A stretch of 40,668 nucleotides of DNA from Solirubrobacteraceae bacterium (lineage in GTDB: Bacteria > Actinomycetota > Thermoleophilia > Solirubrobacterales > Solirubrobacteraceae): contig JADGPP010000028.1 in assembly GCA_017882375.1 (NCBI GenBank), forward strand, positions 1-40,668, in the 5' to 3' direction. Positions within the stretch are counted from its first letter, which is position 1. Each line of letters starts with the position of its first letter. Under the pieces are notes generated by a model. It worked only from the letters and a program-made list of their open reading frames with translations. It made no database searches and had not been told where the DNA came from. Position numbers and translations under genes: made by a program. This document shows, piece by piece, positions 1-40,668 of this stretch.

Positions 1-133
1 GTTCCGACTCAGACGCTTTGAAATCGCTCAGGATGAAGGACGAACGTACGCTGCAGCCGTCTCCGAGCTGCGTGTAGGTCGCAAGGTGAGCCACTGGATC
101 AGAGCACCGCGAGACCGGGGTCGTCGCCGACCA

Positions 134-417
134 GTTCCGACGGGGATCGCCGGCGATCCCGGGGCGGAACCATCGGAGAGGCGTGAAGCTGCGCCTGCGC
201 TTCGGAGTCGAACTCCACCGCGGCGGCGACAGGCCCGACCAGCGCGCCATGTAGGCATCCAGCTCGATCGTCAGGCCCTGCTCGGCGGGATCACGTAGCG
301 CACCTTCTCGATTTGGCGACCCTCGATCAACGGCCACAGGCCTGCGCCACCCGCTGATCGGATAGCGGTCCACTCGGGCGGAAAGTGGGTGACAAGGAGC
401 TTGCGCTCGATCTCCAT
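134..417 (-). pseudogene. CYTH-domain (triphosphate tunnel) protein, decayed
   Basis: Translating the minus strand from the ATG at 417 gives MEIERKLLV, the signature start of CYTH proteins, which bind triphosphates or polyphosphate in a beta-barrel tunnel. It then passes directly to LWPLIEGRQIEKVRYVIP, which normally lies over 80 residues further on, so the middle of the domain is deleted. The frame stops at 271-273. Later CYTH pieces continue in other frames: EQGLTIELDAY, then VAAAVEFDSEAQAQ, then a WFRPGIAGDPR-like block near 170-130. At least two indels are therefore needed in addition to the deletion. The start lies 16 bp after the stop of the PPDK-like gene and has an AGGAGC ribosome site, so the two were probably one operon. 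Intact family members hydrolyse triphosphates; this copy cannot make the full barrel. Confidence 0.7.
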
Positions 418-432
418 GGCGGGCTCCTGCGC

Positions 433-3400
433 TCAGGCCGTTGGCCAGCCTGCGACGATCGCGAGGTCGGCGGTCGGCCGTTCCTCCTCGATCTGCACAG
501 CTCCGGCGAACACGCGGCCCGACTCGCCGTCGATGCTGATCTCATCCCCTTCGGCGAACTCGCGGTCGCCGATCCTGACGCGGCGTCGGTCCAGGTCGAT
601 CTCCACCCCAGTGGCACCCACGACGCAGGGCTTGCCCAGCTCGCGCGCGACGACGGCGGCGTGTGAAGTGCGCCCTCCGCTGCCGGTGAGCAGGCCCGCC
701 GCAACGATCATCCCTGCGAGATCCTCGGTGCTCGTATTGCGGCGTATCAGCACGGGCGCCCGGCCCTCTTGGGCGATGCGCTCGGCAGCCCTGACATCGA
801 GAGCGATCGGACCGCTTGCGACACCCATGCTCACTGGCTGCCCCTGGCAGATCGCGCCGGCTCCATCGCCGTCGCGCACATGCGCGCGCCGGATCTCCTG
901 GAGCTCTAGGCTGGCGAGGCGCTCGCGGGCCTCGCTGATGGACGCCAGGCCTTCACGGACCTGATCCACCGCGATGCGCAGCGCCGCCCACGGCATGCGC
1001 TTGGCAGTACGTGTCTGCAGCAGAAAGAGCTCGCCGTCCTGAACGGTGAACTCGAACTCCTGTGCGTCGCGGAACTCGGCCTCCAGCACCTGGCAGACCT
1101 CGTCCAGGCGCTGGTGCACCTCGGGTGCTAGTAGCGCCAGCTGTCCGGCTCCGTCGGGCGTGCGTCGGCCGCCGACGATGTCCTCGCCCTGCGCGTCGAG
1201 CAGGAACTCGACGTAGGGTTGGTGCTCGCCGGTAGCGGGGTCGCGGGTGAAGCCGACGCCCGAGCCCGACACGCCGCCTGCGTTGCCGAACACCATGCGC
1301 TGCAGGATGACCGCCGTGCCGAGCGTCTCGGGCAGGTCGTGCAGACGGCGATACTCGCGCGCCTTCGGGGCCTTCCAGGACTCCAGCACGCCGCGCACGG
1401 CAGCCTCGACCTGATCGAGCGGGTTCTGTGGGAACGGCTTGCCGCTGAGAGCGCGGAAGCGCTCCAGGTGCTCGCCGGTGAGCTCGGCCAGCGTCCGCGC
1501 GTCCAGGTCGCGCGGACGTCGCACGCCGGCCGCCTCCATGCGCGCACCCGTTGCCTGCTCGAAGGGCTCCAGCGGGCAGTGCGCGACGACGTGGGCGAAG
1601 GACTCGACCAGGCGTCGGTAGGAGTCCCAGGCCAGGCGAGGGTTGCCAGTCAGCGCGAGAAGGCCCTCGACGCTCTCGTCGCACAGCCCGACATCCAGCA
1701 CCGTCTCGAGCATGCCGGGCATCGACGCGGGAGCCCCTGAGCGCACCGAGAGGATGAGCGGGCGGCGAGCGCTTCCGAGCCGCAGACCGCTGCGCACCTG
1801 CAGCGCGCCCACCGCCGCGGACACGAGCGTCCGCAGGCGCACGTCGTCGCCGCCCGCCGCCGTGTTGCGGTACACCGCCGTGCTGAGGATCGCCGCCTCG
1901 GGAACGGGCAGCCTGGCGCGCACCATGCGCGCGAGGCCGTGACCCTTTGCGCCGATCGACGCGATATCGGGCACCTCGGCGTCCCCGTGGCCAACGACAT
2001 AGAGCTCCTCGATCGACTCGCTCTCATCGCGCGTGGGCACGGTCTGCGTGGGTAGTGGCTCCGGCCGGGAAGGCGGTGGCTCGGAGCGCACCACGTTCCC
2101 GAGCACCTGGCGATGCAGCAGTTGAGCTGCCCGCATCAGCGCGTCAGCCGCTTCCTCACAAGCCTGCGTCGCCTGCACGATCACGAACAGCTCTCCGGCC
2201 GCATCAACCTCTCTGACGAGCGCTGCTTGCACCTCACGCAGCGCATCGTCGGTATCCCGCTCCAGCGCCACGATGCGGTGTGTCACCTCCAGGAAGGAGT
2301 CCATGTCCTCGCTGGGGCTGCCGCGCTGAACCTCGCGACCGAGGTGCACGGCGCGCATATGGCTGCGAGCCGCGTCGAGCACGAGCGCCATCATCTGCTG
2401 TGACTCGTTGAGCACGTTTCCGGAGACCCGCCCCTGGGGCAACAGCGACCAGTAGTAGGTCGCCTCCTCAAGCGCATCGGCTACGTCGTCGGCCTCCCGG
2501 ACGAGGTCCAGGAAGGGCGCCGGATCCTCGGCGCGCGCACAGGCCCCCCGCACCTCGTTGACCAGTTCGTCGGCGCGCTGCTCCCAATCGCGCGCGAGCC
2601 GCGCGATGTCGGAGCGATCCCGGCTGGGATGCGGCAGCGCCGCCTGCTCGAGCGCGTCGCGCGCCGCCTCGCCGATCGCCACTACGAGCTCGGCGTGGGC
2701 GCCGATCAGGTCGAGCAGCTCCTGGCGGGCGGTGCGCACGTAGCCGATCAGCTCCGCGCGGACCTCGTCGCCGACCAGCGACAGCGATCGTCCCGCGAGC
2801 AGGCCCTCGGAGCAGGTGCGCAGGACGGCTCGCAGGTAGGAGACGGCCGCTGGCCGGCCGAGCACGTCGATCAGCGACTCGCCGGCGCGCGTGCCCCGCC
2901 CGGTGGCGAAGTTCAGCGCGTCGTAGACGAGCTGCTCACCGCCGGCGAGCAGGAACGCCATGTGCCCGTGCTCGCGTTCGGCGCCCCAGTCCAGCAGCTC
3001 CACCGCAGCGCGGTTTCCCACCAGGCCGCGCAGGCGCTTGCGCGCGCGGTTCCAGTCGATCAGGAAGACCATGCGCGACCCGAGCAGCTCCAGGAAGGTT
3101 TCGAGCGCAGGCTGGGAATCCGCCTTGAAGCGGCCGACGGCAAGGTGGTAGAGATCGTCGCTCGCCGCACCGCTGCTGCGCGAGCGGGTGTCCTCCCAAT
3201 GGATCTCGCGCTCGGCGAGCATGCGCTGCAGGAACAGCAGCCGCGGGAGGTGCACGTCGGTATAGGTCACCGTCACCGCGCGGGCGACGACCTTGACCAC
3301 GACGACGTGCGCGTCGGTCTCTCCGATGTCGTTCTGCACGACGAGCGCATCGCCGCTGCGCGTGGCCACGGTCCCCAGGCCCGGATGGTCGAAGCGCAGG

Positions 3401-4014
3401 CGCTGGGTGCGCTCGACGCCGCGCGCAAAGGCGCGCACCAGCGGACGATCGACTGCCTCGATTCCGTAGGCCAGCGCTCCCGCGATCGATTCGCTCGCCA
3501 GGCGCCCCGCCAGCCCGTTGAGCTCGCGATGAGCATCCATCACCACGAGGTGAAGACTGTCCTGGTCGCGCCGACGGCCCGCCGTCAGACGGCTGATGTC
3601 CTGCGCGATAATCACATCACCGTCCGGCCGCACTACTTGCCTAAGCTGGTGCAGGCGTTCGCTGAGCTGGTCCGATGCCTCCGCGCCGGCAACGCGCAGC
3701 GGCACGAGCATGGTCTCCACCTCGCCGAAAGCCCCGTGGGTCAGCTCGGAGACGCCGGGGATGGCGTACGAGCCGTCGTCGCGCCGCTCGCTGGCATGCA
3801 CAACGCGATCGAGGCTTAGGTCCGAGACGCCGCTTGCGAGCCGCTCCTCACGCAGGTCGGACGCATCCGCGTCGCCGTCCGCCGCGGCGCGTGCACTCTG
3901 TAGGAGCGTGAGCAGGTACTTGATCCGGTCGTTGGCCGACAGCGCACGGCTGATCAGATCGGGTAACAGCAGCTCGCTCTCGCCGAGCGTGGCAATGATG
4001 CGATCCTTCGACAT
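433..4014 (-). CDS. PhoU/DUF47-like + PPDK ATP-grasp + phosphohistidine fusion protein
   Basis: This is a 1193-aa protein with an ATG start preceded by AGGAGG at 4019-4024. Residues 1 to about 400 match nothing I recognise. Residues about 410-640 are acidic helices (READDVADALEEA, LEVTHRIVALERDTDDAL) resembling PhoU/DUF47 proteins. From about 670 it follows pyruvate phosphate dikinase: IGAKGHGLARM, SVRSGAPASMPGMLETVLDVG and LLQTRTAKRMPW are ATP-grasp landmarks, and GGRTSHAAVVARE places the phosphorylated histidine near residue 1118. It ends soon after that domain, so the C-terminal PEP/pyruvate-binding TIM barrel of true PPDK is absent. It could in principle pass phosphate from ATP to the swivelling histidine, but the acceptor is unknown. 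The adjacent CYTH relic and the PhoU-like part suggest a link to phosphate or polyphosphate; this is inference. Confidence 0.85.
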   Translation of the reverse strand: MSKDRIIATLGESELLLPDLISRALSANDRIKYLLTLLQSARAAADGDADASDLREERLASGVSDLSLDRVVHASERRDDGSYAIPGVSELTHGAFGEVETMLVPLRVAGAEASDQLSERLHQLRQVVRPDGDVIIAQDISRLTAGRRRDQDSLHLVVMDAHRELNGLAGRLASESIAGALAYGIEAVDRPLVRAFARGVERTQRLRFDHPGLGTVATRSGDALVVQNDIGETDAHVVVVKVVARAVTVTYTDVHLPRLLFLQRMLAEREIHWEDTRSRSSGAASDDLYHLAVGRFKADSQPALETFLELLGSRMVFLIDWNRARKRLRGLVGNRAAVELLDWGAEREHGHMAFLLAGGEQLVYDALNFATGRGTRAGESLIDVLGRPAAVSYLRAVLRTCSEGLLAGRSLSLVGDEVRAELIGYVRTARQELLDLIGAHAELVVAIGEAARDALEQAALPHPSRDRSDIARLARDWEQRADELVNEVRGACARAEDPAPFLDLVREADDVADALEEATYYWSLLPQGRVSGNVLNESQQMMALVLDAARSHMRAVHLGREVQRGSPSEDMDSFLEVTHRIVALERDTDDALREVQAALVREVDAAGELFVIVQATQACEEAADALMRAAQLLHRQVLGNVVRSEPPPSRPEPLPTQTVPTRDESESIEELYVVGHGDAEVPDIASIGAKGHGLARMVRARLPVPEAAILSTAVYRNTAAGGDDVRLRTLVSAAVGALQVRSGLRLGSARRPLILSVRSGAPASMPGMLETVLDVGLCDESVEGLLALTGNPRLAWDSYRRLVESFAHVVAHCPLEPFEQATGARMEAAGVRRPRDLDARTLAELTGEHLERFRALSGKPFPQNPLDQVEAAVRGVLESWKAPKAREYRRLHDLPETLGTAVILQRMVFGNAGGVSGSGVGFTRDPATGEHQPYVEFLLDAQGEDIVGGRRTPDGAGQLALLAPEVHQRLDEVCQVLEAEFRDAQEFEFTVQDGELFLLQTRTAKRMPWAALRIAVDQVREGLASISEARERLASLELQEIRRAHVRDGDGAGAICQGQPVSMGVASGPIALDVRAAERIAQEGRAPVLIRRNTSTEDLAGMIVAAGLLTGSGGRTSHAAVVARELGKPCVVGATGVEIDLDRRRVRIGDREFAEGDEISIDGESGRVFAGAVQIEEERPTADLAIVAGWPTA

Positions 4015-4115
4015 GGTGCCTCCTGTTGTCTGTCGCGCGCGAGCTTGAAGCTAGCTCAGGCCTTGGCTCCTCGCGCCTCCGAGTTTCGCTGGCCGTTTCG
4101 CTAGACCCTCCTAGG

Positions 4116-4877
4116 CTAGGCCTTGTCCCAGAGATCGGTCGCTTCGAAATGCTTCCTTTCGGCGCTGATCCTCTCGCCTTCCGCCAGCGCAGCGACGTAC
4201 CTGCCGTGAAGCGTGGCGTAGGAAGCCATCGTCTCGACCATCTCGTCGGACCACTCGGGTTTGTGTTGGCGATAGGGATGCCACTGGCCTTTGTGGCCGT
4301 AGAGATCACCGCGCTCGAAGCCCGTAAGGATGAAGCCATGACGGGCAAAGACCGTGGCCACGTCGCCGAGGACGCCGTTCAAGCGACCTGCCACCGCCTC
4401 CGGCACCGACTTGTGGATGCCGGAGCTCTTGGCCTTGCTCGCGTCGAAGGGGCCACTGGACCCGTGTGGACGGAAGGCATCATCACGCGGGTCTATCTGG
4501 GGCTTGAGGTGCGGCCAGTCCCCGGGGCGGTCATCGACGAGACGGCGCTGAATATGGGGGCGAGCGTTCGCGATCAGCCTCGCTGCGTCGTCCTTGACGG
4601 CCTTGCGGTCATCATCGCCGAGGGCCACGACGGCGTCGGGGTCCTCCTTGACGGCCTCGGCGATCGAGCGTTCCCAGAACTCAGCTGCCCATGGTGCGGT
4701 CGCATCGAGCCAGGCTCTTAGCGCATCGGCCATCTGCGGATTGAGTGCCTCGGCTTCCTGGCGTACCCGCGCGATCTCGGCGTCAAAGTCCCTGCTAGGC
4801 CGTGAGCCAGGCCGTGAGCCGCTTTCCGATGCCGTCGGTCGGCCTTGCCGCGGCCTGGAGTGCCACCGTATCGTCAC
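4116..4877 (-). CDS. Hypothetical protein
   Basis: This is a 253-aa ORF I do not recognise. The GTG start at 4877 follows a weak GAGAAG ribosome site. The first 30 residues are Arg/Ser/Pro-rich and may be disordered. A charged helical segment follows (FDAEIARVRQEAEALNPQMADALRAW), and then a compact C-terminal half with aromatic and charged residues (HGFILTGFERGDLYGHKGQWHPYRQHKPEWSDEMV). No signal peptide or membrane segment is visible, so it is probably cytoplasmic. It lies 100 bp upstream of the PPDK-like gene on the same strand. A later start is possible because a short direct repeat (GCCGTGAGCC twice, near 4799-4820) encodes the low-complexity N terminus. Confidence 0.6.
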   Translation of the reverse strand: MTIRWHSRPRQGRPTASESGSRPGSRPSRDFDAEIARVRQEAEALNPQMADALRAWLDATAPWAAEFWERSIAEAVKEDPDAVVALGDDDRKAVKDDAARLIANARPHIQRRLVDDRPGDWPHLKPQIDPRDDAFRPHGSSGPFDASKAKSSGIHKSVPEAVAGRLNGVLGDVATVFARHGFILTGFERGDLYGHKGQWHPYRQHKPEWSDEMVETMASYATLHGRYVAALAEGERISAERKHFEATDLWDKA

Positions 4878-4897
4878 TGCTTCTCAGCCTAGAGTCG

Positions 4898-4953
4898 CGA
4901 CCGCCTGCGGTCGTTACCGGGGCGTTACCGCCTCGGCCTCCGTTACGCGGTGC
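4898..4953. promoter_or_regulatory. Palindrome and GTTAC repeats upstream of the 4877 gene
   Basis: A 16-bp palindrome (CGACCGC-CT-GCGGTCG, 4898-4913) is followed by three CGTTACsG-type repeats up to about 4953. The block lies 20-75 bp upstream of the minus-strand start at 4877, where a promoter and operator would be expected. No regulator is identified. Confidence 0.35.
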
Positions 4954-5036
4954 TCGGCCAGCGTGGCGACCGGGAATCGTCGCAGGCGAGCGACCCCGAC
5001 CCGCGTAATCGACAGCCAGGACGACCATAGGATCCT

Positions 5037-5062
5037 CCCGAGATATGTCCCGAACTCCGCAA
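5037..5062. repeat. 26-bp motif, copy 1 (integration-junction signature)
   Basis: This motif matches 8452-8477 at 23 of 26 positions. Each copy ends exactly 76 nt before the first base of a tRNA-Thr remnant. The shared spacing suggests both are the edge of related integrated elements, such as the tail of an integrase gene or an attachment arm. No intact integrase adjoins it. Confidence 0.6.
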
Positions 5063-5137
5063 GTCTAAGATGATCTGAGAGACGCTGCTGGTCGCTGATG
5101 TGGCTCGCTGGACCCGATATGGCGGGCTGCGATGCGA

Positions 5138-5179
5138 CTGGTAATGAAGGGGTCCGGGGTTCGAGTCCCCGCGTCGGCT
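5138..5179 (+). other. tRNA-Thr 3' fragment (GGT anticodon), likely old att site
   Basis: The fragment begins at a seven-base anticodon loop (CT-GGT-AA). It continues with TGAAG, a five-base variable loop, a perfect T-arm (CGGGG/CCCCG around TTCGAGT) and the acceptor strand CGTCGGC plus discriminator T. No 5' half precedes it: the bases before the loop do not pair with TGAAG. This is the geometry left when an element integrates into a tRNA gene and carries a copy of its 3' end. Confidence 0.75.
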
Positions 5180-5329
5180 CTGGGAAATGCCCTGCAAGTA
5201 CGTGGGATAGGTTGCGCAGTCCGCCGGCTGTCGTGCCAGCGCCGGAGGGCTCGGCTTGGCGGCCGGCGGCGAGCCTGGGGTCGGAGTACGCTTGCCAGGT
5301 CCAAGAAGAACCACGTTCTGGAGGTGAGC

Positions 5330-5884
5330 ATGGCCGTACGCACCACGCCGTTCGTCGCTGCAGGGACCTGGGCGGTCGATCCCGCGCATTCGAACGTCAC
5401 GTTCTCGGTCAAGCACATGGGCATCGCCAACGTGCGCGGGAAGTTCACCGGGTTTGAGGGTACGCTCGAGGTCGGCGAGGACCTCGCCAACTCCAGGGCG
5501 CGTGGCAAGGTCAAGGTGGCGTCGATCGACACCACCGAGGAGGGGCGCGACGCGCACCTGCGCTCGCCGGACTTCTTCAACGCTGAGCAATACCCGGAGA
5601 TCACGTTCGAGTCCACGCGCGTGGAGCCCATCGACGAGGGGTCGTCGCACATCTTCGGCAACCTGACGATGCACGGCGTCACTCGTGAGGTGAAGCTCGC
5701 TGTCGTCCTGCAGGGGACCGACACCGACCCGTGGGGCAACGAGCGCACCGGCCTCGAGGCCGTCGGTACGCTGAAGCACAGCGACTTCGACCTGAAGTTC
5801 AACCAGGCGCTCGGCAGCGGCAACGTGCTAGTCGGCGACAGGGTGAAGATGTCGCTCGACATCTCCGCGGTCAAGCAGGATTGA
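5330..5884 (+). CDS. YceI family protein
   Basis: This is a 184-aa YceI-like protein with an ATG start and a strong GGAGGTG ribosome site at 5320-5326. The family forms a lipocalin-like barrel that holds long isoprenoid or amphipathic ligands. The sequence shows the expected order of motifs: GTWAVDPAHSNVTFSVKHMGIANVRGKF at the start, ARGKVKVASIDTTEEGRDAHLRSPDFF in the middle and FGNLTMHGVTREVKL near the end. No signal peptide is visible, so this member is probably cytoplasmic. It lies between the first and second tRNA-Thr fragments and so may have arrived with an integrated element. The exact ligand is unknown. Confidence 0.92.
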   Translation: MAVRTTPFVAAGTWAVDPAHSNVTFSVKHMGIANVRGKFTGFEGTLEVGEDLANSRARGKVKVASIDTTEEGRDAHLRSPDFFNAEQYPEITFESTRVEPIDEGSSHIFGNLTMHGVTREVKLAVVLQGTDTDPWGNERTGLEAVGTLKHSDFDLKFNQALGSGNVLVGDRVKMSLDISAVKQD

Positions 5885-6012
5885 CCACTCGGGATTGGCG
5901 GAGCGCCCGACCTTGCGAGGTGGCGGCGGAGTCGCGCCGCTCGCCGCTCCACGCTCTGACGGCACGCTGGTGCGCGCAGTTCTTAGCCTCCCCCGGCCAA
6001 CCTGATCGCGCG

Positions 6013-6552
6013 ATGCTGGTCGCCATGAGGGTTTCCTCCGCCTTGGCCGTGGTCGCGGTCATCTTGCTAGCGAGCGGGTGCGGCGGCTCGGTGTCCATCA
6101 ACGACAAAGGGCAGATGGCCGTGGGTGAGAAGACCCTCGAAGTGGCGTCTCTGCCGTTCACGTTCAGCTATCCCGGCTCCTTCCAGGAAGCGACGGATGC
6201 AAGCGCCAAAGCGACGCACTCCGTCGCCGTCGTGGGAATACCCAGCGAAGACTCCTACATTGCCGTTCACCACAACGGGAGTGCCCCGATGTCCCTGGAC
6301 GCCCTCGAAGCGCAGGCACGCCGAGCGCTGGGGAGCAGCGTGACGGGCACCCGGCGTGCGCGCCACGGGGGGATCGAGATGGTCGCGGTGACGACGCGGG
6401 TGGCCGGGGGAGGGGATCTCAGCGCGACGATGAACGGGTTCTCCACCGCCCAGGACACGTGGCTGATCGAGTGCCGCTCCAATCTCGCGAACCGCAAGCT
6501 CATGGCGCGGTGGTGCTCGCATGCGCTCGACTCGTTGACGCTGCGCAAGTAG
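6013..6552 (+). CDS. Putative lipoprotein
   Basis: This secreted lipoprotein of about 179 aa starts at ATG 6013 or, four codons later, at ATG 6025. The N terminus is a classic lipoprotein signal (MRVSSALAVVAVILLASGC), with lipid attachment expected on the Cys of LASGC. The mature part contains LPFTFSYPGSFQEAT, a segment resembling PsbP/LpqN-type folds found in actinobacterial lipoproteins, and two further Cys residues (IECRSN and RWCSHA) near the C terminus that could form a disulphide. Function is unknown. It follows YceI on the same strand with a gap of about 130 bp and is enclosed with it between tRNA-Thr fragments. Confidence 0.75.
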   Translation: MLVAMRVSSALAVVAVILLASGCGGSVSINDKGQMAVGEKTLEVASLPFTFSYPGSFQEATDASAKATHSVAVVGIPSEDSYIAVHHNGSAPMSLDALEAQARRALGSSVTGTRRARHGGIEMVAVTTRVAGGGDLSATMNGFSTAQDTWLIECRSNLANRKLMARWCSHALDSLTLRK

Positions 6553-6719
6553 GTCCGCAGCGCCGGTCGCTCCGTCGTCTCCGTAGATTGGTGGTGGAAG
6601 GCTATGGAAGCCTCAGCGGTCACCAGAGGACCCGCAGAGGCCGGTAGGCTGGCGCAGAACGCCGCGGAATTGCTGCGTTCCTCATGATCCGGCCCGCAGA
6701 GATCGCCAGCTGCTCGCTC

Positions 6720-6761
6720 CTCGTAATGAAGGGGTCCGGGGTTCGAGTCCCCGCGTCGGCT
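6720..6761 (+). other. tRNA-Thr 3' fragment (CGT anticodon), likely old att site
   Basis: The 39 nt from GTAATG to the discriminator T are identical to those of the copy at 5138-5179. The loop here reads CT-CGT-AA, so the parent gene would be tRNA-Thr(CGT). No 5' half is present. It marks the end of the 5.1-6.7 kb segment and the start of the next. Confidence 0.75.
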
Positions 6762-6958
6762 TGAAGAAGGGCCCGCACATTGTGGCGATTACTAAGGGAA
6801 GTCCACTGGCAGTGGGACTTGTCGGCGGCCAGAGTTCGCGCGGCCCGCAGATGCGCTTTGCCCGGCTTTCGGCGCCTAACTCTCGGCGGTACGGATACCT
6901 GGGCGCGTCGCCGAGCGGTGCTCGCGTCGGAAACGAAGCACTGGGGCGTCTACAGATG

Positions 6959-7650
6959 AAACGTCTTAGCTTGACAAGCGCCGCGCTCCTCGCTGCGTTC
7001 TTGACGGTCGCGGCCGCGACTTGGGCCGCCGCAGGTATCAAGGCGTGCGTGCCAAAGAAGGAAGCAAGCACCTTCCTCACGCCCAAGCACGGCAAGTGCA
7101 GAAAGGATACAAGCTGACGACGCTGGGCCAGGAAGCCAAAGAAGGCAAGCAGGGAGCGGAAGGGAAGGCGGGGCCGGCCGGCCAAGCGGGGGCTGACGGC
7201 AAGGCGGGGGCTGAAGGCAAAGAAGGACCAGAAGGCGGTGCCGGCTTCTCAACCGAACAGCGCGAAAAGCTCAAAGCGATCCTCCCCTACATCAAATACA
7301 CAGCCTCGGGCATCGCAGGAAAGCCCACGATCGTGTTCTCCGGCGTCAACGTGCAGGTCGTCGACGGCGAAGGGAAAACCGAATCGGACGTGATCCTCGA
7401 TGAAGAAGAGGAATTCACGAGTGTCGGTGGCATGGTCATGGGCTATTCCAACACCATCGCCGCTCCCTTTGCCACGGTGACCGGGGGAGAGTTCAACGCT
7501 GTCAGCGGAGACGACGGGTCGGTCGGCGGCGGGGAGTTGAATTCAGACACTCTCCCGAGCAAGTACGGGGTGACGGTAGCCGGAGCGGCGGGGCGTTCAA
7601 CGAAGCGAGCGGGCGAGGCCGCCACCCGCGCTGCGGCGTGCCGTCGCCTG
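6959..7650 (+). pseudogene. Collagen-like surface protein, frameshifted
   Basis: The start (MKRLSLTSAALLAAFLTVAAATWAAAG) is a signal peptide followed by IKACVPKKE and a Cys-containing head. After CRK the frame stops at 7117, but the next frame continues with GYKLTTLGQEAKEGKQG, a Gly-x-x collagen-like stretch, and KLKAILPYIKYTASGIAGKPTIVFSGVNVQVV. This order is typical of a large actinobacterial surface-protein family. Loss of one G in AAGGGA near 7105 explains the break. A second shift near 7585 separates VTVAG from GAFNEASGR, part of the SGG/ASG hexapeptide repeats normally found downstream. The usual C-terminal repeat region is missing. A sequencing error could explain one break but hardly both and the truncation. 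Confidence 0.75.
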
Positions 7651-7676
7651 CCGCTCGATTGCGTCTCCGCGACAAC

Positions 7677-7693
7677 TGCTACGATGCGTAGCA
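7677..7693. promoter_or_regulatory. Operator/-10 of the Phd-VapC module
   Basis: A perfect inverted repeat, TGCTACG-ATG-CGTAGCA, ends 4 nt before the antitoxin ATG. It overlaps a TACGAT -10 box (7680-7685). Type II antitoxins commonly repress their own operons at such sites. Confidence 0.6.
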
Positions 7694-7697
7694 ACTC

Positions 7698-7976
7698 ATG
7701 GACAATCACACGATCCCGCAGAGAGAGCTTCGCAACAACGTCGCGGAGGTATTGCGTCGCGCGGAGGCCGGCACAGAGTTCACGATCACGGTGCGTGGTC
7801 GTCCAGTCGCGCGGCTCGGCCCAGCGGAGCGCCCCCACGAGCGTCGTTTGGATGTCGACTGCGATACGTTTCGGGCGATCCTCGCTGCGACGCCCGTTGA
7901 CGACGGTTACGGGGCCGACGTTGCCGCTGCGCGGGCCGAGGAGGAACCGGCAGGCGATCCCTGGGATCGTTCTTGA
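7698..7976 (+). CDS. Phd/YefM-type antitoxin
   Basis: This is a 92-aa antitoxin. Its N terminus (MDNHTIPQRELRNNVAEVLRRAEAGTEFTITVRGRPVARL) follows the Phd/YefM DNA-binding fold, including the RPVARL strand. The acidic, flexible C-terminal half (DDGYGADVAAARAEEEP, then PWDRS) is where such proteins bind and cover the toxin. Its stop overlaps the toxin start by four bases (TTGA), so translation is coupled. Autoregulation is likely through the palindrome immediately upstream. The module lies between the second and third tRNA-Thr fragments, which fits carriage on a mobile element. Confidence 0.88.
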   Translation: MDNHTIPQRELRNNVAEVLRRAEAGTEFTITVRGRPVARLGPAERPHERRLDVDCDTFRAILAATPVDDGYGADVAAARAEEEPAGDPWDRS

Positions 7977-8365
7977 GCGGAGCGCTGCTCGATACCTCGG
8001 TGCTTATCGGCGGTTTCGAGCCGTCGCAGGTGGAGCTGCCGGCGACGATGGCCATCTCGGTGATCACTCTGGGGGAGCTGCGCGCGGGCGTGCGGCTGGC
8101 CAGGGATCCGGCTGCGCGCGCTGCTCGCCAGACTAGATTGAACGCCGTCCGCGATCTCTTTGAGCCCATTGCCGTCGATGAGGTGGTGGCCGAGCACTAC
8201 GGGGACATACTCGCCGCTGCCCGGTCGGCTGGACGGAGCAGTAAGGCGACCGACGTGCTGATAATCGCGACCGCCGCAGCCACCGGACGCGTGCTCCACA
8301 CGCTCGACAAGCGTCAGGCCGCGCTGGCCGAGGTCGCTGGTATCCCACTCCAGACCAGCGGCTGA
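7973..8365 (+). CDS. vapC: VapC-type PIN-domain toxin
   Basis: This is a 130-aa PIN-domain ribonuclease toxin. The four acidic metal ligands are visible: Asp in ALLDTSVLI, Glu in TLGELRAG, Asp in SKATDVLIIATA and Asp in HTLDKRQ. VapC toxins cleave tRNA or rRNA when freed from the antitoxin. The start is TTG at 7973, inside a TTGA overlap with the antitoxin stop. The length is normal for the family and the gene looks intact. Confidence 0.9.
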   Translation: MSGALLDTSVLIGGFEPSQVELPATMAISVITLGELRAGVRLARDPAARAARQTRLNAVRDLFEPIAVDEVVAEHYGDILAAARSAGRSSKATDVLIIATAAATGRVLHTLDKRQAALAEVAGIPLQTSG

Positions 8366-8451
8366 GAGGATCGCACGCAACCGATGATCCCTCGGCTTGC
8401 GTGAGAGCTCGGCCCGTCCGAGGTCGCGCTTGCACGCGACAGAAGTCGTGT

Positions 8452-8477
8452 CCCGAAGTATGTCCCGGACTCCGCAA
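8452..8477. repeat. 26-bp motif, copy 2 (integration-junction signature)
   Basis: This is the partner of 5037-5062, with 23 of 26 identical positions and the same 76-nt offset to the next tRNA-Thr fragment. Reading frames through the two copies conserve YVP[ND]SA on the plus strand, which could be a recombinase tail, but this is not proven. Confidence 0.6.
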
Positions 8478-8552
8478 ATGTGAGGTCACTTGGGCGCACC
8501 GGAGGCGACTAGATAGCGCTCAGAACAACCAATATCACGGGATCTGGAGCCA

Positions 8553-8578
8553 CTCGTAATGAAGGGGTCCGGGGTTCG
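8553..8578 (+). other. tRNA-Thr 3' fragment (CGT anticodon), truncated
   Basis: This is the third copy. It is identical to the fragment at 6720 up to TTCG in the T-loop and then ends abruptly at 8578. The following DNA (TCCATCACAACTCC) is unrelated and leads to an IS3 remnant, so a later rearrangement probably cut it. Confidence 0.65.
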
Positions 8579-8624
8579 TCCATCACAACTCCTCTCAGCC
8601 GAGGCGTTGCAACGACCAGTTGAA

Positions 8625-8840
8625 TCCGCCCAATATGGTTCGCTCGGCTCCGGCCAGCAGGCTCGTGACGCAGGGATCGCGGTGTCGATGGGATCAAAGG
8701 GCAATGTCTACGACAAGGCCGTCGCCGAGAGCTTCTTCGCAACGATCAAGAAGGAGCTGGTTCACCGCCAATCATGGCCGAGCAGACGCCACCTGTCCTC
8801 CGCCGACTTCGAGTACATCGAGGCGTTCTACAACCAACAG
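8625..8840 (+). pseudogene. IS3-family transposase (OrfB) C-terminal remnant
   Basis: The reading frame shows AQYGSLGSGQQARDAGI, then VSMGSKGNVYDKAVAESFF, then KKELVHRQSW and FEYIEAFYN. This is the hallmark end of the IS3-group integrase core, including the catalytic Glu in AES. The first two-thirds of the transposase and the usual RRHSALGYLSP ending are absent. A CGTTGCAACG palindrome lies just upstream (8604-8613). The piece cannot transpose. Confidence 0.75.
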
Positions 8841-8841
8841 A

Positions 8842-8965
8842 GCCCTCTGGCAAGCGCATCGAGTGGAACGGCATGGACGTCATCCCGTTCCAGGCGGGCA
8901 AGGTCAAGCGCAAGGACGTTTACTCGGACTCGGTTTCGATCCTCCGTCAGGTTGGGCTGCTGTAG
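8842..8965 (+). pseudogene. NTF2-like/SnoaL-type protein, C-terminal fragment
   Basis: Immediately after the IS3 fragment, a different frame reads GKRIEWNGMDVIPF, then QAGKVKRKDVYSDSVSILRQ and VGLL before a stop. This is the last strand and helix of NTF2-like polyketide-cyclase or ketosteroid-isomerase-like proteins (the pattern WxGxDVxxFxxGKxxxKDVYSD). The N-terminal two-thirds are missing. The join with the IS3 piece probably marks a deletion. Confidence 0.6.
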
Positions 8966-9073
8966 CCCTCCCGGCGGGATCTGCGCCTTTGCCGCGGGCA
9001 CGTCAATGCGCCCCGCGATCTCGCGGGTACGAAGTTGGTATCCGCACTGAAGCGGGGAGGCTGCTGCGCCCAA

Positions 9074-9101
9074 AAGAGGCCGCGCCTGAGCGGGGCCTCT
9101 T
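9074..9101 (-). terminator. Intrinsic terminator-like hairpin
   Basis: An 8-bp stem (AAGAGGCC/GGCCTCTT, 12-nt loop) is followed by TTTT when read on the minus strand. It would end transcription from the small minus-strand ORF at 9282-9503. Nothing else is evident in 8966-9281. Confidence 0.45.
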
Positions 9102-9281
9102 CGCACAGCGGGGGCGGGATCTGGTCGGGTATCACTGACCGCGTACCGCATCGAAGAACGCTGGGATCTGGATTAGTGGCTGTGGCTGACGACCACCGCA
9201 TCACACGAGATCGATCGTCGAGCGATCATCAGCGCGCCGCCGCCAGACGAGCTCGGGAGCTGATCGAGCGGAACGGCTTGA

Positions 9282-9503
9282 CTACGGCATGAGGATGAGC
9301 AGCGTGAGGATGGTGCCGACGAGCACCGCTAAGGCGAGAGCGCCCCGGGAGAGCAAGCGTCGCAGCCTCACCACCGTCGGTTTGATCACTGGCCGGATCC
9401 ATCGAGCGGGAACCAGTCGCAAGACTGGCCGTTGCCGGCACACCCATGTAACGATTAGCTCTTCCAGCCAACTGTCGATCGCGGCGCCCACCCCACTGTG
9501 CAT
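9282..9503 (-). CDS. Small tail-anchored membrane protein, hypothetical
   Basis: From ATG 9503 this gives 73 aa: an amphipathic start (MHSGVGAAIDSWLEELIVTW), a basic stretch, and one strong membrane helix at the very end (GALALAVLVGTILTLLILMP). No family is recognised. A terminator-like hairpin lies about 180 bp downstream on the same strand, which mildly supports expression. The frame stays open to 9611 but loses hydrophobic and coding character there. Confidence 0.35.
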   Translation of the reverse strand: MHSGVGAAIDSWLEELIVTWVCRQRPVLRLVPARWIRPVIKPTVVRLRRLLSRGALALAVLVGTILTLLILMP

Positions 9504-9775
9504 CGAGCGAGGATAAGCTCGGGATCCCCTCAGCCGCGACCGTGCAAGCCGCCGCCCACGAACCGGCGCGCAAGCCCGCCTTGATCGCGACGGAGTCGAC
9601 CGCGGGACCACCGAGAGAGATAGCTTCAGTCACGTCGACGCTCCCCTTCCATCGATGCGGTAACCAGCCCGCGACATACGATGCGCGGGAGCGTCGACGA
9701 TTTCAGCTACGGCTGAGGAAGACGCCAGTCGGCCTGTAATCCCTAGAGATTCGGGCCACTCTGGCTCACGCGCTG

Positions 9776-9822
9776 CTCGCTTCACACGCGAGAGGGCGGT
9801 GGTTCGAAACCACCCGCGCCCA
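9776..9822 (+). other. tRNA-Val(CAC) 3' fragment
   Basis: A perfect five-pair anticodon stem (CTCGC/GCGAG) encloses the loop TTCACAC with anticodon CAC. It is followed by a five-base variable loop, a perfect T-arm (GGTGG/CCACC around TTCGAAA) and CGCGCCC plus A. Upstream bases give at best four of seven acceptor pairs and no normal D-arm, so this is a remnant or attachment site, not a working tRNA. The rest of 9504-10085 shows no gene I can support. Confidence 0.65.
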
Positions 9823-10085
9823 TAAAGATAGCCTGCAAATTGAACACGTCTAACACGTTGATCCTTCGTCAGCGAGCGAGGAGCCACACGTTCAGGCCTG
9901 CTCCGCGGGAAAAGCGAGAGCGTTGACGTGGACGTCGCTGACGGCGTTGCGCCGGGGTGGGAGGCTAACGCGCACCCTGTTAGGTCCGATTTCCGGGCGT
10001 CTATTAGGAATTGCTGCGTTCAGGCCGTGGCGCGAACATGTGCGGACTGGGCGCGCCGAACGCCGCCTTCGCTCAATTTCCTGGG

Positions 10086-12185
10086 CTATTTCACGATCGT
10101 GAAGCTCAGCGACCGCGGCGTGGAGCGCAAGCCGGCCGAGGTCGCGGTGATCGTCAGGGTGTAGTGCCCGGGTTTCAGCTTCTTGGTCGCCGACAGGCGG
10201 CCTGCGAAGCGCACCCTGTTGGCGCCGGCGTGGGCTTTGAAGGCGAGCGTCCCCACGATGACGGTGCGCGTGCACTTGGGTTTCTTGCGGTTCTTCTTCG
10301 ATACCGGGAGGCACTTCTTTGACACCTTGCGGCCCGCTGCGGGCCGTGTGAAGTCCAGCCGGACGGCCGCGGCCTCGTTGAGCGAGAAGCCAAAGGTCGT
10401 GCCGACCGGCGGCTTCTTCTTCTTGCTGATCTGCGCCAGCCTGTCGCCCGCACGCCACTTCGTGGCCGACTGGCTCAGGCCCACGACGGCCGGCCGCACG
10501 GGCGGCGGGCAGTTTGGCGGGCAACCGGACTGGGGCGGTGCTCCGGCGACGCTGAGGTTGACGGTCGCCGTGTTTGAGTCAAGCGCGCCGTCGTTGGCCT
10601 TGTAGCTGAAGCTGTCGGGGCCGGCGTAGCCCGCCACCGGCGTGTAGAGCACCGTCCCGGCCGCCTGGTCGATCGCCCCCAGGGTCCCGTGAGCGGGCGG
10701 GGTGCCAATAATCGCAAGTGTCAGCGGATCAAAGTTCAGGTCGCTGCAGCTGAGCGGGATCGTCGTAGGCGTGGCGGCCGCGACGTTGCGTGCGACCGCG
10801 GTGCACGACGGCGCGAGCTCACGCGCGAAGCGCACCACCGCATTGCTGTTGTGTGAGGCGACGTAGACGCTCGCACCGTCGGGGCTGACCGCCACCGACT
10901 GCGGGAAGTTCAGCCCGGCGGTCTGGTTGCCCGCACCGCACACGCTCCCGCCCGTGTTCTCGATGCACCCCGCCGGTGTCAGCGCGCCACCCGCCCCGCG
11001 GTTGAAGCGCACGACCGCATTGTCGTTGGCGGCAACGTAGACGCTCGCGCCGTCGGGGCTGACCGCCACCGACGCCGCGGTGCCCAGCCCGGCGGTCTGG
11101 TTGCCCGCACCGCACACGCTCCCGGCGGTGTTCTCGATGCACCCCGCCGGTGTCAGCGCGCCACCCGCCCCGCGGTTGAAGCGCACCACCGCGTTACTGC
11201 TGATGGAGGCGACGTAGACGCTCGCGCCGTCGGGGCTGACCGCCACCGACTGCGGGCCGAGCAGCCCGGCGGTCTGGTTGCCCGCACCGCATACGCTCCC
11301 GCCGGTGTTCTCAAAACACCCCGCCGGTGTCAGCGCGCCACCCGCCCCGCGATTGAAGCGCGCCACCGTGTTGCCGCTGGAGGCGACGTAGACGCTCGCG
11401 CCGTCGGGGCTGACCGCCACCGACTCGGGGCTGGGCAGCCCGGCGATCTGGTTGCCCGCCCCGCACACGCTCCCACCCGTGTTCTCAAAACATCCGGCCG
11501 GTGTCAGCGCGCCACCCGCCCCGCGATTGAAGCGCACCACCGCGCTACTAGAGATGGAAGCGGCATAGACGCTCGCGCCGTCGGGGCTGACCGCCACCGA
11601 CACAGAGCTGCCGAGCCCGGCGGTCTGGTTGCCCGCACCGCACACGCTCCCGCCGGTGTTCTCGATGCACCCCGCCGGAGTCAGCGCGCCACCCGCCCCG
11701 CGGTTGAAGCGCACCACCGCGCTACTGCCGATGGAGGCGACGTAGACGCTCGCACCGTCGGGGCTGACCGCCACCGAGAACGCGCCGAGCAGCCCGGCGG
11801 TCTGGTTGCCCGCACCGCACACGCTCCCGCCGGTGTTCTCGATGCACCCCGCCGGTGTCAGCGCGCCATCCGTCCCGCGGTTGAAGCGCACCACCGCGTT
11901 ACTGCTGGGGGAGGCGGCGTAGACGCTCGTGCCGTCGGGGCTGACCGCCACCGAGAACGCGCCGAGCAGCCCGGCGGTCTGGTTGCCCACACCGCACACG
12001 CCCCCGCCCGTGTTCTCAAAACACCCCAGCGGCGTCAGCCCGCCCAGCGACGGCGGCACCGCCCACGCTGACGGCACCACAACCGAGAGCCCCACGAGCA
12101 CGCCCGCCAGCACCCAGCCCCGACGAGCCAGGAGCGACTTCCGTTCCCCGAGCAAAATGAACAAGATCAACCATCCTACGCGCAA
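10086..12185 (-). CDS. Secreted seven-repeat beta-propeller protein
   Basis: This is a protein of about 700 aa that starts near 12185 (TTG; nearby starts are possible). A signal peptide precedes seven repeats of 59 residues, each with GCxENTGGxVCGxGNQTAG, SVAVSPDGASVYVAS and AVVRFNRG. Seven SPDG-type blades fit one closed beta-propeller of the YVTN/lactonase-like class. Two Cys per repeat could form disulphides outside the cell. A cadherin-like block follows (GYAGPDSFSYKANDGALDSNTATVNLSV), then a Lys-rich linker and a terminal module (VRFAGRLSATKKLKPGHYTLTITATSAG) common in this group of actinobacteria. It is probably a surface or secreted binding protein; the ligand is unknown. Confidence 0.85.
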   Translation of the reverse strand: MRVGWLILFILLGERKSLLARRGWVLAGVLVGLSVVVPSAWAVPPSLGGLTPLGCFENTGGGVCGVGNQTAGLLGAFSVAVSPDGTSVYAASPSSNAVVRFNRGTDGALTPAGCIENTGGSVCGAGNQTAGLLGAFSVAVSPDGASVYVASIGSSAVVRFNRGAGGALTPAGCIENTGGSVCGAGNQTAGLGSSVSVAVSPDGASVYAASISSSAVVRFNRGAGGALTPAGCFENTGGSVCGAGNQIAGLPSPESVAVSPDGASVYVASSGNTVARFNRGAGGALTPAGCFENTGGSVCGAGNQTAGLLGPQSVAVSPDGASVYVASISSNAVVRFNRGAGGALTPAGCIENTAGSVCGAGNQTAGLGTAASVAVSPDGASVYVAANDNAVVRFNRGAGGALTPAGCIENTGGSVCGAGNQTAGLNFPQSVAVSPDGASVYVASHNSNAVVRFARELAPSCTAVARNVAAATPTTIPLSCSDLNFDPLTLAIIGTPPAHGTLGAIDQAAGTVLYTPVAGYAGPDSFSYKANDGALDSNTATVNLSVAGAPPQSGCPPNCPPPVRPAVVGLSQSATKWRAGDRLAQISKKKKPPVGTTFGFSLNEAAAVRLDFTRPAAGRKVSKKCLPVSKKNRKKPKCTRTVIVGTLAFKAHAGANRVRFAGRLSATKKLKPGHYTLTITATSAGLRSTPRSLSFTIVK
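10860..12040 (-). repeat. Tandem 177-bp repeats inside the propeller gene
   Basis: Seven tandem units of 177 bp (59 codons) are nearly identical in long blocks; for example, the stretch encoding SVAVSPDGAS recurs almost unchanged. High nucleotide identity implies recent amplification or continuing gene conversion. Confidence 0.85.
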
Positions 12186-12321
12186 ACTCGTCGCCCACCC
12201 GCGAGCTGAGGCCTATCCGCTCCCGACGGCGAGCCGGCGCAGCGACCGGGTTCGAATACCACCCTCTCGACGCATCTCAGACCCCGCGGCTAGTGCTCGT
12301 CGCAGTCTCGCGCCCGGCCTT

Positions 12322-12345
12322 GAGCCCGCGCAGTCAAGCGGGCTC
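12322..12345. other. Perfect 8-bp hairpin
   Basis: GAGCCCGC and GCGGGCTC flank an 8-nt loop. There is no T-tract, so a role as a terminator is uncertain. It lies in the 12186-12582 gap, which has no gene. Confidence 0.35.
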
Positions 12346-12491
12346 TATGGTGCGGCACCCGGGCCTCCTTGAGGACGGTGAGCTTTGACACCCACACCCT
12401 CTCGGCAGGCGCTGACGACGCCACTGCGCCTGCTTCCCCATGCGTAAGCGAGCGTGCGCCGAGCGTACGTCAGTACGACTGCAGCTTGTCC

Positions 12492-12532
12492 CAAGCGAGC
12501 GTCTGCTGAACGTCAGGTGAGACGCTCGCTTG
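12492..12532. other. 13-bp perfect inverted repeat
   Basis: CAAGCGAGCGTCT and AGACGCTCGCTTG flank 15 nt. Another AAGCGAGCGT occurs about 45 bp upstream. It could be a transcription terminator stem, a regulatory hairpin or a recombination site; no neighbouring gene settles which. Confidence 0.5.
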
Positions 12533-12582
12533 TCGGCACAGAGCAGCAGCCGCTGCGGCGCTTCCGCGTTCCTACACCAGTG

Positions 12583-12714
12583 TTAAGAGAGGCACTCGCC
12601 CGGTTGTCCCGCCGGCGCTTGGGTCGCAACGAGCTGGTATTTGCCAGGCTTCAGCTTGTGCCCCGCCAGGCGGCCGGTAAAGCCGAAGCTGTTGGCGCCG
12701 GCCTTGCCGGCGCG
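12583..12714 (-). pseudogene. Fragment of a surface-protein C-terminal module
   Basis: The minus strand reads RAGKAGANSFGFTGRLAGHK, then LKPGKYQLVATQAPAGQ, and stops at 12583. This matches the terminal module of the propeller protein (AGANRVRFAGRLSATKKLKPGHYTLTITAT). A stop codon at 12715-12717 closes the frame upstream, so only about 43 residues remain. It is probably the end of a lost paralogue. Confidence 0.6.
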
Positions 12715-12728
12715 TCATTCGTGACCCC

Positions 12729-12959
12729 TCAGGTCGGTGAGCGCTTGCGTGTTGTTACTTGCTTTGGCCGCTTGCGACCACGCCCAGCTCTAAGAGCGCC
12801 GCTCGCAGGCGTGAGGATGCTCTCGTGGCCGTCATCCCAGCGGATCCGATAGCGAGGCGAGGGATCGCCTCGGAGTACCTCCTCAACGACACCCGAGCGG
12901 GGTCGGCGATCCGTTGACTCGGACTCCGCTACGACGCGCTTGCCGACCTCAAAGGTCAT
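12729..12959 (-). CDS. DUF1918 domain protein
   Basis: This small protein of about 76 aa belongs to the actinobacterial DUF1918 family, an SH3-like barrel. The landmarks are FEVGKRVVAES, SGVVEEVLRGDPSPRYRIRWDDGHESILTP and a basic tail. ATG 12959 is preferred over GTG 12965 because GAGGGG sits about 7-8 nt upstream of it. The function is not known. It is divergent from the Rieske gene. Confidence 0.8.
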   Translation of the reverse strand: MTFEVGKRVVAESESTDRRPRSGVVEEVLRGDPSPRYRIRWDDGHESILTPASGALRAGRGRKRPKQVTTRKRSPT

Positions 12960-13070
12960 CGTCACCCCTCATCGCCCATGCTCACCGGGGACAAACCCCG
13001 CCGCACGCAAGGTACCACCGCTCGCCGCGATCGGGCCAGTGTTGCGGCCGGGCGCAGGTCGCTCGTGTGA

Positions 13071-13076
13071 GATAGT
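13071..13076 (+). promoter_or_regulatory. -10 box of the Rieske gene
   Basis: GATAGT ends 6 nt before the GTG at 13083, which would make the transcript leaderless, as for many genes in this window. Confidence 0.4.
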
Positions 13077-13082
13077 GCGCGC

Positions 13083-13454
13083 GTGACCACCTTCGAGCAG
13101 TCCGCCGCCCGCCTGGTAGCCGTCGATGACCTCGGCGCCTCACAGGTCGCCGTGGTCGAGAAGACACCGCACGGCGCACTAGCCGTTGGCCTCAGCGCGG
13201 GCAAGCCGTTCGCGGTCTCTAACCGCTGCCGCCACCTGTTCGCCTCACTGGGCAAGGGGCACGTGACCGACGACGGATGCCTGCAGTGCCCATCGCACGC
13301 GGCGCTCTACGACGTCGGCACTGGCAAAATGGTGCGCGGTCCCCAGGGCGCGTTCAAGCCGGTGGCAGGCGCTGTGAAGGCGACAACCGGCGCTCGATCG
13401 CTGAAGACATTCCCGGTCGAGCTGCGCGACGGCGTCATCTGGTTGGTCGACTGA
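13083..13454 (+). CDS. Rieske (2Fe-2S) domain protein
   Basis: This is a 123-aa single-domain Rieske protein. The cluster ligands are visible as Cys-x-His in NRCRHLF and Cys-x2-His in CPSHAALYD, spaced as in Rieske ferredoxins of aromatic-ring oxygenases and nitrite reductase small subunits. No membrane anchor is present, so it is a soluble electron carrier. The start is GTG and probably leaderless. No oxygenase partner lies nearby, so its electron acceptor cannot be inferred. Confidence 0.88.
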   Translation: MTTFEQSAARLVAVDDLGASQVAVVEKTPHGALAVGLSAGKPFAVSNRCRHLFASLGKGHVTDDGCLQCPSHAALYDVGTGKMVRGPQGAFKPVAGAVKATTGARSLKTFPVELRDGVIWLVD

Positions 13455-13671
13455 CCGACGCTCGCGCCTCGTCGGCCTGAGCAAACGCAACGGCTCGTCA
13501 CGACCAGCGGTGAGATAGCGGAAGAGCACCATCAAGCCGTCGAGCGTCAAACCGCGGTACGGGCCGTGATAGTCTCGCCCGCCTTCGGCGGAAGGAGCTG
13601 GCCCCCGCGCCGAGATGCGCGTTTGGCGGCCGATCTTTCGGAGAGTGTTGTTTGGGACGGAGCGGAGACTC

Positions 13672-14025
13672 GTGAAGCTCGTGATCGCCATCGTGCGCCC
13701 CGAGAAGGTCAACGACGTGCTGGAAGCGCTCTACCGTGCCGAGGTGCGTGGCATCTCCATGAGCCGCATCCAGGGACATGGCGGCGAGCTGGACCGCGTC
13801 GAGACATACCGTGGCACGACTGTGAAGATGGGGCTCTCCGAGAAGGTCCGCTTCGAGTTGGCGGTTTCCGATGCATTCGTGCAACCGACCATCGATGCGC
13901 TCTGCACCGGGGCGCGGACCGGCGAGGTTGGAGACGGCAAGATCTTTGTGGTGCCGTTGGAGCAAGCGGTTCGCATCCGCACCGGCGAGACTGCCGAACG
14001 CGCCGTGACGCCGCTCGGCAAATGA
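13672..14025 (+). CDS. glnK: P-II nitrogen regulatory protein GlnK
   Basis: This is a 117-aa P-II protein, which senses 2-oxoglutarate, ATP and ADP and plugs the ammonium channel. The start is GTG 13672 (VKLVIAIVRPEKV), with CGGAG shortly upstream; the longer frame back to 13615 lacks family similarity. The T-loop reads YRGTTVKMGLSEKV. The residue aligned with the modified Tyr51 of E. coli GlnB/GlnK is Val, so uridylylation or adenylylation at that position is impossible. The C-terminal signature GEVGDGKIFVVPLEQAVRIRTGE is intact. It overlaps amt by four bases (ATGA), the usual glnK-amt coupling. Confidence 0.92.
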   Translation: MKLVIAIVRPEKVNDVLEALYRAEVRGISMSRIQGHGGELDRVETYRGTTVKMGLSEKVRFELAVSDAFVQPTIDALCTGARTGEVGDGKIFVVPLEQAVRIRTGETAERAVTPLGK

Positions 14026-15299
14026 CGGCGATCGCCGTCATCTCGGCGTCCACGCACATCAACGCGGGGGACACCGCCTGGATGCTCGTCGCGACCGCCA
14101 TGGTCCTGCTGATGACCCCCGCGCTCGGTCTGTTCTACGCGGGTCTCGTGCGCTCGAAGAACACGCTCAACACGTTCATGATGTCGATCGCCGCGCTCGC
14201 CGTCGCCACGGTCATGTGGGCGCTCGTTGGCTATTCGCTCGCTTTCGCCAAGGGCAATGGGTTCATCGGTGGGCTGGGTTACGCCCTCCTACGCCACGTC
14301 GACTTCGCCCCGCGCGCCGGGATGACGATCCCGAGCCTCCTTTTCTTTGCGTTCCAGGCGACGTTCTGCATCGTCACCGTCGCCCTCGTGTCGGGCGCCG
14401 TGGTAGAGCGCATGCGGTTCGCCCCCTTCCTGCTCTTCGCGGCCCTGTGGTCGGTGCTCGTCTATGCCGTGCTCGCCCACTGGGCGTTCGGCGGCGGCTG
14501 GCTGCAGGCGCACGGCACCCTCGACTTCGCCGGCGGCGTCCCGGTCGAGATGGGGTCGGGCTTCTCTGCGTTGGCAGCCGCACTTGTCGTCAGGGCGCGC
14601 AAGGACTACGGGCGCCAGGCTCTGCTGCCACACAACGCGGTCTATGTGCTGTTGGGGGCGGGCCTGCTCTGGTTCGGCTGGTTTGGCTTCAACGGCGGCA
14701 GCGGCTTCTCTACGGGACACTCGAGCGTGTTGGCCTTCACGAACACGCTGCTGACGCCGGCGTGCACGCTCGTCGTGTGGTTTGCGCTTGACCTTCTGCG
14801 CGGCAGGCGGGTGACGGCGATCGGCGCGGCAACCGCGATCATCGTGGGCTGCGTCGGAATCACGCCTGCGGGCGGCTATATAAGTCCCAGTTGGGCCATG
14901 GTGCTGGGCGCGGTCGCCGCCCTGCCGAGCTACGCCATCATCGTCTTGCGCCCGCGCACACGCGTGGACGAGACGCTCGATGTGCTCGCCGCTCACGGGG
15001 CTGCCGGTCTAACCGGAATCCTCTTTATCGGCTTCGTGGCCCAGCTTCCGTGGAACGGTGCCTCGAATGGCCTGCTCTACGGTGACGCGGGCCAACTGGG
15101 TTGGCAGGCCATCGCAGCCCTCGCCGGTCCTGCGTATGCATTCACCGCCACGTTTGTGCTGCTGCGGCTGATAGGGCTTCTGACGCCGCTGCGCGCCTCC
15201 GAAGACGAGGAGGCGCTCGGCATGGACATCGTCCAGCACGGGGAGGAGGCCTACGCGACGGGCGAGGGCGCCATCCTCGTCTCGACCGAGGCCGCCTGA
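14022..15299 (+). CDS. amt: Ammonium transporter, Amt family
   Basis: This is a 425-aa channel with 11 predicted helices that starts at ATG 14022 inside the glnK stop. Family motifs are ALGLFYAGLVRSKN, FQATFCIVTVALVSGAVVERM and the signature LDFAGGVPVEMGSG. The first twin-histidine (AmtB His168) aligns with Glu in PVEMGSG, whereas the second is kept in LAAHGAAGLTG. A Glu here is known from some fungal Mep proteins. The C-terminal tail (MDIVQHGEEAYA) is the usual cytoplasmic segment that contacts P-II. It moves ammonium across the cell membrane, gated by the neighbouring GlnK. Confidence 0.92.
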   Translation: MTAIAVISASTHINAGDTAWMLVATAMVLLMTPALGLFYAGLVRSKNTLNTFMMSIAALAVATVMWALVGYSLAFAKGNGFIGGLGYALLRHVDFAPRAGMTIPSLLFFAFQATFCIVTVALVSGAVVERMRFAPFLLFAALWSVLVYAVLAHWAFGGGWLQAHGTLDFAGGVPVEMGSGFSALAAALVVRARKDYGRQALLPHNAVYVLLGAGLLWFGWFGFNGGSGFSTGHSSVLAFTNTLLTPACTLVVWFALDLLRGRRVTAIGAATAIIVGCVGITPAGGYISPSWAMVLGAVAALPSYAIIVLRPRTRVDETLDVLAAHGAAGLTGILFIGFVAQLPWNGASNGLLYGDAGQLGWQAIAALAGPAYAFTATFVLLRLIGLLTPLRASEDEEALGMDIVQHGEEAYATGEGAILVSTEAA

Positions 15300-15339
15300 C
15301 ACCTGTCCACCAGGTGCAATCGGCGCATGGGCAGGCCTG

Positions 15340-15723
15340 CCAAGACAAGTGGGTCCGTTCCCCCGCGGCCCTCATGCGCGCCCACCCGCTCATCGGACAG
15401 GCCTGCTGCATCGGCGCGGCCGCCCTACGACTGTGCGCTGATAGTGCTCGACCCCGACCTCTGCGTCACGTTCGCCGGCAGAGCACGGGATCGCAGACGC
15501 GTCACCGGCCGGCCTGGCGCGCGATGAGCGCGTGCGCGCGGCGGTTCAAGTGGGCGTGGACGCCCGCCAACGTCAAGCTTGCCTGTGTCGAACAGATCAA
15601 GCGCTTTGCGATCATCGAGGACGACTGGCTGCCGGGTCGCGATGAGCTGACACCGACGATGGAGCTCCCCGCAGGCCGATCGGCGAGAAGTACGCTGCCG
15701 AGATAGATGCGCTCTATGCGTGA
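15340..15723 (+). pseudogene. Long-chain acyl-CoA synthetase, C-terminal remnant
   Basis: Pieces of the C-terminal domain of an AMP-forming acyl-CoA synthetase occur in order but in changing frames: AALMRAHPLIGQACCIG, YDCALIVLDPDL, EHGIADASPAGLARDERVRAAVQVGVDA, NVKLACVEQIKRFAIIEDDW, DELTPTME and RRPIGEKYAAEIDALYA before a stop at 15723. At least four indels are needed, among them an extra C in GTGGACGCCCGCC near 15560. The intact paralogue at 31922-33715 shows the same order. The adenylation domain is absent. Confidence 0.75.
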
Positions 15724-15760
15724 ACCGATCGTACCCCGGCTCGTGTGGACTCATGACTGC

Positions 15761-15766
15761 TAAGGT
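15761..15766 (+). promoter_or_regulatory. -10 box of second toxin-antitoxin operon
   Basis: TAAGGT ends 6 nt before the antitoxin ATG at 15773, consistent with a leaderless message. Confidence 0.35.
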
Positions 15767-15772
15767 ACCCAC

Positions 15773-16051
15773 ATGCGTGAGATCGGCGTCCGTGAACTGA
15801 AGCAGTCGCTGAGCGAGACTCTGCGGGCGGTTGGTCGCGGTCAGCAGGTGCGCGTCACGGTCCGCGGCAAGGCCGTCGCAGATATCGTCCCTGCGGGAGC
15901 CGCGGCTAGCGACGATCGAATCCGCGAGCTGGTCGCCGAGGGGCGCGTGGCAGTCCCCTCACGTGTGCGACCGACACGGGCACCGCGTCTCGTGAAGTCT
16001 CGGCGCAGCGCCTCCTCGCTGGTGCTGTCAGAGCGGGAAGCCGAGCGCTGA
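15773..16051 (+). CDS. Phd/YefM-type antitoxin
   Basis: This is a 92-aa antitoxin that begins MREIGVRELKQSLSETLRAV and has VTVRGKAVADIVPAG, the standard Phd/YefM/VapB beta-strand pattern. The C-terminal half is Arg/Ser-rich (RVRPTRAPRLVKSRRSASS) and ends LSEREAER. It neutralises the PIN toxin that follows and probably represses its own operon. Its stop (TGA 16049-16051) overlaps the proposed CTG start of the toxin. Confidence 0.87.
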   Translation: MREIGVRELKQSLSETLRAVGRGQQVRVTVRGKAVADIVPAGAAASDDRIRELVAEGRVAVPSRVRPTRAPRLVKSRRSASSLVLSEREAER

Positions 16052-16449
16052 ACCTCTACCTCGACGCAAGCGCGCTTGTCAAGCGCTACGTCGCTGAGCC
16101 GGGCAGTGACCTTGTCCGAGACGCGATGGGCGGCGCCGACGGCTGGTTTATCTGTCGTGTCGGCTTTGTCGAGACCACCCGCGCCGTCACTCTCACAACC
16201 GGGCGAGCAGCTGCGACGGCACTACGGGAGGAGTGGCCGGCGTTCGGCGTCATCGAGATCGATCAAGAGCTCGTCGAGCATGCGTCGACGCTGGCCGTCA
16301 AGCGTGAGCTTCGCAGCCTGGACGCCCTACATCTGGCTGCCGCGCTTGTGCTTCCCCAGGACGATCTCGTCATGGTGACCTGGGACCGACGCCTCCACGC
16401 TGCCGCCCTGGCCGAAGGCCTCGGACTGCTCCCGACGTCGCTCGACTAG
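16048..16449 (+). CDS. PIN-domain toxin with a non-canonical start
   Basis: The PIN fold is clear only if translation begins before the first ATG: NLYLDASALVKRYVAEPGSDLV carries the first catalytic Asp, and the rest (VGFVETTRA, SLDALHLAAAL, VTWDRRLH) carries the other acids. No ATG, GTG or TTG lies in frame upstream. The only start that fits the usual four-base overlap is CTG at 16048 (CTGA). Starting at ATG 16126 would remove the first strand and its Asp and should inactivate the enzyme. The toxin is either initiated at CTG or disarmed by a start-codon mutation. Full length would be 133 aa. Confidence 0.75.
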   Translation: MNLYLDASALVKRYVAEPGSDLVRDAMGGADGWFICRVGFVETTRAVTLTTGRAAATALREEWPAFGVIEIDQELVEHASTLAVKRELRSLDALHLAAALVLPQDDLVMVTWDRRLHAAALAEGLGLLPTSLD

Positions 16450-16555
16450 CAACGAGCGCAGCGTTGCCCGTCGAGCTACCTCTCATGCCGGTTATAGACC
16501 GGCAGGAGGCTGAAACGGCCACGACTTGCTGAGCGCGCCTACGACGCGAAAAGAG

Positions 16556-16584
16556 CCTCGATCTCGGTGGCTAGGAGATCGAGG
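16556..16584 (-). terminator. Intrinsic terminator of the FAD oxidoreductase gene
   Basis: A 10-bp perfect stem (CCTCGATCTC/GAGATCGAGG, 9-nt loop) is followed on the minus strand by GCTCTTTTCG. It lies about 230 bp downstream of the gene at 16818-18218. A smaller hairpin (GCCGGT/ACCGGC near 16485-16503) follows the toxin gene on the plus strand. No gene is seen in 16450-16817. Confidence 0.6.
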
Positions 16585-16817
16585 AGGTTCATGGCGCCTA
16601 TCGCCGCTAGGAGCGAACGTGCCGGTCAGCCGAGTACACGCACGCATTGGCCTGGAAAGGGGAACCACACGGCGGAGTGAGCGTGCGGGCAGCTGACCTC
16701 GGCAGTGATACCTACCGCCTTGCTCCTGCTTTGCGTCGGGAGCGAGCACGTGGCCGCCAGGCCTCGAGCAGTGGCGGGAGCACAGGCGCAGTGGAGGCGG
16801 TACGTCGAGTCGGTCGC

Positions 16818-18218
16818 TCACGCCTCCGCCGCCGGCTCGATGTTCTGGTTGACGCGAAAGGTGTTTGCCGGGTCGTAGGTCGCCTTGGCGGCGGCCAGGC
16901 GGTCGTAGTTGCCGCGGTAGCTCGCGCGCACACGCGCGTCTCCCTCGTCCATCATGAAGTTCACGTACGCTCCGCCCGCCGAGTAGGGATGCGTCGCGTC
17001 CCAGTAGTCGACGGTCCAGTCGCGGATGATGCCGGCATTCGCAGGGTCGGGGTCGACGCCGACGATCACCTCGGCCCAGTTCTCGTCGCGGTAGCTGAAG
17101 GGCGTGTCGGCCTGGCCGACATCGTGCACGGCTCCGTCGATCGGGTAGAGGTGCATTGCCGAGTGCAGCGTCGGCAGCCGCTCGCCGAACTGGGCATGCT
17201 GGTCGATTGCGGCGTCCGGCAGCTCACGGACGAAGTCCGCGCGCCAGTACCACTGGAGTCCGGGGGAGTACAGGTCGTCGAACAGGCTCTGCCATGCAGG
17301 GAACGGCATCGGGCCGACTCCGTGCAGCAGCGGGGTCCCAACCTCCTGTACGGGCGCGAACAGGTCGGCGGCGGCCTCCTCTTGGCCGACGTAGCACCAC
17401 ATCACTCCGCACACCTTGCGGAAGTGCAGCTCGGCTGGGAGGAAGTCCGCCGGGGGGACCGTCATGAGCGCGAAGAACCCATTCAGCTCGCGCGGCGCGG
17501 CGGGGAGGAACTCGCGGTAGAAGCGCATCACCTCGGGTGTCTGCTCGAGCGGCCAGAAGGTCGGGCCGGCGAGCACCGTGGAGACGGGGTGCGCTTGGAA
17601 GCGGAAAGAGGTGACGACCCCGAAGTTGCCGCCGCCGCCACGCAGTGCCCAGAAGAGCTCGGGGTTCTCCTCGGCGCTCGCGCGAGTCTGCGTGCCGTCG
17701 GCCAGGACGACCTCGGCCTCGATCAGATTGTCGATCGTGAGCCCGTGCTTGCGCGAGAGGTGGCCGATGCCGCCTCCCAGGGTGAGGCCGCCGACGCCGG
17801 TCGTGGAGATGATCCCCGACGGCGTCGCGAGGCCAGCCTCGTGGGTTGCAGCGTCGACCTGGCCCCAGGTGCACCCGCCACCCGCGCGAACCGTGCGCGC
17901 GGCCGAGTCCACCTCGACGCTCTGCAGGCAGGAGAGGTCGAGAACCACGCCGTCGTCGCAGATTCCGAGTCCGCCGCCGTTGTGGCCGCCTCCGCGAACG
18001 GCGAGCAGGAGGTCGTGCCGGCGCGCGAACGCGATGATCTCCGCCACGTCTGCGGTACTGGCGCAGCGCGCGATCAGGGCGGGCTGGCGGTCGATCATCG
18101 CGTTGAAGACCGCGCGACCCGACTCATAGCCAGGGTCGGCGGGACCGACCAGCTCACCTGCGAAGCCCGTCCCGAGCTCCTGTCGCGCTGCATCGGCCGC
18201 ATTCGTGCTGGTACTCAT
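16818..18218 (-). CDS. FAD-linked oxidoreductase (PCMH/berberine-bridge type)
   Basis: This is a 466-aa enzyme. The FAD-binding half shows RGGGHNGGG, whose His is the usual covalent FAD attachment residue. It also has STTGVGGLTLGGGIGHLSRKHGL and ELFWALRGGGGNFGVVTSF. The C-terminal BBE segment is present (YRGNYDRLAAAKATYDPANTFRVNQNI). Such enzymes oxidise alcohols, sugars or phenolics with oxygen, and the substrate here cannot be told. No secretion signal is visible. The ATG at 18218 follows an AGGAGG site. It is divergent from the large LuxR regulator, which may control it, and a terminator lies downstream. Confidence 0.92.
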   Translation of the reverse strand: MSTSTNAADAARQELGTGFAGELVGPADPGYESGRAVFNAMIDRQPALIARCASTADVAEIIAFARRHDLLLAVRGGGHNGGGLGICDDGVVLDLSCLQSVEVDSAARTVRAGGGCTWGQVDAATHEAGLATPSGIISTTGVGGLTLGGGIGHLSRKHGLTIDNLIEAEVVLADGTQTRASAEENPELFWALRGGGGNFGVVTSFRFQAHPVSTVLAGPTFWPLEQTPEVMRFYREFLPAAPRELNGFFALMTVPPADFLPAELHFRKVCGVMWCYVGQEEAAADLFAPVQEVGTPLLHGVGPMPFPAWQSLFDDLYSPGLQWYWRADFVRELPDAAIDQHAQFGERLPTLHSAMHLYPIDGAVHDVGQADTPFSYRDENWAEVIVGVDPDPANAGIIRDWTVDYWDATHPYSAGGAYVNFMMDEGDARVRASYRGNYDRLAAAKATYDPANTFRVNQNIEPAAEA

Positions 18219-18362
18219 ATTCCTGCCTCCTATTCATTGGACTGAGCCGGCGGCCGGGAATAGATCTCGATCGCATGGTCGACGGTAGCCGGGTGCACCG
18301 CCGCTGTCATGACTTGAATTGACACAGTTCGCAGGCTCACCGCGGCACGTCGCGCCGAGAGC

Positions 18363-18368
18363 GATAAT
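18363..18368 (+). promoter_or_regulatory. Possible -10 box for the LuxR-family gene
   Basis: GATAAT is close to the consensus and lies 31 nt before GTG 18400. A consensus TTGACA at 18319-18324 is too far away to pair with it. Because the box lies inside the longest open frame, it favours the later start. Confidence 0.35.
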
Positions 18369-18399
18369 CAGATCTGACTACTCCGCCTTTCAATCGCCA

Positions 18400-21354
18400 G
18401 TGCACACGCTTCCCGGCCCTCTAAGCCTCCCCCCGTCGTCTCCGTTCGTCGGCCGCTCGGCAGAGCTCGCGTCCCTGCGCGCGCTAGTTCCACGCGAGGC
18501 GGGCGAGCGTGGCCGGCTGGCCCTGGTCGGTGGGGAGGCCGGATCGGGCAAGAGCCGCCTCGTCAGTGAGCTGGCGCAAGCGCTCGCCTCGGAGGGAGTC
18601 CTGGTGCTATACGGCGCGTGCGACGCAGTCGTGCAGACCGCCTACCGTCCCATCGCCGAGGCGCTCGATCAGCTCGCTCGAAGCACCGACCCCGATGTGC
18701 TCCGCGCGGACCTGGGCAGCGCGGGCGGCGAGCTGACGCGGCTCGTTCCCAACCTGGCGGCCCGCGTCGCCGGGCTGTCGGCGCCCGTCGCCGCCGATCC
18801 CGACACCGAGCGCCATCGGCTGCACACCGCGGTGAGCGATGTCCTCGCTGGCGCCGGCCGCCGACAGCCGCTGCTGCTCGTGATTGAGGACGGGCATTGG
18901 GCGGACACGCCGACGCTCGTTCTCCTGCGACACCTCGCACGGGCAATGAGCGAGGCCCGCGTCCTCGTGCTCGCGACGTTTCGAGACACCGAGGCTGATG
19001 TCCCAGCTGAGCTCGCGGATGCGCTTGCCGAACTGCGCCGCTCTGACGATGTCGTGCGCCTACGCCTGGGTGGCCTGACCGAGGACGACGTCGGCGAATT
19101 CGTGCGCCGCGCCGGCGGCGGCGAGATCGACCCGGCCGAGCCCGAGCTCTCCCGCTCGATCCGCGACCTCACCGAGGGCAATGCCTTCCTGCTGTGCGAG
19201 CTCTGGCGGACGCTCGTCGAGACGGACGCGCTGTCGATCGAGCACGGGAAGCTCCGCTTGACGCGACCTCTGCAGGAGATCGCAACACCTCAGAGCGTTC
19301 GTGAGGTCGTCAGCCAGCGCCTGACGAGGCTCGACCCGACGACGAGGGGCCTGCTCGAGCTGGCCGCCGTCGCCGGACCCGAGTTCGAGCTCGACGTCCT
19401 GCGCCGAGCCGCGCCCGTCGAGCTCGAGCGAATCGACGCCCTCGAACCCGCCATGCGCAGCGGGGTGATCGAGGAGCTGCCGTTTCCCGCGCTGGCTTAC
19501 CGCTTCACGCACGAGCTCGTGCGACGCGCGCTGTACGACAGGCTGAGCGTGCTGCGCCGGGCCGAGTTGCACCTGCGCGTCGCCGAGGCGCTGGAGGCGG
19601 TCGATCGGCCGCCGAGCGGGCACGAGCTCGCCGACCTGGCTCACCATTTCGCGGCGGCCGCGCCGATCGGCGGCGCGGCACAAGCGGTGGAGTACAACCT
19701 CCTCGCGGCGCAGGCGGCGTCGGCTGCATTGGCCCACGACGAGGCTAGCGCCCGACTTCGCACGGCGCTGGAGATGGGGATCGAGGACGAGCAACGGCGC
19801 GCGGAGATCCTGCTCGATCTCGGCACCGCGCTCTTCCGAGCGGGAAGGTCGCTCGACTCACTACAGTCGTTCCGCCACGCGGCGGAGATCGCGCGAGACC
19901 TCGGCGAGGGAGAGCTGCTCGCGCGCGCGGCGATCGGGTTCGAGACGAGCTGCTGGCGCCCCGGGCTCGCCGACCAGGGTGCCCGCGAGCTCGTCGGGGA
20001 GGCCTCGGCGGCATTATCGCGTGAGGACTCCACGCTGCGGGTCGGTCTGCTCGCGAGCCTCGCTCGCGCACTCGAGTTCGAGGGCAACTCCGACGGCGCC
20101 GCGGTCGCGCGCGCAGAGGCGATCGCGATGGCGCGCCGCATCGACGATCGGCCCGGTCTGGCTACAGTGCTCGGTGGGGTCTACTGGGCACGCGGCACCA
20201 CCAGTCTCGAGGAGGCGCTCGAGATGCTCGGTGAGGCACGCGATCTGGCCGAAGAGATTGGCGACGTGGAGGTCCAGGCGGAGGCGACACAGTGGCGAGT
20301 GTCCGCACTGATGGCACTCGGCGAGATCGCGCCTGCACGCGAGGAGCTTGCGAGGGCCCTCGACATGGCCCAGCACACACGCCAGCCCTTCATGCTCCAC
20401 GTGACCGAGCACTACCGATCCGCGCTGGCGCTGCTCGAGGGTCAACTCGCAGAGGCTGAGGCGGGCGCGGAGCGCTCGCGCGAATGGGGCCAACTGCTCG
20501 TCGGTCGCGATGCATCCGGCGTCTACGGAATCCAGATGTTCGGAGTCCGCCGGGAGCAGGGTCGTCTGGCAGAGCTTGCCCCTGTGATCCGCGTCCTCGC
20601 GGCCGGCGATCGGGAGGGGGGAGCCTGGCGACCGGGCCTCGCGGCGATGCTCGCCGAGCTTGCGATGGAGGAGCCGGTCCGGCGCGAGCTCGACTGCGTG
20701 GCAGCCGAAGGTCTCGAGCTGCTGCGCGAGGGTCTCTGGCTCGCGTCGCTCACCTATCTCGCGGATGCCGCCAGCGCGGTCGCACATCAGGAGGTTGCTT
20801 CGCTCGTCTATCCGCTGCTCGCACCACTGGCCGGCACGAACGTCATGATCGGCCACGGCGTGGCCTGCTACGGTGCCGCCGACCGCTACCTCGGAATGCT
20901 CGCCGCGACGCTCGGCGACACCGACAGCGCGGCCAGTCATTTTGAGGCGGCTCTCCGCCTCAACCGGCAGATGGGCGCGAACACCTGGCTCGCGCACACT
21001 GCCTACGAGTACGGACGGATGCTGTTCGGCCGGGGAGACTCCGACCGCGGTGGGCAGCTGCTCGCCGAGGCCGCACTCCTGGCTGAGACGGTCGGGATGC
21101 CCACGCTTCTCGCTCGTGCCCGCGCCCTCGCGCCGGTGTCGAGTCCGTCGTCGCCGGACGGCCTTTCCGTCCGCGAGCTAGACGTGCTTCGCCTGATCGC
21201 GCGCGGTCTGTCGAATCGTGAGATCGGAGCCAGGCTCTTCATCAGCGGACACACCGCCGCGAACCACGTACGCAGCATTCTTCGCAAGACCGCGTGCGCG
21301 AACCGCACTGAGGCGGCCGCGTACGCCTATCGGCGAGGCCTCGCCGATAGCTGA
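18400..21354 (+). CDS. LuxR-family regulator with AAA ATPase domain (LAL type)
   Basis: This large STAND-type regulator has 984 aa from GTG 18400; the frame is open from TTG 18319. It has an N-terminal ATPase with Walker A in [13 protein letters not shown] and Walker B in [13 protein letters not shown] long helical middle resembling TPR repeats (about residues 430-880) comes next. The C-terminal LuxR helix-turn-helix is [40 protein letters not shown]. The middle probably binds an inducer and ATP drives a switch that lets the C terminus bind DNA. It is divergent from the FAD oxidoreductase and 22 bp ahead of a DUF4242 gene, its likely targets. Confidence 0.92.
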
Positions 21355-21363
21355 GCGATGGCG

Positions 21364-21369
21364 TAGCAT
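21364..21369 (+). promoter_or_regulatory. -10 box of the DUF4242 gene
   Basis: TAGCAT ends 7 nt before the ATG at 21377, as expected for a leaderless transcript. Confidence 0.45.
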
Positions 21370-21376
21370 TCGACAC

Positions 21377-21634
21377 ATGCCGATGTACGTGATCGAGCGT
21401 GTATTCGCCGAGCAGCTCGACCTCACGAGTGACGACGTGAAGCTGATCGAGGAGGTCAACGCGGACGAGGGCGTGCGCTGGCTGTTCTCGTTCCTCAGCG
21501 CAGACCGTCGTCGCTCCTACTGCCTCTACGAGGCGCCGTCACCCGACATGATCCTCGCCGCCGCGCAGCGCGTCGGCATCCCTGCCGACGCCGTGGTTGA
21601 GGTCAACCGCGTCTCTGCGGACATGTACGTCTAG
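21377..21634 (+). CDS. DUF4242 family protein
   Basis: This is an 85-aa protein (MPMYVIERVFAEQLDLTSDD, VRWLFSFLSADRRRSYCLYEAPSPDMI, AAAQRVGIPADAVVEVNRV) of the DUF4242/SCO4226 family, small ferredoxin-like folds of which one member binds nickel. ATG 21377 is chosen because the -10 box sits 7 nt upstream. It follows the LuxR-family regulator by 22 bp and has its own promoter signal. In related genomes such genes often adjoin LuxR-type ATPases; the role is unknown. Confidence 0.88.
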   Translation: MPMYVIERVFAEQLDLTSDDVKLIEEVNADEGVRWLFSFLSADRRRSYCLYEAPSPDMILAAAQRVGIPADAVVEVNRVSADMYV

Positions 21635-21759
21635 GAAACGCCGTGGCGCGCTCGCGCATGCCTTTGCCACTTCGTCGCACTGATCGCCGGGCAGCTCGAA
21701 CAGGGCGGCTCCGCGGGCAGCGATCAAGCGTAGGGCACCAGTGGCGGCGTCCCGCATGC

Positions 21760-22261
21760 CTACTCGTGCAGTTGGATCGCCAGGGGGATGCCCTTGGTGA
21801 ACCAGCTGCGGTGCAGCTGCTTAATCTTCGAGGCGGTGGGGCGCCCGGGAAGGTGTATGTGGCACTCCTCGTAGTCGAATGGCTTGACCGTCTCGCAGTA
21901 GGCGAGCATCGCTGCTTCGCTCTCGGAGGTATCGGGTGCCAGCTCGCGTGCGACGCCGGCGAACGTGCCGCCGCTGATTCGCAGCTGCACGTTCGGGTTG
22001 GCCCGGATGTTCTTCAGCCATGCCGCCTGGGCGCCGCCGATCGAGACGATGTAGGCCTGGTTGCCTGTTCGGATCGCTCGTATGCACTTGCGGCGTGTCT
22101 TGCCGCTTCGGCGACCGGTGGTAGGTAGCCAGGACGCCAAACCCGTCCGGTGGGCGCAGAAGGAACCAGGGAAGCATGACGGCGCTGAGGCTCCGCCCGC
22201 CACCTGTGGAGCGGATGAACGGGTTGCGCTTGCGCTCCGCGACGTGCACCGGACCCCTCAT
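21760..22261 (-). pseudogene. F420-type (deazaflavin) nitroreductase, frameshifted
   Basis: From ATG 22261 the frame reads RNPFIRSTGGGRSLSAVMLPWF, then GFGVLA. It then shifts to another frame that continues TTGRRSGKTRRKCIRAIRTG, GGAQAAWLKNIRANPNVQLRI and KIKQLHRSWFTKG. Together these form a Ddn-family deazaflavin-dependent nitroreductase of about 167 aa. The break coincides with a four-base tandem duplication (GTAGGTAG, 22121-22128); removing one copy restores the frame. The ATG overlaps the stop of the glycosyltransferase gene by four bases, so the two were once coupled. The break is probably recent because both halves are well kept. Confidence 0.8.
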
Positions 22262-23559
22262 CCGCGCGTGTGCGAGAACGGCGGTGCCTCGACTGTCGCA
22301 GGATGGCGCGGGAGCCGCTCGAGCATCTCCACGATGCTGACGGCGCCGTCGCTGCGTGCGAGGGCATCTGCCATCACGCTGGCACCGCGCTTGAGCGTTG
22401 GGTCTCCCAATGCCTCGGCGATCGTGTCGCGCAGCTTGCGGGTGGAGGCGCGCTTGCTGATCCGCCTGCCGGCGCCGCAGGCGACCACGCGCGCGGCGTT
22501 GTCTGGCTGGTCGCGGCCATCGGGAATGCAGAGGAGCGGCACACCATCCGCGAGCGCGGCGTTGACCGTCTGCCAGCCGGCGTGCGTTATGACGAGCGAG
22601 GCGTGCGGGAGCACCGTCCGGTGCGGAACGAACCCGACGGTTCGGGCGTTCGCAGGGATGCTGAGGCTTGTTGTGTCGAGCGCCGGTCCGGCTGTCAGTA
22701 GAGCCCGGACTGGCAGCGGCGCGAGGGCATCAAGGACGCGCTGCGCGAGCGCTCGCTGGTCCATGTAGCTGGTGCTGAAGCTGACCAGCACGAGCGGGTC
22801 GCCGTTGCTCTCAGGCCATGGCGAGCTCCACTCCTGTGGGTAGGGCTCGAACGCGGGCCCGACGTAGTGCACGTTCGCCGGGAGCCTGGCGCGGCTGGAG
22901 AAGTCAAGCTCGGGCGAGGTCATCACGCAGATGGCGCGCGCGCCGAGTAGCTGAGCGGCCCACACATTCAGCGGGGCGAGTCCCTGCTCGGCGCGCGCCT
23001 TGTTCAGGACGGGCAGGCCGGCCGCGAGGAAGCGCCTGGGAATGCGGTTCAGCACACGGTCGCGTGCGGCGCCGAGCAGGTTGTCGATGGGCCGCTGGCC
23101 GCTGAACAGAGGCGGCGCCCCATCGACAGGCAGCGGATAGGGGCAGTGCACGAGCGCGACAGAAGGCAGGCCCGCCGCCTCGGCGGCGACAGCGGCACCG
23201 GCGAACATCCAGTCGAACAGCACCACATCGGCAGGCCAGTCCTCCAGGGCCTCGGAGCAGTCGCGGGCCGTGGGGAGGACGAAGGCGAACAGGCCGTGCC
23301 TGAGCATGCGGATGCCGGCTCCGGCACGTGTGCGCGCCTCCCAGTCGCGGATCGTGTCGCTCTCGCGTCGCGTGATGTCCATGGCGGGAACCGTGCGCTT
23401 GAACTCCACGAACTCGGCACCCGTGCGCTCGACCCGCTCCCGGGCCGCGCGATGCGCGAGCACCCGCACCTCGTGACCGCGCTCGAGGAGCCGACGAGTG
23501 ACGGCGAGCTGCGGCGGCGCGTTGCCGCTGAACGCCAAGAGGGTCTGGAAGACAAGCAC
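22258..23559 (-). CDS. MGT-type glycosyltransferase (GT1 family)
   Basis: This is a 433-aa glycosyltransferase of the macrolide/UDP-glucuronosyl type. The N-terminal acceptor domain starts LLAFSGNAPPQLAVTRRLLERGHEVRVLA. The C-terminal nucleotide-sugar domain has VGFVPHRTVLPHASLVITHAGWQTVNAALADGVPLLCIPDGRDQPDNA, the diagnostic signature with its catalytic-region HAGW. It transfers a sugar to a small hydrophobic molecule or antibiotic, in self-resistance, detoxification or natural-product tailoring. The GTG start at 23559 has a TATAGT box 9 nt upstream. It is divergent from, and probably repressed by, the adjacent TetR protein. Confidence 0.9.
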   Translation of the reverse strand: MLVFQTLLAFSGNAPPQLAVTRRLLERGHEVRVLAHRAARERVERTGAEFVEFKRTVPAMDITRRESDTIRDWEARTRAGAGIRMLRHGLFAFVLPTARDCSEALEDWPADVVLFDWMFAGAAVAAEAAGLPSVALVHCPYPLPVDGAPPLFSGQRPIDNLLGAARDRVLNRIPRRFLAAGLPVLNKARAEQGLAPLNVWAAQLLGARAICVMTSPELDFSSRARLPANVHYVGPAFEPYPQEWSSPWPESNGDPLVLVSFSTSYMDQRALAQRVLDALAPLPVRALLTAGPALDTTSLSIPANARTVGFVPHRTVLPHASLVITHAGWQTVNAALADGVPLLCIPDGRDQPDNAARVVACGAGRRISKRASTRKLRDTIAEALGDPTLKRGASVMADALARSDGAVSIVEMLERLPRHPATVEAPPFSHTRG

Positions 23560-23568
23560 TACTATTTG

Positions 23569-23576
23569 ACTATACT
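23569..23576. promoter_or_regulatory. Overlapping divergent -10 boxes (glycosyltransferase / TetR)
   Basis: TATACT (23571-23576, plus strand) and TATAGT (23574-23569, minus strand) share four base pairs. Polymerase can occupy only one at a time, and one TetR dimer here would shut both. Confidence 0.55.
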
Positions 23577-23591
23577 CACTATCAGATCAAT

Positions 23592-24206
23592 ATGTCGAGC
23601 GTCCCAACCAAGAAGCGCACCTATCGGATGTCGGCTCGCGCCGAAGCCGCCGCCCGGACACGAGAGCGGCTGCTCTCCGCGGCATGGCAGCACTTCGCGA
23701 CCCTGCCTTACGAGGACGTCCGGCTACACGACATCGCCACCGAGGCCTCGGTCACCGTCCAGACACTCCACACGTCCTTCGGCTCCAAGGACCAGTTGCT
23801 CACGGCCGCGTTCCTGTGGTGGGGCGAGCAGGCGATCACCCGGCGCGACACCGCACCAGTCGGAGACGTAGCAGCGGCCATCAGGATCCTCTATGACACC
23901 TACGAGGCCCACGGCAGCGCGATCCTGCGGATGCTCACCCAGGAGGACCGGATCGCGGAGATCCGCCAGATGACCGACGCCGGCCGCGCCTACCACCGCG
24001 ACTGGACAGCGAGGACATTCCAGCCGCTGCTCGCCGGTCAGCGCGGCCGCCCCAGAGAGCGGCGCCTCACCGCGATCGTGGTCGCAACCGACCTGCTCGT
24101 GTGGAAGCTTCTACGCCGCGAGATGGGACTCGACCGTCGAGAGGCCGAACATACCGTGGCCGCGATGATTCACTCCCCGTCTGTGACCGGACATAGGCTC
24201 GGGTGA
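23592..24206 (+). CDS. TetR/AcrR family regulator
   Basis: This is a 204-aa repressor. The N-terminal TetR helix-turn-helix reads RTRERLLSAAWQHFATLPYEDVRLHDIATEASVTVQTLHTSFGSKDQLLTAAF. The C-terminal ligand-binding half (residues about 75-200) is helical and not assignable to a ligand. ATG 23592 is 15 nt after the TATACT box. Its position back to back with the glycosyltransferase, with overlapping promoters, suggests it senses a small molecule handled by that enzyme and represses both genes. Confidence 0.9.
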   Translation: MSSVPTKKRTYRMSARAEAAARTRERLLSAAWQHFATLPYEDVRLHDIATEASVTVQTLHTSFGSKDQLLTAAFLWWGEQAITRRDTAPVGDVAAAIRILYDTYEAHGSAILRMLTQEDRIAEIRQMTDAGRAYHRDWTARTFQPLLAGQRGRPRERRLTAIVVATDLLVWKLLRREMGLDRREAEHTVAAMIHSPSVTGHRLG

Positions 24207-24241
24207 CCCCGTGATCGCGTGAACCGGTGCGACCAGGTGAG

Positions 24242-24382
24242 TCAGCCAGGTTGGAACTCCACGTCGGCGGCAGTGACGGGCTCGCGACAGCTCTCGCACA
24301 CAACGACCAGGCCGGCCTGCGTGAGCTGGATCTCGGTGCGAACGCCGCCAGGCATCCACACCACGGAAGTCTCGCGCGCCAT
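24242..24382 (-). CDS. Small CxxC protein, hypothetical
   Basis: This is a 46-aa reading frame with ATG 24382: MARETSVVWMPGGVRTEIQL, then TQAGLVVVCESCREPVTAADVEFQPG. The single CESC pair could be half of a zinc site completed by dimerisation. Support comes from a TACGGT -10 box (24389-24394) ending exactly 6 nt before the ATG, as in the other leaderless genes here, and from balanced, protein-like composition. No family is recognised. Confidence 0.5.
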   Translation of the reverse strand: MARETSVVWMPGGVRTEIQLTQAGLVVVCESCREPVTAADVEFQPG

Positions 24383-24441
24383 GCGCAGACCGTACAACGG
24401 CAGGGATCCTAGCGCGCCGTGGAGCGCGTGTCGTCTTCCGG

Positions 24442-24447
24442 CATACT
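24442..24447 (+). promoter_or_regulatory. -10 box of the alpha/beta hydrolase gene
   Basis: CATACT ends 7 nt before GTG 24455 and decides that start over GTG 24419. Confidence 0.45.
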
Positions 24448-24454
24448 GGCGGCG

Positions 24455-25318
24455 GTGAACAGCATCGAGGAGTGGTGGTCCTCAGGCGAGCGAGTCCCGA
24501 TTCGCCTCGGCGGCATCGAGCGGGCCATCTTCGTACGGAGGATGGGATCGGGGCCGACGATGACGATGCTGCACGGGTATCCGAGCTCGTCGTACGACTG
24601 GGCAAGAGTCGCGTCGCCGCTCGCCCAGGACTACTCCCTGTTGCTTCCTGACTTCCTGGGGTTCGGAGCCTCGGGGAAGCCCGCCGACCATGTCTACTCG
24701 CTGCACGAGCAGGCCGACCTCATCGAGGCGCTGTGGGCGCTGGAGGGCATCACCTCGACGGTCATCGTCGCGTACGACTACGGGCTCTCCGTCGGGCAGG
24801 AGCTTCTCGCCCGCCGCGGAGAAGGCGCTCTGAGCGTTGACATCGAGGCCGTCCACCTGCTCAACGGCGGGCTCTACCCTGACTTTGCTCGTCCCAGCCG
24901 GGGTCAGCTGGCGATGCTCGACCCTGAGCGCGGTCCGCAGATCAGCGCGGGCATCACCGAGGAGCGGTTCGTCACGGCGCTCAGGCCGACGTTCGCCGCT
25001 GACTTCGATGCCGCTGGCGACAGCACGGACATCTGGCGGGCCACCTCCCGCGAGCATGGTCAGGCGATCACCCACCTCCTCACGCGCTATATCGCTGACC
25101 GCGCGCTCCACGGCGAGCGCTGGGTCACCGCACTAGAGCAAACGGATGTGCCGGTCGCCTTCGTGTGGGGCATGCTCGATCCGGTATCGGGCGCCCACAT
25201 GGCGCAGCGGATACGCGAACGCCTGCCCACCGCGCCATTCCTGGAGCTACCGGACGTCGGTCACTGGCCGCCGCTTGAAACACCCGAGCGGGTCGCGGGC
25301 GCACTCCTCGGCAGCTAA
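24455..25318 (+). CDS. Alpha/beta hydrolase, haloalkane dehalogenase/epoxide hydrolase-like
   Basis: This is a 287-aa hydrolase. HGYPSSSYDWARV is the oxyanion-hole region. The nucleophile elbow is VAYDYGLSVGQ, with Asp in place of the Ser of esterases, as in haloalkane dehalogenases and epoxide hydrolases. The charge relay is probably Asp in WGMLDP and His in DVGHWPPLE. The residue before the nucleophile is Tyr, where many relatives have His (HDYG/HDWG), so the substrate class is uncertain. GTG 24455 is preferred because a CATACT box ends 7 nt upstream; the frame extends to GTG 24419. It is soluble and cytoplasmic. Confidence 0.88.
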   Translation: MNSIEEWWSSGERVPIRLGGIERAIFVRRMGSGPTMTMLHGYPSSSYDWARVASPLAQDYSLLLPDFLGFGASGKPADHVYSLHEQADLIEALWALEGITSTVIVAYDYGLSVGQELLARRGEGALSVDIEAVHLLNGGLYPDFARPSRGQLAMLDPERGPQISAGITEERFVTALRPTFAADFDAAGDSTDIWRATSREHGQAITHLLTRYIADRALHGERWVTALEQTDVPVAFVWGMLDPVSGAHMAQRIRERLPTAPFLELPDVGHWPPLETPERVAGALLGS

Positions 25319-25385
25319 GCGCGACCCCTCACATTGCACGCCGCCCGACGCGCTGCGCTTCGCGCGTTCGGCGCGGTGAGATCCT

Positions 25386-25871
25386 TCAGCGCAGGCCGTA
25401 GTGCTTGCGGGTGTCGCGGAACAGTGTCGAGAGCGCGACCCGGTTGACGGGGTCGAAAAGCCTCGCGGCGGGGTGAGGCTCGATCGCAATCGTCCACGTG
25501 AACCGGCAGGTCGTGCCGGACGTGGGCTCAACCAGGTAGTCCTCGGCGAACCGCCGGAAGACGGGAAGGCTCGACTCCACCGCGTAGAACGACTGCCGGC
25601 GTCCCTCCTCCCAGCGGAAGAAGCGCTCCTTGATCACGCTGGCGTTCCCGATCGTTCGCGCCGTCCGCGTCGTGCCGACACCAAACGGGCGCGGCGAAGT
25701 CCAGGTGATTGCGCGCAGGAGCCTGCACCACGACAGTGGATTGTCGATCGTCAGCTCCTCCCAGACCTCCGCGGCAGGACTGGGAATGTCGAAGGCCTCA
25801 GTGAGCCGGAACGGCGCGCTGTCGAAAAACGCCTCTGCTACCGGCTGGGCGGGGAACCAACGACCTCGCAT
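25386..25871 (-). CDS. SRPBCC (START-like) family protein
   Basis: This is a 161-aa single-domain protein of the SRPBCC helix-grip superfamily. FDIPSPAAEVWEELTIDNPLSWCRLLRAITWTSP is the usual first strand and helices, SFYAVESSLPVFRRFAEDYLVEPT the central strands, and VNRVALSTLFRDTRKHYGLR the long C-terminal helix over the ligand cavity. The ligand is unknown. The start is ATG 25871, with TAGACT (25884-25879) ending 7 nt upstream. It converges with the hydrolase gene. Confidence 0.82.
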   Translation of the reverse strand: MRGRWFPAQPVAEAFFDSAPFRLTEAFDIPSPAAEVWEELTIDNPLSWCRLLRAITWTSPRPFGVGTTRTARTIGNASVIKERFFRWEEGRRQSFYAVESSLPVFRRFAEDYLVEPTSGTTCRFTWTIAIEPHPAARLFDPVNRVALSTLFRDTRKHYGLR

Positions 25872-26036
25872 GACAGCGAGTCTATTTGCCCCGACGACTG
25901 CCGATCTGGATCTTGCAAAGAACAGTAGTGGGTCAGTTGGAGTCGAGGAGCCCCGCGATCGCTTTCAAGCTCCATCGGTGGTCCGCGATCCCGGCGCCAT
26001 CGCAGTAGCCGCAATGATTGGTCAGCCGACTATCCT

Positions 26037-26062
26037 AAGTCCCCCAAGTCCCCCTAGTTGAC
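26037..26062 (+). promoter_or_regulatory. AAGTCCCCC direct repeats and TTGACA box
   Basis: Two adjacent AAGTCCCCC-type repeats (26037-26055) run into a consensus -35 TTGACA (26057-26062), upstream of the BldC-like gene. They could be an operator; the -10 box is not clear. Confidence 0.35.
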
Positions 26063-26106
26063 ATTTTGGCTCAAGTGGCGTGGCGTTGTGGACGAAAGGA
26101 GCACAG

Positions 26107-26337
26107 ATGGCGCAACTCATGCAAGTTCGACAGGTCGCCCGCACGCTTGGGGTTCACGAGAACACCGTGCGTCGCTGGGAGGAGCGCAGCCTGCTGCGCG
26201 CCGTCCGACTGCCGAGCGGTGTCCGGCGCTTTCGCCCCGATGATGTTGAGGCCGTGCGAGCGCAGATGTTCAGCGGCTTCGCCCCCTTGCACCCCGACGA
26301 CGACGTTGTCCCGGTACGGGCCCACTCAGTCGACTGA
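26107..26337 (+). CDS. BldC/MerR-like DNA-binding protein
   Basis: This is a 76-aa protein made almost entirely of a winged MerR-type helix-turn-helix: QVRQVARTLGVHENTVRRWEERSLLRAVRLPSGVRRFRPDDVEAVRAQMF. It resembles BldC and excisionase-type DNA binders, which oligomerise on promoters. ATG 26107 is chosen because AAGGAG lies 6 nt upstream; the open frame begins earlier without family similarity. It may regulate the RES operon 120 bp downstream or be left from a mobile element; neither is proven. Confidence 0.85.
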   Translation: MAQLMQVRQVARTLGVHENTVRRWEERSLLRAVRLPSGVRRFRPDDVEAVRAQMFSGFAPLHPDDDVVPVRAHSVD

Positions 26338-26420
26338 CCCAGGCGACCGCCACAGCGCCCTCTACAGTCCCGCGGACGTTGCGAGGAGCGCGTCGCTCAT
26401 CCTTGCTCCGGCGGAGTCCC

Positions 26421-26450
26421 TTGCCCTAGGTCCACGCCAGCGGCTAGAAT
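26421..26450 (+). promoter_or_regulatory. Promoter of the RES toxin-antitoxin operon
   Basis: TTGCCC (26421-26426), an 18-nt spacer and TAGAAT (26445-26450) lie ahead of GTG 26458. The 7-nt gap implies a leaderless mRNA. Confidence 0.5.
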
Positions 26451-26457
26451 AAACGCC

Positions 26458-27111
26458 GTGAACGTCGCAACATCTCAGCGTGAGTTCATTGCGGACCTCA
26501 CGCCCCGCGAGCGCGAGGTGCTCTCCTGCGTCGTGGAAGGACTGACGACCCGCGAGATCGCCGAGCGACTCTCTATCAGCCCGGGCACGGTCCGCAGGCA
26601 CCTCTCATGTGCGACGAGCCGCCTGACAGACCGGGCGCGCACGGCCGCGACGCGGGAGCGGCTCGAGGTGATGATCGATGCGATGCTTCCCGATTCGGTT
26701 CCCTCGCCTGCGGAGGCATGGCACGCCCAGCAGAACGCACAGGCGCGCAGCGAACTGCTGCAGGAGTTCGGGGCGCTAACAGCCGAGCAAGTCGCCGACC
26801 AGGCGGGCTCGGCCGCTGCCAACCGCTCGGCGCTGGCGTCACGATGGCGCAACGAGGGGCGAATCGTAGGAGTGTCGTGGCACGGCCGCACGCTGTATCC
26901 GGCGTTTCAGTTTCGCGATGGGCAGCCGAGCCCCATCATTGAGCACGCAGCAGCGATCCTGCATGATCGGGGCCTGAGCGATTGGGCGCTCGCGTTGTGG
27001 TTCATCACGCCGAGCGGCTGGCTGTCCGACCGCCGCCCAGTTGACCTCCTCGACGAGGACCCCGAGCGGGTCCTCGCGGCGGCCGACGAGGCGCTGTCGC
27101 TTCCCGCTTGA
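26458..27111 (+). CDS. RES-system antitoxin with N-terminal LuxR/NarL helix-turn-helix
   Basis: This is a 217-aa protein with a GTG start. Residues 12-70 are a complete LuxR/NarL-type DNA-binding domain (LTPREREVLSCVVEGLTTREIAERLSISPGTVRRHLSCA). Residues about 105-150 (LTAEQVADQAGSAAANRSALASRWRNEGRIVGVSWHGRTLYPAFQF) and the C terminus (LSDWALALWFITPSGWLSDRRPVDLLDEDPERVLAAADEA) match the toxin-binding partners of RES proteins (Xre/MbcA/ParS-like region). The usual DNA-binding part in such antitoxins is Xre-like, so the LuxR head is unusual. It should bind and inhibit the RES toxin, whose gene overlaps its stop by four bases, and autoregulate the operon. Confidence 0.82.
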   Translation: MNVATSQREFIADLTPREREVLSCVVEGLTTREIAERLSISPGTVRRHLSCATSRLTDRARTAATRERLEVMIDAMLPDSVPSPAEAWHAQQNAQARSELLQEFGALTAEQVADQAGSAAANRSALASRWRNEGRIVGVSWHGRTLYPAFQFRDGQPSPIIEHAAAILHDRGLSDWALALWFITPSGWLSDRRPVDLLDEDPERVLAAADEALSLPA

Positions 27112-27743
27112 GCAGCCTCCCGGAGCCGATCGGCCGGCTCTCGCCCAAGCTGGAGCCGATGGCAGCCGGCACGCACCTGCTCCGCATACACGACCGCGAT
27201 CTGGGCGAGACCGACTTCAATCCAAAACCGCGGCCGACCGCACGCTTTCGCCCGATCGGAAAGCCGGTCGTCCCGACCCTGTACGCCGGGGTCGACGAGG
27301 ACGTCGCGATCGCGGATGGCCTGTTCCACGACGTCTCGATCCGCCCCGACATCATCAGGCAGTACCCACTCGCCGGTCTAGACGGCCGGGTGATCAGTGA
27401 CCTTGCACCAACCCGCGACCTCACTCTCATCCAACTCCACGGATATGGTCTGCAGCGACTCGGCGTCACGCACGGTGAGCTGATCGAGACGCCGGCGGCC
27501 GAGTACGAGTGGACGGCGCGTTGGGTGCACGCGCTCTACGTCGCCGCCACCCAGGCGGACGGGCTGGTGTGGATGAGCCGTCGGTTCACCGGACGCGCCG
27601 CGGTCATGCTGTGGCAAGGACAGGGAAGAGTCGGGCAGGGCGACCTCACCGTCACAGCGCCAGCTCGTCCGCTGTGGGAGGGCGCCGGCCGCCAGCTGGT
27701 CCTAGAAGCCGCGCTGCGGGCCGGCATCCGGCTCATCGCGTAA
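27108..27743 (+). CDS. RES-domain toxin (predicted NAD-degrading)
   Basis: This is a 211-aa RES protein. RES toxins such as MbcT and ParT act on NAD+ or transfer ADP-ribose. Visible family landmarks are Arg in HLLRIHDRD, FNPKPRPTARFRP, Tyr in TLYAG, FHDV and the late Ser in DGLVWMSRRFTGRAAV. The conserved catalytic Glu before FHD appears as Asp (AIADGLFHD), which may lower activity. The start is TTG 27108 in a TTGA overlap; ATG 27159 is an alternative that would also keep the Arg. Linkage to the toxin-binding antitoxin supports a working module. Confidence 0.85.
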   Translation: MSSLPEPIGRLSPKLEPMAAGTHLLRIHDRDLGETDFNPKPRPTARFRPIGKPVVPTLYAGVDEDVAIADGLFHDVSIRPDIIRQYPLAGLDGRVISDLAPTRDLTLIQLHGYGLQRLGVTHGELIETPAAEYEWTARWVHALYVAATQADGLVWMSRRFTGRAAVMLWQGQGRVGQGDLTVTAPARPLWEGAGRQLVLEAALRAGIRLIA

Positions 27744-27777
27744 AGCATCGCAGTGGCGAGCGCCCGTCTCCCAGCTC

Positions 27778-27905
27778 AAAGCCGCGCGCCCGTCTCGGCG
27801 TAGAGCCGCTGGACCTCGTGCAGCCACTTGGCCGGGATCTCCTCCTCCAAGCGCTCCAGGAACGTGGGGTCTGCATCGTCGGGCAGACAAAGCGTCGCGC
27901 ATCCC
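27778..27905 (-). pseudogene. C-terminal fragment of an unrecognised protein
   Basis: In the minus frame ending at TGA 27778-27780, the text PDDADPTFLERLEEEIPAKW and LHEVQRLYAETGARL is helix-like and well formed, but it abuts the integrase relic in a different frame. It looks like the tail of another gene joined by deletion. The family is not recognised. Confidence 0.4.
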
Positions 27906-28440
27906 CTTGCCGGACACCGGACTTCCACCTCTGTCGCTCGCGAATACGAAGTCGCCGTCGCCCTTGGTGAAGTCGCGCTGCTTGACCTCGGCGAGCGCGC
28001 GCGTCAGGCGGGGGGTCATCGGGATCGGCGCGAACTCCGAGGTCTTGGTGTCCTCAGGCGCGTTCTGGACCCAGTTGTCGTATGGGCGAATGACGCCCAC
28101 GTGGAAGTCGACGGCGCCCCATCTGAGCCCGAGGGCCTCTCCGGGAAGACGGATCCAGCGTGTGCGCCGCACAACAAGAACGCTTCCTCAAATGCGCCAG
28201 CGACGTGCTTGAGGAGACGGTCTACCTCGTCGCGATTGTAGAAGTCGTCCCGGCGCAGGATGCGCCTGCGTGTCGCCTTGCCGCTCAGGCGGTCGACATC
28301 CGCAATCGGGTTGGCCTCCAGCCATCCTCGTCGCACCGCGTAGTCGAGGGCCGCCCCGAGGATGTCGCGGTACTTGTTGTGTGTCTGCACCGAGGCGGGA
28401 GTTCGCAGCACCCATCTCCTCGTTGTGCGAGGACTCACCA
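27906..28440 (-). pseudogene. Tyrosine recombinase (integrase), broken
   Basis: The minus strand shows VQTHNKYRDILGAALDYAVR, then RRGWLEANPIADVDR, RRILRRDDFYNRDEVDRLLKHVAG and AFEEAFLLCGAHAG. A frame change near 28155 gives LPGEALGLRWGAVDFHVG, VIRPYDNWVQNAPEDTKTSE and IPMTPRLTRALAEVKQRDF. The region covers the core-binding end and the first part of the catalytic domain, including the GEALGLRW block. The His-x-x-Arg and catalytic Tyr regions are missing. It is a dead integrase from a past mobile element. Confidence 0.8.
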
Positions 28441-28504
28441 GCCGGCCTTCGGACCTCAGCGTCTCAGCCCTTGCCCGGGACACGCGGCGGGCTTGCTCGG
28501 GTGC

Positions 28505-28600
28505 TGCGGCACCCCGCGGTCTTTGCGCCCGAGGAATCGTCGATGCCCCAGCTGTCTGACATGGCTTCGACGATGCGCAGCCCTCGCCCGGTCCGTTCTC
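28505..28600 (-). pseudogene. RsbW-like HATPase fragment
   Basis: The minus strand reads TGRGLRIVEAMSDSWGIDDS, then SGAKTAG. This is the G2-box end of serine/threonine anti-sigma kinases (GRGLRIVExLxDxWG). Only about 30 residues survive, directly against the integrase relic. Confidence 0.55.
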
Positions 28601-28641
28601 TTGGCGTGGGGGAGCGGGGTACGTGGCGCCCTTTCCCCGTG

Positions 28642-28770
28642 TCACGCGAGAGAGGTCAACGCAAACGCCCCCGTCACGGCCAGTCCGAGCAAGAACGCCA
28701 CGCCAGCCACACGCGACGGCCTCCACCGGCCCACGAAGCGGGCGGCTGGGACTTCTTCGCCGCTCAGCCG
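28642..28770 (-). pseudogene. Possible small membrane-protein tail
   Basis: One minus frame ends RFVGRWRPSRVAGVAFLLGL, then AVTGAFALTSLA and stop, a basic patch plus one membrane helix. No good start or family is seen. It may be a small gene or another fragment in this graveyard. Nothing else is supported between 28771 and 28883. Confidence 0.25.
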
Positions 28771-28883
28771 TCGGCGAGCACGGCGAGCAGCGCATGGGCA
28801 CTGTCGGGACAGAACTGAGTCCTGCCCCGCTCCATCGGCGATCTGCTTACGAGCGACATCGACAATGACCTACGAGTAGGGCG

Positions 28884-29561
28884 CTACGGCGACGCCGGGG
28901 TGCGCGGAGAAGGACCCAGCTGGATCTCGGCCGCTCGTCGGCGGCGGAAGTGCTCGAGGATCAGAACGCTGACGAGCGCCGCGTAGACGCACCACACCGA
29001 CGTGAAGTCGACGTCTCGAAGGCTGACCGCGGCTGCGATGCCGACGAGGTTCGCCACGCCGAACCACTGCAGGTAACGGCGACTGGAGAGCAGCGCTGGC
29101 GCACAGGTCGCGAGCACGTAGGCGACGGCCGACTGCGTCCCGAGCGGCGTGTGGGTGCTGTAGGCGATGCAGTGGGCGTGTTCCTGCGCGTTGATCGGGT
29201 ACTGCGTCACCTGCCACAGCAGATACGCGCCGAGGACGGCGCCGAGGACGGCGAACGGCGCCTGCCACCGGCGGTGGCGGCGGCTGGGCTCGATCAGCAA
29301 GAACCCCAGCGGCACGATGATCGGCAGCACCGCTTGCGCGTAGACCACGTATGCGTCCTTGGCTGTGTTGCCCAAGCCGCTGGAGACATCGCCGCGAAGC
29401 CCGAGCCAGACGAACCCCTCGGTGAGCTGATGAGCCGCGAACAGCAGGGGCAGCAGCCCGACGATCAGCTCGCGCCGTGTACCTACCTGGCGGAGGGTCT
29501 CGACGCCGACGACGCCGACTACGGCGGCGGCCGCGAAATCGGCCTCAGGCGAGAAGCACAC
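28884..29561 (-). CDS. DUF6629 family membrane protein
   Basis: This is a 225-aa integral membrane protein with about seven helices, for example LIVGLLPLLFAAHQLTEGFVW, AVLPIIVPLGFLLIEP and VCVYAALVSVLIL-like segments. The start MCFSPEADFAAA is the signature of the DUF6629 family. The charged C terminus (HFRRRRAAEIQLGPSPRTP) is probably cytoplasmic. GTG 29561 lies 25 bp downstream of the GyrI-like gene, so the two probably form an operon. Function is unknown. Confidence 0.82.
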   Translation of the reverse strand: MCFSPEADFAAAAVVGVVGVETLRQVGTRRELIVGLLPLLFAAHQLTEGFVWLGLRGDVSSGLGNTAKDAYVVYAQAVLPIIVPLGFLLIEPSRRHRRWQAPFAVLGAVLGAYLLWQVTQYPINAQEHAHCIAYSTHTPLGTQSAVAYVLATCAPALLSSRRYLQWFGVANLVGIAAAVSLRDVDFTSVWCVYAALVSVLILEHFRRRRAAEIQLGPSPRTPASP

Positions 29562-29586
29562 GGGTGCGCGCGGGCCTGCTCGAAGA

Positions 29587-30213
29587 TCAGGTCGCTGCGA
29601 TCGGCTGGCGGATGATCGTCTTCAGCTTCTCCGGCGCACTGCGCCGCGGGTCGCTCAGGTAGATCTCGTGGTGCTTGCCGCTGCACTCACAGCCCTGCTC
29701 GGCGATGAAGGCGTGCAGACGTTCGATCGTCGGCCCCTCGGTGGAATACGGTCCAACGTGCATCACCTGGGCGGCCGGACCCTCGGCGAACCGCTCCAGG
29801 CGCACGCGGCCGATCGCCGCGAGCTCGGGCTTCTTCGCCGCCGCGGTCTCGCGAGCCTGCTCGAAGACCGCGCGGCTCACCTGCTCGGGCTGCATGATCA
29901 TCGTCGTCCAATCCCAGTCGGACTTCTTCGCCGTGCTGAACGTCGACATGTCCTGCGTCCACCACAGTCCCTCGAGCGGCATCACGCCGAAGTCGACTGC
30001 CTGCGGTCCTCGCTTGACGGCGAACTTCGCGCCGTAGGCGATCGTGTAGAGAGCTTCGATCGCCTCACGGTACTCGGCGGCCGTGTTCGGGTCGCCGTGA
30101 CCGTCGATCATCAGGAAGGCCAGCTCCGGCACGTCGACGATCCCCGGCTCCCGCCCGGCCCGATACAGCTCGCTCAGCTCGCGCTTGTAGTCGATCTTCG
30201 TCATCTCGGGCAT
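29587..30213 (-). CDS. GyrI-like small-molecule-binding protein
   Basis: This is a 208-aa protein of the GyrI-like/SOUL-related ligand-binding fold: MTKIDYKRELSELYRAGREP, FLMIDGHGDPNTAAEYREAIEALYTIAYGAKFAVK, LEGLWWTQDM and VMHVGPYSTEGPTIERLHAFI are standard family blocks. These proteins bind or hydrolyse small hydrophobic molecules. ATG 30213 has AGGAGG 8 nt upstream; the open frame beyond it is antisense to the SDR gene and not real. It is divergent from the SDR gene. Confidence 0.88.
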   Translation of the reverse strand: MPEMTKIDYKRELSELYRAGREPGIVDVPELAFLMIDGHGDPNTAAEYREAIEALYTIAYGAKFAVKRGPQAVDFGVMPLEGLWWTQDMSTFSTAKKSDWDWTTMIMQPEQVSRAVFEQARETAAAKKPELAAIGRVRLERFAEGPAAQVMHVGPYSTEGPTIERLHAFIAEQGCECSGKHHEIYLSDPRRSAPEKLKTIIRQPIAAT

Positions 30214-30369
30214 CGCAGACCTCCTGACCTCGCTGTGGTTGTGGCAATCCTCAACGCCATGCCCATCGCGGGCATCGGTGCTGCACACGCGCCGCGGTGC
30301 GGCAAACCACGTGCTCGGCGCGCCCGATCGTGTGTGGCGACGGGCGCTGGAGTCTGAGAGAGTGCGCGC

Positions 30370-31233
30370 ATGGCGCGCTTTGAGCTCAACGGGAAGGTCG
30401 CGCTGGTCACGGGGGCCGCACGCGGGATCGGCTTTGCGACGGCACGCGCGCTGATCGCTCGCGGCGCGGCAGTGGCGATCGCCGATCTCGACGCCGCGGC
30501 GAGCGAGCGCGCTGCGGCCGAGCTGCACGACACGAGGGCGATCGGGATCGCCGCCGATGTCACCGACCGCGCGGCGATGCAGCGCGCGGTCGCGATCGTC
30601 GTCGAGCGCTTCGGCGGCCTGGATGTGGTGGTCGCCAACGCCGGCATCGCGCCACGCGTGGCGACCTTCCGGGCGATGTCGCCGGAGAGCTTTGAGCGCG
30701 TGCTCGACGTGAACCTGTGGGGCGTCTGCCGGACTGTCGACGCGGCGCTCCCGGAGATCGTGCGCCGTCAGGGTCACGTCGTCGTGATCTCCTCGGTCTA
30801 CGCCTTCACCAACGGCGTCGGCGCGACGCCGTATGCGATGAGCAAGGCGGCCGTCGAGCAGTTCGGGCGCGCGCTGCGCGTCGAGCTCGTCGGGCACGGC
30901 GCCAGCGCGAGCGTCGCCTACTTCGGCTTCATCGAGACCGAGATGGTGCATCAGGCGATCGACGCCGACCCGCTGGCCGTCGAACTGCTCGATGTGCTGC
31001 CCGCGCCACTGCGCAAGCGCCTGCCCGCGGCGGCCGCCGGCGAGGCGATCGTACGCGGGATCGAGCGACGCCGTCCGCGCATCTTCGCGCCGCGGCGCTG
31101 GACGGTCATTTCGCTGCTGCGCGGCGTGCTCAACCCGCTCTCCGACGCCCAGCTGGAGCGCGAAGCGCGTGCGCAGGAGCTCGTGCGCAGGATCGACGCG
31201 CGCGCGGGCGAGGACCAGTCGACGACGGCCTGA
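30370..31233 (+). CDS. Short-chain dehydrogenase/reductase
   Basis: This is a 287-aa classical SDR. TGAARGIG is the cofactor-binding turn and ADLDAA the second strand, suggesting a preference for NAD(H). NAG, the active-site Ser in VISSVYAF and the Tyr/Lys pair in PYAMSKAA are all present. A C-terminal extension (LLRGVLNPLSDAQLEREARAQELVRRI) contains a hydrophobic amphipathic stretch that may touch membrane or lipid droplets. The neighbours (phasin-like, acyl-CoA synthetase, WS/DGAT) suggest a role in fatty-alcohol or lipid metabolism; this is inference. Confidence 0.9.
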   Translation: MARFELNGKVALVTGAARGIGFATARALIARGAAVAIADLDAAASERAAAELHDTRAIGIAADVTDRAAMQRAVAIVVERFGGLDVVVANAGIAPRVATFRAMSPESFERVLDVNLWGVCRTVDAALPEIVRRQGHVVVISSVYAFTNGVGATPYAMSKAAVEQFGRALRVELVGHGASASVAYFGFIETEMVHQAIDADPLAVELLDVLPAPLRKRLPAAAAGEAIVRGIERRRPRIFAPRRWTVISLLRGVLNPLSDAQLEREARAQELVRRIDARAGEDQSTTA

Positions 31234-31341
31234 GATCGGCCAGGGCGAACCCGGATCGCCGCGTGGCTCTCCGCGGCGCGAGCGTCCGGGTGCGATCATG
31301 GCTCGCAGTGCGACCCACCGCGACCGATCCGAGGATGCCCG

Positions 31342-31845
31342 ATGCCTGATCTCAGCGGTCGCGAGTTGCTCGAGGAGTGGCGCAAGCTGATGGATTCAGT
31401 GGTCTCTTCGGCGGCATCCGCAGCCGGGCGCCCTGAGCTCCCGCGCGAGTTGCTGGGAGCGATGCAGAGTCAGATGGCGCTGATGCAGCGGGTCATCGAT
31501 CGTGAGCGCCTGCTCGGGAGCGAGCTGGCGGCCCGCATCCTCGGCCCGATCGACGTGGTCTTCGATCTGCTCGAGGAGAGCGGGGCGATGCTGCGCCGGG
31601 AGGCGGAAGCGCTCGAGACGGCAGGACGGGCGCTGCAGGAGACCGCTGGACTGATGAAGCGCCAGGCCGAGCTGTTCGAGCAGACGATCGGCGCGCTGCG
31701 CGAGCCGGCCGAGCTGGCAAAGGTTGCGGCGGGGCTCGACCGCCGTGCGAGAAGGTCGCCGAGCCGCACCGCGGCAAAGCAGTCGCCGACAGCCAAGAAA
31801 CACGGCGGCGCGGCCAAGCAGCAGACGCGCCGCGCCAAGTCCTAG
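31342..31845 (+). CDS. Phasin-like granule/lipid-body protein
   Basis: This is a 167-aa protein with a long amphipathic coiled region (residues about 35-125: LLGAMQSQMALMQRVIDRERLLGSELAARILGPIDVVFDLLEESGAMLRREAEAL) and a Lys/Ala-rich histone-like tail (TAAKQSPTAKKHGGAAKQQTRRAKS). This arrangement resembles PhaF-type phasins, which coat storage granules and tether them to DNA. The ATG has a GAGGA site 10 nt upstream. Nearby wax-ester synthase and acyl-CoA synthetase genes suggest a triacylglycerol or wax droplet in place of PHA. The match is by architecture, not a specific signature. Confidence 0.7.
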   Translation: MPDLSGRELLEEWRKLMDSVVSSAASAAGRPELPRELLGAMQSQMALMQRVIDRERLLGSELAARILGPIDVVFDLLEESGAMLRREAEALETAGRALQETAGLMKRQAELFEQTIGALREPAELAKVAAGLDRRARRSPSRTAAKQSPTAKKHGGAAKQQTRRAKS

Positions 31846-31921
31846 ACCTGATCAGCCGGCGAAGCCGCGGCGGTCGCGGGCCGGCGGCTGAAGCCTCCCC
31901 AGCGCGACAGCTCCTCGACCC

Positions 31922-33715
31922 TCACCGCGGCTCCTCGTCGTACAAATGGTCGAAGAAGTCGGCGTAGCGCTCGTAGATCAAGGCGCGCTTGACCTTCATC
32001 GTCGGCGTCAGCTCGCCCGCCCCCTGCGTCAGGTCGTGGTCGAGGATGCCGAAGCGCTTGACCTGCTCGACGCGCGCGAAGCGCGCGTTGGCGACGTCGA
32101 TGTCGGCCTGCAGGAGCTCGCGCACGCGCTCGTCCTGCGCCATCGCCGGGAGATCGGCTGCGATGCCAAGCCGCTCGGCCAGCTTCAGCGCCTGGTCGGC
32201 ATCGAGCGTCAGCATGCACACCAGGTAGTGCCTGCGATCGCCGTACACGACGGCCTCGGAGATCCAGCGCGACTCGCGCAGCGCGTTCTCGATGTTCGCC
32301 GGCGCGACGTTCTTGCCGCTGGAGGTGATGATCAGATCCTTCTTGCGACCGGTGACGGTCAGGTAGCCGTCGCCGGACAGCTCTCCGAGGTCGCCGCTGT
32401 GAAGCCAGCCGTCGATCAGCGTCGCGTGTGTGGCCGCGGGGTCGCCGTGATAGCCGGCGAACACGTGCGGGCCGCGCATCAGGATCTCGCCGCCCTCGGT
32501 CAGCATCACCTCGGTGTCGGGCAGTGCCTTGCCGACGGTGCCGAAGCGCGGGGCGTGCAGCGGGTTGAGCGTGGCGGTCGCGCAGCTCTCGGTCATGCCA
32601 TAGCCCTCGAGCACGGTCACGCCACAGGCGTCGAAGAACTCGAGCAGCCCGGCGTCGATCGGCGCGGCGCCGACCAGCGCCATCTTCAGCTGCTCGCCGA
32701 ACAGAGCGCGCACCTTGGCCAGCGCCAGGCGATCGGCCAGGCGCAGGCGAGCTCGCGCGAGGCGCCCCAGAGGCTTGCCGGCGCGCTCGGTCCTGCGCGC
32801 CCGGCGACCCGCCTCAAGCGCCCATGCGAACAGCAGGCGCGCGGGCGGGCGCGCGCTGTCGGTCGCGCTGACGACGCCCGTGTGCAGCTTCTCGTAGATG
32901 CGCGGAACGGCGACGAAGTGGGTGGGCGACGCGGCGGCCACCTCCTCGAGGATCTTCTTGGAGTCGCCCGCCCAGTAGGCCAGCGTGCCGCCGACGTCGA
33001 GCACGACGATCTGCGCGACGCGCGCGAGGACGTGCGCCAGCGGCAGGAACATGTAGATCACCGGCTGCACGTCGTCCAGCTCGAGCTGGCCCCTGTACAT
33101 CGCCGTGGCCGACAGCAGGTTGGCGTGCGTGAGCATGCACCCCTTCGGCGGTCCGGTCGTGCCCGACGTGTAGACGAGCGTCGCGATGTCCGCGGGCGCG
33201 ACGGCCCGCACACGCTCGTCAACGGCCTGCGGCTCGACCTTGCCGGCGAGGCGTCTCAGAGCCTGGATCGGGTTCGCACCAGCGGCGTGGCCGTCGAGCA
33301 CGATCACGTGCGCCAGCCTGGGCAGGTCTCGCTCGATCGCGGCGATCTTCGCGACCTGTTCGGCGTCCTCGCAGAACACCAGGCGCGCACCGGAGTCCGC
33401 CAGCACGTGCCTGCACTCCTCGGGCGAGTTGGTGTGGTAGATCGGAGCGACGATCGCGCCGGCGCACTGGGCCCCGAGTTCGCACAGCGTCCACTCGGCC
33501 CTCGTCGAGCAGAGAATCGCCACGACGTCGCCGCGCTCGATGCCCAGCGCAATCAGCGCTTGCGCGAGCTCTCGGCTGCTCTGGCCGAGCTCGGCATAGC
33601 TGATCGTCTCCTCGCCGGTGGGCGTCGGATAGCGCAGCGCCACGTCTTCGCCGCGCTCCTGCGCGGAGAGCACCAGGCGGCCCAGCGTGGTGGCGCCGGT
33701 GGTGCGCTCGGACAC
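31922..33715 (-). CDS. Long-chain fatty-acid-CoA ligase (AMP-forming)
   Basis: This is a 597-aa acyl-CoA synthetase that activates fatty acids with ATP and CoA. The P-loop motif is YTSGTTGPPKGCMLTHANL, the adenylation core GYGMTESCA, the hinge GWLHSGDLGEL and DGYLTVTGRKKDLIITSSGKNVAPANIE, and the late part ELTPTMKVKRALI. This architecture is that of the FAA/ACSL-like class with no membrane anchor. GTG 33715 (MSERTTGATTLGRLV) is preferred, since the longer frame runs into the SRPBCC gene. It follows that gene by 47 bp and probably supplies acyl-CoA to the WS/DGAT nearby. Confidence 0.92.
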   Translation of the reverse strand: MSERTTGATTLGRLVLSAQERGEDVALRYPTPTGEETISYAELGQSSRELAQALIALGIERGDVVAILCSTRAEWTLCELGAQCAGAIVAPIYHTNSPEECRHVLADSGARLVFCEDAEQVAKIAAIERDLPRLAHVIVLDGHAAGANPIQALRRLAGKVEPQAVDERVRAVAPADIATLVYTSGTTGPPKGCMLTHANLLSATAMYRGQLELDDVQPVIYMFLPLAHVLARVAQIVVLDVGGTLAYWAGDSKKILEEVAAASPTHFVAVPRIYEKLHTGVVSATDSARPPARLLFAWALEAGRRARRTERAGKPLGRLARARLRLADRLALAKVRALFGEQLKMALVGAAPIDAGLLEFFDACGVTVLEGYGMTESCATATLNPLHAPRFGTVGKALPDTEVMLTEGGEILMRGPHVFAGYHGDPAATHATLIDGWLHSGDLGELSGDGYLTVTGRKKDLIITSSGKNVAPANIENALRESRWISEAVVYGDRRHYLVCMLTLDADQALKLAERLGIAADLPAMAQDERVRELLQADIDVANARFARVEQVKRFGILDHDLTQGAGELTPTMKVKRALIYERYADFFDHLYDEEPR

Positions 33716-33762
33716 CGGGCGAAGGGCTGCTGAGCGGGTAGGCGACGTCGCCGTGGCGACCC

Positions 33763-34221
33763 TCAGCCGGCTCGGGCTCCCTCGACGAGCCGCTTGAGCT
33801 CTCCGGGGCGCCCGTTGACGAAGATCGCGCGCGTCGCCGCCTCGACCGGTCCTTTGATCAGCAGTCCCAGCAGGCGTCCGAGATCGGCGTCGAGGTTGTA
33901 CGTCGCGCGCGTGCGACCGCCGCCAAGATCCGCGAGCTCCCACGAGCCATCGACCGCCTTCATCTCTCCCTGCTCCTGGGTCCAGGACAGGCGCGTCGGT
34001 CCCTCGTAGCGGAAGCGCACCCGTGCCTTGATGCGTCGGACCTTGATGTCGTTCTCGGTTTCGACGAGCGCCGGGCGGCCGTCGCCGTCGTGCTCGAGCG
34101 CTGTCATCGCGTCGAGACCGCCCTGCCATTGCGGCGCCGAGAGCACGTCCTCGATGGCCGCCCACACGTCCTTCAGAGGCGCATCGATGTCGCTGCTTGC
34201 ACTGCCGCCCAGGTGTGCCAT
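33763..34221 (-). CDS. SRPBCC (polyketide-cyclase/START-like) protein
   Basis: This is a 152-aa SRPBCC protein: ASSDIDAPLKDVWAAIEDVLSAPQWQGGLDAMTALEHD, LVETENDIKVRRIKARVRFRYEGP, WELADLGGGRTRATYNLDAD and the final helix GPVEAATRAIFVNGRPGELKRLV. It should hold a lipid-like ligand. ATG 34221 has AGAGGA 6 nt upstream. It is probably co-transcribed with the acyl-CoA synthetase and divergent from WS/DGAT, 63 bp away, so a lipid-handling role is reasonable but unproven. Confidence 0.88.
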   Translation of the reverse strand: MAHLGGSASSDIDAPLKDVWAAIEDVLSAPQWQGGLDAMTALEHDGDGRPALVETENDIKVRRIKARVRFRYEGPTRLSWTQEQGEMKAVDGSWELADLGGGRTRATYNLDADLGRLLGLLIKGPVEAATRAIFVNGRPGELKRLVEGARAG

Positions 34222-34284
34222 TGCGATCCTCTCAGCCGGCCGGGAATCGTCGATCCTAGCGCGAAGCCCGCGGCTTAGGCGAGA

Positions 34285-35565
34285 ATGCTTGAGGTGATCG
34301 ACGACCTGATACCGCTCGGCCCGGAGGATCGCGCGATCCTCGACCTCGAGTGCCGCACGATCGCCGGGCACACGTGCAAGATCGTGCGCCTCGCGCCGGA
34401 CGACGGGGCGGCGCTCGACCTCGCTCGCCTGCGCGCGCGCGTGGCCGAGCGGATCGAGCTCGCGCCCGCGCTGACGCGCCGGCTCGGCGGCAGCGCGCAC
34501 AGTCCCGGCTGGGTCACCGACGAGGACTTCGACCTGTCGGCGCACATCGTCGCCGCTCCAGTCGACGGCCCCGTCGATCGCCCCGCGCTGCTCGAGCTGA
34601 TCGCGCGGCTGTTCGAGCAGCGCCTGGATCGCTCGCGGCCGCTGTGGCGGATCGACACGGTCGCGCTGCAGGATGGCGGCAGCGCGCTGATCTGGCGCAT
34701 CCACCACTCGCTCGCCGACGGCACGGCGTCGGTCCGCTACGCGCGCGCGCTGCTGTGGGACGCTGGCGCCGAGGCGAGCATGACCCCGGCGCAGGCGCAC
34801 GCCGCGCATGCAGCCGACGAGGCGCGCCGCCGCGCCCACCTGGCCGGCTTCCTGCATCGCGAGTACGCGCGCGGCGAGTGCCGCTCGCCATTTGACGGCA
34901 CGATCGGCACTCGTCGCGAGGTCGCCTTCGCCGCCGTCCCGCTGGCGGGGCTGCACGAGGCGGCGAAGGAGCTCGACGGCGCGACCGTCAACGATGCCGT
35001 CCTGACGATCGTCGCCGGGGCCGTCGGGCGCTGGGTTCGCCAGCGCCACGGCGATCTCGGCACGATCCGCGTGCGCGTGCCGGTGAGCCTGCATCACGAG
35101 GGCGACGAAGTCGCCAATCACGATTCCTTCTTCTCGGTCGCCCTGCCGCTGAACGAGCCCGATCCGGTCGCCCGCCTGCGCGCCACGCACGTGGCAACGA
35201 ACGAGCGCAAGCTCGATCGCGACGCGCAGTACCGCGAGCACCTGCTGCACGAGCTGTCGGGCGTTCCGCCGCTCGAGCACTTCGTCACGCGCATGGAGCG
35301 CAATCCGCGCCGCTTTGCGCTCAGCGTGTCCAACGTCCCCGGACCACGCGCGCCGGTCAGCGTGCTCGGCGCGTCGGTCGCGCACCTGCACTCGATCGCC
35401 GAGATCGGCGAACGCCATGCGCTGCGCGTCTCGGCGACGTCGCTGGCAGGGCTCTTGTGCTTCGGACTGTGCGCCGACCCCGACCTCGTCGACGAGCTGC
35501 ACCTGATGGCCGAGGGCATCGAAGCCGAGGCGCAGGAGCTGCTCGCCGCCGCCGCGGTCGCCTAG
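34285..35565 (+). CDS. Wax ester synthase/diacylglycerol acyltransferase (WS/DGAT)
   Basis: This is a 426-aa bifunctional acyltransferase that makes wax esters or triacylglycerols from acyl-CoA. The catalytic motif HHxxxDG is present as IHHSLADGTA near residue 140. Other family blocks are PLWRIDTVAL, ATVNDAVLTIVAGAVGRWV and RFALSVSNVPGPRAPVSVLGA. The length is slightly below the usual 450-480 aa. It anchors the storage-lipid neighbourhood with the divergent acyl-CoA synthetase. It stops 15 bp before kup, on the same strand. Confidence 0.92.
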   Translation: MLEVIDDLIPLGPEDRAILDLECRTIAGHTCKIVRLAPDDGAALDLARLRARVAERIELAPALTRRLGGSAHSPGWVTDEDFDLSAHIVAAPVDGPVDRPALLELIARLFEQRLDRSRPLWRIDTVALQDGGSALIWRIHHSLADGTASVRYARALLWDAGAEASMTPAQAHAAHAADEARRRAHLAGFLHREYARGECRSPFDGTIGTRREVAFAAVPLAGLHEAAKELDGATVNDAVLTIVAGAVGRWVRQRHGDLGTIRVRVPVSLHHEGDEVANHDSFFSVALPLNEPDPVARLRATHVATNERKLDRDAQYREHLLHELSGVPPLEHFVTRMERNPRRFALSVSNVPGPRAPVSVLGASVAHLHSIAEIGERHALRVSATSLAGLLCFGLCADPDLVDELHLMAEGIEAEAQELLAAAAVA

Positions 35566-35580
35566 CAGTACCGTCTGCGA

Positions 35581-37557
35581 GTGCCCGTCCCAACCCCAGC
35601 GAATCCCGAGGGGACGACACCCGAGCAAAGCGCCCCTGAGGAGTCCTCCGCGCGGCGCCACGCGGTTGCCAAGACGGGGATGGCAGCGCTCACGTTGGGC
35701 GCGCTCGGCGTTGTCTTCGGCGACATCGGCACCAGTCCGCTGTACGCGCTGCAGACGGTCTTCACGGCCGACCACCACGCGGTTCACGCCACCTCTGCAG
35801 ACGTCTACGGCGTGATCTCGCTGGTGTTCTGGTCGATCACGATGGTCGTCTCGGTCAAGTACGTGACGTTCATCATGCGCGCCGACAACGGCGGCGAGGG
35901 CGGCATCATGGCGTTGACCGCGCTAGTGCAGCGCGCGCATGTCAAGAGCGCGATGGCGAAGCTGACGCTGGTGACGCTGGGCATCCTCGGCGCGTCGTTG
36001 TTCTACGGCGACGGCGCGATCACTCCGGCGATCTCCGTGCTCTCGGCGGTCGAAGGCGTCAAGGTCGCCGTGCCGAGCCTGCACTCGATGGTCCTGCCGA
36101 TCACCGTCGGCGTGCTCAGCGCGCTGTTCGCGATCCAGCGTTATGGCACCAAGCTCGTCGGCAGTCTGTTCGGCCCGGTGATGGCGCTGTGGTTCGGCGT
36201 GCTCGCGCTGACGGGGATCGTGGAGATCGCGCAGCACCCCGACGTGATCCGCGCACTGTCGCCCTCCTACGGCGCGAGATTCCTCGTCGACCACGGTCAC
36301 GTCGCCTTCATCGCGCTCGGCTCGGTGGTGCTCGCAGTCACCGGCGCCGAGGCGCTGTATGCGGACATGGGCCACTTCGGCCGCAGGCCGATCCGTCGTG
36401 CGTGGTTCTTGCTCGTCTTCCCCGCGCTCACGCTGCAGTACCTCGCGCAGGGCTCGCTGATTCTGCGCTCGCCGAAGTCGGTCGCCAGCCCGTTCTTCCT
36501 GCTGATGCCATCGTGGGCGCAGATACCGATGGTGCTGCTCGCCACCGTGGCGACGGTGATCGCTTCTCAAGCGGTCATTTCCGGCGCGTTCAGCGTGTCA
36601 CACCAGGCGGTCCAGCTCGGCTTCCTGCCGCGGCTGACGATCCGCCACACCTCGCGACGCGAGGTCGGCCAGATCTACGCGCCGGCGATCAACGCGGCGC
36701 TGTTCGTGATCGTGGTCGCGATCGTCATCGGCTTCGGCAGCTCGACGGCGCTCGCGTCCGCCTACGGCGTCGCCGTCACCGGCACGTTCATCCTCAACAC
36801 GATCCTCTTCCTCGCGGTCGCACGGCTGCTGTGGCACGAGCCGCGACGGCGGATCGCGCTGGGCGCGCTCGTCTTCCTGACCGTCGAGCTGGCGTTCTTC
36901 GCGGCCAACCTGACGAAGATCGTGCACGGCGGCTGGCTGCCGCTGGCGATTGCCGCTGTGGTCTTCGTCGTGCTGACGACCTGGCGCAAGGGCCGGGAGG
37001 TCGTCAGCGCCAATCGCGCGCGCGAGGAGGGGCCGCTGAAGGACTTCATCGACGCGCTCCACGCTCGCGAGCTGAAGGTCACGCGCGTGCCGGGCACCGC
37101 GGTGTATCTCAACTCCAACCCGCAGACCACGCCGCTCGCGCTGAAGGCGAACGTCGAGCACAACCACGTGCTGCACGAGCGGGTGATCATCGTCTCGATC
37201 GAAACCGAGCGCGTCCCGCACGTCTACCACGCCGACCGGCTCACCTGCGACGAGCTCGGACACTCAAGCGACGGCATCACCGGTCTGACCATTCGCTTCG
37301 GCTTCCAGGACGCACCGAACGTTCCCGCGATGCTCAAACTGGCGATCCGGCGCGACCTGCTCGAGCGCTCGATCGACCTGGAGAAGGCCTCCTACTTCCT
37401 GTCGCAGATCACGATCGTGCCGACCGGCGCGCGCGCAATGAACCCCTGGCGCAAGCGGCTGTTCCTCCTGCTCGCGCGAAACGCCGCCAACCCGGTCGTC
37501 TACTTCCGTCTGCCCGACGACCGCACGGTGACGATGGGCGAGCGCGTGTCGCTGTAG
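35581..37557 (+). CDS. kup: KUP/HAK/KT family potassium transporter
   Basis: This is a 658-aa potassium uptake permease, a K+/H+ symporter with about 12 membrane helices and a cytoplasmic C-terminal domain from residue about 480. The N-terminal signature LGALGVVFGDIGTSPLYALQ is complete, and YGDGAITPAISVLSAVEG and IASQAVISGAFSVSHQAVQLGFLP are standard Kup blocks. GTG 35581 starts 15 bp after the WS/DGAT stop, so read-through is likely, although the functions are unrelated. Confidence 0.95.
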   Translation: MPVPTPANPEGTTPEQSAPEESSARRHAVAKTGMAALTLGALGVVFGDIGTSPLYALQTVFTADHHAVHATSADVYGVISLVFWSITMVVSVKYVTFIMRADNGGEGGIMALTALVQRAHVKSAMAKLTLVTLGILGASLFYGDGAITPAISVLSAVEGVKVAVPSLHSMVLPITVGVLSALFAIQRYGTKLVGSLFGPVMALWFGVLALTGIVEIAQHPDVIRALSPSYGARFLVDHGHVAFIALGSVVLAVTGAEALYADMGHFGRRPIRRAWFLLVFPALTLQYLAQGSLILRSPKSVASPFFLLMPSWAQIPMVLLATVATVIASQAVISGAFSVSHQAVQLGFLPRLTIRHTSRREVGQIYAPAINAALFVIVVAIVIGFGSSTALASAYGVAVTGTFILNTILFLAVARLLWHEPRRRIALGALVFLTVELAFFAANLTKIVHGGWLPLAIAAVVFVVLTTWRKGREVVSANRAREEGPLKDFIDALHARELKVTRVPGTAVYLNSNPQTTPLALKANVEHNHVLHERVIIVSIETERVPHVYHADRLTCDELGHSSDGITGLTIRFGFQDAPNVPAMLKLAIRRDLLERSIDLEKASYFLSQITIVPTGARAMNPWRKRLFLLLARNAANPVVYFRLPDDRTVTMGERVSL

Positions 37558-37563
37558 CGACCT

Positions 37564-37623
37564 CCGCTCAAGCGGTGGGAGGACTTCGCCGAGGGTCTGG
37601 CCGGCGAGGCCGGCGAGGCCGGC
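37564..37623. terminator. Palindrome and GGCCGGCGA tandem repeats between converging genes
   Basis: A 12-bp palindrome (CCGCTCAAGCGG, 37564-37575) precedes two and a half copies of GGCCGGCGA (37599-37623) that run into the stop of the MFS gene. GCCGGC-rich stems could stop transcription from both sides, but there is no T-tract. Confidence 0.35.
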
Positions 37624-39098
37624 TAAACGCGGGCGGCCTCGGGCTCTGCGGCCTCGACGATCGTCTGCTCGTGCTCGCCGGCCTGCGGCGCTCGGGGCGG
37701 TCGCTTGGGCACGAGCAGGCCGGCGAGCAGGCACACCAGGAAGAAGCCCGTGGCCATCACGAACGTCTCGGTGAAGCCGGTCACCGCGGGCTCTCCGCGA
37801 ACGGTGTGCGCGGCGATGAAGGTCGCCGAAAGCTGACCGCCGAGCGCTCCGCCCAGCGTGCGCATGACGGTGTTCATCCCGGTGGCCACACCGGTCTGGT
37901 GGTTGGAGACCGCCTGGATGATCAGATTGCCGAGTGCCGCGAAGGCGAGGCCGATGCCGACGCCGAGCAGACCCGCGGCGATCAGGAACTCGATCGGGTG
38001 ACTGTGGTCGATCGCCAGGAGCGCGAACGAGACGGTCGTGAAGGCGGTTCCCGACAGCAGCGCGGCCCGCGAGCCAAAGCTCGCGGAGATCCGCCCGGCA
38101 TACATCCCGAGGAGCGTCATGCCGACCGTCGAGGGCAGCAGGTAAAGGCCCGAGACCACGACAGAGGCGCCGAAGCCGAAGCCGGTGCTCTTCGGCAGCT
38201 GCGCGAACTGCGGGAACGCGATGAACGACGCGTACATCCCCGCGCCCAGCAGGAACGCCGCGAGGTTCGCCGTCCACACGCCGCGTATGCGCATCATCGT
38301 CATGTCGATCAGCGGGTTGGCGCTGCGCGCCTCCACGGCGATCCACACCGCCGAGACCGCCAGGCCGGCGGCGATCAGGCCGAGCGTCTTCGACGAGCCC
38401 CAGCCCCACGAGGTCGTCTCTGAGATCGCCAGCAGGACCGTCGAGATGCCGATCGTCATCAGCGCCGCCGCCAGCCAGTTGATTCGCCCGGGAACGCGCA
38501 CGGGCGACTCGGGAATGAACCGCCACGTCGCGATTGCGGCGATCACGGTCGCGACGAGTGGGATCCAAAAGAGCCAGTGATAGTTGAGGTGCTCGACGAT
38601 CACGCCCGAGAGCACGATCCCGATCCCGGCGCCCACGCCGAGGATCGACGAGAGCAGGCCGATGCTGCCGGCGACCTTCTCGCGCGGGAACTCGTCGCGC
38701 ACGATTCCAAACGCCAGCGGGAAGATCCCGCCGCTTGCTCCCTGGATGAAGCGCGCGACGATGATCACGCCGAGCGAGCTCGATACGGCGGCGAGCAGCG
38801 TGCCCGCTGCGAGGATCACGAGCGTGATCAGCAGCAGGCGCTCCTTGCCGTACATGTCGCCGAGGCGCCCGAGGATCGCCGTTCCCACCGAGGCCGACAG
38901 CAGGTAGGCGGTGAGCAGCCACGTGACGCCGGTCTCGCTGGTGTGCAGGTCGTGCTGCATCGTCGGCAGCGCCGGAACGACCGACGAGCTGAGCATCGCG
39001 TAAGCGACGCCGGCGAGCGACAGCACGGCGAGGATCAGCGTGGGGTGGGTGCGCGCGGAAGCGCCCGGCGTCCTGTCGAGTCGGCTGCTCGGGGTCAT
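37623..39098 (-). CDS. MFS drug-efflux transporter, DHA2 (14-helix) type
   Basis: This is a 491-aa proton-driven exporter with about 14 helices. The N-terminal half has WLLTAYLLSASVGTAILGRLGDMYGKERLL (motif A) and RFIQGASGGIFPLAFGIVRDEFP, followed by LGVGAGIGIVLSGVIVEHLNYHWLFWI (motif C), all as in EmrB/QacA-type pumps. The substrate is not predictable. ATG 39098 lies 88 bp from the divergent TetR gene, whose product very probably represses the pump. Confidence 0.93.
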   Translation of the reverse strand: MTPSSRLDRTPGASARTHPTLILAVLSLAGVAYAMLSSSVVPALPTMQHDLHTSETGVTWLLTAYLLSASVGTAILGRLGDMYGKERLLLITLVILAAGTLLAAVSSSLGVIIVARFIQGASGGIFPLAFGIVRDEFPREKVAGSIGLLSSILGVGAGIGIVLSGVIVEHLNYHWLFWIPLVATVIAAIATWRFIPESPVRVPGRINWLAAALMTIGISTVLLAISETTSWGWGSSKTLGLIAAGLAVSAVWIAVEARSANPLIDMTMMRIRGVWTANLAAFLLGAGMYASFIAFPQFAQLPKSTGFGFGASVVVSGLYLLPSTVGMTLLGMYAGRISASFGSRAALLSGTAFTTVSFALLAIDHSHPIEFLIAAGLLGVGIGLAFAALGNLIIQAVSNHQTGVATGMNTVMRTLGGALGGQLSATFIAAHTVRGEPAVTGFTETFVMATGFFLVCLLAGLLVPKRPPRAPQAGEHEQTIVEAAEPEAARV

Positions 39099-39150
39099 CG
39101 CGAGGGGGAGATTGCCGTCATGACGCAGCGTTGTCTGTCACAGGCCGAAC

Positions 39151-39180
39151 TTGCGTTCCGCCGGCGTAGCGGACTACAGT
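39151..39180 (+). promoter_or_regulatory. Promoter of the pump regulator
   Basis: TTGCGT (39151-39156), an 18-nt spacer and TACAGT (39175-39180) end 6 nt before ATG 39187. Confidence 0.45.
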
Positions 39181-39200
39181 AGCGGAATGAGCATTCCGCT
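39181..39200. promoter_or_regulatory. Palindromic operator over the tetR start codon
   Basis: AGCGGAAT-GAGC-ATTCCGCT is a perfect 8-bp inverted repeat that contains the ATG. A related half-site (GTAGCGGA) occurs just upstream. It is a plausible autoregulatory TetR site. Confidence 0.55.
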
Positions 39201-39813
39201 CTTGCAGAGGACGAAGGTCGCCGAGGACTGCTGGTCGGCTCTCGACGCCCACGAGAAGCGCGCCAGGCTTCTGCGCGCGGCGGGCGACGTGTTCGCGCGC
39301 GAGGGCCTGCAGGCGCCGATGCCCGCGGTCGCCGCCGCCGCCGGCGCCGGCGTGGGCAGCGTCTACCGCCAGTTCCCCTCCAAGCGCGACCTGCTCGCGG
39401 CGCTCGTCGTCGAGCGCCTGCAGGAGACCGAGCGCGGCGCCGAGGCGGCGCTCGCCGGCGAGCATGACCGCTGGTCGGCGCTCACCGGCCTCTTGTGGAT
39501 GCTCGCCGAGCGCCAGGCCTCAGACGATGTCCTCGGTGAGGCGATGGCGACCGTGTCCGAGCACCCCGCCGTCGCCGAGGCGCTCAACGAGACGCTCGTG
39601 TCGCTGCAGCGCCTGCTCGCCGCCGCGCGTTCGGAGGGTGCGCTGCGCGCCGACGCCACCACGCTCGACCTGCGCCTGCTGTTCGCCGCCACGCGAGCCG
39701 CCAATCAGCTGCAAGCCGGCGCCTGGCGGCGGATGCTCGAGCTCGGCATCGACGCCCTGCGCGCGCCGCAACCCGGTCGCGGCGCGGTGAGCGATGCGTC
39801 CACGCACGTGTAG
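39187..39813 (+). CDS. TetR/AcrR family repressor
   Basis: This is a 208-aa regulator. The helix-turn-helix is KRARLLRAAGDVFAREGLQAPMPAVAAAAGAGVGSVYRQFPSKRDLLAALV, and the C-terminal half resembles the SbtR-like TetR subgroup. It probably senses a toxic compound and represses the divergent MFS pump and itself. ATG 39187 is chosen because the TACAGT box lies 6 nt upstream and the operator overlaps it. Confidence 0.9.
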   Translation: MSIPLLQRTKVAEDCWSALDAHEKRARLLRAAGDVFAREGLQAPMPAVAAAAGAGVGSVYRQFPSKRDLLAALVVERLQETERGAEAALAGEHDRWSALTGLLWMLAERQASDDVLGEAMATVSEHPAVAEALNETLVSLQRLLAAARSEGALRADATTLDLRLLFAATRAANQLQAGAWRRMLELGIDALRAPQPGRGAVSDASTHV

Positions 39814-39830
39814 ACGCAGTGCGCTCGGGG

Positions 39831-39836
39831 TAGTCT
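39831..39836 (+). promoter_or_regulatory. -10 box of the terminal lipoprotein gene
   Basis: TAGTCT ends 7 nt before ATG 39844 (leaderless pattern). Confidence 0.45.
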
Positions 39837-39843
39837 GTTCCGC

Positions 39844-40668
39844 ATGTTGAGACGCCGTCTGCGCATCGCCCTCACCGCCCCGGCCGCAGTCGTGATGCTG
39901 ACCGCCGCGGGTTGCGGCGGCGGGGGCTCCGCCTCGAGCTCGAGCGATGCGAGCGCCTCCTACCTCGCTGCCGTGACGCGGGCTGCCTACACGACCGATC
40001 AGGTTCCGGGCTACAGGTTCGACATCACGATCGTCTCCAAGCTCGCGGACAAGAGCTTCACGATCAGCGGCAGCGGCTCGATCAGCGAACACGGCACGCA
40101 GGGCTCGCTGAGGATGAGCGTCGCGGGCAGGACGATCGCCGAGATCATCGACAAGCCGTACTTCTACATGAAGGTTCCCGTGGGCGCCGAGACATCAGTG
40201 ACGAACGGCAAGCCGTGGGTGCGAGCGGACATCAGCGCCCTCAGCGAAGCGTTCGGCGGCGGAGAGTCGTTCGTGGGCGGCTCGACCGACCCGACGCAGA
40301 CGCTCAGCTTCCTGAAGTCCGCGGGCACGGTCACGCGCGTCGGGCGCGAAGACGTCCGCGGCACACCGGCAACGCGCTATCACGCCGTGATCGACCTCGA
40401 ACGCTACGGCGCCGCCGCGCCTGCAGGCGAGCGGGCGGCGGCGAAGAAATACGCGGAAACGTTCAAGCGCATAAGCGGCAGCAGCTCGCTGCCGATGGAC
40501 GTGTGGATCGACGACCACAGCCACGTTGTGCGGATGTCGTTCACCCTCTCGCTGTGCAGCCCCGAAGGCGGCCGACTCAGCGAGTCGCTGAACATGGAAC
40601 TGCACGATTACGGCGCCCAGCCCGTGCTCTCCCCGCCTCCCTCTTCGCAGGTGACGGACATCAGCGAC
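39844..40668 (+). CDS. Lipoprotein, LppX/LprG-like, incomplete at window end
   Basis: The open frame continues past the end of the window (275 codons visible). MLRRRLRIALTAPAAVVMLTAAGCGG is a lipoprotein signal with lipidation on the Cys of TAAGC, followed by a Ser/Gly-rich linker. The body (ITIVSKLADKSFTISGSGSISEHGTQGSLRMSV, IIDKPYFYMKVPVG, GREDVRGTPATRYHAVIDLERY, MDVWIDDHSHVVRM) follows the LppX/LprAFG-like fold, which carries lipids between membrane and envelope. It should be an outer-face membrane lipoprotein. The partner and lipid are unknown. Confidence 0.85.
   Translation, partial: MLRRRLRIALTAPAAVVMLTAAGCGGGGSASSSSDASASYLAAVTRAAYTTDQVPGYRFDITIVSKLADKSFTISGSGSISEHGTQGSLRMSVAGRTIAEIIDKPYFYMKVPVGAETSVTNGKPWVRADISALSEAFGGGESFVGGSTDPTQTLSFLKSAGTVTRVGREDVRGTPATRYHAVIDLERYGAAAPAGERAAAKKYAETFKRISGSSSLPMDVWIDDHSHVVRMSFTLSLCSPEGGRLSESLNMELHDYGAQPVLSPPPSSQVTDISD

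What the first reader, a model, noticed from the sequence alone, without database searches (positions are those of the whole stretch)
5037..8578. Tandem tRNA-Thr 3' fragments with a second motif at a fixed 76-nt offset
Fragments at 5138, 6720 and 8553 share 26-39 identical bases of a tRNA-Thr 3' half. At two of them a 26-bp motif (23/26 identical) ends exactly 76 nt upstream. Chance does not explain the common spacing. It suggests serial integration of related elements at a tRNA-Thr gene, leaving fused attachment junctions that bracket YceI-lipoprotein and collagen-TA segments.
Basis: partly seen in the sequence, partly recalled or inferred. Interest (0 to 1): 0.7.

Follow-up and report, generated by a model that had tools for sequence, protein, structure and literature searches.

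The report
Tandem tRNA-anchored mobile element junctions
The repeated tRNA pieces are scars left where several mobile DNA elements inserted one after another at the same tRNA gene, and the shared motif beside them is the end-marker of one element family whose recombinase was found in related bacteria; the arrangement is real and neat but of a known kind.

Summary
It is not chance. In related genomes a tRNA 3' half follows the motif at about 38 of 43 places, nearly always 71-76 nt later, and the tRNA varies (Thr, Lys, Arg, Met). The motif is read as the distal arm (paired TGTCCCG) of a family of tyrosine-integrase elements. Complete members have an intact tRNA, a second TGTCCC-n5-TGTCCC arm, an integrase of about 400 aa, cargo, then this motif, 75 nt and the displaced tRNA half. 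Many copies are integrase-less and stand in tandem, including an 81-kb array on one 3.46-Mb contig (G079). Synteny with one relative puts the window at the tRNA-Thr(CGT) island. This is a new member of a known kind: tandem accretion of integrated elements and their decayed remnants.

The parts
5033..5062 (+). The upstream TGTCCC copy is degraded here (TCCTCCCGAGATATGTCCCGAACTCCGCAA)
5063..5137 (+). 75-nt spacer between arm site and anticodon loop
5138..5179 (+). 3' half of tRNA-Thr from the anticodon loop to the 3' end (junction 1); anticodon position 34 reads G instead of C
5180..5210 (+). Left-end remnant of the next element (AAATGCCCTGCAAGTACGTGGG), resembling left ends of complete elements (AAAGCCCTGTAAACATGGGCTTT)
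   Evidence: resemblance by eye
5330..5884 (+). YceI-like protein, cargo of segment 1
   Evidence: PF04264, E 6e-47
6025..6552 (+). Probable lipoprotein, cargo of segment 1
   Evidence: no Pfam match; lipobox-like LLASGCGG seen in the translation
6720..6761 (+). 3' half of tRNA-Thr (junction 2), no TGTCCCG arm upstream: probably a different element type
6956..7620 (+). Collagen-like gene, split between two reading frames (probable pseudogene)
   Evidence: weak PF01391 match; ORFs
7698..7976 (+). Phd/YefM-type antitoxin, cargo of segment 2
   Evidence: PF02604
7973..8365 (+). PIN-domain (VapC-type) toxin, cargo of segment 2
   Evidence: PF01850
8448..8477 (+). Distal (right) arm site, second copy (GTGTCCCGAAGTATGTCCCGGACTCCGCAA)
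8478..8552 (+). 75-nt spacer
8553..8578 (+). 3' half of tRNA-Thr (junction 3), cut off inside the T-loop after TTCG
8559..9050 (+). ORF with remnant of an IS-type transposase (rve domain) starting at the cut-off
   Evidence: PF13333
34285..35565 (+). Gene syntenic with the region just downstream of the tRNA-Thr locus in relative G097: native flank
   Evidence: 71% aa identity over 408 aa
37623..39098 (-). Second syntenic gene (89% identity) of the native flank

Best explanation
The three tRNA-Thr pieces are attachment junctions left by mobile elements that inserted one after another at the tRNA-Thr(CGT) gene, with strand exchange in the anticodon loop. Each element brought its own tRNA 3' half, which rebuilt the gene and pushed the previous 3' half outward. 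The 26-bp motif is the distal arm of the element: a pair of TGTCCCG sites spaced about one helical turn apart and about 75 nt from the crossover, predicted to bind the N-terminal domain of a tyrosine integrase. In complete relatives that integrase is encoded right after the intact tRNA, behind a matching double site. In this window the elements have lost integrase and left arm, so they are fossils, or at most elements needing an integrase supplied in trans. Shown: the junctions, the fixed spacing, the second arm, the integrase and the tandem arrays. Inferred: that TGTCCCG binds the integrase, that insertion was stepwise, and that the elements are now immobile.
For: A tRNA half follows the motif at about 38 of 43 places in 28 family genomes and at 5 of 6 further places in other families of the order, one of them degraded. 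Spacing is 71-76 nt with two exceptions, for at least seven different tRNAs. All ten closest integrase homologues (70% identity or more), and 20 of 32 loci examined, have TGTCCC-n5-TGTCCC between the tRNA 3' end and the integrase start. Complete elements have tRNA, arm, integrase, cargo, arm and 3' half in order: L085, L034, L073, L082. Tandem arrays: four units in G075, three junctions behind one intact tRNA-Thr(TGT) over 81 kb on the single 3.46-Mb contig of G079, two in G330. Units without a full integrase keep both ends and a stump of the integrase gene. RecQ, tRNA-Thr, window gene 34285 and window gene 37623 are collinear in G097.
Against: The intact tRNA-Thr and the window are on different contigs, so the array is joined to its tRNA only by synteny with one relative. 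No integrase of at least 50% identity was found in this genome; the best match is a 46% partial one, 48% in a shorter one. The left arm is absent in the window. Fragment 2 has no motif. Five of 43 motif places have no tRNA half. Binding of the integrase to TGTCCCG is untested.
Confidence: 0.88

Rival explanations
1. The units are live, integrase-less cassettes: arm sites plus tRNA half form a portable attachment site, and an integrase encoded elsewhere moves them in trans, so tRNA genes act somewhat like integron platforms.
For: Short units with cargo only (0.7 to 2 kb) keep the distal arm and tRNA half. In G075 and G079 units with different cargo share nearly identical ends of about 240 nt (93-95%). 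Cargo includes toxin-antitoxin genes.
Against: In G075 and G079 the same units sit at the same tRNA, as expected from inheritance. Integrase stumps end at different codons, as in independent decay. Most short units, and those in the window, lack the left arm. No unit was shown in two different sites.
Confidence: 0.12
2. The motif is the conserved 3' end of an integrase gene (reading ...VSRNMSRTPQI-stop), so the junctions are integrase-gene tails.
For: At nearly all places one frame of the motif ends in a stop at the same position.
Against: The frame upstream is unrelated in every locus and no integrase was seen there; the integrase is at the other end, reading inward. The stop lies inside the conserved TGAG stretch.
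Confidence: 0.03
3. Segmental duplications or draft-genome mis-assembly placed tRNA pieces and motif together.
For: The genome is a 172-contig draft and the tRNA-Thr region is split over contigs.
Against: The same module is found in dozens of genomes at different tRNAs with unrelated flanks, including a single-contig assembly.
Confidence: 0.03

Closest known systems
Dehalococcoides ssrA-specific genomic islands (PMC3146451)
   Same: Tandem islands bounded by repeated 3' pieces of one RNA gene within 100 kb, a conserved short motif beside each repeat, and about half (15 of 31) without an integration module, read there as possible cis-mobilizable elements in accretion.
   Different: Target is tmRNA and the crossover is in the T-loop; the recombinase is a serine recombinase. 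Here tyrosine integrase, anticodon loop, many tRNAs.
ICE/IME/CIME tandem accretion (ICESt1 family; review PMC5704250)
   Same: Decayed elements that keep attachment sites become stacked when new elements insert at the same site.
   Different: Conjugation genes were not looked for systematically here; the elements are small (0.7 to 15 kb) and carry mostly host-type or toxin-antitoxin cargo.
Mycobacteriophage tRNA attachment sites with arm-type pairs (PMC10865867)
   Same: Common core of about 43 bp from anticodon loop to tRNA 3' end, with pairs of putative arm-type sites flanking the core in attP.
   Different: Those are phages; relatives of this integrase in phages are below 60% identity (best listed hits 26-30%) and the arm motif was not found in viral contigs.
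Islander tDNA islands (PMC4383910)
   Same: tDNA plus displaced fragment, anticodon-loop sublocation (2083 of 3919 islands).
   Different: Islander requires an integrase and at least 2 kb; only 4 of its tandems reach three members, so integrase-less arrays like these would be filtered out.

Membership tests
tDNA genomic island (Islander definition) | Displaced tRNA fragment in the same orientation as, and 3' of, an intact tRNA | tested here: inconclusive
   Met in relatives L013, L034, L073, L085, G079. For the window the intact gene is on another contig; linked by synteny only
tDNA genomic island (Islander definition) | Integrase gene inside the island | tested here: not met
   No tyrosine integrase in window segments 5.2-8.6 kb; no PF00589 match listed on contig C151. 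Met in L085, L034, L073, L082
Cis-mobilizable element (CIME) | Lost integration and transfer genes | tested here: met
   Window segments hold only YceI, lipoprotein, collagen-like and toxin-antitoxin genes
Cis-mobilizable element (CIME) | Retains functional attL and attR | tested here: inconclusive
   Right arm and core present at two junctions; no left TGTCCC arm in the window; function not testable
Tandem accretion | Several att-bounded units at one target site, same orientation | tested here: met
   Three junctions in the window, four in G075, three in G079
Lambda-like tyrosine integrase system with arm sites | Integrase with catalytic and SAM-like domains next to attP | tested here: met
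   L085 integrase: PF00589 and PF14659, adjacent to the tRNA; not present in the window itself
Lambda-like tyrosine integrase system with arm sites | N-terminal domain binds repeated arm sites on both sides of the core | not testable with these tools
   Repeats on both sides are present; binding needs footprinting

The most novel reading that the evidence does not exclude
A portable attachment module (arm pair, 75-nt spacer, tRNA 3' half) lets small integrase-less cassettes be collected in tandem at tRNA genes by a trans-acting integrase family whose members have switched between tRNA targets, giving an integron-like gene collection system in this order of Actinobacteria.
Probability: 0.12. 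Interest if true: 0.7.

Novelty: new member of a known kind. Interest (0 to 1): 0.38.

Why it matters
It gives a mapped element family (integrase, both arms, core) for an order of Actinobacteria known largely from drafts, in which a single short motif marks element ends at many tRNA genes. That makes integrase-less and decayed elements findable, which integrase-based island finders drop. The tree suggests changes of target between tRNAs, for example Lys-TTT and Arg-TCT, whose anticodon loops differ by one base, which is testable in vitro.

Tried and rejected
Motif as integrase C-terminus: rejected, no integrase upstream. Motif as phage feature: no exact match in viral contigs, only two distant integrase relatives there, phage and plasmid relatives all below 60%. 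Motif in all bacteria: an exact scan of 84,980 species genomes gave three hits, two of them Solirubrobacterales and one in Ruminococcus without the module. Class-wide sample: 18 of 399 genomes, all within the order. Synteny via the window's PII gene: not linked to tRNA-Thr in relatives. Literature on integrative elements in this class: nothing relevant found in the held library.

Full report
Observation. Window 5037-5062 and 8452-8477 agree at 23 of 26 positions and end 76 nt before 5138 and 8553. The pieces there and at 6720 are the 3' half of tRNA-Thr(CGT), from the anticodon loop to the 3' end, cut short in the third copy. The window is contig C151 of a 172-contig, 3.57-Mb draft genome; the intact gene is on C158. 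Two further halves are on C23 and C142.

The motif in relatives. A 30-nt form, GTGTCCCGnnnnATGTCCCGAACTSSGCAA with up to three mismatches, occurs in 28 of 146 family genomes and the reversed pattern in none. In an even sample of 399 genomes of the class (up to two mismatches) it occurs in 18, all in the same order. After the motif comes a tRNA 3' half at 34 of 43 places by script and at four more by eye (three truncated in the T-loop, one at a contig end); random positions give 1.8% with the same permissive detector. The anticodon loop begins 71-76 nt after the motif in all but two of the detected cases. The tRNA is Thr-CGT, Thr-TGT, Lys-CTT, Lys-TTT, Arg-ACG, Arg-TCT or Met. Six new places outside the family served as an independent check: five had the half, one of these degraded. 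In this genome itself the motif also precedes tRNA-Arg(ACG) halves on C159 and C114; C159 shows a 1.6-kb unit between the intact tRNA-Arg and its half.

The integrase. Complete elements show what the motif belongs to. In L085 an intact tRNA-Thr is followed by TGTCCCgaataTGTCCC, a 397-aa integrase reading away from the tRNA (PF00589, PF14659), cargo including an AbiEii-like gene (named by eye from its sequence), then the motif and a Thr 3' half. Homologues of this integrase stand directly behind tRNA genes with the same double site in between in 20 of 32 loci, including all ten closest; some more distant homologues have altered double sites such as GGTCCCGAAAAGGTCCCG. The motif and this double site are therefore read as the two arms. 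A tree of 31 integrases groups by target, but well-supported branches force at least three label changes each for Lys and Arg, so the family appears to have changed targets; the bootstrap had not fully settled.

Tandem arrays. G075 has four motif-plus-half units within 8.5 kb. G079, assembled as one contig of 3.46 Mb, has the intact tRNA-Thr(TGT), arm and integrase (one in-frame stop by the search) at 1.606 Mb and junctions at 1.5455, 1.5262 and 1.5248 Mb in the same orientation. Short units there keep both ends and a stump of the integrase gene, with different cargo inside. I read this as deletion of the middle, not a separate design.

Location of the window. In G103 the recQ gene directly precedes tRNA-Thr; in C158 recQ and tRNA-Thr are neighbours; in G097 recQ, tRNA-Thr, a homologue of window 34285 and a homologue of window 37623 follow each other in matching orientation. 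So the window is most likely the distal part of the tRNA-Thr(CGT) island plus native flank. This rests on one relative.

Mechanism. Most likely: anticodon-loop integration by a lambda-like tyrosine integrase, repeated at one tRNA, followed by decay. Segment 1 carries YceI and a lipoprotein, segment 2 a collagen-like gene and a Phd/PIN toxin-antitoxin pair. Since no integrase of this family at 50% identity or more was found in the genome, the copies here are probably fossils; absence in a 96%-complete draft is not proof.

Known background. Anticodon-loop tDNA islands, their tandem accretion and integrase-less members are established (PMC4383910, PMC5704250, PMC3146451), as are paired putative arm-type sites around a tRNA core in actinobacteriophages (PMC10865867). 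What seems undescribed, within the library searched, is this element family. I file it as a new member of a known kind.

Limits. Arm binding, excision and transfer were not tested. The five motif places without a tRNA half were not followed up. Cargo was annotated by Pfam only for the window and the L085 integrase; other cargo names come from reading translations.

Noticed in passing
G000 C158 (L012) 7139-7177: A tRNA-Thr 5' half ending at the anticodon loop abuts recQ, with an intact tRNA-Thr 3.3 kb further on. G097 (L138) shows a native 5' half, a full variant tRNA and a chimeric variant-5'/native-3' copy. This looks like elements that bring a whole replacement tRNA, as in tRNA-dependent lysogeny (PMC10865867).
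   Followed up: partly
window 8553-8578; L036 near 2570; L035 near 8420: Three displaced tRNA halves are cut at nearly the same T-loop position (GGTTC or GGTTCG). Possibly later insertions by T-loop-specific elements.
   Followed up: no
L010 (C23) 400-530, L011 (C142) 1920-2050, L138 6730-6823: A different shared right-end sequence precedes tRNA-Thr halves, suggesting a second element family at the same tRNA.
   Followed up: partly
L012 10520-10870: Remnant of a tyrosine integrase C-terminus reading toward tRNA-Thr, of another type (recognised by eye from the translation).
   Followed up: no
window 6956-7620: Collagen-like gene appears split by a frameshift: signal peptide in one frame, Gly-X-Y repeats in another.
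   Followed up: no
window 10676-12031: Seven tandem repeats of about 176 nt inside a 699-aa surface-protein-like ORF on the minus strand.
   Followed up: no
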